A stretch of DNA of 64,000 bases, from NCBI GenBank assembly GCA_019635775.1, contig JAHBYU010000007.1:165795-229794 (forward strand), read 5' to 3'. Each line of letters starts with the position of its first letter. The first letter of the stretch is position 1. The position numbers and the translations under genes are program-made. Source of the DNA: Rhizobiaceae bacterium (GTDB taxonomy: Bacteria > Pseudomonadota > Alphaproteobacteria > Rhizobiales > Rhizobiaceae). Below, one piece after another: positions 1-64,000 of this stretch. Below the pieces are notes generated by a model, which was not told the DNA's origin, did no database searches, and saw only the letters and a list, made by a program, of their open reading frames with translations.

Positions 1-73
1 TCGAAAATATGTCTGTTGCGGACCGTCGCTGTGTTCAGCACTATCATTCGCTCTTGAATAGCCATCGCACGGA

Positions 74-1219
74 GTGGTTATGGGCGCCCTCTATGACGAG
101 AAACAAATTGCTTCCATCGCGCATGAAATTGCCGAGACAATAGATCTCGCCAGTCTCGGCATGTTGTCGTGGGTTTTTGTGGCGGAGAGATTTGCACACT
201 TCTTTCCTGGGTCGTGCGCGTCGTTGGTGAATCAGGACTTTGTCCACAACTCCATTAACTTCCTTGAAAGCATCAACATCGAGGAAAGCTATTTATCATC
301 CTATGCGAAGCACTTTGCCTTCATCAACCCGTGGAGTGGAATCTTTGCAAGTATGCCCAGCGGAACAGTCTTTGTTACCGAAAATCATCTCCCGGCCAAC
401 AAAATTGCCGACACGGAATTCTACAATGATTGGCTACTTCCCCAAGGCGACCTCCTCGCAGGAGTTGGGCTGAAGATCGATGCCAGTCCTACGGATTTAA
501 TATACTTCCCTGTACATTATTCGAGTCGGCTTGCGGAAATTTACGACCGCCCTGCAGCTGAGGTTTCAAGGCATCTGGTCGGGGCGTTCAAGCGGGCTAT
601 AAATGCTGCCAATGATCGACAGCGGCGAAATGACGAAGTGACCTCTGGCGCAGCAGTGGTAGGTCGTTCATGGCCTGCAATCATTGTCGATTCATCGATG
701 AGGCTCTACAGCGCAAATTCCGAAGCGGAAGCTCTTCTCAGGCGGGGTAAGGTTATAGCCTGCAAGCATGGAAGGATTTCCTTCGGAAGTTCGGTCTTCA
801 GTCAACAGGTAGCGAGTGCCGTTAGCAATCTTGCTGCATCAGTTGCCTCGGAGACAACCGAATGTGTTTGGCGCGATCCCCGTGATCCGCTGATCATACA
901 GCTTTCTCGGCTGCCTAAGTCGCATCCGATGGTTCCAAATCTTTTGTCCGAGCGGACAAAGATACTCTGTATCATAAAAAGACTGGGGCGCGGTCCGAAG
1001 CAGCCGGACTTGACTGCATTGGGCGAGCTTTTCGGACTTTCCCGAAGTGAACTCCGGCTTTGCCTCTCACTGTACGCGGGAAACAGCCTGCAGGAGGCGG
1101 CGGCCGAACTCGGGGTTACATACGAAACAATAAGGGACCGCGCCAAGGTCGTATTCCAGAAGACGGGCGTTCGGGGGCAGCCAGCCTTGTGTGCGTTGTT
1201 GGCGCGCTATGCAGCGTGA
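74..1219 (+). CDS. LuxR-type helix-turn-helix transcriptional regulator
   Basis: A 381-residue protein with a GTG start; an in-frame ATG six bases later is an alternative. Residues about 310-375 form a GerE/LuxR-type helix-turn-helix (core AAAELGVTYETIRDRAK), so it should bind DNA and regulate transcription in the cytoplasm. The N-terminal 300 residues match no domain I can name; I see no autoinducer-binding or receiver motifs. Similar-sized LuxR-type regulators with unknown N-terminal domains are common in rhizobia. It is transcribed towards the recombinase/ParB operon and ends about 200 bases before its 3' end, so it is not part of that operon. The target is unknown. Confidence 0.75.
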   Translation: MVMGALYDEKQIASIAHEIAETIDLASLGMLSWVFVAERFAHFFPGSCASLVNQDFVHNSINFLESINIEESYLSSYAKHFAFINPWSGIFASMPSGTVFVTENHLPANKIADTEFYNDWLLPQGDLLAGVGLKIDASPTDLIYFPVHYSSRLAEIYDRPAAEVSRHLVGAFKRAINAANDRQRRNDEVTSGAAVVGRSWPAIIVDSSMRLYSANSEAEALLRRGKVIACKHGRISFGSSVFSQQVASAVSNLAASVASETTECVWRDPRDPLIIQLSRLPKSHPMVPNLLSERTKILCIIKRLGRGPKQPDLTALGELFGLSRSELRLCLSLYAGNSLQEAAAELGVTYETIRDRAKVVFQKTGVRGQPALCALLARYAA

Positions 1220-1360
1220 ATATAAACAGGAGGCCAATTGCCCTAGGGGCGTCGCCTAAACGAAAGCCAACCCGCACGGCGATAGGTTGTAGACTGAACG
1301 AATAGCTGCGAGCTATTTTCTTGCTCCAAGTAAGGCACTATCCGGAGCGTTCGACTGACA

Positions 1361-1396
1361 TCTGTCCGCGCCATTTGCCAACAACAACCTCAGAAA
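1361..1396 (+). repeat. Direct repeat copy A (possible attachment-site-like)
   Basis: This 36-base segment (TCTGTCCGCGCC...AACAACCTCAGAAA) aligns with 5328-5364 and 56696-56732 in the same orientation, with about five mismatches and one gap. Copies A and B bracket the recombinase/ParB/RepB operon and its divergent HTH gene. A recombination-site role is an inference. Confidence 0.5.
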
Positions 1397-1423
1397 AGTA
1401 GTTTGATTTGGACGCTCTACGAA

Positions 1424-2341
1424 CTATTCTGCCGCCTCTGCAGGCAGGGTGGTCGTCATCTCCGAGATCGCCTGAAACTCCGACAGGAACTCGGGCCTGT
1501 GCGCCGTGAGGTAGCGAACAATCCTGGGATTGCCGAGCAGGCGGGTCACATATCCTTTGGCGACCGTAAGCTCGAGATGATCCTGCCCATACGAATCCTG
1601 CACCACGGTGATCTGTTCCTGCAAGCGGGCAAGTTCGCGTTCCATGCGCGCCATCGCCTCGGGCGTCATGCCTTTCAGACGCTTGGGCTTGTCGGCGGTG
1701 ACAAGCTGATGCTGTGGTGTCCCTGCAAGGATGGCCGACGCATAGTTCACCGAGAAGTTGTTGGCATTGATCATGAAGTCCGCGGCTTCGATTTGCCGGA
1801 GCGGGACCATCCGGCGCAGTGTTTCGAACACAGCCATCGGACAGTGCTTGTCCTTCAGCAGGTCCTCGGCCTCGGGGCAGATTCCATCCAGCATCCTCAC
1901 CTTTCGCTGGATGGTGTTGATGTTGACGTTAAGCACGCGCGCGATCGCCGTGTCGGGAACTCCGCGTTCGATCGCGGCGACAATCATCTTGTGTTCCTGA
2001 ATGGCAGCCAGACGGCTTACGCGTTTATTGTAGGTGAATGAATCGTCTGACTTTGCGACCAGACACTCCACTTGGTGTACGTCCATATCCCTCAGGATCT
2101 CGATGCGCACGTGTCCGTCGACGAGCAGAAACTGTTGGGGGTTATCGGGGATGCGGGCAATGACAGGTGGCTCGACCAACCCTATCTCTTTCACTGTGCT
2201 GGCGATGGTCTCAAACTTCTGCCCCTCGCGCAGCGTCGGCGGTAATGTGCGTGTCGGCAGCAGCGAGGAGATGTCGACGGTCAGAAACTCTTCCTCAAAA
2301 GCTGCGGACAAGGATGCCCGCCTGTGTTGAGCGGCGCTCAT
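1424..2341 (-). CDS. RepB-like / ParB-family partition protein (third gene of recombinase operon)
   Basis: A 305-residue ParB-superfamily protein. Residues about 25-125 look like the ParB/sulfiredoxin nucleotide-binding fold, with DGHVRIEIL in the place of the usual GxRR box. A helix-turn-helix follows (DTAIARVLNVNINTIQRKVR), and the C-terminal part resembles the RepB plasmid-partition domain. The ATG overlaps the stop of the upstream ParB-like gene by four bases (ATGA), so the two are probably translationally coupled. True partition operons carry a ParA/RepA ATPase and RepC; neither is here. A role assisting the serine recombinase, for example by binding DNA at its sites, is more likely than segregation, but this is an inference. 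Confidence 0.75.
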   Translation of the reverse strand: MSAAQHRRASLSAAFEEEFLTVDISSLLPTRTLPPTLREGQKFETIASTVKEIGLVEPPVIARIPDNPQQFLLVDGHVRIEILRDMDVHQVECLVAKSDDSFTYNKRVSRLAAIQEHKMIVAAIERGVPDTAIARVLNVNINTIQRKVRMLDGICPEAEDLLKDKHCPMAVFETLRRMVPLRQIEAADFMINANNFSVNYASAILAGTPQHQLVTADKPKRLKGMTPEAMARMERELARLQEQITVVQDSYGQDHLELTVAKGYVTRLLGNPRIVRYLTAHRPEFLSEFQAISEMTTTLPAEAAE

Positions 2342-3234
2342 GATGCTTTCTCCTGAATTCGCGCTTCGATGAACGTTGGCATGTTGTGCAAGCCTTCCGC
2401 GCGCAGCAGCGCTACGAATCCGTCGTCTGAACGCAGCATGCGAAATGCCTCGATCAGGAAGAGGAGCCGGTTCTGGGTAACTTCGGCCTTCTTGACCAGC
2501 AGCTTTTGCTTGTCAGCCTCCTGCCTATACACACGGATCAGAGCGTCGGTCGTCAGACGTCGACGGCCTGCATCTTTGCGACCAGAAGGCAGCAACCTGA
2601 TATGCGCACCGCGACGCTGGCGCTGTTCGATGAGCCTGCGCACAGCAACGAGCTTCTTACCTTTCAGAGTCTTGTCGGCGTATGCCTGGGTGAGCGCGCG
2701 CTGAACGCCTTCGTCATCCGACTTGGCGATTTCGACCGCCAGGCTCACTGGCATGACGCCTGAATCGACAGCTTCCAGCAGTCGCTCCTCGCCGCGCTCC
2801 AGAAGATTGGCCATGACGTTGACCCATTCGGGCGTCACGCCAATCTTTTCGGCGATCTGACGATCGGAATAGCCCCGCTGTCGCAGCACGCCGACATCGC
2901 GAAGGATCTCGATGGACCTGTAAGGTCTGCGGGCGCAATTCTCGACGAGACTTCTGAGCATGCAGTCCTGCTCGTCTGCGTCGATGACGATCGCCGGAAT
3001 CATGGACTGGCCGAGTTCCTGAAAAGCCTCTATCCGGCCCTGGCCACAGACAAGGTCATATCGCTCTGCGCCATCGTCGCCCTCACGGCGTGCCACAGTG
3101 ATGGGTCGCTTGAGTCCGATCTTCGCGATGTTGTCCACGATCTCCTGAAAGCGTCGTCTCGCTCTCACGCGGGGATTGAGGATGGTAATTTTGTCTATCG
3201 GAATCCATTTGACCGTACGTTCGGTGCTCATCAT
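2338..3234 (-). CDS. ParB N-terminal domain protein (second gene of recombinase operon)
   Basis: A 298-residue ParB-like protein. The N-terminal fold (about residues 8-105) contains CGQGRIEAF where ParB proteins have the nucleotide-contacting GxRR motif. Residues about 118-150 form a ParB-type helix-turn-helix (YSDRQIAEKIGVTPEWVN). The basic C-terminal region (about 195-260) is probably alpha-helical. It overlaps both neighbours by four bases, upstream with the recombinase stop and downstream with the RepB-like start, making a rigid three-gene operon. It is a different subfamily from its downstream neighbour, so this is not a simple duplication. CTP binding, as in canonical ParB, cannot be judged from the altered motif. 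Confidence 0.75.
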   Translation of the reverse strand: MMSTERTVKWIPIDKITILNPRVRARRRFQEIVDNIAKIGLKRPITVARREGDDGAERYDLVCGQGRIEAFQELGQSMIPAIVIDADEQDCMLRSLVENCARRPYRSIEILRDVGVLRQRGYSDRQIAEKIGVTPEWVNVMANLLERGEERLLEAVDSGVMPVSLAVEIAKSDDEGVQRALTQAYADKTLKGKKLVAVRRLIEQRQRRGAHIRLLPSGRKDAGRRRLTTDALIRVYRQEADKQKLLVKKAEVTQNRLLFLIEAFRMLRSDDGFVALLRAEGLHNMPTFIEARIQEKAS

Positions 3235-4805
3235 GCAACCTCCGAGAAGGGCGCCCGCGCCGCCAGTGCGTAAAAGGGATCGAGCGTGTCAAAGCGGTAG
3301 GCGTCGAGCGACAGGCCATTCTGCTCAGCAAGTTTCAGGCTGGGATCAGCAATGTCGATTCGAGGAAGCAGATAGTAGTCGAGAGGTGCCTCGTTTCCGC
3401 GGTCCATCCGGATCGCTATCGTGATGTCCGGGACAAGGCCGGCGTCGAGCCGGATTCTCCACCGCAGCCGGCCACTCAGCGGTTCAATACAGCGGGCGAT
3501 GACGACGCACGCATCGAACTCGTCATTGATCCTGAGAAGGTCGGTTGTGTCGTCATGTTTCACGAAGCCGCCAGATCGCTGGACGCCATCTACGATCTGC
3601 GCGATCACGTCTGGATGCAGTCGTCGCAATGCCCGGTTGATCTCGATGTATCGATAGTCCCGATCAGGTGAATAGCCGACGAGGTTGTAAGCCCGCACAA
3701 GGCTTCCGAACCTGCGTCGGTAGACGCTGCTCGAAGGCATTTCCTCATGTTCGTCAATGATCAGCCCTGACAGCGCGCCCGCATCGACCAGCATCTGCCT
3801 CAGGAGGTCGAGCAGCTCGTCATCCGAATACGATCTGCTGCGATCTTCGATGATCTGTCGCGCGCGCTGGAAAAGTGCAGCATCGACAAGCGGCTGAAAG
3901 GCGCTGTCCTTGCGTACCCACATGTCCGCGTCGTTGTGCACGCGCTTCTGCTTCAGCTTGAAGGAGATATGATTATAGACGTTATTCCCGATGTACTTTT
4001 CGTTGGTCAGGACCTGGTGGACTGTGCCGCGCGTCCAGGCACGTTCGAGATCGGTTTGGATCCCTTCGTCGTTAAGCCTGGCGGCGATTTCAGCCTCGCC
4101 GATCGCACCGGCCACGAATTCTTCATAGATACGTCGAACGACACGAACTTCTTCCGGCGGACCCGGAACCAGGATGACGCGGTCGGTCTGAAGGCTCTTC
4201 CGTTGGCCATGTCCAAGCTCGCCTTTCGGCGTGCCATTCTCGTCGATGAGAAGACGGCGCAAGCCATATCCGGCCACTCCACCCTGACGGTACCCAAGAC
4301 CAACAAGCCGGCAATGGCCCGCGAAAACCTTCACGGAGAGGTCACGGCTGTATTCGCCAGCCATCACCCGTTTGACGGTCTTGAGGAGGTTTGACCCAAT
4401 CGAGCCGTCATTTTCGAATTGCTCAGCGCAGTAATGTACGCGAATCCCTGCACGCGAGCAGATGTGCTCGTGGTATGCGCCTTCATCAGCGTCCTGAAAT
4501 CGACCCCAGCGACTGACGTCGTAGACGAGGATCGCATCGAAATCGGGGGATCCAGCGATGACATCAGAAATGAGACGCTGCAGAGCTTCGCGTCCGTCCA
4601 GACGCAGGCCACTTCTGCCCGCGTCTTCGTACACGCGAATAATGTCGATTCCGCGAGCTTCGGCATAATGACGAAGGGCGTCGAGTTGGTTCTCGGTCGA
4701 GTATTTTTGGTGATCGGTGGACATGCGCACGTAGGCGACGCCGCGCGTCCTTAAAGCCGGATCACGCTCGCCCCGAGATGGTGACGTGGTAGTCCTGCGT
4801 ACCAA
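3231..4805 (-). CDS. Large serine recombinase (resolvase/invertase N-terminal domain)
   Basis: A 524-residue site-specific recombinase. The resolvase catalytic domain covers about residues 20-170; the nucleophile is Ser29 in YVRMSTDHQ, and the DVSRWGR motif follows. A 'recombinase' domain follows (about 185-310, ending near NEKYIGNNVYNH). The cysteine-rich zinc ribbon usual in large serine recombinases is missing. In its place residues about 335-395 (SYSDDELL...SSSVYRRRFGSL) resemble the short helical repeat associated with homing endonucleases. It is the first gene of the operon with two ParB-like genes (ATGA overlap) and is divergent from an HTH gene 140 bases away. It probably integrates, excises or inverts a DNA segment; the partner sites may be the repeats at 1361 and 5328. 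Confidence 0.88.
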   Translation of the reverse strand: MVRRTTTSPSRGERDPALRTRGVAYVRMSTDHQKYSTENQLDALRHYAEARGIDIIRVYEDAGRSGLRLDGREALQRLISDVIAGSPDFDAILVYDVSRWGRFQDADEGAYHEHICSRAGIRVHYCAEQFENDGSIGSNLLKTVKRVMAGEYSRDLSVKVFAGHCRLVGLGYRQGGVAGYGLRRLLIDENGTPKGELGHGQRKSLQTDRVILVPGPPEEVRVVRRIYEEFVAGAIGEAEIAARLNDEGIQTDLERAWTRGTVHQVLTNEKYIGNNVYNHISFKLKQKRVHNDADMWVRKDSAFQPLVDAALFQRARQIIEDRSRSYSDDELLDLLRQMLVDAGALSGLIIDEHEEMPSSSVYRRRFGSLVRAYNLVGYSPDRDYRYIEINRALRRLHPDVIAQIVDGVQRSGGFVKHDDTTDLLRINDEFDACVVIARCIEPLSGRLRWRIRLDAGLVPDITIAIRMDRGNEAPLDYYLLPRIDIADPSLKLAEQNGLSLDAYRFDTLDPFYALAARAPFSEVA

Positions 4806-4944
4806 CGGACAAACAAACCCACCTGGTCCCCGACACGGCGGGGAGAAAATACGCTGACAATTCAGTGCGGCCGCACTTTAGGCCCAGAGCTGTGGAAAGT
4901 CGTTTCCGAAGAGGGGCAAGTTCTTTCCTCGCAGGGACTATGCG
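4806..4944. promoter_or_regulatory. Divergent promoter region between recombinase operon and HTH gene
   Basis: These 139 bases separate the start of the recombinase operon from the start of a small HTH gene on the other strand, so both promoters should lie here. I cannot mark exact -35/-10 boxes. The HTH protein is the obvious candidate regulator of both directions. Confidence 0.45.
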
Positions 4945-5289
4945 ATGGCCAAGGAAGCCGAAGCCCGGGCTGAGATTGCCCTTGATTTGACCCTCCAGAT
5001 TGCGGTCGCCCTCAATCGGCGACTCGGTCACACCAACGTTGCGATCAAGACGGTTGCCGCCTGGACCGGTGCGAACGAGCGAACCGTCAAGAACTGGTTC
5101 GCCGGCCGATACGCTCCGAGTGCGCATCACCTGATAGCGCTGGCAGGAAAATGCGATGATGTCATGGAGATATTTCTGATGCTGGCCTGTCGTCCAGAAC
5201 TACTGCTTGCAGCCCAATTGGGCAGCGCCCGGCGAGATCTGCTGGGGGCCCTTGAGAAGCTACATGACCTGTTGACCGAAAGGGAATAG
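4945..5289 (+). CDS. Small helix-turn-helix protein divergent from recombinase operon
   Basis: A 114-residue protein with a helix-turn-helix at about residues 32-62 (TVAAWTGANERTVKNWFAGR) and a helical C-terminal half. It probably controls the recombinase/ParB operon, from which it is divergently transcribed, much as CI- or Cro-like proteins flank mobile-element integrases; this role is inferred from position. The start chosen is the ATG at 4945; another ATG six bases upstream is out of frame. The gene ends about 40 bases before direct repeat copy B, so it would lie inside the element if the repeats mark its ends. Confidence 0.65.
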   Translation: MAKEAEARAEIALDLTLQIAVALNRRLGHTNVAIKTVAAWTGANERTVKNWFAGRYAPSAHHLIALAGKCDDVMEIFLMLACRPELLLAAQLGSARRDLLGALEKLHDLLTERE

Positions 5290-5327
5290 GGCAAGGGTGC
5301 TATTCCGCTGCACCGTCTGTTCAACCG

Positions 5328-5398
5328 TCTGTCCGCCCCGATCTGCCACTAACAACCGCAGAAAGGCGGGCTTGTCCGGTGACTCCTTCTCCGCCATC
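5328..5398 (+). repeat. Direct repeat copy B
   Basis: Seventy-one bases match 56696-56765 with three mismatches and one gap (about 94% identity), and the first 37 also match copy A at 1361. The region just downstream (5460-5570) holds more GGCGGACAG/CTGTCCG words. It lies right after the HTH gene, at the right edge of the recombinase module. Confidence 0.7.
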
Positions 5399-5696
5399 TT
5401 CCGTTACACAGTCTGTCGGTAAGCGATTGTAAACGCGCGGCAATACCGTGTGTCACGGCTGTTTGGCGGACAGGCTTGGCGGCTTTCGGGCGATGTTGGC
5501 GGACAGATGTTTGTCTAAAGCCCGGAACGCTGCGGGTTACGGGTTTCCGCTGCACCGTCTGTCCGGTAGTCTGTTGTCTCGGAAGTGATTGTCATTGCTA
5601 GAGTCGTTGGACTAGACTGCGGCGTCTCGTATCGTGCGATCTTGCCACGGACTACGCCAGTGCAAGTCGGCTGGCACTTAAATGACGACGACAATT

Positions 5697-5770
5697 TGCC
5701 TATCGAAGGGCACGACCAGGCCCTCGGAGATGAGGATGTCGCCGACGTCGCGATCGTCAACGTGGGGATC
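5697..5770 (-). pseudogene. Remnant of thermonuclease-like gene, C-terminal part (copy 1)
   Basis: On the minus strand this short stretch reads DRDVGDILISEGLVVPFDR. The same string recurs with small changes at 7293-7454 and 61555-61640 and resembles the C-terminal part of staphylococcal-nuclease-like (SNase/thermonuclease family) proteins. No start, catalytic core or intact frame is left. The rest of 5399-5859 shows no gene I can support. Confidence 0.5.
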
Positions 5771-5859
5771 CTGCAGACCGAGGCGAGTCAGGCGATTTCG
5801 CGGGTTGGGCCATCTGCACTACCTAGCTCGCTCTGGCACGCGCATGCCAGAGCGGTACG

Positions 5860-6273
5860 CTAAGGTCTCGGTAGTGGGTCAGCAAAGGGAGCTCCTGGCC
5901 CACAGACGTAGAACAGGACCATGCGGGCGGGGACGTCGCCTCGGTTACGGCCAGTCATTGCGATGCCAGCGGGCTCAACGAATACCTGCCCGGCCCCGAT
6001 TGTTACCGGGGCCCGATCGTCAAGCTCCAGCGTGAACGTGCCTTCGGTGACGTATACCGTGACCGGGAAGCGATGCGAGTGGTAGGGTGTTACGTCGCCG
6101 GGCAGCAGCGTGGCGAACAGCACCCTTACCTCCTGCTCTGGCAACGCGGGCATGCCCTCGACCAGGTGGCGATGGAGCGGCGTTAGATTTGCCATTCCTG
6201 TTTCTTGAGCGCTGCGCGTCACGCCGACACTCAAGCCTGCGATCATCGTCTCGACATTACTCTTCTCGTGCAT
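5860..6273 (-). CDS. Cupin-domain protein
   Basis: A 137-residue single-domain cupin. The two cupin motifs are visible: GDVTPYHSHRFPVTVYVTEG with metal-binding His residues at about 66-68 residues in, and a second motif around GAGQVFVEPAG. The start at 6273 has an excellent ribosome-binding site (AGGAGG seven bases upstream); the reading frame extends further upstream without one. Small cupins bind a metal and act as sensors, isomerases or dioxygenases; the substrate cannot be told here. It is divergent from a LysR-type regulator with a 95-base gap, the usual arrangement of a LysR gene and its target. Confidence 0.8.
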   Translation of the reverse strand: MHEKSNVETMIAGLSVGVTRSAQETGMANLTPLHRHLVEGMPALPEQEVRVLFATLLPGDVTPYHSHRFPVTVYVTEGTFTLELDDRAPVTIGAGQVFVEPAGIAMTGRNRGDVPARMVLFYVCGPGAPFADPLPRP

Positions 6274-6368
6274 GGCAGCCTCCTGTGGTTGGGGAACGCT
6301 AGCGGGGGCTTGCCTGCGGCGGGAGCAGCGTGTTTGCAAAGCGGTCGTGCAAAAGTGCATAATGGGAC

Positions 6369-7262
6369 GTGTTCGACTGGAACGACCTGCGCCATCTGAT
6401 CGCCGTCTCGCGCCGCGGCAGCACGCTCGCTGCGGCGAAGGCTCTTGGCGTCAACCAGTCCACTGTTCATCGCCGGCTGGCGGAGCTTGAAAGACGAACC
6501 GGCCTTTCATTGGTGCAACGGCACCCTTCTGGCTACCGCCTGTCCGAGATCGGCGAGGCCTTGATCGGCAATGTCCTTGCAGTCGAGGCTGCCGTTTCGA
6601 ACCTTGAACACAATGTTCGGGCGCTCAAAAACGACCTGCAGGGTGTGATCCGGCTCACCTGTCCCGAGCCCACCGTGTCGCGCATTGCGGCCAGCGGCCT
6701 CCTCGACGGCTTTCATGAACGCTATCCCGGCCTGACGGTGCAGTTCATCACCAGCGACCGTTATCTCGATATTGCCAAGGGGGAGGCGGACGTGGCGTTC
6801 CGATCGGGTGAACCTGCCGACGAAAACCTGTTCGGTCGAAAGATCTGCGATTCCGTCTGGGCAATTTACGCGAGCATGAACTACGTCCAGCAGCACGGAC
6901 GGCCGGCTAGCATCGCGGAGTTGGCTGACCACGCCCTGATAGGCTTTGACGGCATCATGCAAAATCATCGCGTTGCGAAATGGTTGCCAGGCGCTGTACC
7001 CAACGCGCGCATCGTCAACCGCAACAACAGCATGCTGGGCACGCTGTCGGCCGTGAAGGCGGGAATCGGCATCGCACCGTTGCCAACGACCCTTGGCGAC
7101 GCAGAGGAGACGTTGGTGCAGGTGCTGCCGCCGGTCGAGGAGCTCACCCGGGCCTGGTATGTGCTAACGACTTCTGACCTTCGCAAGACACCGCGTATCG
7201 CCGCCTTCGTCGACCACGTGCTTGATAATATCCCAGCACTCAGGACAGCGCTGATCGGATAA
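6369..7262 (+). CDS. LysR-family transcriptional regulator
   Basis: A 297-residue LysR-type regulator with a GTG start. The winged helix-turn-helix is at about residues 5-62 (RGSTLAAAKALGVNQSTVHRRL) and the effector-binding domain at about 90-290. LysR proteins usually activate a divergently transcribed target and repress themselves; here the divergent gene encodes the cupin protein. The length is typical for the family and the frame is intact. The ligand is unknown. Confidence 0.88.
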   Translation: MFDWNDLRHLIAVSRRGSTLAAAKALGVNQSTVHRRLAELERRTGLSLVQRHPSGYRLSEIGEALIGNVLAVEAAVSNLEHNVRALKNDLQGVIRLTCPEPTVSRIAASGLLDGFHERYPGLTVQFITSDRYLDIAKGEADVAFRSGEPADENLFGRKICDSVWAIYASMNYVQQHGRPASIAELADHALIGFDGIMQNHRVAKWLPGAVPNARIVNRNNSMLGTLSAVKAGIGIAPLPTTLGDAEETLVQVLPPVEELTRAWYVLTTSDLRKTPRIAAFVDHVLDNIPALRTALIG

Positions 7263-7292
7263 GGCGCTCTCTTGATAGCGCTTCCACGGGTG

Positions 7293-7454
7293 CTAACTGC
7301 ACCACGGCCTCGGCGTCGGCGGACAACTGGTGGCACCACAGATGAAGGGTTCCGCCAGGCCTTCGGAGATCAGGATGTCGCCGACGTTGCGGCCGTCGAC
7401 ACGGAGAATACCGCAACTGCGGCCGTAGTTGCAGGCATTGGTGCCTTCGGTGCC
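7293..7454 (-). pseudogene. Thermonuclease-like C-terminal fragment (copy 2)
   Basis: The minus strand encodes about 53 residues from GTEGTNACNYGRSCG through VDGRNVGDILISEGLAEPF to a cysteine-rich end (CGATSCPPTPRPWC). This is the typical tail of a secreted thermonuclease-like protein; the N-terminal core with the catalytic residues is absent. It lies 70 bases beyond the 3' end of the subtilisin-like autotransporter gene. It is the best preserved of three copies in the window. Confidence 0.55.
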
Positions 7455-7524
7455 TGGCTTGCAGGCACGCGGACGCATAGCGGATCGCCGCAAGGGGCTG
7501 GTCAAATGTCCATCTGCCGGACCT

Positions 7525-9627
7525 TCAAAAGGCTTGCCGCAGGCTTGCTGAGACCGTCTGCGTTGTTGCGTTTTCCTGGAAGAGGCCGCTGTACGCGATG
7601 ATGCCGGACGTGTTTCCGTCGTTTCCGGTGACCTTCAAATCTGCTCCGATTCTGAGGATGTGCTCGCCGACCTCGGCTGTCGTTCCCTGTATGCTTGTGC
7701 CCAGAAGGTTTGCATACGTCAGGTAGTCGCGGTCTCCCGCGAGGTAAGAGTAGCCGGCATCGAAGGACGCGCGGGTAACAAGGCTCTCGATCTGCATTTC
7801 GGGCGACCGGAACCTGACGCCAGGACCGATTTCGAATTGTCCGAAGTTTGAAGACGGAACGGATAGCGAGAATATCCCGGCACCTGTTTCCTCGAAAGCC
7901 GCTGTATCCTGCCAGCGGATAGCGGCGGCGACGTATGGCGCCACCTCGTAGCCGTTGGATATCCACTCACGGCCGAAACGGCCGTCCAGTTCCCCAGCCC
8001 AGGTAGCGGGTGAACTGACGCCGACCGGCGTCAAGGATGTGCCCTGTGCGCCGGAAATGTTGGACCGCGTTATCGACTGGTCGAAATAGGCCGCCTGGCC
8101 GACGCCGGCCGCGAACCAACCGTCGCTCTTCCAGTGTCCATAGGCAAGAAGATGGTAGCCATCCTCGTCAGCATCGTCGCCCGGAAGGTCGCTCGTCAGG
8201 TGCGTGCGGGAATAGCCCGCGGCGATGCCGAAGCGTTCCGTATCGGTAGCTATAAGGTCCACGCCGAGCAAGGCGGCGGTTGTCTCGCTTTCGGCTCCCG
8301 GGTTGTCGGGCGCTGCTCCGAGGTGGGAGGCGCCATACAAGGCTCCAGCCCAAACTCTGGGATGTGGTCCGTCGTCTTCACCAGCGAGTGCTATGCCGTC
8401 TCCCTTGCCTTCGAGCGGCCAGAACGACGTGAATGCGGCAGCCTGATCGCCCGCGAAGACAGCCGAGCCGGTATCATCCTGGGGGATGGCCGCAGCGACA
8501 TGCTGGAGCGTCGAGAAACGCGACCATGCCGCGCTGGCGAAGAACGAGGCTGTCTCCGGTTCGATCATGTCGACAATGTTGCCGAGGTTGAGCAGACCCC
8601 AGCCGTAGATTTCGTCTATGCCCGGTGCGCCGAGGTCGGTTGCCGTCTGGAAAGCGATCCGGGTCAACTCGGACCCCGTCGCGTTGGGGAACATCTGCTT
8701 GGCGATCGCGAGCGACCCGGTGACATGAGGCGCCGCCATCGAAGTGCCGGATTCCGTATAGTAGGCATCCGTTGTCCAAGTAGAATAGATGTCGCTGCCC
8801 GGCGCAGAAATGCACCACCTTGCGGCAACACCGCAGGCATTGGAAAACGATGACAATTCGAGCGCCTGGTTCACCGATGCAACGGCTACCCAGTTCGATT
8901 CAAGCTCAGGGAAAAAGTATGGGAGTGCGGGTTCTGGTAGCGGATCCGGAAAATGATTGTTGCCGGCTGACCAAACCAGCACGGCATCGGCGCTTACCGC
9001 GCGACGATATGCTTCCAGCGCCGCCGTGCCCACTTCGGACCGAACGTCTGATACGCCTGGAAGTTCGCGGATATCTGTGTTCGTACCCCAGGAATTGTTG
9101 AACAGACGGATTCCTGCCGCGATCGCTGCATCGTAGCCGTCCGCCGTCTGCTGACTACCCAAGTGATATCCGTTCGACGCCCTGAAAACGCGGATAGAAG
9201 ACAACAGCACGCCGGGCGCCACACCCTGCATGCCCGTGCCATCCTGCGCGGCGCCTATTATGCCGCCGACATGTGTGCCATGGTTCCCGTCATCGACATC
9301 ATCGAACTGGAATACATCAGCGCGCCCGGAGAACTCCGGGTGGGAAAGCTGCATCGAACCATCGACCACGCCAACCCGGACGCCGGCTCCCGTAAGGCCC
9401 CTTTGGAGTGCCTTGTCGGCTCCGATGGCCGCAAGTCCCCAGTTGGCGGAAAATTCTACGGGATCGATCGCCTGTATGTCCGGCGAACTTAGCGTGACAG
9501 GCAACGACGCATCGGCGATCCGCGCTGCGAATTCGTCGGACCCATCAACATCCCAATTAGAAACTTGAGCGTGGGATACGGTAGAAAATACGCACAGTAT
9601 GAACGGTAAGTGTATTCTGACGCTCAT
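7525..9627 (-). CDS. Autotransporter subtilisin-like (S8) serine protease
   Basis: A 700-residue secreted protease. A signal peptide covers residues 1-20 (cleavage after SHA). The S8 peptidase domain covers about 72-355 with the full catalytic triad: Asp89 (VVDGS), His116 (NHGTHVGG) and Ser296 (GTSMAAPH), plus the oxyanion Asn in SAGNN. Residues about 430-700 form an autotransporter beta-barrel ending in a terminal Phe, as expected for outer-membrane insertion. It should therefore be displayed on, or released from, the cell surface. It is short for the family, with almost no spacer between protease and barrel. The start has a strong GGGGAGG ribosome-binding site. The gene lies between a nuclease remnant and an integrase. 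Confidence 0.9.
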   Translation of the reverse strand: MSVRIHLPFILCVFSTVSHAQVSNWDVDGSDEFAARIADASLPVTLSSPDIQAIDPVEFSANWGLAAIGADKALQRGLTGAGVRVGVVDGSMQLSHPEFSGRADVFQFDDVDDGNHGTHVGGIIGAAQDGTGMQGVAPGVLLSSIRVFRASNGYHLGSQQTADGYDAAIAAGIRLFNNSWGTNTDIRELPGVSDVRSEVGTAALEAYRRAVSADAVLVWSAGNNHFPDPLPEPALPYFFPELESNWVAVASVNQALELSSFSNACGVAARWCISAPGSDIYSTWTTDAYYTESGTSMAAPHVTGSLAIAKQMFPNATGSELTRIAFQTATDLGAPGIDEIYGWGLLNLGNIVDMIEPETASFFASAAWSRFSTLQHVAAAIPQDDTGSAVFAGDQAAAFTSFWPLEGKGDGIALAGEDDGPHPRVWAGALYGASHLGAAPDNPGAESETTAALLGVDLIATDTERFGIAAGYSRTHLTSDLPGDDADEDGYHLLAYGHWKSDGWFAAGVGQAAYFDQSITRSNISGAQGTSLTPVGVSSPATWAGELDGRFGREWISNGYEVAPYVAAAIRWQDTAAFEETGAGIFSLSVPSSNFGQFEIGPGVRFRSPEMQIESLVTRASFDAGYSYLAGDRDYLTYANLLGTSIQGTTAEVGEHILRIGADLKVTGNDGNTSGIIAYSGLFQENATTQTVSASLRQAF

Positions 9628-9912
9628 GTATAAGCCTCCCCGCCTAACTGTAACTAATGATAAAACTAAGCTTGGATCAAGACACCTCGGCCGGGCCGCC
9701 GTAAGATAGATTCCTTCCTCTTGTCGCGCGTCTCTTGCTCGCGCCCGATCAAGCTCCCGCCCGGGGGCAGCTTACAACAGTTTCGAGTAAGGTTTTGGAT
9801 GACCTCTATACAGAGTTGGCTGGCCGCATGTCTTCCAAGTGGGTCCAACGGCTGGACTAAGCCGGCAGAGCAAGCGATTGTTCGCCTCCGTGCAACAGGA
9901 GGCACAAAATCC

Positions 9913-11149
9913 ATGGCCCGCAAGCGCGCCATGTCACAGCGAGAGGTCGACGCGCTGAAGACGCCGGGTATGACCTGCGTGTCTGACAATCTTTATCTTC
10001 AGATCAGGGACCAGGGCACCAGAAGCTGGCTGTTTCGATACTGGGTCGACCGAAAGCCCAAGGTGATCGGCCTGGGTTCGGCGAAGGACTTTACGCTGGC
10101 AGAAGCCCGCGACAAGGCCGAACGCCTGCGTCTTGCGATCAGGGACGGGGCAGACCCCGCAGAAGAGAAGAAGGCACGACGTAGCGCCCGCAAGGCCGAA
10201 CGTGCGGCTGCAAGCGGAGGGGCTGCATCAGACGCTGGCAAGGTCCCGACCTTCGAGGAATGCGGCCGGGAATACATATGGTCGCATGAATTGTCATGGA
10301 CGAACGACAAGCACCGCGCCCAGTGGACCTCGACACTGAAGGCCTATGTCTATCCCGTCATAGGCAAGAAGCCTGTCAATGAAATCGGGATCGAAGACAT
10401 TCTGTCCATCCTGAAACCCATCTGGACGACCAAGGCACCGACGGCCGGCAACATCCGCGGCAGGATCGACAAGATCCTGGGCTGGGCCACCGCCATGGGC
10501 TATCGCTCCGGCGACAACCCGGCTTCTCGCGACGGACCGCTCCAGCATCTGCTGCCGTCGATCGGCAAGATGAAGCGGGACAAGAAGCACCATGCTGCTG
10601 TCCCGTATAAAGAAGTGCCGGCGGTGGTGGCTGAACTCCGGAAGCTCGGTTCTATTAGCGCCACGGCGCTGATCTTCACCATCCTGACCGCTGCCCGAAC
10701 TGGCGAGACGCTCGGCGCCACCTGGGACGAAGATCGATCTCGAGGCGAAGCTGTGGACGATTCCCGCCTCGCGCATGAAGGCAGGTTCAGAGCATCAGGT
10801 GCCGCTGGCCGACGAGGTCATAACTTTGCTGAACTCACTGTCGCGCGACGACAACAATCCGCATCTTTTCCGCGGCGCACGAGCGAAAACGCTCTCCAAC
10901 ATGGCGATGCTGCAGTGCCTGAGGGGTATCCGAGATGATGGCGCCACCGTGCACGGTTTCCGTGCCGCCTTCTCGACCTGGGCACGCGAGCAGACGGACT
11001 ACGCTCACGAAATCGTCGAGGCGGCTCTCGCTCACACCCAATCCAGTGCCGTCATCGCGACTTATGCCAGGACGACGTATTTGGATAGGCGGCGGAAGTT
11101 GCTGGGTGAGTGGGCGGGGTTCTGTCTCAGTAGGCAAACGAAAGGCTGA
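9913..11149 (+). pseudogene. Tyrosine recombinase (phage-type integrase), frameshifted
   Basis: The reading frame from the ATG at 9913 encodes a phage-type integrase: an N-terminal DUF4102-like domain (about residues 1-95), an SAM-like core-binding domain (about 110-215), then the catalytic domain with the first Arg in AARTGE. One extra base near 10732 shifts the frame; the correct frame resumes as IDLEAKLWTIP and continues to 11149 with HGFR (second Arg region) and the tyrosine in SSAVIATYARTTYLDR. All catalytic elements survive across the two frames, so the damage is recent or a sequencing error. It lies next to the Qat defence operon, as integrases of genomic islands often do. A truncated paralogue is at 61021-61458. 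Confidence 0.85.
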
Positions 11150-11510
11150 ATGGCGCTAGGGCTCTCGTTTCCACGCTGGCGTTGGTCCCCGGGCCGTCAT
11201 CGCTAATCAGCTGCAGTATCGGGACCTCATAAACGCGATGCACGCTGCCGACAATACTACACGCGGCGTCATTCCTTACCCTTAAGCGTTGATTGTCTGT
11301 GTAGGGTCGGCAGCAGACAGTCCGCTACTGGCAGGCCAAGCGAGATGCGGAATATCGCGGATGAGGGGCGAAGACCAGAACGGGTCAAGGCGCTGATGAG
11401 CATGGACATTTTGGTTGTCAATATAGCTGTTGCGTGAGTCAATAATCTATTGTCGGATGCTTGCGTCCGTGAACAATTACGACGATTCTTGATCCACTGG
11501 TGGGGGCAGC
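11150..11510. other. Non-coding gap between integrase and Qat operon
   Basis: I see no gene, tRNA or repeat here. The promoter of the Qat operon should lie in this stretch; the last 50 bases are AT-richer than their surroundings. Confidence 0.4.
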
Positions 11511-13391
11511 ATGTGGTCGGACAGCGAGACTGATCGCGATTTCCTGAATTTCCGAAGCGTTGCGGACATCGCCGCCGAGATTATTTCCCAGGCCGATGGC
11601 CGCGCTTTGTCCATTGGCGTGTCGGGCAGCTGGGGCGTGGGCAAGTCGTCGATGCTCAAGCTTCTCGGAGGCTCGCTCAAGGAACGCACCGATGAGCGGG
11701 TCATCTTCGTCGAGTTCAACGCGTGGCTCTACCAAGGTTTCGACGACACCCGGGCCGCGCTGATGGAGACAATTGCGGACGCCATTGTCCGGACCGTTGA
11801 AGCGGACAAGACCATCCCGGGTCACGTGGCCGAAAAGGCCGCCTCGCTAGCCAAACGAGTAAACTGGTTCCGGCTGGCCGCGGTCAGCGCGACCTCGGTT
11901 GCTGGAATGCTGTTCGGGTTGCCACCCGTCGGGCTGGTCGGCGAGGCGGTCAACGTGGTCAAGGGCCTGACGGACGGCAGTGTCTCGCGCGAGGACCTAG
12001 ACAGGACCGAGGGTGCAGTCAACCTGGCAGTGGCCGGCGCCAAAGGGCTTCTGAAGGACGAGATACCACGGGAGTCGCCGCCTAAGGCCATTCATGCCTT
12101 CCGCGAAGAGCTCAAGGCGACATTGGCAGAAATGGATGCGACGCTTGTCGTTCTTATCGATGATCTCGACCGGTGCCTGCCTGAGACGACCATCGCGACG
12201 CTCGAGGCCATGCGCCTTTTCCTACTCGTCGAACGGACCGCGTTCGTTATCGCGGCTGACGACAAGATGATCCGGGAGGCGGTTAGGCACCATTTCGCTA
12301 AGCTGCCGGATTTCGACCAGGACCTCGTGACCAACTATTTCGACAAGCTGATCCAGGTCCCGATCCGGGTTCCGCCCCTGGGAACGCAGGACGTCCGTGC
12401 CTACCTGATGCTGCTCTACATCGAGAACAGCGAGATCGTCCCAGATCTCAGGGAGAAGGCCAGAGCGGCCGTGTCCAAGCAGCTGGGCGAGACGTGGAAG
12501 GGTAAGCGCGTCGATGCCGACTTCGTTCGCTCGGTGCTAGGCGACATACCGGAGGCGCTCGACAAGCAGCTCGATCTCGCCAACCGGCTGGCGCCAATGA
12601 TGGTCAGCGCCAGCAAGATCGCGGGCAATCCCCGGCTGATCAAGCGTTTCCTCAACACCATCGCCATCCGCATGTCGATCGCAGCCAAACAGGGCATCGA
12701 AATCGACGAGGAAGCGCTGGCCAAGGTTTTGCTGTTCGAGCGAAACGGGGACCAAGGTGCGTATCGGCAGCTGCTAAACGCGGTGAACGACGACGCCGAA
12801 GGCAAGCCGCGGTTTCTTTCCGATTGGGAAGAGAAGACGAAGGCTGCTCAGCCCGACCTCACGCTCGAGGCGCCCTGGGCGGATCCATTCGTCAAGGAGT
12901 GGCTGGCGCTTAATCCGCCGCTCGCGGACATCGACCTACGTGGCATTGCCTATGTAAGCCGGGAACTCCTGCCAATGGTGAATGCTGCGGATCGCCTGTC
13001 CTCAGCCGGCGCCGACATGCTCGAAGGTCTGCTGCAGGTCAAGACCGCTGCTTCCAAGCCGCTGGCGGGCCAACTCGCCGGGCTCTCGACGGGCGACATG
13101 GACATCATCGGCGACAGGCTGGTTGCCAAGTCCCGGGCGATCAAGGAGTGGGGGACCCCGGACGTGCTGTGGCAGCTTTTGACTTTCGTGCTGGTGCCGG
13201 GGCCGCATGTCGAGAAGGTCACGCGGTTCTTCAAGAACATCCCTGCGGACCAGATAACCGCCCCTATCGTTCCAGTATTGTCGCCACAGAGTTGGGCATC
13301 GGAGGTATTCGCTCAATGGGGACGCTCGCCCGATCTCGATCAGACGGTGAAGAGGGCCATCGGCCTTACGGGCAAGAAGGGTGAGCGCTGA
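11511..13391 (+). CDS. qatA: QatA: KAP-family P-loop ATPase of the Qat defence system
   Basis: A 626-residue KAP NTPase. Walker A is GSWGVGKSS (residues 39-47) and Walker B is VVLIDDLD (213-220). Residues about 121-148 are hydrophobic and fit the membrane-associated insert of KAP proteins. QatA is the ATPase of the four-gene Qat anti-phage system (QatA KAP ATPase, QatB unknown, QatC QueC-like, QatD TatD-like); the order and overlaps here match it. The start ATG follows a GGGGG ribosome-binding site. Its stop overlaps the start of qatB (TGATG). In the family it is thought to power or sense infection; the mechanism is not established. Confidence 0.92.
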   Translation: MWSDSETDRDFLNFRSVADIAAEIISQADGRALSIGVSGSWGVGKSSMLKLLGGSLKERTDERVIFVEFNAWLYQGFDDTRAALMETIADAIVRTVEADKTIPGHVAEKAASLAKRVNWFRLAAVSATSVAGMLFGLPPVGLVGEAVNVVKGLTDGSVSREDLDRTEGAVNLAVAGAKGLLKDEIPRESPPKAIHAFREELKATLAEMDATLVVLIDDLDRCLPETTIATLEAMRLFLLVERTAFVIAADDKMIREAVRHHFAKLPDFDQDLVTNYFDKLIQVPIRVPPLGTQDVRAYLMLLYIENSEIVPDLREKARAAVSKQLGETWKGKRVDADFVRSVLGDIPEALDKQLDLANRLAPMMVSASKIAGNPRLIKRFLNTIAIRMSIAAKQGIEIDEEALAKVLLFERNGDQGAYRQLLNAVNDDAEGKPRFLSDWEEKTKAAQPDLTLEAPWADPFVKEWLALNPPLADIDLRGIAYVSRELLPMVNAADRLSSAGADMLEGLLQVKTAASKPLAGQLAGLSTGDMDIIGDRLVAKSRAIKEWGTPDVLWQLLTFVLVPGPHVEKVTRFFKNIPADQITAPIVPVLSPQSWASEVFAQWGRSPDLDQTVKRAIGLTGKKGER

Positions 13392-14149
13392 TGGGCACTT
13401 CGGCTTCGAGCAAGGGACCCGGGTCGGGGGTGCCGCTTGTGCCGTCCTGGGTTGGCAACAACCCCGCTGTCGCTGAGCCGGCGCGGTTCCGGAGCGCCCG
13501 AACCAACCTGGGCAGCTTCGCCAAGCGCGGTTCCCAGGACAGCCTGAAACGCGGCCTGGGCCACTATTCTCGGTCAGGCATGGGCGGATCGGCGACCGGC
13601 ACGGCCCGCATGGGCCGGAGTACCGCCGCCGCTGGTGGGTATGCCGACGTCCTGTCCGCGCTGCGGGACGGATCGCCGATCCCGGGGAGCATTCCACTCG
13701 ATCCAGCGACGCTTGCCGGCAAGAGTCAGCAAGAGATCGCCGACGCGATCATTGATGCAGTTACACCGACCGATGGAACGCAGGACGCCGAAAGTTCGCG
13801 CGACTCCGCCGCGCGGGCCTTCGCCGAAGTGATGGAGGTGAACCCGGCGGCCGACCTGACGGCGTTGCCGCAGGAGATGGTGGAGCTGTTCTTCGAGCGG
13901 TTCCTTGGCAACGACCTGGTGGCCCGCATCCAGCTCGATGTCGGCAAGGCCGTGCTCGACCGAGCGCCCGATGCCGCCACCGCTGTCCAGCGGCTCGAGA
14001 CCATGCAGTCCTTCGTTAAGCAGGAGTTCAATCGGGCGGTGCAGGCACTCAAGGACGCCGGCCAGCGCCTGCAGCAGGGCAACGGCAAGGCGTTGGGTGA
14101 TGCTGCGATCAAGGCGACGCTGGATGTGTTCGAGGGGTGGCTCAAATGA
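13391..14149 (+). CDS. qatB: QatB: Qat defence system protein of unknown function
   Basis: A 252-residue protein placed between qatA and qatC with overlapping start and stop codons on both sides. The N-terminal 80 residues are rich in Gly, Ser, Pro and Arg and are probably disordered (GTSASSKGPGSGVPLVPSW), followed by a helical domain from about residue 95. The low-complexity start containing GVPLVPSW is typical of QatB proteins. It is required for Qat defence in the published systems, but no activity is assigned. The identification rests on operon position as well as sequence. Confidence 0.85.
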   Translation: MGTSASSKGPGSGVPLVPSWVGNNPAVAEPARFRSARTNLGSFAKRGSQDSLKRGLGHYSRSGMGGSATGTARMGRSTAAAGGYADVLSALRDGSPIPGSIPLDPATLAGKSQQEIADAIIDAVTPTDGTQDAESSRDSAARAFAEVMEVNPAADLTALPQEMVELFFERFLGNDLVARIQLDVGKAVLDRAPDAATAVQRLETMQSFVKQEFNRAVQALKDAGQRLQQGNGKALGDAAIKATLDVFEGWLK

Positions 14150-15417
14150 GGGTGGCAGCAATACCTTCTGGCGTCGCGATCCCGGGCGGCCAGGACTTGA
14201 TCGTGGATCTGTTCGGGCAGTTCGACGCCAATGGGCACGCCGCCGTCGGTGCCAAAATTCCGTATATCGTCCGTGGGGAGCGGCTTCGCCCAGCGGCCCG
14301 TGCCTGGGATTTTGCTGCCCTATCGATGGCAGTAGTTGCGGCCGACGAGGGATGCCCCAGAACAGGCAGTGCGGACGGGTGGACGCGGCAGATCGAATTG
14401 ACCGTAGCGGTCGCTGACAGCAATTTCTGGGCGGGGCAGGCGGCAGATATGGCGCGAATGTTGGCTTTTCTTACCGGCGACATGTGGACGCTGAGCTTTA
14501 TCAGCGGCGGACATCAACCGGCGCCGGACAAGAACGCTGCGTGGCGGCCGGAAGATGTCGTCTGTCTTCTGTCTGGCGGCCTGGACAGCCTCATCGGTGC
14601 CCTCGACCTGGTGAAAAAGGGGAAAAGGCCGCTGTTCGTTAGCCAGGTGGCCAAAGGCGACAAGCGGCAGCAGCGGGTCTTCGCGCAAACGATTTCGCCC
14701 GGCAGCCTGCATCTGCAGATGAACCACAATGCCCGAATGCCGCATACATCTGAACGGTCGCAACGAGCACGTTCGATGGGGTTCTTCGGCTTTGGGGCGC
14801 TCGCCGCGACCTCGTTGAAAGCTTACGAAGCCGGCGGCCGGGTGCCGCTGGTGATCCCCGAAAATGGCTATATCAGCATTAATGTGCCATTGACGCCCCT
14901 GCGTCGGGGATCACTAAGCACGCGAACGACGCATCCACATTTCCTCGCCATGTTGCAGCAGGTTTTCAACGCCGCAGGGCTCCGGATCGACATTGCCAAC
15001 CCCTATCAGTTGAAGACCAAAGGCGAGATGCTCAAGGGGTGCCTCGACCAGCCCAGGCTTAAGAATCTCGCCAGCTACTCGACGAGTTGCGGTCGCTATG
15101 CGCGATCCGGTTTCCGGCAATGCGGGCGCTGCGTCCCGTGTCTGGTGCGCCGGGCTGCCTTCGGAGAGTGGGGCGGCGGGGACGCAACACCGTACAGATT
15201 CGACGACCTGGGCAAAGCAGGACCAAAGTATCGCGACTTTGATGACGTCAGGTCTGCAGCGGTGGCGGTTCGTACGCTCAATTCGAACGGGATCAAGGGT
15301 TGGGTGGGTGGCGCTTTGAACTCTGTTGCCTTAGCAGAGCGGTCTAACCTCGGCGCAGTCGCAGAACGCGGGCTGAGGGAGATCGAACGCTTCCTATCAG
15401 CTGAAGGCGCCCTGTGA
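14146..15417 (+). CDS. qatC: QatC: QueC-like nucleotide-modifying enzyme of the Qat system
   Basis: A 423-residue protein related to QueC (7-cyano-7-deazaguanine synthase). The PP-loop ATP-binding motif SGGLDS is at residues 143-148. A four-cysteine zinc site (C315, C326, C329, C332; CGRCVPC) sits near the C-terminus as in QueC. The extra 130 residues at the N-terminus are specific to the Qat branch. By homology it activates a carboxylate or amide with ATP; the substrate in defence is unknown. The ATG at 14146 overlaps the qatB stop (ATGA), and its own stop overlaps the qatD start. Confidence 0.92.
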   Translation: MRVAAIPSGVAIPGGQDLIVDLFGQFDANGHAAVGAKIPYIVRGERLRPAARAWDFAALSMAVVAADEGCPRTGSADGWTRQIELTVAVADSNFWAGQAADMARMLAFLTGDMWTLSFISGGHQPAPDKNAAWRPEDVVCLLSGGLDSLIGALDLVKKGKRPLFVSQVAKGDKRQQRVFAQTISPGSLHLQMNHNARMPHTSERSQRARSMGFFGFGALAATSLKAYEAGGRVPLVIPENGYISINVPLTPLRRGSLSTRTTHPHFLAMLQQVFNAAGLRIDIANPYQLKTKGEMLKGCLDQPRLKNLASYSTSCGRYARSGFRQCGRCVPCLVRRAAFGEWGGGDATPYRFDDLGKAGPKYRDFDDVRSAAVAVRTLNSNGIKGWVGGALNSVALAERSNLGAVAERGLREIERFLSAEGAL

Positions 15418-16169
15418 TCGACCTGCATTGCCATCTCGATCTCTATCCCGATCCGGCCGAGATGGTGAGGTTGGTGACCGAACGGGGCATCTATGTGCTG
15501 TCGGTGACGACCACACCTCGCGCATTTCCGGTCATGAAGCGGATGATCAAGGGATCGCCGCGCATCAGGCTCGGCCTGGGGCTGCATCCGGAGCTGGTCG
15601 CCCAGCGTCATTCCGAGGTTGATTTCTTTCCTGCGCTGCTCGGCGAGACAGCCTATGTCGGGGAGGTAGGGATCGATGGCTCGCCTGCCAATCGAGCAAG
15701 CGTTCCGTTGCAAGAGCGGACGTTCCGAAGGATTCTGAAACATTGCTCCGACCGCGGCGGGCGGATCCTAAGTATACATTCGCGAGGTGCGGCGGGCCGC
15801 GTTATTGACTGTTTAGCTGAAACGCCGGGCGCGGGGACACCAGTCCTGCATTGGTTTAGCGGCAGCGCTAAGGAGTTAGAGCGTGCGGTTGCACTTGGCG
15901 CCTGGTTCAGCGTCGGACCTGCCATGACGCGGTCCGAGCGCGGGCGCTTCCTTGTTGCCGGTATGCCGCGGGACCGGGTGCTGACGGAGACCGATGGCCC
16001 CTTCGCTCGAGATGGCAACACCCCCTTCAATCCGTGGGATGTTACGCGTGCGGAAACCGCACTAGCAGAACTCTGGGGTATCGCGCCTGACAGGGTTAGA
16101 CATGTCCTTTCGGCAAACCTAAGACAGCTTTCGGAAACCAGTGACGGAGCGCTCCGAAAGCCTGCCTAG
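15414..16169 (+). CDS. qatD: QatD: TatD-like metal-dependent nuclease of the Qat system
   Basis: A 251-residue TatD-family hydrolase with a GTG start that overlaps the qatC stop (GTGA). Metal ligands fit the family: HxH at residues 5-7 (LHCHLD), Glu84 (GEVGID), His122 (SIHSRG), His146 (VLHWFSG) and Asp194 (TETDGP). TatD proteins are deoxyribonucleases; QatD is the likely effector or processing nuclease of the system. All catalytic positions are kept, so the operon looks functional. Confidence 0.92.
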   Translation: MIDLHCHLDLYPDPAEMVRLVTERGIYVLSVTTTPRAFPVMKRMIKGSPRIRLGLGLHPELVAQRHSEVDFFPALLGETAYVGEVGIDGSPANRASVPLQERTFRRILKHCSDRGGRILSIHSRGAAGRVIDCLAETPGAGTPVLHWFSGSAKELERAVALGAWFSVGPAMTRSERGRFLVAGMPRDRVLTETDGPFARDGNTPFNPWDVTRAETALAELWGIAPDRVRHVLSANLRQLSETSDGALRKPA

Positions 16170-16620
16170 TTCGCGGCACGCCAATGTAGATCTCTGTGAG
16201 GCTCGTTTTGATGCCCTTTTGCGGGAATCAACGAAAGCTTGCCGAGTGACCGGAATGGGGCGCCAAGCCGCTATACCTCCGCCGACGGCAGCCGCGCGCC
16301 GGTGCGAAGACAAGGCAACCAGATCGTGGGGCATCCTGTGCAGTCTACCAGCACCGGCCGTGAATGATCGTCACCATACGGTCTGCCAGTCTCGGACTTG
16401 CAGCTGTATCGGCACATTGGTGCCGACACAGCCGATCGCCGCAAATCTCACGAACGTTCCGCGACGGCCCTGGTTGCCAGAACGCTGCTTCACGGGCATC
16501 ATCCCGAGGGAGGGGGATCCGATGCCACTGGCTGACGGATTGAATGCCGCCTACATCGATGCTCGGTTCACCAAAACTTGGCCGATCGCCGACGGACGCG
16601 ACCGCGGAACGGCAGAATAG
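16170..16620. other. Gap between qatD and the HNH gene pair
   Basis: No convincing gene. It holds one copy of the dispersed repeat (16281-16326) and presumably the promoter of the HNH genes. The length suggests the HNH pair is a separate transcription unit from qatABCD. Confidence 0.5.
16281..16326 (+). repeat. Dispersed intergenic repeat, copy 1
   Basis: It starts with the word GACGGCAGCCGCGCGCCGGT followed by an ACAAGG-containing tail ending ACCAGATCG. Similar copies occur at 18525, 19343, 19471, 21007, 21151 and 23163, all in gaps and in the same orientation. Confidence 0.7.
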
Positions 16621-17541
16621 ATGGGGATCAATCTCGTCATCGCCGTCACCGATGGCGACTGGTTCGACACGCTCCGGCAGCAGCCGAGCCTTGCCGAGGT
16701 CAATTTCTGGGCGCCGTCCGCTGCCAACTTTCGCGCCCTGCAGCCGGGCGAGCTATTCCTGTTCAAGCTCCACGCGCCTCGCAACGTCATCGTCGGGGGA
16801 GGCATCTTCGCCTATGCCAACGCGCTGCCGTGCTCGCTGGCCTGGGAGGCATTTCGCGAGGCTAATGGCGCGCGTTCCTTTCAAGAGATGCGTGCCCGAA
16901 TTTCTCGATATCGGCGGGCCGAGCCTGGCGATCGGAGCGATTTCGAGATCGGCTGCCGCATCCTCACTCAACCATTCTTCTTCGGCGAGGCAGATTGGAT
17001 TCCCGTTCCGGTGAGCTGGGCTCCGAACATCGTGTCTTTCAAGACCTACAACACCGTCGACGCAGATGGACTTGCGCTTTGGGATGCGGTGAACGACCGG
17101 CTGCACCGGAGCAACTTCGCCGGTATGGCAGAAGCACAGGCGCGGTTCGGCCAACCGCATCTCATCCGGCCGCGCCTTGGGCAGGGCGCATTCCGAGTGC
17201 TGGTGACGGACACCTACAATAGGCGCTGCGCGATCACACATGAGCGGACCCTGCCGGCGCTCGAAGCGGCCCACATACGGCCCTATGGGGACGGCGGCGA
17301 ACACGACGCACGAAACGGGATGTTGTTTCGTCGCGACATCCATAGCCTGTTCGATGCGGGCTATGTGACCGTCACCCCCGATCTGCGGTTCGAAGTAAGC
17401 CGTCGCATCAAGGAGGAGTTCGAGAACGGGCGCCATTACTACGAACTGCACGGGCAGCCGATCTCCGCGCCTGTTGACAGATTGCGACACCCTGATCCTG
17501 AGGCGCTGCGGTGGCACAACGAACATGCCTATCGGGGATGA
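16621..17541 (+). CDS. HNH endonuclease with PUA/EVE-like N-terminal domain
   Basis: A 306-residue protein. The C-terminal third is an HNH nuclease: Cys203, the AAHI motif with His218, Asn232 and His241 (RNGMLFRRDIHSLFD). The N-terminal half (about residues 1-150) has NFWAPS followed by PGELFLFKLHAP and IVGGGIF, which looks like a PUA/EVE-type fold that in related proteins reads modified bases; this assignment is from motif shape only. Proteins of this layout act as modification-dependent restriction enzymes. It lies downstream of Qat and seven bases upstream of a second HNH gene, which suggests a two-nuclease unit. Confidence 0.8.
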   Translation: MGINLVIAVTDGDWFDTLRQQPSLAEVNFWAPSAANFRALQPGELFLFKLHAPRNVIVGGGIFAYANALPCSLAWEAFREANGARSFQEMRARISRYRRAEPGDRSDFEIGCRILTQPFFFGEADWIPVPVSWAPNIVSFKTYNTVDADGLALWDAVNDRLHRSNFAGMAEAQARFGQPHLIRPRLGQGAFRVLVTDTYNRRCAITHERTLPALEAAHIRPYGDGGEHDARNGMLFRRDIHSLFDAGYVTVTPDLRFEVSRRIKEEFENGRHYYELHGQPISAPVDRLRHPDPEALRWHNEHAYRG

Positions 17542-17548
17542 TGGGGCG

Positions 17549-18472
17549 ATGTTCGCAGACGCTCATGACACTTCGATGCGGCTGGCGGCCTTCGAGCACG
17601 TGCGAAGGCTCAGTGAAGTCCACGATCACCTGACCGCGAACGAGTTGAAGCCAGGTTTTGAGTTCAACGGCGAGCGCATTCCCCTCGTCAATCCGCAGCG
17701 CGGCATCTTCAAGCCGCAACAGATGCGTTTCCTGCTTTCGATCAAGACCGTTTTCCCGAAGCCGGGCGGCAAGGTCTGGTACGACGACCAGCGCGAGGTG
17801 CATCGGCAGATTTTCGAGGGCGATGAAGCGATCGACTATGCCTTTATGGGTCAGAACCCGGATGCAGCCGACAATCGATGGCTTCGTGAGGCTTTCGAGA
17901 ACGGCGTTCCGATAATCTACTTCCTCGGGATTGCGCCCGGTCGCTACCAGGCGATTGTTCCGGCCTTCGTATCGGGCTGGGACGCCACCGCGCTAAAAGC
18001 GCGTGTTGCTTTCGGGGTTGACCAACAGTCGAACTCGCCACCGGAGAACGTACTGGAACGGCGCTACGCGCTGCGAGCGGTCAAGCAACGACTGCATCAG
18101 GCGTCGTTTCGCGCGGCCGTTATCACGGCCTACAACGGTCGCTGCGCTTTGTCCGGTTTGCCCGAGCCACTCTTGCTGGATGCCGCTCATATCGTGGCCG
18201 ACAAGGACGAGCGGTTTGGCCAGCCGATGGTGCCCAACGGCATCCCACTCTCGAAGATTCATCATGCCGCATTCGACGCGCATCTCATCGGCATTGACCC
18301 GGACTATAGGCTGCATGTGTCCGAACGGCTGCTCAGCCAGAACGACGGCCCGATGCTCGAGGCGCTGAAGCGACTGAACGGCGGCACGATCCACCTGCCA
18401 ATCCGTGACAGGGACCGGCCCGATCGTGATCGGCTTGCGCTCCGATTCGAACGCTTCAGGGCAGCGGCCTGA
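17549..18472 (+). CDS. HNH endonuclease with SRA-like N-terminal domain
   Basis: A 307-residue protein. The HNH domain is at about residues 195-255: Cys199, AAHI with His214, Asn230 and KIHHAAFD (His238, His239). The N-terminal half carries GERIPLVNPQRGIFKPQQMR, a DYAFMGQNP stretch and IIYFLGIAPGRYQAIVP, a pattern seen in SRA-like domains fused to HNH nucleases that cut DNA with modified cytosine. I infer a type IV-like restriction role. I chose the ATG at 17549, seven bases after the stop of the first HNH gene; an ATG at 17525 would overlap that gene. The two nucleases are not close copies of each other. Confidence 0.78.
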   Translation: MFADAHDTSMRLAAFEHVRRLSEVHDHLTANELKPGFEFNGERIPLVNPQRGIFKPQQMRFLLSIKTVFPKPGGKVWYDDQREVHRQIFEGDEAIDYAFMGQNPDAADNRWLREAFENGVPIIYFLGIAPGRYQAIVPAFVSGWDATALKARVAFGVDQQSNSPPENVLERRYALRAVKQRLHQASFRAAVITAYNGRCALSGLPEPLLLDAAHIVADKDERFGQPMVPNGIPLSKIHHAAFDAHLIGIDPDYRLHVSERLLSQNDGPMLEALKRLNGGTIHLPIRDRDRPDRDRLALRFERFRAAA

Positions 18473-18524
18473 ATGCCCGCCTTCGCCCGCACCATGGGCA
18501 TGTGGCCCCCCCCGACGGAATTCC

Positions 18525-18595
18525 GCCGACGGCAGCCGCGCGCCGGTGCGGCGACAAGGGGCGACCAGAACACCAAGATCGCATCGCGTCTTTGG
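18525..18595 (+). repeat. Dispersed intergenic repeat, copy 2
   Basis: It has the core GACGGCAGCCGCGCGCCGGT followed by GCGACAAGGGGCGACCAGA and ends in the AAGATCGCATCG word shared with other copies. It lies just after the second HNH gene. Confidence 0.75.
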
Positions 18596-18649
18596 TTGAG
18601 CACAGCCGGCCGACGACGACTAGTGCGGGACGCGGAACCCCGTTGGACG

Positions 18650-19273
18650 TTACCGCAACAACCCCTCGCTCTCGAACTCATCCCAACCTGCGGGTGTTTC
18701 ACCTGACGCCTCGACGGTAGTGCCACCAGCTGCGGCTTTTCTAGCGCGAGACAGAGCTGCCTTTCCGGCAGCACGACGCCTGTTCTCCGCCGCGGTCATC
18801 GCATCCACCTCTCGCCACACTGTCACCAAGTCGCGATCGAGCACGTCTTCGATATGACGGGGATCGTAGACGTGAAACGTAATCTTCTTGGCCCGACCCC
18901 GCAGTTTTACTGTTCGCGTGCCGGCGCTCTTTAGGCGGCCGTCCTTGAGCCAGCGATGACGCTCGGTAGCAGATATCGTGAGGACATCTTCGATCTCGCG
19001 CGGGATGACCGGCAGGTCTTCGATGCGAGCCAACGTTTTCGACACGGTCGCTTCAATAGAGCCGAGGCCCGCATCGCCGAAATCGTCGGCCACACGCAAG
19101 GTGAGCATGTTGTGTTCGAGGTTCACCAGCTTCTTTACCGCTGAAGGCAGTTGCGCACGAACCTCCAGCAGGATGCCTTTGGCGCGGACAGTCGAACCGA
19201 GCGTCGCGGCAGGCGGCAGCCACCACTCTTTGACGAGTCTGGTGGGTACTTCGGTCTTTTGGCGTCCGGGCAT
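18650..19273 (-). CDS. Hypothetical protein with partly duplicated 5' end
   Basis: A 207-residue protein with no family I can name. The C-terminal half holds a charged helical stretch rich in Ala, Arg and Lys; the middle (WLKDGRLKSAGTRTVKLRG) may be a winged or beta DNA-binding unit, and the ending is acidic. The first ~45 codons and about 100 bases upstream of them are repeated at 22966-23203, where the gene is truncated. The gene is convergent with the HNH pair. A regulatory role is possible but not shown. Confidence 0.5.
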   Translation of the reverse strand: MPGRQKTEVPTRLVKEWWLPPAATLGSTVRAKGILLEVRAQLPSAVKKLVNLEHNMLTLRVADDFGDAGLGSIEATVSKTLARIEDLPVIPREIEDVLTISATERHRWLKDGRLKSAGTRTVKLRGRAKKITFHVYDPRHIEDVLDRDLVTVWREVDAMTAAENRRRAAGKAALSRARKAAAGGTTVEASGETPAGWDEFESEGLLR

Positions 19274-19375
19274 GGATGGAATATGTGGCCGAATGCTACG
19301 CGAGACCAGCAGGGCCGCTCAAAGAATACAACTAGTGCAGCCACCGCAGTCGGCAGCCGCGCGCCGGTGCAATCA
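19143..19375. repeat. Left copy of a ~230 bp duplication
   Basis: This segment, covering the 5' end of the hypothetical gene and its upstream region, aligns with 22971-23203 in the same orientation at roughly 85-90% identity as read by eye. It includes one dispersed-repeat core at its right end. Confidence 0.75.
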
Positions 19376-19405
19376 CAAGAGCGACCCGGACCAGTAGGTT
19401 GCATC
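19343..19405 (+). repeat. Dispersed intergenic repeat, copy 3
   Basis: Core GTCGGCAGCCGCGCGCCGGT, then ATCACAAGAGCGACC and a GGTTGCATCG end. It lies at the right end of the 230-base duplication. Confidence 0.7.
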
Positions 19406-19470
19406 GATCGCCGCCGACTGGGCCGCCGTTCGGCACGGTTAGAGCGTCGAAGGCACCCGCACGATCCCTC

Positions 19471-19550
19471 GCCGGGAGGCAACGGCTGCCGCGCGTGTCG
19501 GTGCGGTCACAAGGGTGACCAGAGCACGGAGATTGCATCGGGTTCGAGTG
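19471..19550 (+). repeat. Dispersed intergenic repeat, copy 4
   Basis: It begins with CTCGCCGGGAGGCAACGGCT and continues through GTCACAAGGGTGACCAGAG to GAGATTGCATCG. Its left flank resembles copy 6 at 21151 (CTCGCCGAGAGGCGACGGCA), so the unit is longer than the core. Confidence 0.7.
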
Positions 19551-19792
19551 ACATCAGTCAAAGCGGCTCCGAATTCCACAGTGGACGCACCCTCGCGCAG
19601 CAGCAAGCGCCTAAACGCTTCAGCGGGTCCGATTAGACCGCTGCTGGTCGGACAGCGCAAAGTGTATCGCAAACGGCACGCAACGAGAAAAAGGCCATTT
19701 GGCCGTAAGGTCTTGTGCAAGATATCGATGCTGGGTGTTGCTCTCACTTTCCAACCCTGCATAGTAGATACTGGTAGTCCACGAGCGAGGGC

Positions 19793-20668
19793 ATGATGTA
19801 TCGTTATGTAAGATCGACGGCGACGTCAGTGTTCGCCCTGTTGGTTGTCACCACAGCACATGCCGCTGACCCTGCCGGCCCACCCATCCAGATTGATGGC
19901 GGATTCTTCGGCTCGGTTATGGGCTCGTACCTCCTTGAAAATCCATCCGAAGACTGGACGTTCATTGGCTTTGAACCGCAGGATTATAGTGCCCAAGGGT
20001 TGGGGGACGGCTTCCTGGGCGCGGTGGATTTGGGGTATCGCTGGGGCGTATGGGACGCAGCCGTTGCGTTTCAGTACGCCAATCTTGGGACGGGCGACGC
20101 GTCCGCAACCCAGAACTGGCCCACTCCGCTGAACGAAGGCAGGCTAAAGGCAAATCATTTCGCTGTCGACGCGGAGATCGGCTACAATACAGTGGTGGGT
20201 TCGCACAGCATGCGTGCTGCAGCCGGCCTGCGCTACGCTGAATGGAACAACACCGTCGAAACCTTCTGGTCCGGCAATGTCCCTTCGGTAAACGGCCCTA
20301 TCTATCACGAGTTTCATGGTCTGGGTCCTGTCGCAAAACTGGATGGCAGCGTTCCAGTAGCCGACGGTGGCCTGTCTCTTGAATATGGTCTGGCCGCGTC
20401 CGTCCTATTTGGCGATATCGACACCACCAGCAACAATCCTGCCTACAACTGTTCAGGGTGCACCAAGACCGACACGACCGCTTACAGCCTGGAAGGCGAA
20501 ATCGGCGTGGGATGGAACTTTGCAGATTCGGCGCGTGCCGTTGTAGGCTGGCAAGCCCAATATTGGGGCGACGTGAATGTGGAAGTCACAGACACAGACT
20601 TTGGCGGGACGAATGCCGGCAAGAGCGGTCACTGGCTTACCGGTCCTTTCCTACGGGTCAATTTCTGA
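19793..20668 (+). CDS. Outer-membrane beta-barrel protein (Lpg1974/MOMP-like)
   Basis: A 291-residue protein with a signal peptide (residues 1-24, ending AHA) and alternating hydrophobic strands through to a terminal VNF, the usual C-terminal signature of an outer-membrane barrel. The pattern (GFLGAVDLGYRWG, EIGYNTVVGSHSMR, AGLRYAEW, EIGVGWNFADSARAVVGW) resembles the Legionella-type pore-forming Lpg1974 family found in many Rhizobiales. It may be a porin; the cargo is unknown. A terminator-like hairpin lies 115 bases downstream. Confidence 0.7.
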   Translation: MMYRYVRSTATSVFALLVVTTAHAADPAGPPIQIDGGFFGSVMGSYLLENPSEDWTFIGFEPQDYSAQGLGDGFLGAVDLGYRWGVWDAAVAFQYANLGTGDASATQNWPTPLNEGRLKANHFAVDAEIGYNTVVGSHSMRAAAGLRYAEWNNTVETFWSGNVPSVNGPIYHEFHGLGPVAKLDGSVPVADGGLSLEYGLAASVLFGDIDTTSNNPAYNCSGCTKTDTTAYSLEGEIGVGWNFADSARAVVGWQAQYWGDVNVEVTDTDFGGTNAGKSGHWLTGPFLRVNF

Positions 20669-20784
20669 ACGGCAGAAGCCTGGGTTCACCCGCTCAATGC
20701 GTGGATGCGGATTACATTGAAACGACGTTACCATCTCAGGCATTGTGCCGCCGATACCGCTCGGTAGGCGGTAGTCTCACCAAG

Positions 20785-20814
20785 TCCCGCCTTGGTTCGT
20801 CTTGGCGGGCTTTT
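20785..20814 (+). terminator. Rho-independent terminator-like hairpin
   Basis: CCCGCC at 20786-20791 pairs with GGCGGG at 20804-20809, followed by CTTTT. It fits the end of the outer-membrane protein transcript. Confidence 0.65.
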
Positions 20815-21006
20815 CGTATCCGCACTGCGCCAGCGGCAATCGGCAGCGAGCGATTCGAGCGTACGGCCACACGTCGCTTGGCAGACGACCGCCGCTCGCA
20901 GTGGGTCGACCAGAACATTGAGATTGCATCGCGCCTAATTCTTGCGCCGTCGGGGGCGGGAAAGGCAACTTTTGGTGGAGAATGGCCGCTACCTGCGCGA
21001 TCCTGC

Positions 21007-21060
21007 GCCGACGGCAGCCGCGCATCGGTGCGCTAACAAGAGCGACCAGATCGCGGAGAT
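21007..21060 (+). repeat. Dispersed intergenic repeat, copy 5
   Basis: Core GACGGCAGCCGCGCATCGGT, then TAACAAGAGCGACCAGATCG and GGAGAT. Confidence 0.7.
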
Positions 21061-21150
21061 CCGTCGGGACCGTCGTCGGCGCTATTTTCGAGCACCGGTC
21101 GGGGTTTGCTATGGCGTTGCGCTAGAGTCTAGGCTGCAGGGACGCTCCCG

Positions 21151-21211
21151 CACGATTGCTCGCCGAGAGGCGACGGCAGCCGCGCACCGGTGCAACTACA
21201 AGGACGACCAG
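21151..21211 (+). repeat. Dispersed intergenic repeat, copy 6
   Basis: CTCGCCGAGAGGCGACGGCA followed by GCCGCGCACCGGTGCAACTA and CAAGGACGACCAGG; its left flank matches copy 4. Confidence 0.7.
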
Positions 21212-21360
21212 GGACCACTCAGGGGCCAAGCGCAGGCGATCAACGAGAAAGCACCGGCGCAACGTCGCGCGGCGCTTCCTGGCTACCTCACGCTGGATCA
21301 ACCGGATACTGGCGACGGAGCAGGTCCGCCAAGGGTCAGAATTGGACCAGAGCAGGCCGG

Positions 21361-22815
21361 TCAGGCCTGTTTCTCAGCCGTTTCTGTGGCCTCTCTCGCA
21401 TGCGGCCAAGCGGAGTGATCCAGATCGAGGTCGGGGAACGCTGCGGGCTGGAACACTGGACGGGCCACGCCTGATTTCAGTTGCGAGCGGAAGTCGTCGA
21501 GCACGCGCAGCGCCACCGGAAACAGCATCATGATGGCCATCAGGTTGACGACGGCAAGTACGCCCATCAGCGGGTCAGAGAAGAAGAACACAGCTGTTGC
21601 GCCGGGTGCTGTTGCGCCGAGGAAAACAACGACGACGATTGCCAATCGTAACATATGCAATGCACCCGCTTGCGACGTCATCACCTTCAGAGCCGTTTCG
21701 CCCAGATAGTAGTTGTAGATGATGGAGCTGAAGGCAAAGAGCACGATCGCGAAGGTCAGGAAATATTGCGACCATGTGCCAACCTGACTGACCAGCGACT
21801 GTTGGGTGAGCACTACGCCGTCGATGCCTTCCGCGCCGGGCTGGTAGACGGGGCTGAGCAGGATGATAAAGGCTGTGCAGGAACAGATGACGATCGTGTC
21901 GATGAATACCGAAAAGGACTGCGTGATGCCTTGGCTGATCGGATGGCGCACGTCTGCCGTTGCGGCGACGTTCGGTGCCGAGCCAAGCCCCGCTTCGTTT
22001 GAGAACAGGCCGCGCCGAAGCCCCTGGGCCAGTGCCGCACCAACGCCGCCGCTGACAGCTTCCTCCAGCCCAAACGCATTGGCGACGATCGACCAGATCA
22101 CCCCCGGTAGCGCGGTGATGTTCAGCAGGATGACCAGGAGCGCCAGGCCGATATAGATGAACGCCATGATCGGGATGATGACGTCGGCCACCTTGGCGAT
22201 ACGGCGAATGCCGCCATAGACGATGAAGCCTGTGAGGATCGCGAGCGCTATTCCACTCCACAGGCGGTCGATGCCGATACTGTCGTTGACCGCGCCGGCA
22301 AACGTGTTGCCCTGGAAAGCGTTGAAACCGAAGGCGAAGGCGAGCATCAGACAGATCGCGTAGACGATCGCCAGCCACTTATATTTCGCGCCAAGCCCGT
22401 AGATGATGTAGCCGGCTGGCCCGCCCTGATAGGTACCGTCGCCGTTGGAGCGCTTATAGAGCTGGGCAAGCGTTGACTCCACCAGGCTGGTGGCCATGCC
22501 AATCAGCGCTATCGCCCACATCCAGAACACGGCACCCGGCCCGCCAAGCGTGATCGCGACCGCAACGCCTGCGATGTTGCCGCCGCCGACCCGTCCGCCT
22601 ACCGAGACCAGTAGCGCTTCACGCGCGCTGATCGCGTTGGGGTCCCCCGTCTGGTTCTTGGAGGCAAGGACGCGGAACATCCGGGTGAAATACTCGATCT
22701 GGACGAAACCGCTCATCACCGTGATGAAACTGCCGAATATTACAAGGATGGGTATCAGCGCCCAGCCCCAGGTGAGGTCCTCGATCAGACCGAAGAAACC
22801 AGTGATTAGATCCAT
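21361..22815 (-). CDS. AGCS-family sodium:alanine/glycine symporter
   Basis: A 484-residue integral membrane protein of the alanine/glycine:cation symporter family, which imports small amino acids with sodium at the inner membrane. Family features seen: GGRVGGGNIAGVAVAITLGG near residue 70, GGPGAVFWMW, a QGGPAGYI loop, and FSNEAGLGSAP near the middle, with about ten to eleven hydrophobic segments. I chose the ATG at 22815, which has AAGGA ten bases upstream; the ATG at 22824 is possible. The neighbours give no pathway context. Confidence 0.88.
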   Translation of the reverse strand: MDLITGFFGLIEDLTWGWALIPILVIFGSFITVMSGFVQIEYFTRMFRVLASKNQTGDPNAISAREALLVSVGGRVGGGNIAGVAVAITLGGPGAVFWMWAIALIGMATSLVESTLAQLYKRSNGDGTYQGGPAGYIIYGLGAKYKWLAIVYAICLMLAFAFGFNAFQGNTFAGAVNDSIGIDRLWSGIALAILTGFIVYGGIRRIAKVADVIIPIMAFIYIGLALLVILLNITALPGVIWSIVANAFGLEEAVSGGVGAALAQGLRRGLFSNEAGLGSAPNVAATADVRHPISQGITQSFSVFIDTIVICSCTAFIILLSPVYQPGAEGIDGVVLTQQSLVSQVGTWSQYFLTFAIVLFAFSSIIYNYYLGETALKVMTSQAGALHMLRLAIVVVVFLGATAPGATAVFFFSDPLMGVLAVVNLMAIMMLFPVALRVLDDFRSQLKSGVARPVFQPAAFPDLDLDHSAWPHAREATETAEKQA

Positions 22816-22965
22816 GGGTTCCATGTCCTTCTTGGGAGCACAATCGTACCTGACCGCTGCCAGCCGATAGAACTCTACGCCAGCACCACGGCTGGAAGCA
22901 AACAGGCCGGTATCCGAAACTAGAAGACGTTTGCAGTCATTGTACCCACGGAACGAGGCTTCCTT

Positions 22966-23102
22966 AACGCTGATGGCAACTGCGCACGAACCTCCAGCAG
23001 GATGCCTTTGGCGCGGACAGTCGAACCGAGCGTCGCGGCAGGCGGCAGCCTCCACTCTTCGATGAGTCTTGTGGGTGCTTCAGTCTTTCGGCGTACAGAC
23101 AT
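22966..23102 (-). pseudogene. Truncated copy of the 18650 hypothetical gene
   Basis: About 45 codons match the N-terminus of the protein at 18650-19273 (RRKTEAPTRLIEEWRLPPAA against GRQKTEVPTRLVKEWWLPPAA), then the similarity stops and the frame runs into unrelated sequence before the AGCS gene. It is a partial duplication. Confidence 0.75.
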
Positions 23103-23203
23103 GGACTGAATATGTGGTCGTAATACCTTGAAGACCAGCAGGGCCGCTCAAAGCGTACAACTAGTGCAGCCACCGCAGTCGGCAGCCGCGCGCCGGTTCA
23201 CCG
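22971..23203. repeat. Right copy of the ~230 bp duplication
   Basis: It matches 19143-19375 in the same orientation. It carries the 5' gene fragment, its upstream region and a dispersed-repeat core. Confidence 0.75.
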
Positions 23204-23220
23204 GAGGGCGACCACAACCC
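23163..23220 (+). repeat. Dispersed intergenic repeat, copy 7
   Basis: Core GTCGGCAGCCGCGCGCCGGT followed by CCGGAGGGCGACCAC; the tail has diverged more than in other copies. Confidence 0.65.
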
Positions 23221-23284
23221 AAGAAGGGTGAAGCTCGGAACCGAGAGCCCGCGATGGTTGTTTAGTAGAGGAGAAGGCACTCCG

Positions 23285-23637
23285 ATGGCACTTGAAGACG
23301 ATCTGTTCGACCTTGAGAGGGGTTCTGGCTGTCTGGCAGTGAGCATTTCCTTGAGCATGTGGACACGGAAGCTGTGCTCGCATTTCCGCAGGCTGGTGAA
23401 ATGCATGGTGTGTTTGATCGCGAGCAGATCGCCGCAACGGCTACGCCATCGAACAGGTGGCGCGACCTCACGATGAGCAACAGACAGTTTCTCGCTATCG
23501 GGGACATCACCATCATCAGCTACAAGGCCGATGTGACTCGGGCAGACGGCGAGCCCTATTCTGCACTGGTCAGTTCCGGATACTTCCGGCGCGATGCCGG
23601 TTGGAAGCTTGTGTTCCACCAGCACTCGCCCTTGTAG
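23285..23637 (+). pseudogene. DUF4440 (NTF2-like) protein gene, frameshifted
   Basis: The ATG at 23285 opens MALEDDLFDLE, then near 23316 the frame must shift to continue as GFWLSGSEHFLEHVDTEAVL and on to a clean end (GWKLVFHQHSPL) at 23637. The joined product of about 117 residues looks like a DUF4440/SnoaL-like small fold. One indel separates the two frames, so it is a young pseudogene or a sequencing error. A weak EcfG-like box (GGAAC at 23236) lies upstream. Function is unknown. Confidence 0.6.
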
Positions 23638-23847
23638 GACGCCTGTTTTCCGTCGGCCGTCCAACTGCGGGATGATGCAGGCAAGAGGGCGTTAGGCGCC
23701 AATGGCTTCGGCGCGATCTGGTCGAAGGGCATTTATTCGGCCTCAACACTTAAAGCTTCTACACGTAATTTACCCCTTCGGCTGCCCTTAGCAGATAGCC
23801 TTTGAAGATTTGGTCGGATATCTCTCTTGGCAGGTTGGAGAAATCTC

Positions 23848-24435
23848 ATGTGCAACTTGGTCCGAGCCTTCTCATGTCTAATATTTGTCATGGTCGCGCA
23901 GGCCGCGTTTGCTCACACCGGGGACGGTGAGGCGGGTGGGTTTGCGAGCGGCTTCCTGCACCCGATATTTGGCCCGGACCATGTGATTGCCATGGTGGCG
24001 GTTGGCCTTTGGGGTGTCTTCCTTGGCCCACCTGCGATCTGGGTATTGCCCATCGTATTTCCTCTGGTGATGGCTTTCGGCGGTGCACTGGGGATCGCAG
24101 GCGTACCGCTACCAGCAGTCGAGACAGGCATCGCGCTGTCGGCCGTCGTCCTTGGTCTTTGTGTCACGTTTGCTCTGAAGCTACCCATCTGGTTTGCCGC
24201 GATAATCGTTGGCGTGTTTGCGATCTTTCACGGCCACGCCCACGGCGTGGAGATGCCGCAGAGCTCAAATGCCTTGTCATTCGCAATCGGCTTTGTGGTC
24301 GCCACGGGAATGTTGCACCTGTGTGGTGTCGGTTTCGGCTTTTTAGCGAGATGGCCCGTAGGCGCACTGGTTGTGCGTGCCGCTGGAGCCCTGATTGCCT
24401 TTGCAGGCGGCGCATACCTTACCGGTATTGCGTGA
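23848..24435 (+). CDS. HupE/UreJ-family membrane protein (nickel/metal permease type)
   Basis: A 195-residue inner-membrane protein with a signal sequence (1-23, AFA) followed by a processed N-terminus beginning HTGDG. It carries both HupE/UreJ signatures: HPIFGPDH (residues 39-46) and FHGHAHGVE (128-136), whose His/Asp residues bind metal. Rhizobial HupE imports Ni2+ for hydrogenase; no hydrogenase or urease genes are near, so the metal is open. The ATG at 23848 has a TTGGAG ribosome-binding site. The next gene starts four bases inside its end (GTGA). Confidence 0.82.
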   Translation: MCNLVRAFSCLIFVMVAQAAFAHTGDGEAGGFASGFLHPIFGPDHVIAMVAVGLWGVFLGPPAIWVLPIVFPLVMAFGGALGIAGVPLPAVETGIALSAVVLGLCVTFALKLPIWFAAIIVGVFAIFHGHAHGVEMPQSSNALSFAIGFVVATGMLHLCGVGFGFLARWPVGALVVRAAGALIAFAGGAYLTGIA

Positions 24436-25031
24436 GGGCTGCTGCCAAAGCCGTAGCCGGATGTGCGCTTGCCTCGCTTGCCACTCCGGCTGCTGCGCAT
24501 GGTAACGCCGACCTCCTTGGTCCCTTTTATGGCGCTCTCCTGCATGCTGTCATCGTACCGCCCGAAGCACTGGCAGCGATCGCTACGGGGTTGGCACTGG
24601 GAACTTGCGGACGAAGCGTGGCGCAAAGAAGTGCACTAGTCTTTATCACGACCCTGGCTTGCGGATTGTTGGTTGGAGCCGTGGCGTACTCTGATCGTCA
24701 TATGGAATGGCTACTTGTGGCCGTCGCACTCGTCGGCGGAGCTTTGGTTGCAGCCGAGGTCAAATTGCCGCTTTTCGGAGCGGTATCACTTGCTGCTGTT
24801 GCTGGGGTCGCGGTGGGCATCGATGCCTCTCCCGCAGTTCCAAGCTTTGGGACAGCCATATTGACTGGCGCTGCCACGTTGATGGGCGGTAGTCTCGTGG
24901 TCATGATGGTCATCGGTCTCACACTCGACCGAGATAAGTCTTGGCAGCGGATCGCTGTTCGCGTGGCCGGATCCTGGATCGTTGCCATTGCTGTGCTTTA
25001 CCTAGCTTGGACATTCAAATCGGTCGCCTAG
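24432..25031 (+). CDS. HupE/UreJ-like membrane protein lacking the second signature
   Basis: A 199-residue membrane protein with a GTG start overlapping the stop of the preceding HupE gene. The signal sequence ends TPAAA, and the mature protein starts HGNADLLGPFYGALLHAV, a pattern like HupE. It has about six hydrophobic segments, but lacks the DH pair and the FHGxAHGxE motif, so metal binding may be lost. It is probably a partner subunit or diverged paralogue of the upstream protein. Confidence 0.65.
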   Translation: MRAAAKAVAGCALASLATPAAAHGNADLLGPFYGALLHAVIVPPEALAAIATGLALGTCGRSVAQRSALVFITTLACGLLVGAVAYSDRHMEWLLVAVALVGGALVAAEVKLPLFGAVSLAAVAGVAVGIDASPAVPSFGTAILTGAATLMGGSLVVMMVIGLTLDRDKSWQRIAVRVAGSWIVAIAVLYLAWTFKSVA

Positions 25032-25159
25032 GGTGATGGGGTCGTCTGGGTTAAAACTGCGGGATATGTACCACGTAAATTACGTGCTTTGAGGTCTAAT
25101 GCGTCTTCTATTCTTACCCGACGTCAGATAACCTCCAGTTGCACTTGACGGAGGATAAT

Positions 25160-27403
25160 ATGCGAATTCCGCTGAATAGACGGTTGCTCATTGCTGTGGC
25201 TGTCCCCGCCCTGCTTGCAAGCCAGTCCCAAGCCCAAGAACGGAATGCATATTTCGGCGAGACCCACGTCCACACGGGCTGGTCGTTCGATGCCTACATC
25301 TTCGGCAACACGAAAACCTCACCAGCCGACGCCTACAAATACGCGAAGGGCCAGACAATCAAGCATCCCCTTGGCTATGACATCAAGATCGACACGCCGC
25401 TGGACTGGATGGGTGTCACCGACCATTCGGAATATGTCGGCACCGTCGCGCTGGCCAATACGCCGGGATCCGACATCGCCAAGCTGCCGATCGCCCAAAA
25501 GCTGATCGTGCATTCGCCTGCCGACATCCAGCGCATCTATCTCTGGCTCGGCGGCACGATCGTCGACAAGAAGCCGATCGAGGAACTGATCTCGCCTCAG
25601 GTCGCAGGCTCTGTCTGGAAGCAGAACATCGACATCGCGAACGCAGCCAACGAACCGGGCAAGTTCACCGCTTTCTGCTCGTACGAGTGGACGTCGACCC
25701 CCAACAACCGAAACATGCACCGCAACGTCTTCTTCAAGGACTGTGCGAAAGTTCCGCAAGTCCCCTTCAGTTCCATCGATTCCAGCGATCCGTCCGACCT
25801 GTGGAACTGGATGGACGGCCAGCGAAAGGACGGCAACGAACTGCTGGCGATATCTCATAACGCCAATCTGTCGGATGGCCATATGTTCCCGACCGATGTG
25901 GATGAAAAGGGCCGTCCTATCGATGCTGCCTGGGCGGCATCGCGCGACCGCAACGAACGGCTGACCGAGATCAAGCAGATCAAGGGCGCCTCGGAAACCC
26001 ATCCGACGCTGTCGCCCAACGACGAGTTCGCCAATTTCGAGATCCTGACCTATTTGCTTGGCGATCCAGCCGGCCGGTTCCCGCAGATTCCCGGCAGCTA
26101 CATCCGGCAAGCCCTGAAGGACGGCCTCGCGATGAACGAAGCGCGCGGCTACAACCCGTACAAGACCGGTTTCGTGGGCGGGTCGGACTCGCACAATACC
26201 GGCGTTCCGTATCGCCAGAACAATTTCTACGGCGGCCACGCGCATGCGGATGGCGACATAAAGCAGCGCATGGCTGGCTTCCTGTTCGCGGGTCTCGACG
26301 TGCGGCTGGAGAACCCTGCGGGTCTGACCGGCCTCTGGGCCGAAGAGAACACCCGTGCGTCGCTCTTCGACGCGATGCAGCGAAAGGAAACCTTCGCGAC
26401 CAGCGGACCGCAGATCAAGGTACGCCTGTTCGGCGGCGCCGATGTCGCGGCAGCGGCCGACCAGCCGGACTGGGTGAAGGCCGCCTATGCAAGCGGCGTG
26501 TCGATGGGCGGCGACCTGCCCCCGTCGAGCGAGGGCAAGGCACCTTCCTTCATCGTCTGGGCGCTCAAGGACCCGACATCAGGCAATCTTGACCGCATCC
26601 AGATCGTCAAGGGATGGTCGAAGAACGGACAGAGTTTCGAGAAGATCTTCGACGTGACTTGGGCCGGCAACCGCACGCCCGACAGGTACACCGGCGTCGT
26701 GCCGCCGATCGGCAGCACGGTGAACATCTCCGACGCGAGCTACACGAACACGATCGGCAGCGTCGAACTAAAGGGTACGTGGACCGACCCGGAATTCGAC
26801 CCGAGCCTCGACGCGTTCTATTACGCCCGGACGCTGGAGATTCCGACCCCGCGCTGGACGACCATCCAGGCCAAGGAAGTCGGTATAGCGCCGCCCGACA
26901 ACGTTGCAGCAACGATTCAGGAGCGCGCCTGGACGTCTCCGATCTGGTACACGCCGACCAAGGAGCAGCGGACCGCCGTCAAGGGCACGACTATCGCCGA
27001 CCTGCAGGGTCAAGGCGCGACGGCGCTTGACGACGCAGCGCTCAACGACCTCATCGTCGGCAAAACGACCTGGGTCCGCAACACGGTGACGGGAGACATC
27101 TTCAACATCGCGTGGACCACGGCCGGACAGCGCCTGATCGGCAACGTCAACGGCGACATTCCGAAGCCGAGCGAGGTTGGCGACGTATTCCACGGCGGCT
27201 CGCTGGGCACCGGTACTGCATATGCCATCAAAGACGGCGCCATCGTGACCACGCTCGGCGGCCTGCCCTACGAGGCGACGGTTTACAAGGTCGGCGACAA
27301 GTACTTCGCGGCGCGCAGCAACGAGTTCGGCTACGCCAACTACGAGGTCGTCCCGGCGCCACAGGCGCTCGATCCGCTCGACCAGCCGAAGTCGCCGTTC
27401 TAA
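25160..27403 (+). CDS. Secreted DUF3604 protein with PHP-like metal motifs
   Basis: A 747-residue protein with a signal peptide (1-25, ending SQAQ) and a strong ribosome-binding site (GGAGGATAAT) before the ATG. DUF3604 is a family of unknown function. I see a set of residues in the order expected for a PHP-type metallophosphoesterase: HVH at 36-38 with Asp44, TDH at 87-89, Glu176, His233 and SDSH at 342-345. A trinuclear metal site is therefore plausible, and the protein would act in the periplasm. The substrate is unknown. It opens a four-gene cluster with a CxxC protein, a parvulin isomerase and a HupE-type transporter. The first 0.1 kb upstream lies after the HupE pair. Confidence 0.85.
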   Translation: MRIPLNRRLLIAVAVPALLASQSQAQERNAYFGETHVHTGWSFDAYIFGNTKTSPADAYKYAKGQTIKHPLGYDIKIDTPLDWMGVTDHSEYVGTVALANTPGSDIAKLPIAQKLIVHSPADIQRIYLWLGGTIVDKKPIEELISPQVAGSVWKQNIDIANAANEPGKFTAFCSYEWTSTPNNRNMHRNVFFKDCAKVPQVPFSSIDSSDPSDLWNWMDGQRKDGNELLAISHNANLSDGHMFPTDVDEKGRPIDAAWAASRDRNERLTEIKQIKGASETHPTLSPNDEFANFEILTYLLGDPAGRFPQIPGSYIRQALKDGLAMNEARGYNPYKTGFVGGSDSHNTGVPYRQNNFYGGHAHADGDIKQRMAGFLFAGLDVRLENPAGLTGLWAEENTRASLFDAMQRKETFATSGPQIKVRLFGGADVAAAADQPDWVKAAYASGVSMGGDLPPSSEGKAPSFIVWALKDPTSGNLDRIQIVKGWSKNGQSFEKIFDVTWAGNRTPDRYTGVVPPIGSTVNISDASYTNTIGSVELKGTWTDPEFDPSLDAFYYARTLEIPTPRWTTIQAKEVGIAPPDNVAATIQERAWTSPIWYTPTKEQRTAVKGTTIADLQGQGATALDDAALNDLIVGKTTWVRNTVTGDIFNIAWTTAGQRLIGNVNGDIPKPSEVGDVFHGGSLGTGTAYAIKDGAIVTTLGGLPYEATVYKVGDKYFAARSNEFGYANYEVVPAPQALDPLDQPKSPF

Positions 27404-27482
27404 GGCGCCGCAGCGAACGGCCGGGGCGATAATCGTCCCGGTAGTTCGGCGAGACATCCCTGCGGCCGTAGGAGAGCCAATC

Positions 27483-28646
27483 ATGCAAACCCTGCGCTTG
27501 CTGTTCGGCGCTGTCGCGGCTGTGTTTTTGACGGTCGGTCAAGGACAGGCTTGCGCAATCTGCTTTTCTAGCACGGTGATCACCCCCGGTCAGAAACTTG
27601 ATGCGGCCGACGATGCCGTGCTCGCAGTCCGGTTGCCAGACGGTGGCGGTTTCCGCGTGGTGGAAGCCGTCAAGGGCGACGTCCCCATGAACGAGACAAT
27701 TACCGAGGCCACTGTTTCGCTTGACGCGCCGGCGCTTGCAACATTCCTGGATGCGGGGAGCCCGGTTGCGCGCGTCTCACCGGACGATCAGGGCAAGCCG
27801 CTTCTGTTGTTCCGCAACCGGACGTCCGAAGCGTGGGTGGGTTTCGGCGCGATAGGAGCGGAATACGCCGATTGGTTGCGTGAACTGGCCGCGACCAAAA
27901 AGGACGGCGACGGCGCGCCTGTGAAATTGTGGCCATCGAAGGTGATGGGATGGTCATCGCTGACAGAGGCGGAATGGCAGGCACGCGCCACGATCATCCT
28001 GCCCTATCTCGAGGCGGACGACCCCCTGGCCGCCGAAATCGCTTATGGCGAACTGATACGGACGCCTTACCGCGTCATGCGCGGCCTGAAGCCAAGGCTG
28101 GATGCGGTGCAAATCAGGCGCTGGATCGATGATCCGCAGCAGTCGTCCAGGATTCCGGTGCATACACTTCTGCTCGGCATTGCGGGCGACGCGTATGACG
28201 CCGCCGAGATCGAGAAGCGCATCGACGAGGCGCTGCTGCATCGTGACACAGGGAATCTTTCAGCGATGCTCGCCGCCGATTTGGAACTGCGCGGACCGTC
28301 GCGGCTGGACTGGCTTCAGACGACGTTCTTCGAGGATCGTCAGCGGACGCTGCCCGAGATCGACGCGGCACTGCTGGCGCTGAGCGTACAGGGGCAGGCG
28401 GATGGCGCGGTGCCGCGCGAACAGGTCATCGAGGCTTATCGTGCGTTCATCCGGACGCGAAAGCCGATGGCCGGCTTCGTGGCCACCGAACTGGCAAACT
28501 GGGAAGCATGGGATGCGACGGCGGACTATGTCGATATAATCCGGTCCAACGCGGTCAAGGATCCGGCCGGGCAGTTTGCGATCCTGAGCTATTTGAAAAG
28601 CAGTCCGCTGACAGCAGGACAGGCGACATTGCTGCCGGCAGAATAG
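27483..28646 (+). CDS. Secreted protein of unknown function with N-terminal CxxC
   Basis: A 387-residue protein with a signal peptide (about 1-23) directly followed by CAIC, a CxxC motif at the mature N-terminus. Residues about 25-110 look beta-rich; from about 165 on it is helical, in a series of short helix pairs like HEAT-type repeats, with no catalytic motif I can name. It lies 80 bases downstream of the DUF3604 gene and 45 upstream of the parvulin gene, so it is probably co-transcribed. It may bind metal or thiols in the periplasm; this is inference. Confidence 0.65.
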   Translation: MQTLRLLFGAVAAVFLTVGQGQACAICFSSTVITPGQKLDAADDAVLAVRLPDGGGFRVVEAVKGDVPMNETITEATVSLDAPALATFLDAGSPVARVSPDDQGKPLLLFRNRTSEAWVGFGAIGAEYADWLRELAATKKDGDGAPVKLWPSKVMGWSSLTEAEWQARATIILPYLEADDPLAAEIAYGELIRTPYRVMRGLKPRLDAVQIRRWIDDPQQSSRIPVHTLLLGIAGDAYDAAEIEKRIDEALLHRDTGNLSAMLAADLELRGPSRLDWLQTTFFEDRQRTLPEIDAALLALSVQGQADGAVPREQVIEAYRAFIRTRKPMAGFVATELANWEAWDATADYVDIIRSNAVKDPAGQFAILSYLKSSPLTAGQATLLPAE

Positions 28647-28690
28647 ATCGATCGCAACTCAACGAGCGTTCCAACTAACGGGCGACTGAC

Positions 28691-29611
28691 ATGACAAGGC
28701 TGCGGAAGATACTTGGCGAGCCGTTGCTCCATTTCTTCGTCGTCGGAGCGCTGGTGTTCGGCGCATACCGCTTCCTCAACCCTCCGCCGGAACAGGCAGC
28801 GGATCCGCAACGCGTCGAACTGACCGCAAGCGATGTGCAGCAACTGGCCGTGAGCTGGCTCGCACAGGGGCGGCCACTGCCCACTCCCGAAGAGCTGCGC
28901 AGCCTCGTCGAGCAGAAGATCAACGAGGAAATCCTGTCGCGCGAGGCCATCGCGCTCGGGCTCGATCAGGACGACCAGATCATCAAGCGCCGCCTCGCGC
29001 AAAAGATGGACTTCCTGGCGGCCGACCTGGCGGCGATCGATGAGCCGACCGATGCCGAACTGGCGAACTGGTACAGCAAGAATTCCAACCGCTTTGCGCA
29101 GCCGCCGCATGCCAGCTTCCGGCACCTGTATTTTTCGCCGGACAAACGAGGCCAGGCCGCCGAACAGGATGCCACCGCCGCACTTGCCTCGCTGGCCGGG
29201 AAAGAGGCTGATGCGCCGGAGAGCCAGTCGCTCGGCGATCCGTTCATGCTGCGCGACTTCTACGGCGACGCCACCCCGGCGCAGACGGCCAAGGAGTTCG
29301 GGCCGGCCTTCGCGCAGGCCGTCTTCGGCCTGCACCCCGGCGCTTGGCACGGTCCGGTGCAGTCCGGCTATGGCTGGCATCTGGTCTGGGTGGATTCTTT
29401 GGAGCCCGGCCGCGTACCGCCCTATGAGGAGGTCAAGGCCGACGTCAAGGCGGCGTGGCTCGATGACCGCTACCAGGAGGTCAAGCGCAATGCGCTGGCC
29501 GAGATGCGTTCCCGCTACACGGTGGTGGTGACGCCGCTTGAAGCGGTCGACCTGGAGGACCTTGGAGCTACGGGTGAGGACGGTGCCCTAGCGGAGCAGA
29601 TCTCGCAATGA
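28691..29611 (+). CDS. Membrane-anchored parvulin-type peptidyl-prolyl isomerase
   Basis: A 306-residue PpiC/SurA-type protein. One membrane segment (about residues 12-28) anchors it with the rest in the periplasm. The helical N-terminal chaperone part (about 40-130) contains EQKINEEILSREA, and the parvulin domain is about 130-250, with GPAFAQAVFGL and GPVQSGYGWHLVWV as the family's usual strands. It should help fold or secrete other proteins; the DUF3604 protein and the CxxC protein in the same cluster are obvious clients. Its stop overlaps the start of the HupE gene (ATGA). Confidence 0.85.
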   Translation: MTRLRKILGEPLLHFFVVGALVFGAYRFLNPPPEQAADPQRVELTASDVQQLAVSWLAQGRPLPTPEELRSLVEQKINEEILSREAIALGLDQDDQIIKRRLAQKMDFLAADLAAIDEPTDAELANWYSKNSNRFAQPPHASFRHLYFSPDKRGQAAEQDATAALASLAGKEADAPESQSLGDPFMLRDFYGDATPAQTAKEFGPAFAQAVFGLHPGAWHGPVQSGYGWHLVWVDSLEPGRVPPYEEVKADVKAAWLDDRYQEVKRNALAEMRSRYTVVVTPLEAVDLEDLGATGEDGALAEQISQ

Positions 29612-30618
29612 GCCGACCCTGCGCAAACGGCGCGACGCTGCTGTTGGCCATGTTGGCCCTGATCGGCACAATGGCCGGCGCAGCGTTCGCCCATGAAGTG
29701 AGACCGGCCTATCTGCAGATCGACCAGATCGGGCAAGGCCGTTTCAGCATGCTTTGGCGCACGCCCATCTTTTCAGGTATGCGGCTGCCGGTCGTGCTGC
29801 AGTTCTCCGACGGTATCAAGCAGGCGACGACGCCGTCGAAGCGTCAGCTGTCGGATTCAATCATCGAGCGGAGCATGATCGAATCCGCGGACAACCTGGC
29901 CGGCGAGCGGATCACGTTTGTCGGCCTGCAGGCGACAATCACCGACGTGATGGTCCGGGTGAAGCTGGACGATGGAACGGTAACGACCACGCTTGTCAGG
30001 CCGTCACAGCCCTGGGTCGAAATCCAGACAAGGCAGAGTACGCTGGAAGTAATCAAGGTCTTCGTCGTCAGCGGCATCGAGCACATCCTGTTCGGCTTCG
30101 ACCACCTGCTGTTCGTTGCAGCGCTGATGCTGATCGTGCGCCGCTGGGGCATGCTCCTGAAGACAGTGACGGCTTTCACGGTGGCTCACTCGATCACGCT
30201 GACCTGCGCCACCATGGGATGGGTAAGCCTGCCCTCGGGGCCGGTGGAGATCATGATCGCCTTCAGTATCGTTCTCGTCGGTGCCGAGATCATCAGGATG
30301 GAGCGCGGCGGAACCAGCCTGGCGATAGAATGGCCATGGATCGTGGCATTCTTCTTCGGGCTGCTTCACGGCTTCGGGTTTGCCGGCGCGCTGGCCGATT
30401 TCGGACTGCCGCACGGCGACATACCGCTCGCCCTGTTCTCCTTCAACGTCGGCGTCGAGATTGGGCAGCTTTTGTTCATCGCGGTTTTGCTGCTCACGAT
30501 GCACTTGGTCCGGCGCCTGTTCGAAATCCCGCAGCGGGCTGTCGTGGCGTCTGCTTATGGGATTGCTATTATTGCCGCCTTCTGGTGCATCGAGCGCTTG
30601 CATTCCACATTCGTGTGA
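29608..30618 (+). CDS. HupE/UreJ-like transporter with periplasmic N-terminal domain
   Basis: A 336-residue protein: signal sequence (1-28, AFA), a soluble beta-rich domain (about 29-140, starting HEVRPAYLQI), then a membrane part of about six to seven segments. The HupE_UreJ_2 signatures are visible: SGIEHILFGFDHLLF and GLLHGFGFAGAL, with conserved His and Asp residues likely to contact metal. Its start overlaps the parvulin gene by four bases. It is the last gene of the DUF3604 cluster and presumably moves a metal ion or small molecule linked to the DUF3604 enzyme. Confidence 0.82.
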   Translation: MSRPCANGATLLLAMLALIGTMAGAAFAHEVRPAYLQIDQIGQGRFSMLWRTPIFSGMRLPVVLQFSDGIKQATTPSKRQLSDSIIERSMIESADNLAGERITFVGLQATITDVMVRVKLDDGTVTTTLVRPSQPWVEIQTRQSTLEVIKVFVVSGIEHILFGFDHLLFVAALMLIVRRWGMLLKTVTAFTVAHSITLTCATMGWVSLPSGPVEIMIAFSIVLVGAEIIRMERGGTSLAIEWPWIVAFFFGLLHGFGFAGALADFGLPHGDIPLALFSFNVGVEIGQLLFIAVLLLTMHLVRRLFEIPQRAVVASAYGIAIIAAFWCIERLHSTFV

Positions 30619-30817
30619 AAGATGACGGAACACCGCCTTTGTACGTCGTCGCTCGGAGGCATAAGCCCAACCAACCTTGAGTGGCCCGCGACGGGCTGTT
30701 GAGCCGTCTATCAGCTCTGATTCATTTCTGCACCGCAGTGCGAGGTTTGTGTGAGGCAGTTGCCAGCGTCGCCACAGGCGCTATATCGCGGAAGCGAAAA
30801 TGTCTTGGGGGACCTTC

Positions 30818-31255
30818 ATGCAGAACGAAGAGCAAAGCAAATTGAGCGCGCTTACCGCGGACATAGTGGCAGCGTACGTTTCGAACAATCCGTTGCCGGC
30901 GGCAAATTTGCCTGAGCTGATCGCGACTGTGTACGCAGCTGTCGCTGGTGTCGAGCGACCAGCTGAGCCAACCGTAGGGGCGCTGAAGCCCGCGGTGAAC
31001 CCGAAACGGTCAGTGTTCCCCGACTACATCGTCTGCCTGGAGGACGGCAAACGCTTCAAATCGCTTCGCAGGCACTTGTCTGCGGACTTTGGAATGACGC
31101 CCGACGAGTATCGTTCGAAGTGGGGCTTGCCTGCTGACTACCCGATGGTTGCTCCAAACTACGCGGCGACGCGCTCGGAACTGGCAAAGAAGATGGGCCT
31201 TGGTCGCAAGCCCGGCGCAAAGATCAAGCGGACGGCGAAGTCCCGGGCCAGATAG
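30818..31255 (+). CDS. MucR-family (Ros-type) transcriptional regulator
   Basis: A 145-residue MucR/Ros protein. The zinc-finger-like DNA-binding region (about residues 68-100) shows CLEDGKRFKSLRRHL followed by GMTPDEYRSKWGLP, the family signature. MucR proteins bind AT-rich promoters and control exopolysaccharide, motility and symbiosis genes in rhizobia. The ATG at 30818 has a GGGGGA ribosome-binding site; an ATG at 30800 is an alternative. Many rhizobia carry several MucR paralogues; this one has no obvious linked target. Confidence 0.88.
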   Translation: MQNEEQSKLSALTADIVAAYVSNNPLPAANLPELIATVYAAVAGVERPAEPTVGALKPAVNPKRSVFPDYIVCLEDGKRFKSLRRHLSADFGMTPDEYRSKWGLPADYPMVAPNYAATRSELAKKMGLGRKPGAKIKRTAKSRAR

Positions 31256-31422
31256 CGGCCGCGTTCATCAGGCTGCGCCTGCCTGCCTGGACGTGGATAA
31301 AATCAGGGTACGAAGGTCACAGACCCGTTGCCTAGCAAGGGCATCAGAGATCTCGATGTGAATCTTTGCTCACGCGCCTGGGCGCTATGAGAAAATCCTC
31401 CGATCACAAATTGGAGGTCATC

Positions 31423-31611
31423 ATGTCTGAGTTTCAGATTGTCTTTTCCGCAGCCCTTGTCCTGACCGTTCTTAGCGGCTTGGCTGCGACCTCTATTGTC
31501 CTCTTCGGCGATACACGCCGCAATGTCGGACACCGCAATGTCGCGGAGAAATTTGCCCAAATCGCGCTGTTGGGCGCCGCTGCCATAGTCGCGCTGCTGG
31601 CATCGCCCTGA
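31423..31611 (+). CDS. Small membrane protein of unknown function
   Basis: A 62-residue peptide with two hydrophobic segments (about 6-28 and 44-61) and a basic loop (DTRRNVGHRN) between them. It has a strong ribosome-binding site (TTGGAGG six bases upstream). I recognise no family. It stands alone between MucR and the DUF3489 gene. Confidence 0.55.
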   Translation: MSEFQIVFSAALVLTVLSGLAATSIVLFGDTRRNVGHRNVAEKFAQIALLGAAAIVALLASP

Positions 31612-31717
31612 TGGGCTGGGCCCCGCGGCTGCAAATGAGAGTGTCGACCTGCGAGGCGCAAGCCGACACTGTCAGGCTATCTCCGGCTTACGAGAAGATG
31701 TGACCGACTGCCAGCCT

Positions 31718-32293
31718 TCAAGATCGCAGTCGGTAGACTCGACCGCGACCCTCTACCTTATCTGACACGATCACCCATCCAAATCTGCGCCGGAGCGTTC
31801 CAGACATCACGCCTCTCGTGGAGTGGTTCTGCCAGCCTGTTGCCTTGGTGAGTTCATCAAGGGTGGCGCCTGGTTCGCGCTCGAGTAGCCCCACCAATAT
31901 CGCCAGTTTCGACCCGGGCCGCGGCTTCCGCGGCTCGTCGCCCGATACGGCCGCCACGACCCCCTGCTTGGCCGCAACAGAGCCGTTCTTTCCGGCCGCC
32001 CGCGATCGCCGACCGGCCTTGCCTGCGGGCAGCATTCCGATCGCCGCAAGACCATCGTCGCTTATGACAACAGCGAGCCGCTGGCCGTCGTCAGTTGTCC
32101 GCCACACCGGAGTCTTTCCCTGAGCTATCTGTTCGTTGGCCAAGCCCTTCGCGATTAGGGTTTTCACCAGTTTCGCTATGGAACCGGCGTTCAGGCCTGG
32201 CTTGCTGCGTACCGGAAAGATCGTCAGGTCATTTCTGACAGCCGCCGCCTGCAACGTGGCGCGCTGGAGGGTTGTGATCATGATGTCGGTCAT
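31718..32293 (-). CDS. DUF3489-domain protein
   Basis: A 191-residue protein. The N-terminal part (about 1-75) is a predicted winged helix (GSIAKLVKTLIAKGLANEQI), the middle is a Lys/Arg/Gly/Ala-rich linker, and the C-terminal 65 residues (KLAILVGLLEREPGATLDEL then TGWQNHSTRGVMSGTLRRR) are the DUF3489 domain, itself a likely winged helix. Such proteins are often found in rhizobial phage-like elements with DUF2924 and recombinase genes, which are absent here. The chosen start has GGAGA upstream. It faces the repeat array at 32625, which could be its binding region. Confidence 0.8.
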   Translation of the reverse strand: MTDIMITTLQRATLQAAAVRNDLTIFPVRSKPGLNAGSIAKLVKTLIAKGLANEQIAQGKTPVWRTTDDGQRLAVVISDDGLAAIGMLPAGKAGRRSRAAGKNGSVAAKQGVVAAVSGDEPRKPRPGSKLAILVGLLEREPGATLDELTKATGWQNHSTRGVMSGTLRRRFGWVIVSDKVEGRGRVYRLRS

Positions 32294-32624
32294 ATGAATA
32301 TCTCCGTGGTGGCGCCGGCGGAATGCTGGCGCTTGCACGAGGACAGGCCCGGGTTTGTGCACCGGGCGAGGGAGGGGAGGCGCCGCATATCGAGGCGCGC
32401 AATGACAAACGCTTGTTGTGAAGCGCAAGTCCACTGCCGTTTCACGTAATCATAATATTCGCTTCGGACATTGAATGTATGTCGGCAGAGGTCGGGCTCG
32501 CTCAGGAAACGGAGAGAAAGGGTAGGTGCCGTTCACGCCGCAAGGCGTGAGGGTCCCTCGTCTCCAATCCCGCAATCAGGGCGAAATCGGCCATCTGAGA
32601 ATGGCGGAATTCCGGGCTTTCGCG

Positions 32625-32812
32625 TCAGTCGCTTATTGACCGACTAAGGCCGACTAAGAGGGCAGTCAGTCGGTCAGTCGGTTGGGGTGTATCGACTGAC
32701 GACCGACTAAGAATAAGGCCCCTCAACCCCTACAGAATCAGGCATTCTTCACAGTCGGTCGAATCGACTGCGCCTCTGAATCGGAGCCTCAGTCGCCAGT
32801 CGACCGACTGGG
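32625..32812. repeat. Iteron-like array of AGTCGGTC/GACCGACT words
   Basis: Within 188 bases the words GACCGACTAAG (twice), CGACTAAG (a third time) and CAGTCGGTC, AGTCGAC, CGACTG recur in both orientations at least ten times. It lies upstream of the DUF3489 gene and has no gene of its own. Such arrays are usual for replication iterons or for a multimeric DNA-binding protein. Confidence 0.7.
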
Positions 32813-32814
32813 GA

Positions 32815-32839
32815 GACACTACCCCTCTGGGGGAGTGTC
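32815..32839. repeat. Strong hairpin beside the iteron-like array
   Basis: GACACT then CCCC at 32815-32825 pairs with GGGG then AGTGTC at 32829-32839, with one mismatched pair and a three-base loop. It has no T-run and is not a simple terminator. The 32840-32955 stretch to the IS remnant shows nothing else. Confidence 0.6.
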
Positions 32840-32955
32840 CCACCGGGCGGGAGGCTGTACGCGGTTGGGTGAGAGATAATTGAATCAATCAACCCCTGCA
32901 CACAACACCCGAATCGGGACACGAAGATTCCGTGGCAACGAGGGGCGGAGGGGAG

Positions 32956-33092
32956 CGCCGCCTCATCGTCAGGTCGCGTGGGGATCTTGCGCTGCGTGGA
33001 TCGATGTTGGCCCAGAACGAGGCAGGCCCGTCGTTCGGACACGCCAAGTTCGGCAATCACATGATCCACACAGGCACGGCGACGCGCGGGGC
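32956..33092 (-). pseudogene. IS3-type transposase OrfB, 5' fragment
   Basis: On the minus strand the frame after OrfA reads ARRRACVDHVIAELGVSERR and then ACLVLGQHRSTQRKIP and DDEAAL, the start of an IS3-family OrfB, and then stops matching near 32956. The catalytic DDE domain is gone, so the element cannot move by itself. Confidence 0.7.
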
Positions 33093-33371
33093 TTAGTAGT
33101 TTCCCCGCGCGGCCTCAGCCAGGATCATTTTGTCCAGCGTCAGATCCGAGATGGCACGACGAAGCCTGGTGTTCTCGGTCTCCAGCTCCTTCAGCCGCCT
33201 CACCTGGTCGCCCTTCAGGCCACCATACTCCTGCCGCCAGCGGTAATATGTAACTTCCGTCACGCCTATCGACCGGACCGCCTCTGCGACCGGTCGTCCT
33301 TGCGATGTCAGCACGTCAACCTGACGCAGCTTCGCAACGATCTCTTCTGCTGTGTGCCGTTTCCTGGCCAT
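33093..33371 (-). CDS. IS3-type transposase OrfA
   Basis: A 92-residue OrfA with the HTH_Tnp_1 domain (KRHTAEEIVAKLRQV, then EVTYYRWRQEYGG) and a leucine-zipper-like helix (LKELETENTRLRRAISDL). The ATG at 33371 has GAGGAG upstream. In an intact IS, OrfA binds the ends and joins OrfB by -1 frameshifting; here OrfB is truncated, so this is the remnant of an insertion sequence. I could not define the terminal inverted repeats. Confidence 0.85.
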   Translation of the reverse strand: MARKRHTAEEIVAKLRQVDVLTSQGRPVAEAVRSIGVTEVTYYRWRQEYGGLKGDQVRRLKELETENTRLRRAISDLTLDKMILAEAARGNY

Positions 33372-33595
33372 CTCGTCTCTCCTCAATCGGCTCAAAAGCC
33401 ATACCTAATTGAGGACCACTTCTTTGGGGGCAGACCACAGCCATGGGGTGCCGATCCCAAGGGCTTTCGCATTCTGGGGGGTGTGCAGTCATGCATCGGC
33501 AGCGCATTGCCGAGCGGGTTGCGCGCCTTACGCTTGTTGCACTCGCCAGAATACTAGGTAAGGTCTTAAAGGGATTCTGATTTGGAGAGGGGCCA

Positions 33596-35614
33596 ATGAA
33601 GTTCCGGGCGGGGTTGTCTTGTGGCGTGGCGCTTGGTGCGCTTCTGGCGGCAGCCGGCGGTGCAACAGCCGAAGACTTCGTTGTCCCGGCAGGACCTCCC
33701 GTTGGCCAGCAGGTACTCCCCGGTCCCGGTGATACGCTGCTCATTGAGATCGGGGGCAGCATTGAGGTCTCCGGTTCGGTTTTCGGCGTATGGATGCAAA
33801 ATGACAATCAGAGCGTAACCAACAACGGCGACGTCACAGCCCTGGAAGGCTATGGCATTTACTCCACCGAAGCCGACGCCGAGATCACTAACAACGGCAA
33901 CATCACGGCGTACTGGGGCGGCATTTTGGCCAATGGGGCCGGTGTCCAAGTCACCAACAACGGCAACATCACGTCATTGGGGGGCGAGGCTATATTGGCC
34001 GATGGGGGTCAAGCGCGAGTCACCAATAGCGGCAATATCATCGCATCAGGTGTTAATGATCGCGGCATTTTAGCCGGGGGGGCCGGTGCACAGGTCACCA
34101 ACAGCGGAAACATAACGACTACGGCATTGGGTGGCCAGGGAATCTATACCGCCGTCGGTGCCGACCACCGGATCACCAATAGCGGCAACATAACGACATT
34201 GGGAGGAAATAGCATCGGCATCCGGTCCCGCGGGGACAATGCAGACATCACCAACACGGGCGTTATTACCACGTGGCATGAGTCTGCCGGAGGCATCCGT
34301 GCGGAAGTCGCCTCCGCGACGGTCACCAACTCCGGATGGATCATCTCCCACCTCAACAGCTACGCGATATTTTTCGACCAGCAGGACGCCACACTCAACC
34401 TCCTGGCAGGCAGCGTTATCCAAGGGGATATCCGCTTTAGTATGCCCGACACGGCGACGCTCAACATCGGCCCGGGCCTTAACGCGGCGCTGACTTTCAC
34501 CGGCCTGCCCACGACCATCAACACCTTTGGTGCCCCAATGGCGGTGCAGGGCAACCTGGTCGCCGTCATCGACCCGACCGGCTTCTCGGCGCAGGATGAA
34601 ATGTTGACCGACCTCACACGTGCCATTGCAGGCGCGGTCGACGGGCGGCTCAATGCCGCCCGCTTCGGCTATGTCCCGATGGCAAGCTCCGTCACGGCCT
34701 ATGCTGAAGCGGACACGCAGCCAACGGCATTCGGCTACGCCACCGGCACCAGCACAGCCAGCAGCACAGCCAGCAGCACAGAGGGCGGTTTCTGGGCGGC
34801 CGGCATCGGCTCCTGGCGCAACCAGGATGCCGATGGTCCCAATGTCGGCTTCGACACCGCTCTTGGCGGCCTGCTGGTTGGCTATGACACGCACGTGTCC
34901 GGCAGCACGCGGGTCGGTGGCTTCCTCGGCGCGTCCGCATCCAGATTCGAGAACGACGCAAACTCTCAGGAGATCGATGCCGACAGCTACTATGGCGGCC
35001 TCTATGCAGGCTTCACCGGTGAAAGCTATTTCCTCGATGTTTCGGTCACGGGCGGCGTATCCCACCAGTCAAGCGATCGGACCGTCGCCAACAATCTTGA
35101 GCCTGGCGGCATCGAGCATGCCAAAGCTAAATACGATGGTGTCTTCATCAGCCCGTCCGCAACCATTGGCACGACATTCGCGATGGCGAACGGCAACGGC
35201 TTCGTCCCGAGCTTGCGCGCCCGCTATGCCGGCTTGTTCCTCGACAGCTATGAGGAGAGCGGTTCGGCCGCCAACCTCTCCGTCGAGGATCGCGATGTGA
35301 ACATCTTCGACTTTCGCGCCCAACTTGCTTATGCTTTGGCCTCCCTGCCGTTGGGCAATGGCAACCTTCACACGACATTCCGCGTCGGCGCGGATGCCAC
35401 CTTCGCCGACAATGACAATGTCGACGCCGCGCTGCTCGGCACCGCGCTGAATTTCGATGTCAGCGGCGATGACACCCTGCGAGGCTTCGCCGGCATCGAC
35501 TTGAACTACCGCACCGACAGCGGCACCAGCTTCTTCATCGGCGCCGAAGCCGGCTATGACAGCGGCGATGCTTTCACCCTCGACGTTCAGGGTGGGCTCA
35601 GGGTACGGCTGTAG
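33596..35614 (+). CDS. Autotransporter with Asn/Gly-rich passenger repeats
   Basis: A 672-residue protein: signal peptide (1-25), a passenger of about eight short repeats of the type VTNNGNIT (residues about 70-260) that should build a beta-helix, and a C-terminal autotransporter barrel (about 400-672) ending RVRL. A short Ser/Thr/Ala linker (TSTASSTASST, about 386-396) is made by a 12-base tandem repeat. It has a good ribosome-binding site (GAGAGGGG). Such proteins are surface adhesins or serum-like factors; no enzyme domain is visible. It starts 220 bases from the IS remnant. Confidence 0.88.
   Translation: MKFRAGLSCGVALGALLAAAGGATAEDFVVPAGPPVGQQVLPGPGDTLLIEIGGSIEVSGSVFGVWMQNDNQSVTNNGDVTALEGYGIYSTEADAEITNNGNITAYWGGILANGAGVQVTNNGNITSLGGEAILADGGQARVTNSGNIIASGVNDRGILAGGAGAQVTNSGNITTTALGGQGIYTAVGADHRITNSGNITTLGGNSIGIRSRGDNADITNTGVITTWHESAGGIRAEVASATVTNSGWIISHLNSYAIFFDQQDATLNLLAGSVIQGDIRFSMPDTATLNIGPGLNAALTFTGLPTTINTFGAPMAVQGNLVAVIDPTGFSAQDEMLTDLTRAIAGAVDGRLNAARFGYVPMASSVTAYAEADTQPTAFGYATGTSTASSTASSTEGGFWAAGIGSWRNQDADGPNVGFDTALGGLLVGYDTHVSGSTRVGGFLGASASRFENDANSQEIDADSYYGGLYAGFTGESYFLDVSVTGGVSHQSSDRTVANNLEPGGIEHAKAKYDGVFISPSATIGTTFAMANGNGFVPSLRARYAGLFLDSYEESGSAANLSVEDRDVNIFDFRAQLAYALASLPLGNGNLHTTFRVGADATFADNDNVDAALLGTALNFDVSGDDTLRGFAGIDLNYRTDSGTSFFIGAEAGYDSGDAFTLDVQGGLRVRL
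34751..34781 (+). repeat. 12-base in-frame tandem repeat
   Basis: AGCACAGCCAGC repeats about 2.6 times and encodes Ser-Thr-Ala-Ser units in the linker before the autotransporter barrel. Copy number could change without breaking the frame. Confidence 0.7.
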
Positions 35615-36744
35615 GCGATACGCTCTTCGCGGCATTGAGCGATTGCATATGTCGCAAGCGCATTAGCGTCTTCTGACATAACGAGTCGCACTGGACCCGG
35701 ATCGCCAGGGTGATCTGGCGTTCGACTGCCTGCACCGCCTCGCAATGGTGTCGGGAGAGACCCCTGCGATCCCAGCGGCTTGCTTAAGAGTGAGAAATCC
35801 GGCTCTGCATTCATGACGGCAGTGTTCCGAGGACAGTGAATGCAAGGATTGTGATCGAGGCTACGAGGGCAAAGTAAATCAGTCTCGCGCCGTCGCGACG
35901 GCTCCGCCAAAGGAGCCCCGGGAATATCAGGTGCACATATTGACGAGTGAGGAAACCGCGCATCTGGAAGGTTTTCGTCAGACAATAGCTCGGCATCGCA
36001 ATCCGACCTGAAGGCCCCCGGCAGATGGAGACGGAAGCCGTAACGACGGCAACCGGCATCAACCAGAATAACGAGCATCAGCCGGGATTTTGTTCGATCC
36101 GAAGGCTGAAAGGGTCAGCCTCAAGCGATCTGTCACGAACCTTGCGCGGCGATTAAGCTCGAAGTTTCCATGGCTTGGGTCCTCCCTGGCCTTTCGATGC
36201 GACGTGGGGGGCGGAGCGGCGAGGCGGGGCCGACTTTGATATATAAATTTCCATACTGACGTCGATCGCCCCGGCAATGGGAAAGAATACTCATATTCCA
36301 TGGCTTTGATGCGTCACGGCAGACACCCCGACTATACTGGATTTGGTACTGGGTTTTCGGTCTATTCTGGCCAATGAACCCAGTATATGGGGCAATGGCC
36401 ACCGCTCCTATTGAACCTCAGCAACGCCCCCATGAATCCGGCACAGCACGGAGGCTCATCACCTGCTGGCGGCACGGCATGGATGGCTCCGAGGTCGGAT
36501 TTGAGGTCGGATTGTCGCGAAGTTTCCGAAGGAAATCCGACCTCGCGATCGATAGGCGCAACATATTATATATAATCGAAAGGTGAGAACGCGGCGGCAT
36601 GACATTTCTAAATGTCGCTGTTCCAAACATCGTTCTTTCACTCGACGTTGCTACCGTCCGCGGCATGACCGATGTAAGCGCGAACGAGGGATCTCATGAC
36701 TGAGTCCGAGCTTAACCCCGAATACCTCGACCGTTGAAGCAGCT
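35615..36744. other. 1.1 kb gap with decayed HTH fragment and hairpin
   Basis: No intact gene is convincing. On the minus strand 35663-35845 encodes FLTLKQAAGIAGVSPDTIAR, which looks like an excisionase/MerR-type helix, but the frame then breaks. A conserved hairpin is at 36504-36543. Two tiny frames (12-13 codons) just before the next gene look like chance. Confidence 0.45.
36504..36543. repeat. Conserved hairpin element, copy 1
   Basis: AGGTCGGATT and AATCCGACCT form a perfect 10-base inverted repeat around a loop of about 20 bases containing GTCGCGAA. Nearly the same element is at 42928-42965. Confidence 0.7.
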
Positions 36745-37182
36745 ATGACGACCATCGCCGCCGAGAAGATCCCGCTTCGCCTCTACACCAGCAAGCAGAT
36801 GGGTGACGCCTGTGAAATGATGGTTGCAGCAGAACTGACGCTGGCGGGTATCCCGGCGCTCAAAGTGCCAGACAACTGGCCGCACTATGACGTCGTGGCA
36901 CAGCCTCGGGACGGTCGACCGCAGCGCATCTCCGTCAAGTCCCGCACGTACAAGCGTGGTCCGGCTTATGTGGGGTATCTCGACTACGATCAGTTCGACT
37001 GGCTAGCTATCGTGCTGCTTGCCTGCCCTGAAGCCGATCGGCAAATCTATGTCGTTCCCCGGGAGGTGGCCGACCAACATGCTCGCCGTGACAAGCCAAC
37101 AAGCAAAACGCCGCAGAGCGATATTTCAGGGTGGACCAGGTGGCTGCAATCTTCGCCCGATACAGGAGCAATTTCGAGCTGA
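36745..37182 (+). CDS. PD-(D/E)XK nuclease-like protein
   Basis: A 145-residue protein. The pattern GDACEMMVAAELTLAGIPAL, then HYDVVAQ, then RISVKSRTYKRG fits the order of a PD-(D/E)XK fold: a Glu in the first helix, the Asp of the second strand and a Lys in VKS, though the usual acidic residue before the Lys is Ser here. It may be a Holliday-junction-resolvase-like or restriction-type nuclease; catalytic competence is uncertain. The gene is alone, with a basic surface and a compact length. Function inferred from fold only. Confidence 0.55.
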   Translation: MTTIAAEKIPLRLYTSKQMGDACEMMVAAELTLAGIPALKVPDNWPHYDVVAQPRDGRPQRISVKSRTYKRGPAYVGYLDYDQFDWLAIVLLACPEADRQIYVVPREVADQHARRDKPTSKTPQSDISGWTRWLQSSPDTGAISS

Positions 37183-37320
37183 GCGAAACGGGCAATCAGA
37201 CGGTACCGTAGTGTGCGGGCAGACTTCATTCCCATGCACGACGACATGCTGGAGGTTGTGACCGCGGCCGCTTCCGGGTGACGTTGTGCCTGGGCAGGCG
37301 ATGCGGCTCTTAGGAACCCC

Positions 37321-37596
37321 TCACGAGGGTCGGTTAGCCGTAAGGCGGTACCTGTTCCCGACCCGCTCAATCGGACAGTCGGGGAGGCCCTTGCCCTTGT
37401 ACTCGGCGATGACGTTGGCAATGGTCAGTCTAACTTCGCGCACGGCCTGTTCATCGCGCCGTGCCCAATCGACGTCTCGGGTCATGAACCACTCACCGAT
37501 GGGCATGGAGCAGATCGCGTCCCAGCACTCCATTCCGTGCCGGGCCAGCCACCTGCCGTCATTGTTGAAGTGGACAGTCTTGACGAACTTCTGCAT
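37321..37596 (-). CDS. Hypothetical protein
   Basis: A 91-residue protein with a ribosome-binding site (GGGAGA) seven bases before the ATG. It is rich in Trp and Arg (GRWLARHGMECWDAI, EWFMTRDVDWARRDEQAV) and the C-terminus is basic. I recognise no family. It is convergent with the PD-(D/E)XK-like gene. Confidence 0.45.
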   Translation of the reverse strand: MQKFVKTVHFNNDGRWLARHGMECWDAICSMPIGEWFMTRDVDWARRDEQAVREVRLTIANVIAEYKGKGLPDCPIERVGNRYRLTANRPS

Positions 37597-37736
37597 CGGG
37601 GTCTCCCACTCTCTGGTCGGACCCCAGTGATGCTTAGCTCCGGCGGGCATGCACCATCTATAAAATCTATCTTGGCTGCTTCCCGATCATGCTGACAGAC
37701 GCGGGCGGACGGTTTTGGCCTACGGCTGCACCATCA

Positions 37737-38672
37737 TCATTCGTCCAGCCTCGCCGCCCGCCATTCCGCATAGCTCTGCCCGGTCTCCTTGACCCGCCAT
37801 TCGCGCGGGCCACTTGCGCTCCTGGCCGCGACGATCGATGCAGCCGCACTCGGGCTGGAGAACGTAACGTCGGCGGCGAAAACGTACAGTTGCGGCGATG
37901 GTCCTTCGACAAGCTTTCCCTCCGCAACGAGTTGATCGCGCAGCGCGAGATATCCGCGCGGGAACGTTTCCGATGGCGATCGCCTGGCAGTGGAGCCGGC
38001 AAGCACAACGAATCCGTCATCGGTTTCCTGACCCGTTGCCGATGCCCCGGCCGTCGAGAAGACGAACACAGTCTCCCCTCCGCCCGTATCATCCTGGCCT
38101 GCCTCGGATACCGGTGCGGACCTACGGAACAGGTCAAATCCTGCCAGAGGCAGCAGAAGGCCCAGTTGTTCGGCGAAGAATTCCATGTCGGCACGATCGG
38201 CTTCGGGGAGGCGCTGGAAATCCGGCTCTGTCCCATTGGCCAATCGTACCACCCCCGCCTGCCGCATCATCCGGATGATCCGGCTCTCCAGAAATCGAGC
38301 ATGGGCCTTCGTCAGGTTCTCGTCACTACTGACGACGATCGCTAGGCGATCGAAGAAGTCCTTGTCGGCGGAGCGCACGTGGATCCGAAGTCTTGCGGCA
38401 ACATCGTCGGCTTCTCCGATGTATGCCAGCGTTCCACCAGGACGTTCCGGGTCGGGGCCAGTCAGGACATAGATGCCAGTCCGCGAAGCTTCGCCACGCT
38501 TGAGCAGATCGCCAAGCCATGCTCTCGGCGCCGCCAGCACCTTGCCGCTCCAATTGGGAATCTCGGCGACGATCAACCCCTGTGGCGAGCCATCGGCGAG
38601 GAATAGCCGTACGGACCGGCCCGGAGACCTCCCAGCCTGACCATCTATTGCTCGATCCCCAACATACTCCAT
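37737..38672 (-). CDS. GIY-YIG nuclease-like protein with DUF4357 domain
   Basis: A 311-residue protein. The GIY-YIG domain is at about residues 60-150 (GIYVLTGPDP, then AYIGEADDVAARLRIH, with a Glu further on in RFLESRIIRMM). The C-terminus (about 255-305, with FSSPSAAASIVAARSASG) matches DUF4357. The family is often found near restriction or mobile genes but its cellular role is not settled. It is divergent from a small XRE regulator with a 114-base gap, so the two may form a controlled nuclease unit. Confidence 0.82.
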   Translation of the reverse strand: MEYVGDRAIDGQAGRSPGRSVRLFLADGSPQGLIVAEIPNWSGKVLAAPRAWLGDLLKRGEASRTGIYVLTGPDPERPGGTLAYIGEADDVAARLRIHVRSADKDFFDRLAIVVSSDENLTKAHARFLESRIIRMMRQAGVVRLANGTEPDFQRLPEADRADMEFFAEQLGLLLPLAGFDLFRRSAPVSEAGQDDTGGGETVFVFSTAGASATGQETDDGFVVLAGSTARRSPSETFPRGYLALRDQLVAEGKLVEGPSPQLYVFAADVTFSSPSAAASIVAARSASGPREWRVKETGQSYAEWRAARLDE

Positions 38673-38786
38673 CGCGCACCACCCTCGAAATAGGAGCGAT
38701 AGCAACACGTAGAGATGAACAAAATCCGTATTTGGGATTATCCGGTTTCGGGATCAACTTGCTGCGCTCATCGTCCCGGACGCCGC

Positions 38787-39029
38787 ATGAGCCGATCCAT
38801 CCATACTGCAGAGCATTTGGCCTTGCGCGAGCTTCTAATAGAGGCGCGCAAATCGGCGGGGCTCGCTCAGCATGAGGTCGCAACGCGTATGGGTCGTCCG
38901 CAGTCGTTTGTGGCAAAGTATGAGGGCGGCGAACGGCGGATTGACGTCGTCGAATTCATAGCGATTGCCGGCGCGCTGGGCCTGGATCCGAAGCAGCTGT
39001 TTGGACGGCTGCTGAAGAAGGTCCGCTAG
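38787..39029 (+). CDS. XRE-family helix-turn-helix regulator
   Basis: An 80-residue protein made of a Cro/CI-type helix-turn-helix (ALRELLIEARKSAGLAQHEV then MGRPQSFVAKYEGGERRID) and a short C-terminal tail. The ATG at 38787 is chosen because the helix-turn-helix starts soon after; the frame extends upstream without homology. It is likely to repress itself and the divergent GIY-YIG gene. Confidence 0.82.
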   Translation: MSRSIHTAEHLALRELLIEARKSAGLAQHEVATRMGRPQSFVAKYEGGERRIDVVEFIAIAGALGLDPKQLFGRLLKKVR

Positions 39030-39182
39030 CGCGGCGCATTAGCAACGTGCGGCGATCCATTGCGGCCGGTGAAAGTGCTATGAGCTTGCGGGTAGGGATC
39101 GGAGCCAAGACGCTGTGACGCAGCAGCTATGACGGCGTTGTATGGAAACGAGTCCTTAAGTTGGTCTGACTAGCCTCTGCAT

Positions 39183-39953
39183 ATGAAGGTCGGCCTAGAC
39201 TTCTCAGCTGAAAAATGGCCACGAGTGATCATCCTCACGATCCTCGGCACCCTCTGCTGCATTGCAGTCGCATTCACATTTGATAGCTTTTCGCTTGAAC
39301 ACGGTTGGCAATGGGGTCCCAGGCCCATCAACAATCTCATCATACCCCTGCTTCTGGCACCGCCGTTCTTCTTCTATTTACTGACCAAGCTCCGCCAGTT
39401 GGCGATAGCAAACGCACGGCTGATGCAGGTTGCATCTACCGACAGTCTGACGTCCTGTCTCAGCCGTGCCGCGTTTACGACACTGGTCGATGCGTATCTC
39501 GAGCGGGTGCAAAGCAATGGCCAAGGTGAGGGAGCACTCATCGTATTCGACGTTGATAATTTCAAGCTGGTCAACGACCGGTTTGGGCACGACAGCGGAG
39601 ACGTTGCGCTGCAGCTGATCGTGCAAACGGTCAAATCGCAAATTCGGGATATTGACCTGGTCGGACGGATGGGCGGCGAGGAGTTCGCGGTCTTTCTACC
39701 GGGGGTCTCGCGCGGGAGTACGTTGGCCGTGGCCGAGCGGATTCAAGCGCGCGTGTGCGATATCTACTTTGAGCCACAGAGCCGGCCCTATACGTTGTCG
39801 ATTAGCATCGGGGTGGCTACGTTTGCGGGCCCTGCGCTTTTCCACGAGCTCTACAGAACCGCGGACGAAAAGCTCTATGAGGCAAAGCGCGCTGGCAGGA
39901 ACAGGGTGAAGACCGCACATCACCAGCAAGGGCGGGCGGCAGCCGTCCACTGA
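39183..39953 (+). CDS. Membrane-bound diguanylate cyclase (GGDEF)
   Basis: A 256-residue protein with two membrane segments (about 14-34 and 49-68), then a GGDEF domain (about 85-245). The active site reads GGEEF (residue about 161 in GRMGGEEFAVFLPG), a functional variant that makes c-di-GMP from GTP. There is no RxxD inhibitory site right before it (the preceding residues are IDLVGR), so product inhibition at that site is unlikely. It is followed by a GGDEF-EAL protein, which points to local c-di-GMP signalling. Confidence 0.88.
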   Translation: MKVGLDFSAEKWPRVIILTILGTLCCIAVAFTFDSFSLEHGWQWGPRPINNLIIPLLLAPPFFFYLLTKLRQLAIANARLMQVASTDSLTSCLSRAAFTTLVDAYLERVQSNGQGEGALIVFDVDNFKLVNDRFGHDSGDVALQLIVQTVKSQIRDIDLVGRMGGEEFAVFLPGVSRGSTLAVAERIQARVCDIYFEPQSRPYTLSISIGVATFAGPALFHELYRTADEKLYEAKRAGRNRVKTAHHQQGRAAAVH

Positions 39954-40120
39954 CCTCAGCTAAACGCCCATTGCTGGTTCTCAATATTGGGCCTACTCAG
40001 CCGAGATGGCTATAAGTTCTTCCAATAACAAGGTTCTGCAATAAGCCTTGGACTGCTACCGCTCTGGTTAGAAAAGGCTTGTGTTCAATGACAGGTCGGC
40101 GATTCAGCAGCTGTTAGGAT

Positions 40121-42886
40121 ATGAGTGGTTACTTTAAGCTGTCGACCTGCGTGCCGACGATCCGTGTTTTGTGCGAAGCGGCAAACCGGAGGATCTATTT
40201 TGGCCAAGAAATCATCTTCCCAAGCTTCACAAACGCCAATCAGGTCGACCTTTCCTCCGTGTCCAAGCTGGCGAAGGCTTCCAACGACGCCGTTGCTGCT
40301 TTGCAAGGTGCAATAGTCGACCTCGAAGCTCAGGCGTTACGATTCTCCACTGCCTTCGATAGTGTGTCGCAGGGCATATGCTTTTTCGACAAGAACGAGC
40401 GACTGATCCTTTCAAACCGTCGTTATTCTGAGATTTACGGCATTCCGGCCCAAGGCATGCGGCCAGGGATAACGTTGAAGGATGTCGTCGAACGACGTGT
40501 TGCGGCGGGCACGTCGTCCTTGCCAGTTGACGAGTATCTCACGCGCGCACGCTCCGTAAACTCGAGCAAAGAGCCAAAGACCTGGACCGCCAAACTCGTT
40601 GATGGAAGGACCATCCAGGTTTGCCACCAGCCCATGGCAGATGGCGGCTGGGTATCGACGCACGAAGACATCACGGAGCTTGCTGCGACACGTCAAATCG
40701 TAGACGAACGCATCTCGCTGCAAACCTTGATCGACTGGGTTCCTGACTACCTTTGGGTCAAGGATGCTGAGAGTCGCTTTGTAGTCGTCAATCGCGCGCT
40801 TGCTGCGGATGCTGGCTTCGACAAGACGAGCGACATGATCGGGCTCACGGATTTTGACATCCACGCTCCGGCTCTTGCAAACGCATTTCGTCGCGACGAA
40901 CTGGAGGTCCTGGAAAGCGGCAATCCCATGGTCGACACGGAAGACTTCATCATCGACGCGTGCGGCAAAGAGAAGTGGCTCTCCTCCACCAAGGTGCCTT
41001 TGCACAATGACCGAGACGGGATCTTCGGACTTGTAGGCATTGCGCACGACATCACCGCTCGCAAAAGCGCTGAGTTACTTCGAATTGGGCAGGCTGAGAT
41101 TCTTGAGATGATTGCCATGAGCGCGCCACTCGAAGACGTGCTCGACCGCCTGATGCGTCTCATTGAATCACAGCTAACGGGCATATACGGGTCCGTTCTA
41201 CTCCTCGACGGAGACGGCATTCACCTACGCCATGGCGCTGCCCCAAGCCTCGAGCGAACGTATGTCAACGCCATCGACGGGACGGCCATAGGCCCAAAGG
41301 TAGGGTCCTGCGGGACGGCTGCTTACCGACGGGAAGCAGTCATCGTCACCGACATCATGCGTGATCCACTTTGGGAAGATTATCGCGAGTTGGTGGAGCC
41401 TCACGGCTATCGCTCTTGCTGGTCAACTCCGATCCTGTCTGCCGTCGGGGAGGTTCTTGGCGTCTTTGGAATGTATTCCAAGACGGTTCGCAAACCGACC
41501 GCGATTGAAGCGGGACTGATTGAATCCACTACGCGAATTGCCGGGATTGCTATCGAGCGCAAGCTGGCGCAGGACAAGATCCACTTCATGGCCAACCATG
41601 ATGCGTTGACCGGCCTCCCCAACCGCGCGCTTCTTCAGGACCGGCTGTCACAGGCGATCCTCTACGCTCAGCAATATGACCGCTGGGTAACCGTTGTCTT
41701 CATTGACCTCGACAATTTCAAGATGGTGAACGACACTCTCGGGCATAGTGCCGGAGATGAGGTTCTCAAGGCTGTTGCCAGCCGCATGGTTGGTTGCGTA
41801 AGGGCTACAGACACTGTGGTTCGCCTCGGAGGGGATGAATTTGTGATCGTGCTCTGCGACCAACCGGCCAACGCAGACATGACATCAGAAACCCTCCAAA
41901 CGATACGAAGGGCCATAACGGCGCCGGTGATTATTGGCGATCACGAGGTTGCCACGACAGCCAGCATTGGCATTGCCAACTACCCTAAAGATGGAACCAG
42001 TCCCGATGCATTGCTCGCCAACGCCGATGCCGCAATGTATCGCGCCAAGGAATCCGGCCGCGATGCATTCGAGTTCTACGCCCCTGAGTTCAATCTGAGG
42101 GCGCACGAGAAGCTCTTGCTCCAGGATGCCCTACGCAACGCGTTGGCGCGAGACGAATTCACACTCGTCTACCAACCGCAGATCGACCTGCGTTCAGGAA
42201 AGGTTATTGCGGCAGAGGCGCTGATACGCTGGAACCACCCGGAGAAGAGTGTTGTGCAACCTGATTCGTTCATTCCTACTGCGGAGGCTTCCGGTCTGAT
42301 TGTCCCGATTGGCGACTGGGTCCTGCATGAGGCCTGCCGACAGATTAAGGCATGGCAGGTCGCTGGAATTCCGCCAATAACTGTCAGCGTCAACGTCTCG
42401 GCGCGTCAGTTCCGGGAAAGGAATTTGATGGAACGTGTCGTCCACGCGCTCGACGAAAACGGAGTGGAGGGAAAATATCTGGAGCTGGAGGTGACCGAGA
42501 GCCTGATCATGCAGGACGTCAATCTGGCAGTTGCCACCATGAAAGAATTGCAGGCGCTTGGCGTTCAACTATCGATCGACGACTTTGGAACTGGTTATTC
42601 AAGCCTCAGTGCCTTGAAAACCTTTCCTGTCTCGAGGTTGAAAATCGATCGGTCATTCATTGAAAATGTCGCGAACGACAAGGACGACCAAGCCGTCACG
42701 AGCGCAGTGATTTCGTTGGGTCAGAATTTGAATATGCGTGTCGTCGCGGAGGGCGTCGAAACGGCCGAGCAATTACGTTTTCTGACCGACCACAATTGCG
42801 ATGAGGCTCAGGGGCACTATTACTGCAAGGCAGTATCGCCCCAAGCGCTAGCGCAAATGTTGTCCGAAAATGACCTTACCATGTAG
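40121..42886 (+). CDS. PAS-GAF-GGDEF-EAL c-di-GMP signalling protein
   Basis: A 921-residue cytoplasmic protein. Order: PAS (about residues 60-180), second PAS (about 195-315), GAF (about 325-470), GGDEF (about 490-640, motif GGDEF near 568) and EAL (about 660-910, motif EALIRW near 697 and DDFGTGYSSL further on). Both enzyme motifs look intact, so it may make and break c-di-GMP under control of the PAS/GAF sensors. The first 40 residues do not look like the family, and the real start may be downstream; no good ribosome-binding site precedes 40121. Confidence 0.88.
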   Translation: MSGYFKLSTCVPTIRVLCEAANRRIYFGQEIIFPSFTNANQVDLSSVSKLAKASNDAVAALQGAIVDLEAQALRFSTAFDSVSQGICFFDKNERLILSNRRYSEIYGIPAQGMRPGITLKDVVERRVAAGTSSLPVDEYLTRARSVNSSKEPKTWTAKLVDGRTIQVCHQPMADGGWVSTHEDITELAATRQIVDERISLQTLIDWVPDYLWVKDAESRFVVVNRALAADAGFDKTSDMIGLTDFDIHAPALANAFRRDELEVLESGNPMVDTEDFIIDACGKEKWLSSTKVPLHNDRDGIFGLVGIAHDITARKSAELLRIGQAEILEMIAMSAPLEDVLDRLMRLIESQLTGIYGSVLLLDGDGIHLRHGAAPSLERTYVNAIDGTAIGPKVGSCGTAAYRREAVIVTDIMRDPLWEDYRELVEPHGYRSCWSTPILSAVGEVLGVFGMYSKTVRKPTAIEAGLIESTTRIAGIAIERKLAQDKIHFMANHDALTGLPNRALLQDRLSQAILYAQQYDRWVTVVFIDLDNFKMVNDTLGHSAGDEVLKAVASRMVGCVRATDTVVRLGGDEFVIVLCDQPANADMTSETLQTIRRAITAPVIIGDHEVATTASIGIANYPKDGTSPDALLANADAAMYRAKESGRDAFEFYAPEFNLRAHEKLLLQDALRNALARDEFTLVYQPQIDLRSGKVIAAEALIRWNHPEKSVVQPDSFIPTAEASGLIVPIGDWVLHEACRQIKAWQVAGIPPITVSVNVSARQFRERNLMERVVHALDENGVEGKYLELEVTESLIMQDVNLAVATMKELQALGVQLSIDDFGTGYSSLSALKTFPVSRLKIDRSFIENVANDKDDQAVTSAVISLGQNLNMRVVAEGVETAEQLRFLTDHNCDEAQGHYYCKAVSPQALAQMLSENDLTM

Positions 42887-43200
42887 GTACTGGCCGCAAT
42901 GTTCCCCTGATATCGAACCGGATTTAGGGTCGGATTGTCGCGAATTTTCACGAGGAAATCCGACCGTCGATCGGGTCAGTCAACTAGAGTAAAGCTTTGG
43001 CCGCATTAATGGACTTCTGCTGTTGTCAGATCGTAACCAGGCAACTGCAGACGAAACGCGCGATTCGCCCCGGCAGAAACGACACTTGACCTGCAGACCA
43101 TAAATCACGCCGGCCCACTCAATAGACGCGGTCTATTGGTCCGGACTTTGGATCTGCGCAGCGTTGCTCGCCACGCAGATTCGCTAGGCCCGGCCCGGCT
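42887..43200. other. Gap between EAL gene and carbonic anhydrase gene
   Basis: No gene seen. It carries the second copy of the conserved hairpin (42928-42965). Confidence 0.5.
42928..42965. repeat. Conserved hairpin element, copy 2
   Basis: GGTCGGATT and AATCCGACC pair around a loop containing GTCGCGAATTTTCACGAGG, matching the element at 36504 in both stem and the start of the loop. Confidence 0.7.
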
Positions 43201-43911
43201 TCACGAAAAGAATGTCACCGTACCAGTGGCGAGGTCGTGCATAGCGCCGACGATCCGCAAATCTCCGGCCTCGACCAAGGCAGCGTTGATGTCGCTTTTC
43301 TCGGTCAGGAGGGCAACCGCGCGGCGAACGTTCTCTTCCGCTACCGCTTGGACGAATGCGGAATTGCCCGCGTCGCGATCGCCTTGGTAGACGGTCGACT
43401 CGACGGCGGGCCGGATGTTCGCCAGGGTCGCCGTCAGATTGCCGAGTTGCACGTTATCAATCGCGCCCCTGATTGCGCCGCATGAGTTGTGTCCGAGAAC
43501 CACGATCGCACGCACACCGATTACCTTGGTCGCGAACTCAAGGCTGCCGATGATATTCTCCTCGACGAAATTACCCGCGATGCGGACACTGAACACGTCG
43601 CCAATCTTCTGGTCGAAGACGAGTTCGGGCGGCCCACGCGAATCCATGCAGCCGACGATCGCAGCGAAAGGCGCCTGTCCATTCGCGGTTTCCTTCGCCT
43701 GGGCCAGCAGGTCGCAGTTGACCGTTCGGCCCGAAGCGAACCGCTGATTGCCCTCCTTGAGCAGGCCGATCGCCTCATCGGGGCTCAGGGCACGCTGCCG
43801 GTCGGCTGTATAGACGGCGCATTCGGCGTTTGCCGCGAACACCCGGGAAGCGGTCACTACAGAAGCTGCGGCGAGCGGAATGCATCCGCACAGGAATCGA
43901 CGTGTGATCAT
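43201..43911 (-). CDS. Secreted beta-type carbonic anhydrase
   Basis: A 236-residue protein with an N-terminal signal that has a twin-arginine look (TRRFLCGCIPLAAAS), so it should act in the periplasm. The zinc ligands of beta carbonic anhydrases are present: Cys88 (CMDSR with Asp90 and Arg92), His141 and Cys144 (GHNSCGA). It interconverts CO2 and bicarbonate. The ATG at 43911 has a GGGAGG ribosome-binding site; the frame runs on upstream without support. Confidence 0.88.
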   Translation of the reverse strand: MITRRFLCGCIPLAAASVVTASRVFAANAECAVYTADRQRALSPDEAIGLLKEGNQRFASGRTVNCDLLAQAKETANGQAPFAAIVGCMDSRGPPELVFDQKIGDVFSVRIAGNFVEENIIGSLEFATKVIGVRAIVVLGHNSCGAIRGAIDNVQLGNLTATLANIRPAVESTVYQGDRDAGNSAFVQAVAEENVRRAVALLTEKSDINAALVEAGDLRIVGAMHDLATGTVTFFS

Positions 43912-44400
43912 GGAGCCTCCCAGTGCGCCCGGGATGAGCGCTCCGGGAGGATACCAGCACAATGGTGAAGCGGACGTTTGTCGGATCTGAGGCATTCTAT
44001 ATAACCTTCATAAACCTCCGTCGCGCCCGCAGGCGGCAGATAGGCTGATTAGTGCCCTAGAACGAAGAAGATGCGGCCCGCCATATCCGGTTGCCGAGAC
44101 GAGGGCGGAGATGCCGTCTTTTTGGCGCCACGGGTCTTGGCTTGACTTCGGCGTGGGAATGCCCACCTTTGTGGTATGTGTAGAACTGGTAGTAATCTCG
44201 AACCATTTTCCAGGATGCGCCCCATCGCGGGCGTCTGACCCCCCCGGTTAGGTCGCTTCGGCGCCCGGCCGTGGGGCGTGGTCTAATTTCCGCCATCTCC
44301 GGAAGTCCGTTCGTAGCGGCGGCATAAACAATCCAGATTCCAGGTAGCAAACGCCACACCAAGGATGTGTGCGCGAACGCGAAACATAAGAGGCGCCAAG
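43912..44400. other. Gap without convincing gene
   Basis: The open frames here (for example 44057-44362 on the minus strand) have basic, low-complexity products and no ribosome-binding site. I see nothing else. Confidence 0.4.
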
Positions 44401-44844
44401 ATGGCTCAAGCGATGAGGCACAAGCCTGCGATCACCGTGACCCGCAACGACGAGGAGAGGCTCCGGCGGCTGGCCGAAGCCCTAGCCGACCGCCACCCCG
44501 CTGTGGCGGAAGAACTGCTTGCCGAACTCGATCGCGCGAAGGTCGTGGAAGACCGCCGGATCGCGGTGAATGTGGTGCGCATGGGTTCCGTCCTGAGATT
44601 CACCAGCGATCTTGGCGAGGACCGCCAGGTTACATTGGTGTTCCCGGGCGAGGCGGACATCGCCGAGAGAAAGATTTCGATCCTCACCCCGATCGGTGTC
44701 GCGCTCATCGGCCTTACCGCCGGGCAGTCGATCGACTGGGCGGCGCGGAACGGACGCACACATCGTTTGAAGGTAGAGTCCGTGGAAGCGCCTGCAACCC
44801 GGGCTTTGCTGGGCAGCTTTTCCGAGCTGCGGGCAGCGTCATGA
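44401..44844 (+). CDS. Rnk/GreA-type C-terminal domain protein
   Basis: A 147-residue protein. The N-terminal helices (about 15-50) are followed by the GreA/Rnk C-terminal fold (about 55-140: VNVVRMGSVLRFTSDLGEDR, ILTPIGVALIGLTAGQSIDW). Rnk proteins bind RNA polymerase and are annotated as regulators of nucleoside diphosphate kinase. The start at 44401 was chosen by spacing to GAGGCG upstream. A second, damaged member of the same family follows. Confidence 0.8.
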   Translation: MAQAMRHKPAITVTRNDEERLRRLAEALADRHPAVAEELLAELDRAKVVEDRRIAVNVVRMGSVLRFTSDLGEDRQVTLVFPGEADIAERKISILTPIGVALIGLTAGQSIDWAARNGRTHRLKVESVEAPATRALLGSFSELRAAS

Positions 44845-44987
44845 CCGAGATCAGGCCACCGTGCCGTCTCTCGCTTTTCGGAGGCTGTCTCATCGCAGGA
44901 TAGCGGCCCCTGAGCCGCGTCCTGCGGCCAGGGGATTCTCCAATACACCACAACGTAATCGCTCCCTGCGAGCTATGGAGAACTGCG

Positions 44988-45413
44988 ATGACGAGAGAGA
45001 CCTGTTTTCTTACCACCAAGGACTTTACCATCCTGGAGATTATGCAAGACCGATGCCTCGGCTGTGACGATCCGCTTGCACCCATACTCAAGCGAAAGTT
45101 CGAGTCGGCGACCGTGATGTTCCGAGATGACATTCCTACAAACGTTGCCACGCTTAGCAGTCGGGTGACCTTCAGAGTCAACGACGAGCCTCACAGCCGC
45201 ATCATCCTGCATGACCGGATGACCCCACCGCAGGACGTCCCTTGCGATAACGACGACCCGGGACTTGCGCTGCTTTGACTCCTTGAGGGGCAGGAGTTCA
45301 TGATCGCCAACGCGGACGGCCAGGAAGAGCGGATCCTTCCACGTGTGCATTACCAACCAGAAGCGGCGAGGCGTAAGAAGGATGCGTTGGTAGGCACGAA
45401 CGCTCAGAGGTGG
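44988..45413 (+). pseudogene. Rnk-family gene interrupted by an in-frame TGA
   Basis: The ATG at 44988 opens an Rnk-like protein (TKDFTILEIMQDRCLG, MFRDDIPTNVATLSSRVTFR). At 45276 a TGA falls right after GLALL, where homologues continue with a Gly-Leu-x-Glu-Gly-Gln stretch. The same frame goes on after the TGA with LLEGQEFMIANADGQEERIL and QPEAARRKK, so only one base has changed. The frame then runs past its usual end towards the TSUP gene. Likely a young pseudogene; the N-terminal 96 residues could still be made. Confidence 0.7.
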
Positions 45414-45528
45414 GGAAGTAACTTGAGATTGATCGCAGACGCTTTCTTGCATCAGCCGGTCTCGCCCCGGTTGCGCATGACTGCTTCGATGCCCCGCCTG
45501 AGAGTCTGCCGCGGCACAGGAGAAACCT

Positions 45529-46275
45529 ATGAGCGAATACATCATCCTTGCCGCGGCGGCTTTCCTGGCCGGAATGCTGAACACTGTGGCGGGCGGCGGA
45601 ACGTTCCTAACGTTCCCCGCGCTCGTCTACACAGGTGTCCCGCCGGTGGCGGCGAACGCCACCAGCGCCGTTGTCGTCTTTCCTGGATACCTTGGCGGCG
45701 CCGCTGGGTTCAGGAAAGAGATAGCTGCATTTGAACGGTCGCGGCTCCTACGGATCGTGATCTTCACGGGAATTGGAGGGCTCTCCGGATCGCTGCTACT
45801 TCTGGTTTCCTCCGACGAAGCCTTCTCAAGAGTGGTTCCCTTCTTGCTGGCGCTGGCCACGCTGACATTCGCCTTCGGTCCTCGCATCGAGGTTTGGGCC
45901 AGTCGCCACAATTTCGGCAAGGCGGAAGGGGTATGGGGAACGCTTCTGGTTTCAGCTTATGGCGGCTATTTCAACGGCGGACTTGGCATCGTGCTGCTGG
46001 CGTTGTTCTCGCTGTGGGGTATGCGCGATCTTAACCTGATGAATGGGCTGAAGAACGCGCTGTCCTTCGTGCTTTCCGCCATCTCGGTCGTGACCTTCGC
46101 AGCGGCCGGCATCGTCGCATGGCCGCAAGCAGTTCTCATGATGGTCGCTGCCACCATCGGCGGATATGCCGGCGCACCAGTCGCGCGAGCGCTCCCTGCG
46201 GTGGCGGTCAGGGCGATCGTCATCGCCGTGGGTGCAACGATGAGCGCCGTATTCTTTTGGCGGGCATTCGCATGA
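45529..46275 (+). CDS. TSUP (TauE/SafE) family membrane permease
   Basis: A 248-residue inner-membrane protein with about eight hydrophobic segments and the family patterns AGMLNTVAGGGTFLTFPAL near the start and GGYFNGGLGI in the middle. TSUP proteins export sulfite, sulfoacetate or other small anions. The ATG has AGGAGA seven bases upstream. No sulfur genes are adjacent, so the substrate is unknown. Confidence 0.85.
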   Translation: MSEYIILAAAAFLAGMLNTVAGGGTFLTFPALVYTGVPPVAANATSAVVVFPGYLGGAAGFRKEIAAFERSRLLRIVIFTGIGGLSGSLLLLVSSDEAFSRVVPFLLALATLTFAFGPRIEVWASRHNFGKAEGVWGTLLVSAYGGYFNGGLGIVLLALFSLWGMRDLNLMNGLKNALSFVLSAISVVTFAAAGIVAWPQAVLMMVAATIGGYAGAPVARALPAVAVRAIVIAVGATMSAVFFWRAFA

Positions 46276-46656
46276 AGTGCTCGTCGATGCATGCACCTGA
46301 ATGGTTGCTAACCCGGCTCTGATCCGGGGCAGGCGACCCACCAATCTTCGAGGTAGGCAGGCATCGCCGCGCCCCGCAACTTCGGCCTGTGGAAGTGAGA
46401 GATGGTCGGTCTCCTACCGTTCCCAGTCGTTTCAGAACGCTGCCTTGGGAAAGGTTGCTTCCCCGACATGGCTCGCGCGCGCAGGGTAGATGTGCGGGAC
46501 AGGGCAGCTTCAATCTGGAGGAGCAGGTCCGGAGGCAGGGGCTGCGAATACCCGCCGCTGCCGTACTTGTCGTGCCACGCGGAGCGAGTAACGTATCGCC
46601 GTAACCGAGCCGGTACGCGCGGCATCGGCGGGGCGCAGCGTCGAAGGAGCAGTTCA
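46276..46656. other. Gap without convincing gene
   Basis: Several frames are open on both strands because the GC content is high, but none has a family match or ribosome-binding site. Confidence 0.4.
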
Positions 46657-46956
46657 ATGATCTCAGGTTCGCAATGCAGGGCGGCAAGGGCACTGGTTGA
46701 GGTAACGAGGGCAAAGCTCAGCTTGCGTTCGGGGGTGGATGAAGACGTGATTCATGACTTCGAGCGCAGGATCGATATTCCGGACAACAGCACAATAGAT
46801 GCGCTTCGGGGCACGCTTGAAGAGCTAGGCGCTGTCTTCATTGAGGAGAATGGCGGCGGGATCGGCGTACGGCTGAAGTTCACAGCGGCCGAAGCACGGC
46901 AGATCGCTAGGCTTGAAGGCGAAGGCGGCATCGTCGCGAACGACCGTGTTCCCTGA
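46657..46956 (+). CDS. XRE-like helix-turn-helix protein
   Basis: A 99-residue protein: helix-turn-helix at about residues 6-60 (CRAARALVEVTRAKLSLRSG then DFERRIDIPDNSTIDALRGT) and a beta-rich tail (GIGVRLKFTAAEARQI). The layout, including the phrase on an age-ordered 'first entry' helix and the gVRL ending, is common in rhizobial XRE regulators. A strong AAGGAG site fixes the start at 46657. No target is apparent. Confidence 0.75.
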   Translation: MISGSQCRAARALVEVTRAKLSLRSGVDEDVIHDFERRIDIPDNSTIDALRGTLEELGAVFIEENGGGIGVRLKFTAAEARQIARLEGEGGIVANDRVP

Positions 46957-47199
46957 TGGGGTGGCTGCGTCAAGAAATAGCCGACGACGGCCACCTGGGT
47001 CGCGGACATCGTAGTCGTCAGTCCCAACTGCTCCGAAGAGCCCGAGGAATGGTATCGGACCGTAAATAGTCTCGCCGCCCAAGCAGGATTGTCTCATCGA
47101 ACGGCTGGTGCACATTCGTCTGGCGTTGCCGCTCCGAAGCTGGGGCGGTTGGACACCTGCCGGCATGGTGTCCCTCGTCGCCCACGGCTTAGTCGATAC

Positions 47200-47370
47200 T
47201 TATTTCAGCATCATCCGCCTCGGACGGTCACTAGGCCGGCGGAACGGTCCACGTTGATCGGCGATCAACGGCATGGTGTTCGACGAGACGCACCAGGGGC
47301 AGCGGATCGCGGCCCGAGGCAATACGTTATAGCAGGAAAGGCACAAGTGCCTCGATCGGACGGTTCGCAT
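47200..47370 (-). CDS. Possible small zinc-ribbon protein
   Basis: A 56-residue frame starting MRTVRSRHLCLSCYNVLP with two CxxC pairs (CLSC and CPWC, 13 residues between them), which suggests a zinc ribbon. The ATG at 47370 has GGAG six bases upstream. There is no family match I can name, so it may be chance; the 46957-47199 stretch before it is empty. Confidence 0.35.
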   Translation of the reverse strand: MRTVRSRHLCLSCYNVLPRAAIRCPWCVSSNTMPLIADQRGPFRRPSDRPRRMMLK

Positions 47371-47599
47371 GACACGCTCCATCTATGCGGCGCGTGTTGC
47401 GTCGCAGAATGAACCGCTTTGTTATGGAAGCTCCCGGAGCAGACTAGGCGCGGGTTTCAGGGTGGGAGCGCCTGCTCCGGGAAAGGACGCGGCCTTCCCC
47501 GGCAAGCCTCGAAATCCTGATGAACGTGTCGATGCACATGTTGTTCTACCTGTCTGATCCCCTGTGTCTCAATCCGCGGGTACCTGCTGCGGATACGGA

Positions 47600-47674
47600 T
47601 CAAAGCATGGCGAACGCGACCGTCATCAGGCCGAACAGTCCGATGGCGAGGATAGTCTTGGTGACCGCGTCCAC
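47600..47674 (-). CDS. Possible 24-residue membrane peptide
   Basis: A GTG-started frame encoding VDAVTKTILAIGLFGLMTVAFA with a hydrophobic helix of about 17 residues. It lies just after the DUF1127 stop, in the same direction, with only three bases between, so it would be co-transcribed. Too short to be sure. Confidence 0.3.
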   Translation of the reverse strand: MDAVTKTILAIGLFGLMTVAFAML

Positions 47675-47677
47675 GTC

Positions 47678-47980
47678 TCATCCCGCCCGCGGATAGGATC
47701 CGGCGACGATCACGCTTGCGTCGTCGGGATAGAAGTCCTTGGTCGCTGGCCTGGCATAGGCTTCGCCGGCGCTGAAGAGACCTTCCACCACTCGCGGAAT
47801 GTCGTTGCGCGAGATGCCGATATCGTCCAGCAGCCTGTCGTCCAGTCGCAAGAGTTCGTTAATGGCTCGATTGCGCTGCCAGAGACGGACTGCGCGACGG
47901 AACAGCTGCGACACGTTCCCGCGCGCCATACGAGACGGGCGTGATCGAGCAGAGGCGGATATATTCTCGATGGTGGACAT
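47678..47980 (-). CDS. DUF1127-domain protein
   Basis: A 100-residue protein. The DUF1127 motif is at about residues 30-70 (AVRLWQRNRAINELLRLDDR then LLDDIGISRNDIPRVV), an arginine-rich helical unit. Small DUF1127 proteins act in RNA turnover and phosphate or stress responses in alphaproteobacteria. It has a strong AAGGAG ribosome-binding site. The C-terminal extension is longer than in the 45-residue members of the family. Confidence 0.82.
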   Translation of the reverse strand: MSTIENISASARSRPSRMARGNVSQLFRRAVRLWQRNRAINELLRLDDRLLDDIGISRNDIPRVVEGLFSAGEAYARPATKDFYPDDASVIVAGSYPRAG

Positions 47981-48506
47981 GTCTGTCGCTCCTTAAACCG
48001 CCTGCGGCCGCGAATGGCGGAATACTTCCGCAGGCTTATGAACGTGCCGACGCCCCGGCTACAAGAAACCGCTGGCATGTCGGATCGGTTAGGAAATTCC
48101 CCGAGTCGGTGGGCGTTCGCGCCCATGGCCGCTCGGGGCTAGGAACGAGTCAGGAGGGACGCCGAAACGACCAGATACTTCTTATCATGACCTGGGATGA
48201 GCATGCTCGATAGATGGGGTTTTCGGCCATGAAACTCAACCGCAGAGGCCCATCTGCGGCCTTTGGACGCGAAACGGTGAGTATCCGTACCGTTGACCTT
48301 GGAGTTTCGCTCCACGACCCCCATAACGGGTCCGTGAACACATTTGTCTCAAACCCACTGTCGTTCCGGAAGCGGCCCAAGACCGGCCGCTAGCCCTGGC
48401 CGCGTGAGCAACGTCCGCTAGGTTAGGGAAACCAACAGCATCATTGTTCCGCATGAGCGCAGCGCGTTATCGGCGCAGCGCCGTGCATGCTCGAAGGAAA
48501 TGACAT
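47981..48506. other. Gap without convincing gene
   Basis: Open frames here have no ribosome-binding sites or family features. The promoters of the DUF1127 gene and of the small gene at 48507 should lie in this stretch. Confidence 0.4.
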
Positions 48507-48632
48507 ATGGCCAAGAGAAACGGCAACCGCGAGGTCCGCAAGCCCAAGCAGGACAAGCAGGCGAAGGCACCGACCCTCGATATCACAGTTGCCATCGGGG
48601 GCGGGAACAGGTTCGCCGGAGGGCGCCGCTGA
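48507..48632 (+). CDS. Small basic protein of unknown function
   Basis: A 41-residue Lys/Arg-rich peptide starting MAKRNGNREVRKPKQDK. Short proteins with this kind of start recur in rhizobia, to my knowledge without a known role. It has AAGGAA eight bases upstream of the ATG. The high charge suggests binding to nucleic acid or a disordered protein. Confidence 0.55.
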   Translation: MAKRNGNREVRKPKQDKQAKAPTLDITVAIGGGNRFAGGRR

Positions 48633-48903
48633 CGGCATCCTAGCATTCCATGCGAGGTGTCCTTCCTTCGGAACGTGGGCGGCGCCCAGGCCGAGCGCTG
48701 CCCATCCGGCCGGAAAATCAAGCTGCCGACGGTTCAGGGTCGTCGGAACCCAGTTCGATAGCTAGAGAGCGGTTACGTTGAATGAGTTTCAGCAGTACTT
48801 GGTGGTCTACTGATGTAGCCGGATGCGGACGTGCGATGTCATGCCCCACATTTGCGGTCGTCAGACTCCAGGGCGCAATCGAACCTTGCCGCCATAAGCC
48901 CCA

Positions 48904-51006
48904 TTACAGCTTTACCTTCGTCTCTCGTGCCCAGAGGCGCAACTTTCGGCAGCTCTCAATAAAGGCGGCGATGTCGTTTGAAGAATCCAAGAGGAATATC
49001 CCTTCATCTGGCTCGACGCCCGCCTTGTCGAGAAGCGATTGAGCGGCGTCGACAAGGGCGATGAACTTGCAGTGCGCGAAGGCGTCGGCGACGAAATCGC
49101 GTGCCGTGGCTTCCTTGACCAGTTGCTCGGCACCTTCCGTGCTGACTATGATCGCGACCGCGTCGTAGAGGACGGACGGGCCGCCGTCGATCATTTGCTT
49201 GCCTTCGATGAGGGTGCCGTCTGAGGCTTCGACGCCGCCGACCTTTGGCGCGACGATCTCCATCGTCGCACCTTCTTTCTTCAGCGAGGCTTCCAGCTTA
49301 TTGACAAGACCGCCATCGCAACCGTCCGATACAAGCACACCGACCTTGCGTCCCTTGAAACTCGCCGGTCCGTTCTTCGCGATGGACAGCGCGTCGGATG
49401 CCGGCAGATCGTCGCGCGGCTCGATAGCTGCGTCGGCCTTCTTCGGCAGGTCCTTTATGCCGAGCTTTTCGGCTACGGTCTCGGCAAGACCCTCGTCGAT
49501 GTTGAGCAGATGCGAGACCATTCGCTCGCGAATGACGGGCGTCTCGACCTTGGATAGTTCGAATGTGAGGGCCATGGCGATGTGCTTCTGCTCGTTGACG
49601 GTCTGACTGACGAAGAACTGCCGCGCCTGACTGTAATGGTCGGCAAAGCTTTCGGGGCGAAGCCGGACCTTCTGGCCTTCCTCGTCATCGGTGAATGAGC
49701 GGAAGCCCTTTTTGGGATGTTCACGCGGCCCGCTTCGCCATGAGTTGGGCTGGTAGTTTGCCCGACCAACAGGATTGTGCATTGCCATGTGCCCGTCCTG
49801 CTGGAAGTGGTGCATCGGGCACTTCGGCGCGTTGATCGGGATGTGGGTAAAGTTCGGTCCGCCGAGCCGCTTCAACTGCGTGTCGAGATAGGAAAAGTTA
49901 CGCCCCTGCAGTAGTGGATCGTTAGAGAAGTCGACCCCGGGCGGCACGTTCTGCGTCATGAACGCCACCTGCTCGGTCTCGGCGAAGAAATTGTCCGGCA
50001 TGCGATCGAGAACAAGACGGCCGACTGGCATCGGCTCGATGACCTCCTCCGGAATGATTTTCGTGGGGTCGAGGATGTCGAAGTCGAAGGAGTCCGCGAA
50101 CTCCTGGTCGAACAGCTGGACGCACAGCTCCCATTCCGGGAAGTCGCCAGCCTGGATCGCGTCCCAGAGGTCGCGGCGGTGGAAATCCGGATCCGCGCCG
50201 TTGATCTTCACCGCCTCGTTCCAGACAACCGACTGAAGGCCGAGCTTCGGCTTCCAGATGAACTTGACGAAAGTGGATTCGTCCTGCGCGTTGAGGAAGC
50301 GGAAGGTGTGGACGCCGAAACCTTCCATGAAGCGGAAGGAGCGCGGAATAGCGCGATCGGACATGACCCACATGATCATATGCATCGACTCGGGCGTTAG
50401 AGAGACGAAGTCCCAGAAGTTGTCGTGGGCTGACTGCGCCTGCGGGAAGGCCCGGTCCGGCTCCTCCTTCACGGCATGAACGAGATCGGGAAACTTGATG
50501 GCGTCCTGAATGAAGAAGACAGGAATGTTGTTGCCAACGATGTCCCAATTGCCCTCATTCGTATATAGCTTCACCGCGAAACCACGCACGTCGCGGGCGA
50601 GGTCGAATGAACCCTTGGAACCAGCGACGGTCGAAAAACGGACGAACGCAGGCGTCCTTTCGCCGGCGCGCTGAAAGACGTCGGCGCGGGTGTATTTCGC
50701 CAGTGATTCGTAGGTTTCGAAGTAGCCGTGGGCGCCATATCCGCGGGCGTGCACAACGCGTTCGGGAATGCGCTCGTGGTCGAAATGGAAGATTTTCTCG
50801 CGAAAGTGGAAGTCCTCAATCAGTGTAGGGCCGCGTTCCCCAATCTTAAGTGTGTTCTGATCGTCAGAGACAGGACCGCCCTGCGCCGTAGTGAGGACTT
50901 CGGCATCGTTTCCGGCGATCTGGTGCAATTCTCCGCCGCTTCCACGGGCGAGTTTCTGGTCGTGGATGCTGACTGCGTTGTCGGTCTTGCCGGGGGTGCG
51001 GGCCAT
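48904..51006 (-). CDS. katE: Large-subunit catalase (HPII type) with C-terminal DJ-1/PfpI-like domain
   Basis: A 700-residue clade-2 catalase. The catalytic His is His86 (ERVVHARG); the NADPH-less large form is shown by the extra C-terminal domain (about 560-700: [23 protein letters not shown]), which folds like DJ-1/PfpI. The heme-ligand Tyr lies in [11 protein letters not shown]. It destroys hydrogen peroxide in the cytoplasm. The gene is 100 bases downstream of the DUF892 gene on the same strand, with a hairpin between, and has AGGAGGA just before the ATG. It belongs to the stress-related stretch. Confidence 0.95.
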
Positions 51007-51070
51007 ATGCGTGTCCTCCTAACAGCGGTTGAGAATTGCCTTAAACGTTACCAGCCGACACCGGATGCAA

Positions 51071-51099
51071 ACGACCCGGAAGGTCATCTCCCGGGTCGT
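51071..51099. terminator. Perfect inverted repeat between DUF892 and katE
   Basis: ACGACCCGG (51071-51079) pairs with CCGGGTCGT (51091-51099) around an 11-base loop. It follows the end of the DUF892 gene and could end or stabilise that transcript; there is only a short T-run. Confidence 0.55.
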
Positions 51100-51106
51100 C
51101 TTGCGA

Positions 51107-51613
51107 TCAGGCGGCTTGTCGTGCCTTGGCGCGTTCGTTGGCGAACGAGTCGGCGAGCTTGGTGAGTTCGCCGTCAGTCTTGGTTTCTTCCTGCAACGTC
51201 GCATCGAGGAGTTTGGCAGCCTCGGCCATGCCGAGTTCAGTCGCCCAGCGCTTCAGCGTGCCGTAGCGCGTTATCTCATAGTGTTCGACTGCCTGCGCCG
51301 CCGAGATGAGACCAGCGTCCAGCGCGGCAGTATCCTTGAACTCGTCGATAATCTCCTCGCCCTCGGAAATGATGCCCTCAATTGCATCGCATGTCTTTCC
51401 TTGCGCACGCTTGCCCAGAATCTCGAACACTTGTTGCAGGCGGTCGACGTGGCCCTCGGTCTCCTGTCTGTGTTTGTCAAAGGCCGCCTTGAGATCTTCC
51501 GACTGGGCAGCGCGTTTCATTTTAGGCAAAGCTTTCAGGATCTTGCGTTCGGCGTAATAGATGTCCTTGAGCGTGTCGTGGAAGAGGTCTTCCAGCGTTT
51601 TCTCCTTGGCCAT
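51107..51613 (-). CDS. DUF892 (YciE-type) ferritin-like stress protein
   Basis: A 168-residue four-helix protein (FHDTLKDIYYAERKILKALP near the start, then AVEHYEITRYGTL). DUF892 proteins have a ferritin-like fold with conserved Glu/His residues and are induced by stress. An EcfG-type promoter (51670-51694) sits just upstream. An ATG six bases earlier is an alternative start. The gene precedes katE. Confidence 0.88.
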   Translation of the reverse strand: MAKEKTLEDLFHDTLKDIYYAERKILKALPKMKRAAQSEDLKAAFDKHRQETEGHVDRLQQVFEILGKRAQGKTCDAIEGIISEGEEIIDEFKDTAALDAGLISAAQAVEHYEITRYGTLKRWATELGMAEAAKLLDATLQEETKTDGELTKLADSFANERAKARQAA

Positions 51614-51669
51614 TGTCATGTCCCTTCGTTGTTGACATCCGATTCACGCGGCGGTGATCGATCTGCTTC

Positions 51670-51694
51670 AACGCGACGGGTGTTCCGCGGTTCC
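51670..51694 (-). promoter_or_regulatory. EcfG-type general stress promoter
   Basis: On the minus strand GGAAC is followed by 16 bases and CGTT, a full match to the alphaproteobacterial EcfG consensus. It ends about 55 bases before the DUF892 start, so it should drive that gene and perhaps katE. Confidence 0.75.
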
Positions 51695-51946
51695 TCTGAA
51701 GTCGGGAATAGTCACGTGGTGGACGGGTCGTTACTCGTTAGTATCTCTTCGAAGCTGAAATCCAACCATCGCGCAGACCACTACAAACCGAGTGGACCGT
51801 CCTATTGTCCCGAAGGAACTTCTTGTTCCGAATAGCGGCGGGCGCTGACGGGCTCGCCGCTAATTCCTCGCATACACCGGCTCGATTCAACCCAAGAAGG
51901 AGATGATCCGCAAAGCTTCGAACTCGGGCTGTTCCCTGACCAAAGA

Positions 51947-53650
51947 TTACTCGGTCAAGGCTTCCGCCGAACGGGTGGTGAGGGACCAACGTAAACCGGA
52001 ACTCCTGTACTCGACGTTGACGTCCGCCTCGAATGCGGCGGCCACCATGTCGACGATGACCGTGTGACCGAATCCTTTGGCTGTTGGAGCCGTAACGTCG
52101 TGAAGCCCGGATTCGATCCAGTTCATTTCGAGCCGCGGTCCTGTGTTGGTAGCGGGCACCCTCCAGGTCAGATCGACCCGTCCTTCCGGATGCCCCAGAG
52201 CACCATGCTTCAGACTGTTGGTGGAGAGTTCGTGGATTGCCATGCCAAGCGTTTGCGCAGCCTGCGCACCAATCTTCACTTGCGGGCCCGACAGCAGCAG
52301 ACGGTTACCTATCCCATCGACCACATGCGTCAACTGTGCCTCGAGCAGATCCATCATCTGAACGCCTTGCCAGTCGCTCTTGACCAGAAGATCATTGCTG
52401 GCGGCAAGCCCCAGAAGGCGTGCGTCGAAAACCCGATGAAAAGACTCGGCCTCCGTATGCCTGGCTGTCTGGCGAGCGACAGCCTGAACGACTGCGAGAA
52501 TGTTCTTCGTCCGGTGGTTCAACTCTCCCATCAGCAAGCGGTTGTGTTCTTCCGCGGCTTTTCTGGCACTGATGTCGCGGATGAACGCTGTAAACAGGGC
52601 CGGTTCGCTGTCCGGAATTCTGACAATCGCAATCTCCGCCGGGAACTCCGTCCCATCTGCCCTGAGTGCGGACATTTCCAGGCGCTGCCCCAGGATCCTA
52701 GCTTCACCGGTCGCCAAATAGCGCTTCATGCCAGCCTGGTGTCTGGCGCGAAGGTGAACCGGAACAATCATGCGATCCATCTCTTGGCCCAGCACCTCCA
52801 GTCGCGTGTGACCAAAGACCGCTTCCGCTCCAGGATTGAAGTCTATAAAGTGTCCTTCGGCATCGACTGTGACGATCGCATCAGGGGAGACCTGCATGAT
52901 TGCGTCTCGCAATCTTGTACTCTCGGCAACCTGCTGCTCTGCTTCGAGTCGATCGGTGATGTCGATGTTCAAGCCGCTCATGCCGAGGAAGGCGCCATCT
53001 ATCCGATCGAAGCGGGGACGCGCTTCCGTCCTCATTGTCCGATAGATGCCATCGGCGCGGCGATATCGCGCCTCGACCCTGAATGGTGTGTGGTCTGCCA
53101 TAGCTTTGAGAAAAGGCACCGTGAGCTTTTCAACGTCTTCTGGGTGGGTGGTGGACGTCCAGTCGAAGGTGGAAAGGTCTTCAGGATCCACGCCCCAGAA
53201 CTCCCTGAGGGCGGAATTGAGGAAGATGCACTTTCCGTTCTCGTCTCCCATCCAGAGCATGGCGGGCGAATTCTCGGCCATGGCCCTGTAGATGTTCTCA
53301 CCAGCCGAGCGTCCCCCCTGCAGGACGCGATGGGTGATGTCGGCGACCGTGCCCAGCCATCTCGGCTCACCGTCATCGACTTCGGAAACAACTGTCATCT
53401 CAATCCATCGCCCATTCCGCAACCTGAGCTCCAAGGAGAACCTCGACTGCGACGCGAGCGCGGCCGAAACACGTTCCACGTCGGCAGGATCGAGTAGAGC
53501 CTGCAGCGCCGCCGGGCCATCCACTACAGCAGCAAAAATCCTGCGGGCCTGATCGGAACAGAAGCCGTCGCGGTTACCGGAGCTTGTCCAGGCAAAACAA
53601 CCGAGTCCGGCTGCGTCGCCCACTTTCTCGAATATCTGTGCGGTTTCCAT
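51947..53650 (-). CDS. PAS-containing HWE-family sensor histidine kinase
   Basis: A 567-residue protein. Order: an N-terminal PAS-like part (about 1-110), PAS (about 120-235), PAS (about 245-365), then an HWE kinase domain: LNHRTKNILAVVQAVARQ (the phosphoacceptor His in LNHR) and HELSTNSLKHGAL, ending in the ATP-binding lid. The kinase acts on a response regulator not encoded here; in Rhizobiales such kinases feed the PhyR/EcfG stress pathway, which would fit the stress genes beside it. It lacks membrane segments, so it senses an internal signal. Confidence 0.9.
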   Translation of the reverse strand: METAQIFEKVGDAAGLGCFAWTSSGNRDGFCSDQARRIFAAVVDGPAALQALLDPADVERVSAALASQSRFSLELRLRNGRWIEMTVVSEVDDGEPRWLGTVADITHRVLQGGRSAGENIYRAMAENSPAMLWMGDENGKCIFLNSALREFWGVDPEDLSTFDWTSTTHPEDVEKLTVPFLKAMADHTPFRVEARYRRADGIYRTMRTEARPRFDRIDGAFLGMSGLNIDITDRLEAEQQVAESTRLRDAIMQVSPDAIVTVDAEGHFIDFNPGAEAVFGHTRLEVLGQEMDRMIVPVHLRARHQAGMKRYLATGEARILGQRLEMSALRADGTEFPAEIAIVRIPDSEPALFTAFIRDISARKAAEEHNRLLMGELNHRTKNILAVVQAVARQTARHTEAESFHRVFDARLLGLAASNDLLVKSDWQGVQMMDLLEAQLTHVVDGIGNRLLLSGPQVKIGAQAAQTLGMAIHELSTNSLKHGALGHPEGRVDLTWRVPATNTGPRLEMNWIESGLHDVTAPTAKGFGHTVIVDMVAAAFEADVNVEYRSSGLRWSLTTRSAEALTE

Positions 53651-53945
53651 CGTCGCCCCTTCTAGTCGGGAATGGGCTCACTCGGGTGATGAGGCCTCCG
53701 TATCGACCAGCGGCGCATCATAAGGTCGAGCATGTCGTGTGTGAACTGGCAGCATCCGCCGGAGGTGCTGTGACACTGGATGCGCGGTCAAGCGCGTCTC
53801 GAAGCGATGATCGTCATACTAGGTGATGTCCGGCCTGATGTATCGGCACTGATGTTCCATCGTGGCCAAGCGCGGCTTTTAAAGGCTGAATCCCGTCAGT
53901 CTGGATCCAAGCACCCGGGGCTCGGAAATTCCTGGCTACCCCGCA
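53651..53945. other. Gap without gene
   Basis: I see no gene, repeat or clear promoter here; it should hold the promoter of the kinase gene. Confidence 0.4.
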
Positions 53946-54362
53946 TCAATCGAGGATCGGCTGATTGCCATCCACCGCAAGACGGGCCAACCCCTCCTTC
54001 ATTTCCTTTACCTGATCTGAAGAATGTCCTTCCCATTTTGTGACCTCCGCTATGACCCTAAGTGGCTCGCGTGAGCGAAAAGAGAGCGTCGGGTTCCCAG
54101 GGAACTTCTTGTCGGTGACGTTTGGATCGTCGAAGATTGGTCCGGTCGGCTCGACGACGTAGATGCGCGCCGGCTTGGTGCCGGCAGCGAGTTCGGCTCC
54201 CCAGATAGCGGCATCCAATGTGCTTGAGAAGTAGACCCATGACAGTGGATTGGGTGTTAAGAAATTCGATGCAAACCCGACCACGATCTGATCACCGGGC
54301 TGTAGGTCAGCCCGCGTTCCATGAAAGTAAGCCTGCGAAAACACTGTTGCTGATCCGGACAT
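53946..54362 (-). CDS. arr: Rifampin ADP-ribosyltransferase (Arr family)
   Basis: A 138-residue protein that matches Arr enzymes along its whole length: YFHGTRADLQPGD (catalytic His), LDAAIWGAELAAGTKPARIY and EPTGPIFDDPN then TDKKFPGNPT and FRSREPLRVI. Arr inactivates rifampin by ADP-ribosylating it with NAD+. Chromosomal arr genes occur in soil bacteria without a link to drug use; this one is in no integron. The start MSGSATVF is chosen; a start five codons earlier is possible. Confidence 0.92.
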   Translation of the reverse strand: MSGSATVFSQAYFHGTRADLQPGDQIVVGFASNFLTPNPLSWVYFSSTLDAAIWGAELAAGTKPARIYVVEPTGPIFDDPNVTDKKFPGNPTLSFRSREPLRVIAEVTKWEGHSSDQVKEMKEGLARLAVDGNQPILD

Positions 54363-54412
54363 AGGGCTCTTTTCCACGAGGCTTGAGATACAGGATCAAA
54401 GGGAGAAGCTCA

Positions 54413-55213
54413 TCATGGCGAGCCATTGCCGGACAGGATTTGGGCAGTACCCCTCACGGCGACCCTGAAGGCTTCGTCGAAGTTGACCCCACGAACCGTC
54501 CAGACATGCTCAGTGCCCCCGTCTGCCAGTCGCCAGACGGCCACCCACCCGAGATCGGCATCGCTCCATTCGAGCAGTCCGACCAGCGGGAGATCCGCTC
54601 CGATGCTGTGGGCCATCTCGGTGAGGGCCGGCGAACGTGCCGATGCCGTCCATCGCCTGGCCTCCTCGGCCGAAGGCACTGCAATCTGAATGTCGAGGAG
54701 TGAGGCGGCGTTCTCCATCGATTGCACCATCGCAGTGTCGCGCTCATCTTCCCGTGACAGGTAGAGCGCAGGACCGGAGCGCTTCACCTTTAGGAAGACC
54801 GCCAAGGTTGGGCGTTCAGCGCGCCACGGGCGACTGCCAAGCTTTGCGAGCAGGCCATCAACAACCGTTACATCATAGTGGCAGATCAGATCGTGGGGGC
54901 GATCGTAGGTTCCTTGCTCGTCGTGGATGGGCTTGCCCGCGAGACGATCCCGATAAGTGAATGACCGCACGTAACGCGCAGCGTCGCCAAGCAACTGTTT
55001 CGCCTCAGATTGATCCGGAATTCGCTGATCGCCTGAGACCTTCACAAGCACTCGCATGAGACATTCTTCGAAGCCGCTCTGCCTGTTCTCCTCACCCTGT
55101 CCGGTAACGATGGCTTGCGCGCGATAAAGGTCGTCGATCGAGCCCGCCAGAGTAGGCGAGGGCCCTGCTATAAGTAGGGCGAAAGCGAGGCTCTTCGTCT
55201 TTATGCCGTTCAT
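54413..55213 (-). CDS. DUF2066-domain secreted protein
   Basis: A 266-residue protein with a signal peptide (1-23, TLAG). The DUF2066 pattern covers most of it: YRAQAIVTGQGEENRQSGFE, MRVLVKVSGDQRIP, ARYVRSFTYRDR and FLKVKRSGPALYLSREDE. Function is unknown; the family is widespread in proteobacteria. It lies 50 bases upstream of arr on the same strand, so the two may share a transcript, and is divergent from a CGNR regulator. Confidence 0.8.
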   Translation of the reverse strand: MNGIKTKSLAFALLIAGPSPTLAGSIDDLYRAQAIVTGQGEENRQSGFEECLMRVLVKVSGDQRIPDQSEAKQLLGDAARYVRSFTYRDRLAGKPIHDEQGTYDRPHDLICHYDVTVVDGLLAKLGSRPWRAERPTLAVFLKVKRSGPALYLSREDERDTAMVQSMENAASLLDIQIAVPSAEEARRWTASARSPALTEMAHSIGADLPLVGLLEWSDADLGWVAVWRLADGGTEHVWTVRGVNFDEAFRVAVRGTAQILSGNGSP

Positions 55214-55271
55214 GAGCGTCTCGCGTGCGTCGGCTTGCTAAACCCTGTGTAACTGTTTAAGCGGTTACAGT

Positions 55272-55943
55272 ATGAAGTCGGGAAGGTCAACCGCGAACCC
55301 TCGCGCCTATTCTTCTCCTATCGGCCGCCTGCGCATGCTGGCCGGGGATCCTGCGCTCGACTTCGCCAACACGCTGCACTGGCGCGGGGGCAACGAGGTC
55401 GATTTTCTTCCAGACTACCAATCCCTTATCGATTGGGCGGTACCCGCGGGACTGCTAAGCGATGGGGAAAGGAAGGCCCTGGTTGCGCACGCACGGATTT
55501 GCAGAGACGCCGCAACCGAAACGCATTCGGCCGCGATTGCACTCAGGACCGCCTGGCGCGAGCGGCTGGATCGACGCACCTCTGCGCGAAAGGCGCCCCT
55601 GCAACAGGGTGTATCGGAAGGCCCGCTTGGGCAGATGCTGGCCGCGGCCCTAGCCGAGCCGCGCCTGCTGCTTCCTGGAGACGCGCTTGCGATGGAGCCG
55701 GCGTCGCGTGTGCTCGCCCTGCCCGTCGCCCGCATAGCTCTCGCCATCGCGGGGCTTGAACTCATTCCTGGCGAACGCAAGCTGGGTCGCTGCGAGGGCG
55801 ATCCGTGCGGGGGATTTTTCCTGAACACCAGCCGCTCAAAACCCCGTCGCTGGTGCTCCATGGACAGTTGCGGCAATCGGGCCAAGGTGAGGGGTTTCCG
55901 GGGGCGGTTCATCGCCGAGGAAGTCAAAGAACCGAATGCCTAA
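55272..55943 (+). CDS. CGNR zinc-finger transcription factor (ABATE-like)
   Basis: A 223-residue protein. The N-terminal ABATE domain (about 20-150, with GDPALDFANTLHWRGGNEVD) is thought to bind a stress-related ligand. The C-terminal CGNR zinc finger (about 172-212) has CEGDPCG, then WCSMDSCGNRAKVR. It is divergent from DUF2066-arr with a 58-base gap and might control them. The 5' end lies in a region with weak promoter features. Confidence 0.85.
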   Translation: MKSGRSTANPRAYSSPIGRLRMLAGDPALDFANTLHWRGGNEVDFLPDYQSLIDWAVPAGLLSDGERKALVAHARICRDAATETHSAAIALRTAWRERLDRRTSARKAPLQQGVSEGPLGQMLAAALAEPRLLLPGDALAMEPASRVLALPVARIALAIAGLELIPGERKLGRCEGDPCGGFFLNTSRSKPRRWCSMDSCGNRAKVRGFRGRFIAEEVKEPNA

Positions 55944-55994
55944 CTTTACCGCGCCAAGCACGATCATTCGTCTCCAGGCAAGGGACCATCAGAA

Positions 55995-56495
55995 GTGCAC
56001 TTACCTCCCAATGACAACTCACCGACGCTTTACCTGACTTGCGGTTTGCCGGGTTCCGGCAAGACAACGGTGGCGAGAACCATAGCGGAGGAAACCGCGG
56101 CTCTTCGTCTGACTGGCGACGAGTGGTTACAGCAACTTTTCCCCGACATGACCACGCGAGAGGCTGAAACAGGCCCCTTCCGTGCACGTGTTGAAAAGTT
56201 GCAATGGGTTACCGCCAGACGAGCCCTAAAGCTGGGATGCAATGTCGTAATCGACTGGGGGATCTGGTCCAGGAAAGAGCGAGATCATATCCGCACTGAA
56301 GCGCGGGCAGTCGGAGCGCGTGTAGTGCTTTGCCTGCTCGATCCACCTTTCGAGGTGCTGTGGGCGCGGGTGTCGCAACGCAACGCAGAGCGACCCTTTG
56401 GTGCGTTTCCCATGACTAAAGCGGACCTTCTCCGATGGTCCCGCCTGTTCCAGCGCCCAACGGCTGAGGAGCTAGCACTCTACGATCCGTTGTGA
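55995..56495 (+). CDS. Small P-loop kinase-like protein (AAA_33 / zeta-toxin-like)
   Basis: A 166-residue protein with a GTG start. Walker A is GLPGSGKTT (residues 17-25); RLTGDEWLQQLFPD supplies the acidic residue, and a C-terminal lid (VLWARVSQRN) follows. Such proteins phosphorylate small molecules such as chloramphenicol, aminoglycosides or nucleotide sugars. No antitoxin gene is next to it, so a toxin role is less likely. It is 52 bases downstream of the CGNR gene. Confidence 0.75.
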   Translation: MHLPPNDNSPTLYLTCGLPGSGKTTVARTIAEETAALRLTGDEWLQQLFPDMTTREAETGPFRARVEKLQWVTARRALKLGCNVVIDWGIWSRKERDHIRTEARAVGARVVLCLLDPPFEVLWARVSQRNAERPFGAFPMTKADLLRWSRLFQRPTAEELALYDPL

Positions 56496-56963
56496 CGCTT
56501 CGTACTCCAGAGAAAACGGGCCACGTTGGCCCAGTATCGCCCTTCCGGAGCTTCGACCGGCCGTCGCCGCGAAAACAGGTGATAGCGCGCGTGTGGGCCC
56601 AACAGGCGACAAGGAAACGATTGAGGCATTTGCGGCGAACGTCAGCGCGCCGTCGGAGCTTAGTTGACTAGTTGGCACCACCGTCTGTCCCGCCGTCTGT
56701 CCACCCCGATCTGCCAGCAACAACCGCAGAAAGGCGGGCTTGTCCGGTGACTCCTTTCCGCCATCGATGCTTAATAGGCCACTGGAATTGCAATAGAAAT
56801 CAGTTTGCGGAATTTCTATCCCCACTTTCATCCCCACTTCAGCAGTGTGTCCGCATCCGGTTCCGAGCGAACTTAATACGGCAGTAGCCGGCATTTGCCG
56901 GGAACATGCGGAAGGCATTCTAGGAAGGCCCTGAAATCCGGAGGCGCCGGAACGCTGCTTGGC
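56496..56963. other. Gap with direct repeat copy C
   Basis: Two long frames are open but look like chance products of the repeats; the region carries copy C of the direct repeat (56696-56765) and two further CTGTCC words. Confidence 0.5.
56696..56765 (+). repeat. Direct repeat copy C
   Basis: Seventy bases match 5328-5398 at about 94% identity in the same orientation, 51 kb away. No recombinase gene is adjacent here. Confidence 0.7.
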
Positions 56964-57158
56964 CTACCGGTGAGGCATATCCCGACGTTCCAGTGCTGCC
57001 AGAAGCTCCTCTTCCGAGGTCATACCGCGTTCGTAAAGAGCCAGGACCGCCGCGCCGACATTCTCCCAGCCGTCGTCGCTCGTGATCCCATGCTTCTCGT
57101 AATGCCGGTAGGTCACTGCCGTGACCAAGGTCAGGGTGGAAGGGGTCAGGTTGGCCAT
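56964..57158 (-). CDS. Small hypothetical protein
   Basis: A 64-residue acidic helical protein (TYRHYEKHGITSDDGWENVG then EEELLAALERRD). GGAGG lies ten bases before the ATG, so it is probably real. No family recognised. Confidence 0.55.
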   Translation of the reverse strand: MANLTPSTLTLVTAVTYRHYEKHGITSDDGWENVGAAVLALYERGMTSEEELLAALERRDMPHR

Positions 57159-57324
57159 TTTGGTGCTACCTCCTCAAACACCCGGTCAGGTATTTTTTGG
57201 TCGGCAGTCAGCCGTCAATAACGTTTGTGAATGCCACTGACCTTGCTCCCAGTGGACCTAGTTTGAACTCACAAAATCGCGGATCGCATTTGAAGGCGCA
57301 AGCCGGCTGCCCTATGCTTAGCGC

Positions 57325-57696
57325 ATGCAAAAGGCGAAGCATTGGGCGAGAGCGATCAAGCGCGACGTCCTTGCCCTTTGGCTGGCCGCGCGTGATTCTC
57401 GCGTGCCATGGTATGCGAAGGCCGTTGCCGGTGCGGTCGCAGCCTATGCTCTAAGCCCTATCGATCTGATCCCAGACTTCATCCCGGTGCTCGGCTATCT
57501 CGATGATCTCATCATCTTGCCACTCGGCATCCTGTTGGCCGTCAGGCTGGTGCCAGTCGAGTTGATGGCGGAGTTCCGCGAGGAAGCCGCAAGGTGCGTG
57601 AGGCCGATAAGCAAAGGAGGTTTGGCGGGTGTCTTTGCGATCTGGATTGCCGCCACTCTGTCGCTTGCCTATTGGCTTTGGCCAAATTCAAACTGA
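57325..57696 (+). CDS. DUF1232 (YkvA-type) membrane protein
   Basis: A 123-residue protein. The DUF1232 core is YALSPIDLIPDFIPVLGYLD (about residues 42-61), flanked by hydrophobic helices. Function is not known; family members are often near stress or envelope genes. Confidence 0.88.
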   Translation: MQKAKHWARAIKRDVLALWLAARDSRVPWYAKAVAGAVAAYALSPIDLIPDFIPVLGYLDDLIILPLGILLAVRLVPVELMAEFREEAARCVRPISKGGLAGVFAIWIAATLSLAYWLWPNSN

Positions 57697-57769
57697 GACA
57701 ATGCCCGTGCGTGTCAGGAGCGCATGCACAGTTGTTGACGCGTCTCGCTCTCTCTTCGAAACTGACACA

Positions 57770-58462
57770 ATGTGCGGACGCTTCACCCGATTTCACACCT
57801 GGGCTGAGATTCATCGGATGTACAGCATGCTGCCGGAGAGCGAGACGGGTCGCAACACGGCGGCCCGCTACAACATCGCGCCGACCGAGGATGTGTATTT
57901 CGTTACTGCGGATGAGCATGGCGGCCAAAAGTTCAGGGAAGGCCGCTGGTGGCTTGTGCCGTGGTGGGCGAAGGAACTGCCGAAGGCGGCGATGTTCAAC
58001 ACAAGGATAGAAACTGCCGACACTTCGGGAGCCTTCAAGGATGCGTGGAAGTCGAAACGCTGCCTCATTCCGGCAGACGGCTTCTACGAATGGACGAAAA
58101 GCCCGGTCGACGCGAAGCGCGATCCGTGGTTCATCCATCTGCCTGAAAACAAGCCTTTCAGCTTTGCCGGTCTCTGGGCGCACAATGTCAAGCTTGGTGT
58201 TACCAGTTGCACGATCATCACCATGCCGGCGGCCGAGCCCATGAAAGTACTCCATGACCGCCAGCCGGCTATTCTCGCGCCCGAGGCTTATGAGGCGTGG
58301 TTGGACCCGGCCACGCCGCCGCCAGACGTAAAGCCCTTGTTGGCCAACAACCTGGACGGTGCCCTGCAATTCCATCGCGTGGACCGCCGCGTGAACGCGT
58401 CCAGCCGTGCCGACAAGCCTAACGACGATGCGTCGATGATCGAGCCGGTGCTGGCTCTCTAG
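57770..58462 (+). CDS. SRAP (YedK/HMCES) abasic-site protein
   Basis: A 230-residue protein starting MCGRF: after removal of Met the catalytic Cys2 forms a covalent bond with abasic sites in single-stranded DNA to protect them. Other conserved residues are seen: RYNIAPTEDV, FNTRIETA, DGFYEWTK with the active Glu, and VLHDRQPAI with His. The ATG at 57770 is fixed by the catalytic Cys. The gene follows DUF1232 with a 73-base gap. Confidence 0.92.
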   Translation: MCGRFTRFHTWAEIHRMYSMLPESETGRNTAARYNIAPTEDVYFVTADEHGGQKFREGRWWLVPWWAKELPKAAMFNTRIETADTSGAFKDAWKSKRCLIPADGFYEWTKSPVDAKRDPWFIHLPENKPFSFAGLWAHNVKLGVTSCTIITMPAAEPMKVLHDRQPAILAPEAYEAWLDPATPPPDVKPLLANNLDGALQFHRVDRRVNASSRADKPNDDASMIEPVLAL

Positions 58463-58484
58463 CGGGCGACAGTTTAGAACGGGT

Positions 58485-59060
58485 TCAGGCCGCGCCGCCC
58501 AGGTCTTTTCTGACGTCCGGATCACTATCAAGGAATTCCGCCTCGACGGTGGCGCCCACGGCATCAAAATATCGGCTCATAAAGCTCCTGAATGATGCAG
58601 CCAATGCGATGTCCGCAATGTTGAGGTCGGAAAAGCCCAGTTCTCGCAGCCGCTGAATATCAACTTCCGATATCCGAGAGGCATCGCGGATTATCTGCTC
58701 GGCATATTCAAGCATGCCGATCTGCTGTTGGCTAAGCCCGGCTGTTCGGAAATCCCTTCGAATGGCGAGTACCTGGTCGCGGCCGAGGGTCTGAGACAGA
58801 ATCCGGAAGTACACTTGGGAGCAGTAGCTCGACGGAATATGTTGGGCCGCAATGAATGTTATGAGGCGGAAGTTCAGCAGTCCGAGCGAAAACCCGTCGC
58901 GAATCTGATGCAGCAGTTTTTCAACGGGGACGATGATATCGGGACGGGCCGACCAGCATTGTGTGGCCTCCATCACCCGACCCATAGACTTCAACTCGGC
59001 TTCGTAGAGCGCACGAATCTCCCCCGTTGCCTCGTCGGGGTGTACCGTTTTGATGTACAT
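58485..59060 (-). CDS. CMD/AhpD-superfamily protein without CxxC
   Basis: A 191-residue helical protein of the carboxymuconolactone decarboxylase superfamily (LINFRLITFIAAQHI-like core, then IPSSYCSQVYF). The catalytic CxxC of AhpD peroxidases is reduced to SSYCSQ with one Cys, so it is not a classical AhpD peroxidase. The ATG at 59060 follows GGAGG; the longer frame has none. It is convergent with the SRAP gene. Confidence 0.72.
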   Translation of the reverse strand: MYIKTVHPDEATGEIRALYEAELKSMGRVMEATQCWSARPDIIVPVEKLLHQIRDGFSLGLLNFRLITFIAAQHIPSSYCSQVYFRILSQTLGRDQVLAIRRDFRTAGLSQQQIGMLEYAEQIIRDASRISEVDIQRLRELGFSDLNIADIALAASFRSFMSRYFDAVGATVEAEFLDSDPDVRKDLGGAA

Positions 59061-59162
59061 CACAGCCTCCGCTCTTTTGCCGGTCAGCATAGTTCTCGGA
59101 AAAGTCTCAGGCTATCGCGAATAGCGCTCGACCAGCCATAGCATTCCGCCCACAGGGCAGTC

Positions 59163-59474
59163 TCAGTCGGGATGCTCAGCGTCTTTCTCCGGCAGAGATT
59201 CCCGTCCCTTGCGCTCAACCTCAGCAAACATGGCACTTTCGCCCGGCGACATATGGCCGTTGTGGCGGAAATAGTCCGCAGGCCGGTTGCCGAGTACGTT
59301 TACGGCTTTCCGTAGATCCTTGCGGAGTTGCATCATCGCCTCTCCGTGCGGGGTGTAGTGATTCAAGCCAACGCTAGCATCCCTGATCGCGATTTCCAGC
59401 AGATCGGCCTGGCGTTCGATCTTGTCGTAGTCGGTGCGGCAGATTTCAGTGCGTAGCTTCTTGTGGCCAGGCAT
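59163..59474 (-). CDS. Hypothetical protein
   Basis: A 103-residue charged helical protein (CRTDYDKIERQADLLEIAIR, then EVERKGRESLPEKDAEHPD at the C-terminus). No family recognised. It has no strong ribosome-binding site. Confidence 0.5.
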   Translation of the reverse strand: MPGHKKLRTEICRTDYDKIERQADLLEIAIRDASVGLNHYTPHGEAMMQLRKDLRKAVNVLGNRPADYFRHNGHMSPGESAMFAEVERKGRESLPEKDAEHPD

Positions 59475-59614
59475 TGGGTTTCCTCAGTGCCCCTGAGGTT
59501 GTGGTTGCTCCCCGAGGAATGTCTCTCTGACTGTCGTGGTTGCGTCGAGCCACTTGCGGCCAAACCTCAGTTCACTGCAGATTACGTTGGGGCATGGGCC
59601 AACGGAGATACATC

Positions 59615-59935
59615 ATGGCGAAGGGACAGAGGACAACGAAAAGTGCGCCGGAATCAGTTTCTTGGAATGAGCTTCAAGGTCGCGTTCACACCTTTGAATC
59701 GTTTGGTAGAGCGATTGTTGCTGCGGCGCTTAAGCAGGCAGAAAAGAACGGAGGTATCAACAAGGAGGCTGCAGCGACCGTGACGGTTACACCGATAGAT
59801 GTGCCGACAGCGACTCTTTCCGGCAGAGTCGCAGGAAAAGCGGCGGGGCACGGAGCTGAAGGGCAGGTTGTCACCACACCAGCAATCTCCATCGCAATTT
59901 GTTTCGGTGACGAGTGCCATTTCTACACACTGTGA
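59615..59935 (+). CDS. Hypothetical protein with Thr/Val-rich middle
   Basis: A 106-residue protein. The N-terminal half is helical (VSWNELQGRVHTFESFGRAI), the rest is Thr/Ala/Gly-rich with a C-terminal beta-like end (AISIAICFGDECHFYTL). The ATG follows ACGGAGA. A terminator hairpin lies 18 bases after the stop. Confidence 0.55.
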   Translation: MAKGQRTTKSAPESVSWNELQGRVHTFESFGRAIVAAALKQAEKNGGINKEAAATVTVTPIDVPTATLSGRVAGKAAGHGAEGQVVTTPAISIAICFGDECHFYTL

Positions 59936-59952
59936 CCGGGTCGAGTGACCAG

Positions 59953-59979
59953 AGCCCGGCCTCAGGGTCGGGCTTTTTT
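59953..59979 (+). terminator. Rho-independent terminator
   Basis: AGCCCG (59953-59958) pairs with CGGGCT (59969-59974), followed by a run of six T. Confidence 0.85.
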
Positions 59980-60039
59980 CTTCGCACCCGCGACGCCTAG
60001 TCCCGCGGAGGCTCTGCCACCATCTATCCAGCGTCTAGC

Positions 60040-60222
60040 TTATGCCTGCTTTGCAGCCATGTGAGCATCGAGCTTCTTCCGCGACGGCCCATAGCGCTTG
60101 ATGACAGTTTTGGCCTCACTGGGCGACAATCCGTATTTCCTTGCGAAGTCGGCGACCTCATAGGTTTCCTCGCTGGCGACCACCTTCCGGTCTTCCTTGA
60201 TCTTGCTCTTATCGTCGGCCAT
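60040..60222 (-). CDS. DUF3606-domain protein
   Basis: A 60-residue protein starting MADDKSKIKEDRKVV with YEVADFARKYGLSPSEAKTV, the DUF3606 helical signature. Such small proteins are common in the EcfG stress regulon of Rhizobiales; an EcfG-like box is 30-60 bases upstream. Confidence 0.85.
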   Translation of the reverse strand: MADDKSKIKEDRKVVASEETYEVADFARKYGLSPSEAKTVIKRYGPSRKKLDAHMAAKQA

Positions 60223-60253
60223 GGCTGCTTCTCCTAACTGTGTTTCAGCCGCT

Positions 60254-60279
60254 AACTACCGAACAGGGAAACCGGTTCC
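60254..60279 (-). promoter_or_regulatory. Probable EcfG-type promoter before DUF3606
   Basis: On the minus strand GGAAC, 17 bases, then AGTT: one position short of the consensus -10 CGTT. It lies 32 bases before the DUF3606 start. Confidence 0.5.
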
Positions 60280-60422
60280 CGCTCACCCTTGCCCGCAGCT
60301 GGGCGAGCGGCATCAATCTTGACTCCTAAAAATGCCCTACACATATTTTTGCCCAGTCGCTGCCTAAGCAGGGGCGACCAACCCTCAACCAGTTGAAATC
60401 GTTCGAAACATTGGAGATTTCG

Positions 60423-60725
60423 ATGAGCGAGAGAACATTCGAAAAGCCCATCTTCGTCAAAGCGGAGGAAGGTCTGATCGAAGAGATAGCCACCCTTGAT
60501 GACGCGCTCGACTTTCTCGACGAATGGCCGAAAAACCGACGGGGCGTTGTGTATGAAACGGCCCGCAGAGCCTGTTGCCGAGCCTTTGACAGAGATTACC
60601 CGTTGTCGGCCGCGCGCGAGGCGTTTCGGGGCTTCGCGAAGTGGGCCAGGATATTGGAAGATGTGACCACGCCGCTGCCCTGGATGGTCCCCAAGCCGGG
60701 CCAGAGTGGCGGCGCAATAGCTTAG
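60423..60725 (+). CDS. DUF982-domain protein
   Basis: A 100-residue protein with the DUF982 order: a VF-type strand (KPIFVKAEEGLIEEI), LDDALDFLDEWPKNRRG, ARRACCRAF and REAFRGFAKWARIL. DUF982 proteins are small, of unknown function, and frequent in Rhizobium and Mesorhizobium. The ATG follows GGAGAT. The next gene is a paralogue. Confidence 0.82.
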   Translation: MSERTFEKPIFVKAEEGLIEEIATLDDALDFLDEWPKNRRGVVYETARRACCRAFDRDYPLSAAREAFRGFAKWARILEDVTTPLPWMVPKPGQSGGAIA

Positions 60726-60746
60726 AGGTGCACAGGGGAGGTAGCG

Positions 60747-61076
60747 ATGCTTTCTCAGCCTTTCGAAGAGCCTGTTCGGGTTTGGGTCGGCCTTGGCTTT
60801 CCGCGCCAGCTCAACTCGGTTGTCGACGCCTACCAGTTTGCGATGGAGTATTGCGGAAACAGCCCCGAGCAACGTGCAGCCATCCGGGCCTGCAAAGCTG
60901 CATTGGTGGGAGATGTCGACGCTGAAACGGCCCGTGGCGTCTTTGTTGCCTTCGCCAAAAAGAAGGGCCTGATTGCAGACGACTGGTTGCCAATTCCGGC
61001 TAAAAGTCGGCGCCCCAGCCACATAGGCCTTCAGCGTCGATGGCCACTGTACTCGGTGTTTGTCGTTCGTCCATGA
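60747..61076 (+). CDS. DUF982-domain protein fused at its end to an antisense integrase fragment
   Basis: A 109-residue frame. Residues 1-80 follow the DUF982 layout (VWVGLGFPRQLNSVVDAYQF, AIRACKAALVGDVD, ARGVFVAFAKKKGLI). From about residue 91 the frame passes the recombination junction at 61021 and reads the opposite strand of a broken integrase, so the last 20 residues are not native. Confidence 0.75.
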   Translation: MLSQPFEEPVRVWVGLGFPRQLNSVVDAYQFAMEYCGNSPEQRAAIRACKAALVGDVDAETARGVFVAFAKKKGLIADDWLPIPAKSRRPSHIGLQRRWPLYSVFVVRP

Positions 61077-61458
61077 CGCTTCATGGGACCACACATATTC
61101 CCTGCCGCATTCCTCGAAGGTCGTGACCTTATCGGGGTGTGATCCGCCCCCCCCCCCCCGCAGCCGCACGTTCGGCCTTCCGGGCGCTACGTCGGACCTT
61201 CTTCTCTTCTGCGGGGTCAGCCCCGTCCCTGATCGCAAGGCGCAGACGCTCGGCCTTGTCGCGGGCTTGTGCCAGGGTGAAGTCTCGCGCGGCACCCAAG
61301 CCAATCACCTTGGGCTTTCCTTCGACCCAATAGCGATACAGCCAGCTCCTCGTGCCCTGGTCGCGGACCTGAAGATAGAGATTGTCGGACACGCAGGTCA
61401 TGCCGGCCTTGCGGATCGCATCGACCTCCCTCTGTGACATGGCGCGCTTGCGGGCCAT
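61021..61458 (-). pseudogene. Truncated tyrosine integrase, second copy
   Basis: The minus strand encodes the N-terminal ~145 residues of a close paralogue of the integrase at 9913 (about 90% identical over the first 110: ARKRAMSQREVDA, DQGTRSWLYRYWV). A run of 13 C at 61147-61159 breaks the frame, and after KAYV at 61021 the sequence changes to the DUF982 gene. The catalytic domain is missing. About 60 bases upstream of the ATG also match the first copy. Confidence 0.88.
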
Positions 61459-61857
61459 GGTTTGCCACCTTTTGTTACACGGAGGCGGACAATCGCTTGC
61501 CCTGTTGGCGTAGTCCAGTGAAAGCGTCCGCTGTTCCTCAGGCCCGGTACGGAAGGGACCAATCGCTGCAACTACGGCCGCAGGTGCCGCGTCCTTCGGG
61601 CCGACGGCCGCGACGTCGGCGACAATCCTGATCTCCGAGGACGGTGCCCGCGATTTGCGGGCCGTCCATCGCCTGCGGAGTTCATGACAAGGCTTAAACG
61701 CGCCACAGTTTAGTCAGTGCTAAATTTGGATGCAAGCAGTCTAATCAACAGAATTCGTTAAGTGTTTTGAAGACTACGTTCTCTTTTGCGCTTGTAATGC
61801 GATGCAATCGATCACAAGGTGCGATTCTACAAGCAGTGCATACGAGGAAATTGCATA
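61459..61857. other. Gap with thermonuclease remnant
   Basis: The only recognisable content is the decayed nuclease end at 61555-61640. The last 100 bases before the next gene are AT-rich and may hold its promoter. Confidence 0.5.
61555..61640 (+). pseudogene. Remnant of thermonuclease-like gene (copy 3)
   Basis: GTNRCNYGRRCRVLRADGRD then VGD, a one-base shift, and ILISE: the same C-terminal pattern as at 7293-7454. It is on the plus strand, next to the integrase remnant. Confidence 0.55.
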
Positions 61858-62469
61858 ATGCATGCGTGGGCGGACGGGTGCGCGACGGACGACAAATCGA
61901 ACGAGAATAAACTCGAACTGCTCCGCGGCGTCTGCATTGCCGCCCTGGCAATGGGCTTCACTATCCCGGCCGCGCGTGCCGCCGATTTCCAGGCCTCCAA
62001 TCAAACTGAGCTATATCAGGCGATAGCCGACGCACAGGCGAGCCGGGACGCAGAGTCCACTATCACGCTAATGGCGAGCCTCGCGATCACCAGCCCAACT
62101 CCTCTGATCGCCGGGAAGGCGATCACTATCGAGACGGGCGCCAACACGCTGTCTTACGGTTCGGCCGCGCTGTTCGACATAGCGGACGGCGCCAGCGTGG
62201 CCATCTCGGGCCAGATCCAGGGGACCGGCGTGCTGAACGCGGGTCCCCTGACCAAGGTGGGCGCAGGCGAACTTATCATCGACGACGTCACCGGTTCCGG
62301 CATTACCGTTATCAGCCTGGACGGCGGCCACACGCTCATCACCGGCGGCAGCGAGGTCAAGTTTGGCTCTTCCGCAGGCGGCAGGGTCTCACAATTGGAC
62401 ATCGCAGGAGCGGCCGGCCAGTCGGCGAGCCTGATACGCAATCCGGCAGAGGTGTTGCTTGGCACCTAA
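61858..62469 (+). CDS. Secreted autotransporter-passenger-like protein, probably truncated
   Basis: A 203-residue protein with an N-terminal hydrophobic export signal (about 24-43, ending AARA) and a beta-helix-like passenger (ITLMASLAITSPTPLIAGKA, GAGELIIDDVTGSG). It stops before any barrel domain, only 14 bases before the next frame. The pair is therefore probably one autotransporter gene split by a stop or rearrangement. GAGGAAA lies before the ATG. Confidence 0.6.
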   Translation: MHAWADGCATDDKSNENKLELLRGVCIAALAMGFTIPAARAADFQASNQTELYQAIADAQASRDAESTITLMASLAITSPTPLIAGKAITIETGANTLSYGSAALFDIADGASVAISGQIQGTGVLNAGPLTKVGAGELIIDDVTGSGITVISLDGGHTLITGGSEVKFGSSAGGRVSQLDIAGAAGQSASLIRNPAEVLLGT

Positions 62470-62483
62470 ACGGGGTCTTCGCG

Positions 62484-63962
62484 ATGTCAACTTTCCGTGG
62501 CGGCGGAACTCGAGCGAGGCGAGCAGACAATATGCAAAATGAAATACGAAGAGGGCGCCAGGCGTTCGTCAGACAGCAATATGTGGCCTGCCACCAACGT
62601 CGAACCAGCCCCCAAGAATCGCTCTCGCGCCTGCTGGGTGGCGCGTCGTCAATCGCGCTGCTTGCACTGGGAATCGCCTCCTCGTCTCCGGCGCTGTCCG
62701 CAGACATCACCTACACCGGCACGACCGCCGCCTTCCCTTGGCAGTTTGGAACGGCGTGGGACGGCGGCGTGGTGCCGGGAGCGGGCGATCGCGCGATCAT
62801 CGGACCGCATATGGTGGAAGGGAGCGTAGTTGGATCGAATCGTACCAGTATCGGCTTCAACACCAGCGGATTCGGCGTCCTCGACATCGGGTCGGTCTGG
62901 ATTACGCCGGACTCCGTGCTCACCAGCTTCACCAATGCGACCATGCCTGCCCTTCGGTTCCATGGCATCGATGGCATTGCGGCCCTGAACGAAAACGGCA
63001 ACGTCGTAACTTTCTTCCGGCGAACCATTCTCGCCGACGATCTGGTCTTCCGCGCCTCCAATTCCGCTGGAGGTGGATTCTTATGGCAGGAATTTGTGAC
63101 ATCCAGCGCCGCACCCCCTGGGATCGAGCTCAACGGTCACACCGCGACCTTCGACACGGTCAACGCCACGAACACGATGACCTTCGCCGCCAGTTCCGTC
63201 ATCTCGGGCGCCGGCAATATCGCCAAGACCGGCGCCGGCAACCTGTCGATCGGCTCGGTAAGCACCTACACCGGCAGCACCACCATCGCGGGCGGTACGC
63301 TGGCGCTGGTAGGCATCGGTAGCGTCGCCTCGTCGAGCCGGGTGATCGCGGACGGGACATTCGATATTTCCGCCCTGACCGGGGCCGGCGCGAGCATCCA
63401 GAGCCTCGCGGGAGGCGGCGCCGTCGTGCTCGGCACGAAGGACCTGACAATCACCAACGCGAATGATCGGTTCTCCGGCATCATCTCGGGCGACGGCGGA
63501 CTGACGATCGCTGCGGGAACGCAAGTCCTGGCCGGTGCGAACACCTACGCCGGAGCAACGACTGTCGAATCCGGCGCAACCTTGGCGGCCGGAGCCGCCA
63601 ACACGTTCAGCGCAGCCTCAGCGCACACGGTCCATGACGGCGGCACGTTGGCGCTTAACGGCTTCAGCCAGACAATTGCGGCGCTCGACAATGCCGGCCG
63701 CGTCACCTTAGGCGGCGCGCCGGGGACGACGCTGACGATCACTGGCGACTACATCAGCAATGGTGGGCGGCTCGATATCAATGCCGAACTCGGCGATGAC
63801 GGTTCCCTGACCGACATGGTCGTTATTGGCGGCGACAGCATTCTCACCGGTGGCGCGACGCAGATATTCGTGACCAATCTCGGTGGCGCTGGCGCGGCGA
63901 CGACCGGCGACGGCATCAAGATTATCGACGTGGCGGGAACGTCAGCTGGCCTGACCCCATAG
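62484..63962 (+). CDS. Autotransporter passenger (PATR-type repeats), ends in a stop before the barrel
   Basis: A 492-residue frame: an N-terminal part with a hydrophobic signal (about residues 48-72, ending PALSAD), then passenger repeats of the PATR type (KTGAGNLSIGSVSTYTGSTT, then ANTYAGATTVESGATLAAG and GGTLALNGFSQTIAALDNAG). It stops at 63960 in a place where related proteins continue, so it is truncated or frameshifted; any barrel would lie beyond the window. The start is uncertain; an ATG at 62532 is an alternative. Confidence 0.65.
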   Translation: MSTFRGGGTRARRADNMQNEIRRGRQAFVRQQYVACHQRRTSPQESLSRLLGGASSIALLALGIASSSPALSADITYTGTTAAFPWQFGTAWDGGVVPGAGDRAIIGPHMVEGSVVGSNRTSIGFNTSGFGVLDIGSVWITPDSVLTSFTNATMPALRFHGIDGIAALNENGNVVTFFRRTILADDLVFRASNSAGGGFLWQEFVTSSAAPPGIELNGHTATFDTVNATNTMTFAASSVISGAGNIAKTGAGNLSIGSVSTYTGSTTIAGGTLALVGIGSVASSSRVIADGTFDISALTGAGASIQSLAGGGAVVLGTKDLTITNANDRFSGIISGDGGLTIAAGTQVLAGANTYAGATTVESGATLAAGAANTFSAASAHTVHDGGTLALNGFSQTIAALDNAGRVTLGGAPGTTLTITGDYISNGGRLDINAELGDDGSLTDMVVIGGDSILTGGATQIFVTNLGGAGAATTGDGIKIIDVAGTSAGLTP

Positions 63963-64000
63963 GGTGGTCCGGTTTCAATCTTAGTGCATGATGGGCATCT

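Follow-up and report, generated by a model that had tools for sequence, protein, structure and literature searches.

How periplasmic metalloenzymes are supplied with the right metal is largely unsolved. A module in which a putative enzyme, a folding helper and likely metal carriers adjoin is a compact, conserved and clonable test case for this problem, and a gene cluster of a Rhizobiaceae bacterium raises the question whether such a supply route is encoded here. We analysed the cluster within a window of 64,000 nucleotides, the whole stretch of DNA under study. Four genes (DUF3604, CxxC protein, parvulin and HupE_UreJ_2) occupy 25160-30618, each at the position given by the initial annotation. 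Pfam matches were obtained for three of the products, and the reported overlap of the parvulin and HupE_UreJ_2 reading frames (28691-29611 and 29608-30618, sharing 4 bases) was confirmed. The cluster extends further than previously noted, with a HupE-type pair (23848-25031) directly upstream of DUF3604:

23848..24435, + strand: HupE/UreJ permease (P0005; PF04955, E 5.1e-59)
24432..25031, + strand: second, divergent HupE/UreJ protein (P0006; GTG start; PF04955, E 1.3e-06)
25160..27403, + strand: predicted DUF3604 secreted PHP-type metallohydrolase (P0001; 747 aa; PF12228, E 3.9e-204)
27483..28646, + strand: CxxC protein (P0002; 387 aa; no family)
28691..29611, + strand: membrane-anchored periplasmic parvulin-type PPIase (P0003; 306 aa; Rotamase_2, E 7.1e-23)
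29608..30618, + strand: HupE_UreJ_2 permease (P0004; 336 aa; PF13795, E 2.4e-46)

P0001 matches PF12228 with residues 26-599 (profile positions 2-591 of 591) and belongs to a long subfamily, in which an additional C-terminal domain (about 600-735) lies beyond the Pfam model. PHP proteins carry their ligands in the order HxH, DH, E, H, H, DxH. The PHP-like metal ligands claimed for P0001 by the initial annotation are real, as nine residues (H36, H38, D88, H89, E176, H187, H233, D343 and H345) were invariant across 58 aligned homologues, and the same pattern was invariant in 6 divergent relatives as well. Structure prediction, proposed earlier as a check, gave a confident AF2 model (pLDDT 88.9, pTM 0.90), which does not contradict the other refuting condition, a predicted fold without a metal site. 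The best PDB match of this model in Foldseek, and the single one supporting a PHP fold, was the PHP domain of RNase AM (7ug9, E 8.8e-4). Judged by ligands and model, P0001 looks like a member of the PHP fold class with a complete PHP-type ligand set. Neither P0001 nor the DUF3604 profile had a meaningful match in PDB sequence searches, and relatives of P0001 were absent from viral contigs. In the open-access literature we found DUF3604 in a single paper, where it appears once, labelling an entry in a table of transposon mutants of Chlamydia; this fits the earlier statement that no function has been shown for such a cluster; nothing was found there that joins a HupE permease with a periplasmic PpiC.

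Neighbourhood analysis of DUF3604 with PpiC and HupE was performed on two sets of loci. The first comprised 70 loci with a DUF3604 ORF of more than 500 aa from two genome samples. Both PpiC and HupE_UreJ_2 were located within the fetched stretch in 35 of the 70; among these 35 triad loci, DUF3604 came first on the same strand in 30, and the PpiC and HupE ORFs overlapped by exactly 4 bases in 24. Neither partner was found at 33 of the 70 loci and one partner at 2, with some loci cut by contig ends. The second set, 78 named loci, was obtained by a contig scan with seven long DUF3604 proteins and represents the best 80 of 115 relatives (two short peptide patterns); because of these proteins and patterns it favours the long subfamily. 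Both partners were present in 64 of the 78 named loci (best 80 of 115 relatives), and the named loci with both partners belonged to Alpha-, Beta- and Gammaproteobacteria, Acidobacteriota and two candidate-phylum bins. An association confined to one genome, which would have spoken against the cluster as a unit, is excluded, since the parvulin and HupE partners are conserved across phyla.

The extra HupE-type pair is part of the same cluster and follows the HupE_UreJ_2 permease in named relatives. A P0005 homologue was found in 22 of the 78 named loci and ends 3' of HupE_UreJ_2 in 22 of these 22, while a P0006 homologue was found in 19 of the 78 (each among the best 80 of 115 relatives). The P0005 ORF opens at TTG 23827, with an ATG at 23848, and its product contains the motifs HP-x4-DH and FHGHAHG; P0006 is without the HP-x4-DH motif.

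Among the class genomes, HupE_UreJ_2 occurred in 15 of 16 with full-length DUF3604 versus 2 of 16 without it, G052 being the sole exception with DUF3604 present and HupE_UreJ_2 absent. Two or more full-length DUF3604 matches were detected in 11 of the 16 genomes. Of these 11, six have a single HupE_UreJ_2 (G009, G091, G116, G121, G143 and G183) and five have multiple copies of it (G018, G099, G123, G137 and G150). Tandem DUF3604 copies with one common PpiC-HupE2 pair were found at L036, L049, L055, L105, L119 and L128; both patterns, one HupE_UreJ_2 for several DUF3604 copies and one pair for tandem copies, would be expected of a maturation set that the copies share. The distances of DUF3604, PpiC and HupE correlate (r 0.82-0.89, 100 loci), which 0 of 500 permutations reached. 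Five of 8 loci with divergent DUF3604-like proteins had a PpiC and a HupE of their own; among the 4 loci not chosen for a nearby HupE, this was so in 2. The triad grouping exceeds chance and is not local to the window genome.

The parvulin and HupE partners of DUF3604 were considered individually. P0003 contains a parvulin domain (PF13145, Rotamase_2, 82.1 bits versus a cut-off of 27) and, by eye, one N-terminal hydrophobic segment. The periplasmic N-terminal domain of P0004 begins with a His after the signal peptide (H29, following AFA; cleavage site by eye), which is kept in 90% or more of 33 HupE_UreJ_2 sequences, and eight further residues are invariant among these sequences (H159, D165, H166, H194, E214, E227, H254 and E284). 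A His-first HupE/UreJ-2 domain has recently been described for the 'Anglerase' Ang-1, including a crystal structure with copper, 9GCE (PMC12537917, Nat Commun 2025). According to that report, the domain binds Cu and Ni preferentially, Cu most tightly (Kd about 74 nM), is slightly destabilised by zinc and has ZrgA as its closest DALI match (PMC12537917). The Anglerase gene neighbours named there are DUF4198, indigoidine A-like and PfkB proteins, and both 'DUF3604' and 'isomerase' are absent from the main text (PMC12537917). Since neither the P0004 sequence nor the HupE profile found the Ang-1 beta-sandwich domain of 9GCE in our PDB copy, where no meaningful match was obtained, the likeness of P0004 to Ang-1 is one of architecture only.

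P0002, called unknown by the initial annotation, indeed has no Pfam or NCBIfam family above cut-off. It comprises a signal peptide, a Cys-x-x-Cys at the apparent mature N-terminus, a small beta part and a helical, HEAT-like C-terminal part. The CxxC motif is present in 23 of 26 homologues, and CxFH in 3. An AF2 model based on four sequences (pLDDT 75.4) gave weak HEAT-like matches in the PDB, none with E <= 0.001, and a PDB sequence search with the CxxC profile gave no meaningful match. A first contig scan with a three-row CxxC alignment found nothing. When CxxC homologues were searched independently, six convincing loci were obtained, 3 beside DUF3604 and 3 in or beside Zrg-type zinc-uptake operons. 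The gene order in L142 and L234 is ZrgA, ABC ATPase, permease, CxxC, DUF3299, with ZrgA (NF047873) and DUF3299 (PF11736) both above cut-off; L142 additionally encodes ZigA (NF038288, above cut-off) and has a Zur-like gene that scores under its own cut-off. The CxxC gene of L073 is divergent from ABC-permease-DUF3299. Two further matches were left out of the six: G631 (E 7.5e-4), which is a parvulin-like ORF, and G457 (E 6e-4), which lacks adjacent marker genes. ZrgA and the ABC transporter are absent from the window cluster, the common element being the CxxC homologues only, and a CxxC protein is not among the five genes listed for the zrg operon of Vibrio parahaemolyticus (PMC9817125). Because three of the six loci lie in or beside zinc-uptake operons, the genomic context ties the CxxC family to metal handling, and the metal handled is probably zinc. 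Given its presence in only 22 of the 78 named loci (best 80 of 115 relatives) and in six convincing sampled genomes, the CxxC protein is an optional member of the cluster.

Two short elements precede the genes of the window cluster:

25072..25086, no strand assigned: 15-bp palindrome CACGTAAATTACGTG, candidate regulator site upstream of DUF3604
23762..23773, + strand: half palindrome CACGTAATTTAC upstream of the HupE pair

The palindrome is the sole match without mismatch to CACGTAANTTACGTG genome-wide, and the 12-mer of the half palindrome has two exact copies in the 4.95-Mb genome, at 23762-23773 and 25075-25086. A copy with one mismatch lies in the same genome between a DUF1254/DUF1214 gene and the divergent gene of a TPR-like protein at L146:5026-6813, whose TPR scores are below the Pfam cut-offs. 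The region upstream of the TPR-like gene's homologues was scored in 13 relatives, and the shuffle p fell under 0.02 in two of them (L166 and L173); L127 and L197, among the relatives scored, are the same genome. Two copies have two mismatches, and the one in L147 adjoins unrelated genes. Matches with up to three mismatches were fewer genome-wide than those of the reversed control (40 versus 82), and most relatives lack the palindrome ahead of their triad. It was rejected as a conserved regulator site and kept only as a lead.

We tentatively propose, with a little less than even confidence, that the cluster is a periplasmic PHP metallohydrolase operon with a folding and metal-supply maturation set of its own. 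Sec would export the DUF3604 chain unfolded, and the folded product would be a PHP-type hydrolase whose active site holds several metals, probably three. As the chain emerges from the translocon, the membrane-anchored parvulin would catch it and aid its folding, while HupE_UreJ_2 would use its His-first domain in the periplasm to capture a transition metal. In clusters that encode it, the CxxC protein may act as a soluble metal-binding scaffold whose N-terminal Cys-x-x-Cys passes metal between the HupE capture domain on one side and the enzyme or permease on the other, and the P0005/P0006 pair would widen transport capacity. Because the CxxC family is linked to Zrg operons, our first guess is zinc; Mn, Fe, Ni, Co and Cu are alternatives that could take its place. 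Nine invariant ligands, the conserved partners, their co-divergence (r 0.82-0.89) and the CxxC loci in zinc operons speak for this maturation set. Against it stand the 33 of 70 loci with neither partner, G052 and the five genomes with multi-copy HupE_UreJ_2. In addition, import into the cytoplasm by HupE would not itself load a periplasmic enzyme, and for the published His-first domain Cu and Ni are the preferred metals, and zinc destabilised it slightly (PMC12537917).

The initial annotation had suggested a metallohydrolase with a chaperone and either metal supply or product uptake. The metal and chaperone parts are supported, metal supply being favoured by the second home of the CxxC family in Zrg-type zinc operons, the near-invariant N-terminal His of HupE and the published Cu/Ni-binding domain (PMC12537917); no sign emerged that HupE takes up an organic product. 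A broader reading, namely an undescribed and widespread class of PHP hydrolases in which parvulin and a His-first HupE jointly load metal at the membrane, with an optional N-terminal-Cys scaffold shared with Zrg operons, is possible but doubtful.

The same genes could also form an uptake system with the enzyme as its releasing step. Outside the cytoplasmic membrane, DUF3604 would then hydrolyse an organic compound that binds metal, the His-first HupE domain and the CxxC protein would catch the freed metal, and the HupE proteins would import it. The known HupE proteins import into the cytoplasm, and this direction, the CxxC homologues in zinc-uptake operons and the three HupE-type genes beside one enzyme in the window would all suit such scavenging, as would outer-membrane or TonB-type receptor-like genes seen by eye near some relatives, one of them with a beta-barrel Pfam match. 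We nevertheless consider it unlikely: metallophore genes were not recognised on inspection of the recurrent neighbours, which are instead DUF1254/DUF1214, sulfatases and catabolic-looking genes, and the Zur site given for the zrg operon of Vibrio does not resemble the window palindrome. Another possibility is a catabolic hydrolase whose organic product is moved by HupE-like permeases. The distant CehA/McbA family cleaves ester, carbamate or phosphoester bonds, and DUF3604 might do the same with an environmental substrate. Sulfatases and, by eye, P450, acyl-CoA dehydrogenase and monooxygenase genes lie near some loci, and the CehA_McbA_metalo profile links weakly to DUF3604 relatives (L055, E 1.1e-4; the divergent L239, E 9.9e-7). 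However, all scores of relatives against this profile (17.8-28.5 bits) are far under the curated cut-off of 80 bits, and P0001 had no match to the profile (NF038032, CehA/McbA). The invariant His, Asp and Glu residues of HupE_UreJ_2 are as expected for a metal carrier, and one HupE for several enzyme paralogues would be odd for a product transporter, which makes this possibility quite unlikely.

HupE and the CxxC protein might otherwise protect a vulnerable multi-metal site from metal that is wrong or in excess, such as copper. CxxC motifs commonly bind soft metals, and the tightest ligand of the published His-first domain is Cu (PMC12537917), but zinc-uptake operons house CxxC homologues and copper-resistance genes were not recognised on inspection of the listed neighbourhoods, so that protection appears improbable. 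Finally, the absence of the pair from half of the sampled DUF3604 loci would agree with a loose, functionally uncoupled neighbourhood. Four-base PpiC/HupE overlaps, a gene order kept across phyla, co-divergence and renewed pairing in divergent relatives render this highly improbable.

If the broader reading is true, the PHP superfamily would have a periplasmic metallation machine dedicated to it, with roles for DUF3604, HupE_UreJ_2 and the CxxC family together. The module would give first functions to DUF3604 and the orphan CxxC family, provide a client enzyme for the recently described His-first HupE proteins and establish a link between zinc-uptake operons and a hydrolase system.

Compared with known PHP hydrolases (7ug9, NF038032, PF12228), P0001 is alike in ligand order, Foldseek-matched fold and PF12228 membership, but differs in being secreted and 747 aa long and in carrying an additional beta-rich part as well as the extra C-terminal domain; it falls below the cut-off of the CehA/McbA family. 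P0004 shares with Ang-1 the His directly after the signal peptide, a periplasmic domain and a C-terminal PF13795 membrane domain, while its periplasmic part spans about 120 residues versus about 176. Relatives of the CxxC protein sit inside ZrgA-ABC-permease-CxxC-DUF3299 operons in two genomes and divergently in a third, which recalls Vibrio ZrgABCDE, whereas the window cluster is without an ABC transporter. HupE/UreJ nickel permeases occur in hydrogenase and urease operons. Like the HupE-type proteins of the window, they are PF04955/PF13795 membrane proteins encoded next to the enzyme they serve, but the enzyme in the window is a predicted secreted PHP protein, and its operon adds a parvulin and a CxxC protein.

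All four genes that the initial annotation placed at 25160-30618 are present there with the families it named, and the overlap it reported between the last two, parvulin and HupE, amounts to four bases. The CxxC protein matched no Pfam or NCBIfam family above cut-off. Directly upstream of this cluster lie two further HupE/UreJ-type genes, HupEa and HupEb, which were absent from that annotation:

23848-24435 (+), HupEa, HupE/UreJ-type protein (PF04955, E 5.1e-59)
24432-25031 (+), HupEb, HupE/UreJ-type protein (PF04955, E 1.3e-06)
25160-27403 (+), DUF3604 protein P0001, 747 aa (PF12228, E 3.9e-204)
27483-28646 (+), CxxC protein P0002, 387 aa
28691-29611 (+), membrane-anchored parvulin PpiC (Rotamase_2, E 7.1e-23)
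29608-30618 (+), HupE_UreJ_2 permease P0004, here HupE2 (PF13795, E 2.4e-46)

In relatives such as L151, L153, L157, L166, L171, L204 and L219 (L-numbers denote loci fetched around relatives), homologues of HupEa and HupEb follow directly 3' of HupE_UreJ_2. Their order is DUF3604-CxxC-PpiC-HupE2-HupEa-HupEb, whereas the window carries the pair at the front. Directly downstream of the cluster we found a Ros/MucR regulator gene (30800-31255; PF05443, E 5.5e-49). Also downstream, inspection by eye indicated a short ORF resembling part of an IS3-type transposase (33093-33395) and a 672-aa repeat-rich protein resembling an autotransporter (33596-35614).

In an alignment of 58 homologues, residues H36, H38, D88, H89, E176, H187, H233, D343 and H345 of P0001 were invariant, and the order HxH...DH...E...H...H...DxH was likewise invariant in six divergent relatives. 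We take this to be the ligand order of PHP hydrolases. The AlphaFold2 model of P0001 is confident (pLDDT 88.9, pTM 0.90), and Foldseek returned a single PDB match below 0.001, which was the PHP domain of RNase AM (7ug9, E 8.8e-4, probability 1.00). The PHP-like metal ligands proposed at the outset thus hold up as an invariant residue set and, at the level of a predicted fold, probably as a PHP-type domain. By NCBIfam cut-off P0001 does not belong to the CehA/McbA metallohydrolases. A signal peptide was read by eye. The C-terminal stretch (~600-735, about 140 residues, window 26957-27403) lies outside the Pfam model; in the long DUF3604 subfamily it has conserved positions among homologues 57-74% identical.

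PF12228 matched in 34 of 190 genomes sampled from the class and in 55 of 297 from the order, many of these being short matches to distant proteins, and in 0 of 14 named control genomes. Stretches were fetched around long matches (40 from the class sample, 35 from the order sample). Among the 70 loci with a DUF3604 ORF >500 aa, both PpiC and HupE_UreJ_2 were present in 35, one in 2 and neither in 33; these figures count loci, not independent events, as a number of genomes contribute multiple loci and some loci are truncated at contig ends. With both partners present, DUF3604 came first on the same strand in 30 of 35 loci (PpiC first in 2, differing strands in 3), and the PpiC/HupE overlap was exactly four bases in 24. 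PF13795 occurred in 15 of the 16 class genomes considered that encode full-length DUF3604 (one more such genome, G174, was left out) versus 2 of 16 without it, the latter being the top of a list and not a random draw.

Searching with long DUF3604 proteins yielded 78 named loci, of which 67 encode PpiC, 64 HupE2 and 64 both. The grouping of DUF3604, PpiC and HupE suggested by the initial annotation extends far outside its own genome. CxxC was detected in 22 of these loci (with HupEa in 10), HupEa in at least 22 and HupEb in at least 19, the latter two being lower bounds from single-sequence profiles. The named loci cover Alpha-, Beta- and Gammaproteobacteria and also Acidobacteria (L176, L178, L182), Blastocatellia (L205), a Hydrogenedentota bin (L220) and a Sumerlaeota bin (L221). 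L161, a record titled Mycobacterium sp. KBS0706, encodes a DUF3604 protein 69% identical to P0001, level with proteobacterial records; its organism name may be wrong. Across 100 loci, pairwise distances correlated at 0.89 (DUF3604-PpiC), 0.82 (DUF3604-HupE2) and 0.87 (PpiC-HupE2), values that 0 of 500 permutations reached, in a test that leaves shared descent in and includes at least four loci twice (unnamed and named copies of one contig).

Near the cluster in some of the 78 loci we found DUF1254/DUF1214 proteins (13), a TPR-like protein (12), AraC regulators (9) and sulfatases (7), each family named from one member. In the window's own genome a 15-bp palindrome precedes DUF3604, and a half form precedes the HupE pair. 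A one-mismatch copy (L146:4962-4976, on another contig) lies between a DUF1254/DUF1214 gene and a divergent TPR-like gene, a pair that together spans L146:3400-6813 and homologues of both members of which recur beside the cluster in relatives. Among the relatives scored, L166 and L173 carry the palindrome core ahead of the TPR-like gene, and in the remaining 11 it is not clearly present. It is a candidate regulator site, a lead rather than a result.

Searches for the CxxC protein by sequence or profile in overlapping samples of 297, 397, 385 and 398 genomes gave six convincing loci; two weak ones were set aside. Three are linked to DUF3604: the window, L038, where DUF3604, PpiC and HupE2 adjoin the CxxC gene, and L233, where CxxC follows three DUF3604 genes and a PpiC-HupE2 pair lies next door on the opposite strand. 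The other three are linked to zinc uptake. L142 and L234 share the row ZrgA, ABC ATPase, permease, CxxC, DUF3299, and in L073 CxxC is divergent from the ABC ATPase, permease and DUF3299. This link is strengthened because ZrgA exceeds the NCBIfam cut-off of 185 bits (187.5 in L142, 191.8 in L234) and all three loci have DUF3299 above its Pfam cut-off. In L142, ZigA, a zinc chaperone GTPase, also passes (646.7 versus 600); the Zur-like gene there falls below cut-off (98.1 versus 167). In Vibrio parahaemolyticus, zinc limitation strongly induces an operon in which zrgA and ABC genes are joined by a DUF3299 gene, and Zur represses it (PMC9817125).

Of 26 homologues, 23 have CxxC at the apparent mature N-terminus and three (L038, L073, L142) have CxFH; the motif reads CLAC in L233 and CAFH in L234. 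Thus all three zinc-operon copies carry CxFH, and the sampled DUF3604-linked copies comprise two CxxC and one CxFH. The AlphaFold2 model of P0002, with four sequences as input, has moderate confidence (pLDDT 75.4) and combines a small beta region with a helical, HEAT-like one; no PDB structure matched it at E 0.001 or better. Some loci encode a different small secreted protein with an apparent mature N-terminal Cys (CGYH, CVYH, CGFE), either next to HupE2 or in the space separating DUF3604 from PpiC:

L106:7417-8031, small Cys-first secreted protein
L110:7371-7985, small Cys-first secreted protein
L129:4815-5429, small Cys-first secreted protein
L134:7606-8028, small Cys-first secreted protein

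The two members scanned had no Pfam family above cut-off. This protein may take the place of the CxxC protein.

Across 33 homologues of P0004, residues H159, D165, H166, H194, E214, E227, H254 and E284 are invariant, and H29, which comes right after an apparent signal-peptidase cleavage motif (AFA), is conserved in 90% or more. A 2025 study describes HupE/UreJ-2 proteins that begin with His and carry a periplasmic domain. One such domain was crystallised with copper; metal capture for the permease is its proposed role, and its closest structural match is the zinc protein ZrgA (PMC12537917). This likeness agrees with the place of the CxxC family in ZrgA operons. Sequence and profile searches of the PDB with P0004 did not return that crystal structure, and the resemblance of P0004 to it is therefore architectural. 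The published domain binds with a Kd of ~74 nM for Cu and 220 nM for Ni and prefers both over Zn (PMC12537917). The terms 'DUF3604' and 'isomerase' are absent from the main text of the study. In the open-access literature searched, DUF3604 appeared in one paper, once, as a label in a Chlamydia trachomatis transposon-mutant table, and nothing joined a HupE permease with a periplasmic PpiC.

Is the permease tied to one substrate, or do several enzymes share it? At several loci (L105:7824-15498; L036, L049, L055, L119, L128; L233:2200-8400) two to four DUF3604 genes stand in tandem beside one PpiC-HupE2 pair, and among 11 genomes with at least two full-length DUF3604 matches, six had a single HupE_UreJ_2 match. 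On both grounds we prefer a shared maturation set to a substrate-specific transporter, if not in every genome; the five genomes with several HupE copies weaken the point. Eight loci were fetched for remote DUF3604-like proteins, which match the profile at E 2e-17 to 2e-32. Five of these loci (L237, L238, L239, L241, L242) have their own adjoining PpiC and HupE2, L240 has HupE2 alone, and L243 and L244 have neither. In those five, the proteins are ~750 aa long, keep the PHP ligand residues and carry many invariant cysteines, and the neighbouring PpiC and HupE2 are themselves divergent. This pairing carries less weight since L237-L240 were chosen for a HupE seen nearby; the other four held the triad of DUF3604, PpiC and HupE_UreJ_2 in two cases.

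The reading that fits best, which is quite possible, is tentatively a periplasmic metalloenzyme with its maturation set; in this reading the steps past gene order, conservation and fold are what we infer. HupE is known as an importer, and transport direction is therefore the weak point of this reading: HupE would have to hand over metal on the outside, or might run in reverse. Metal scavenging, the leading rival, in which the enzyme frees a metal that is then imported, is unlikely. Read as a maturation set, the cluster would be an enzyme operon that brings its own metal and folding helpers, a variation on a kind already known and not categorically new.
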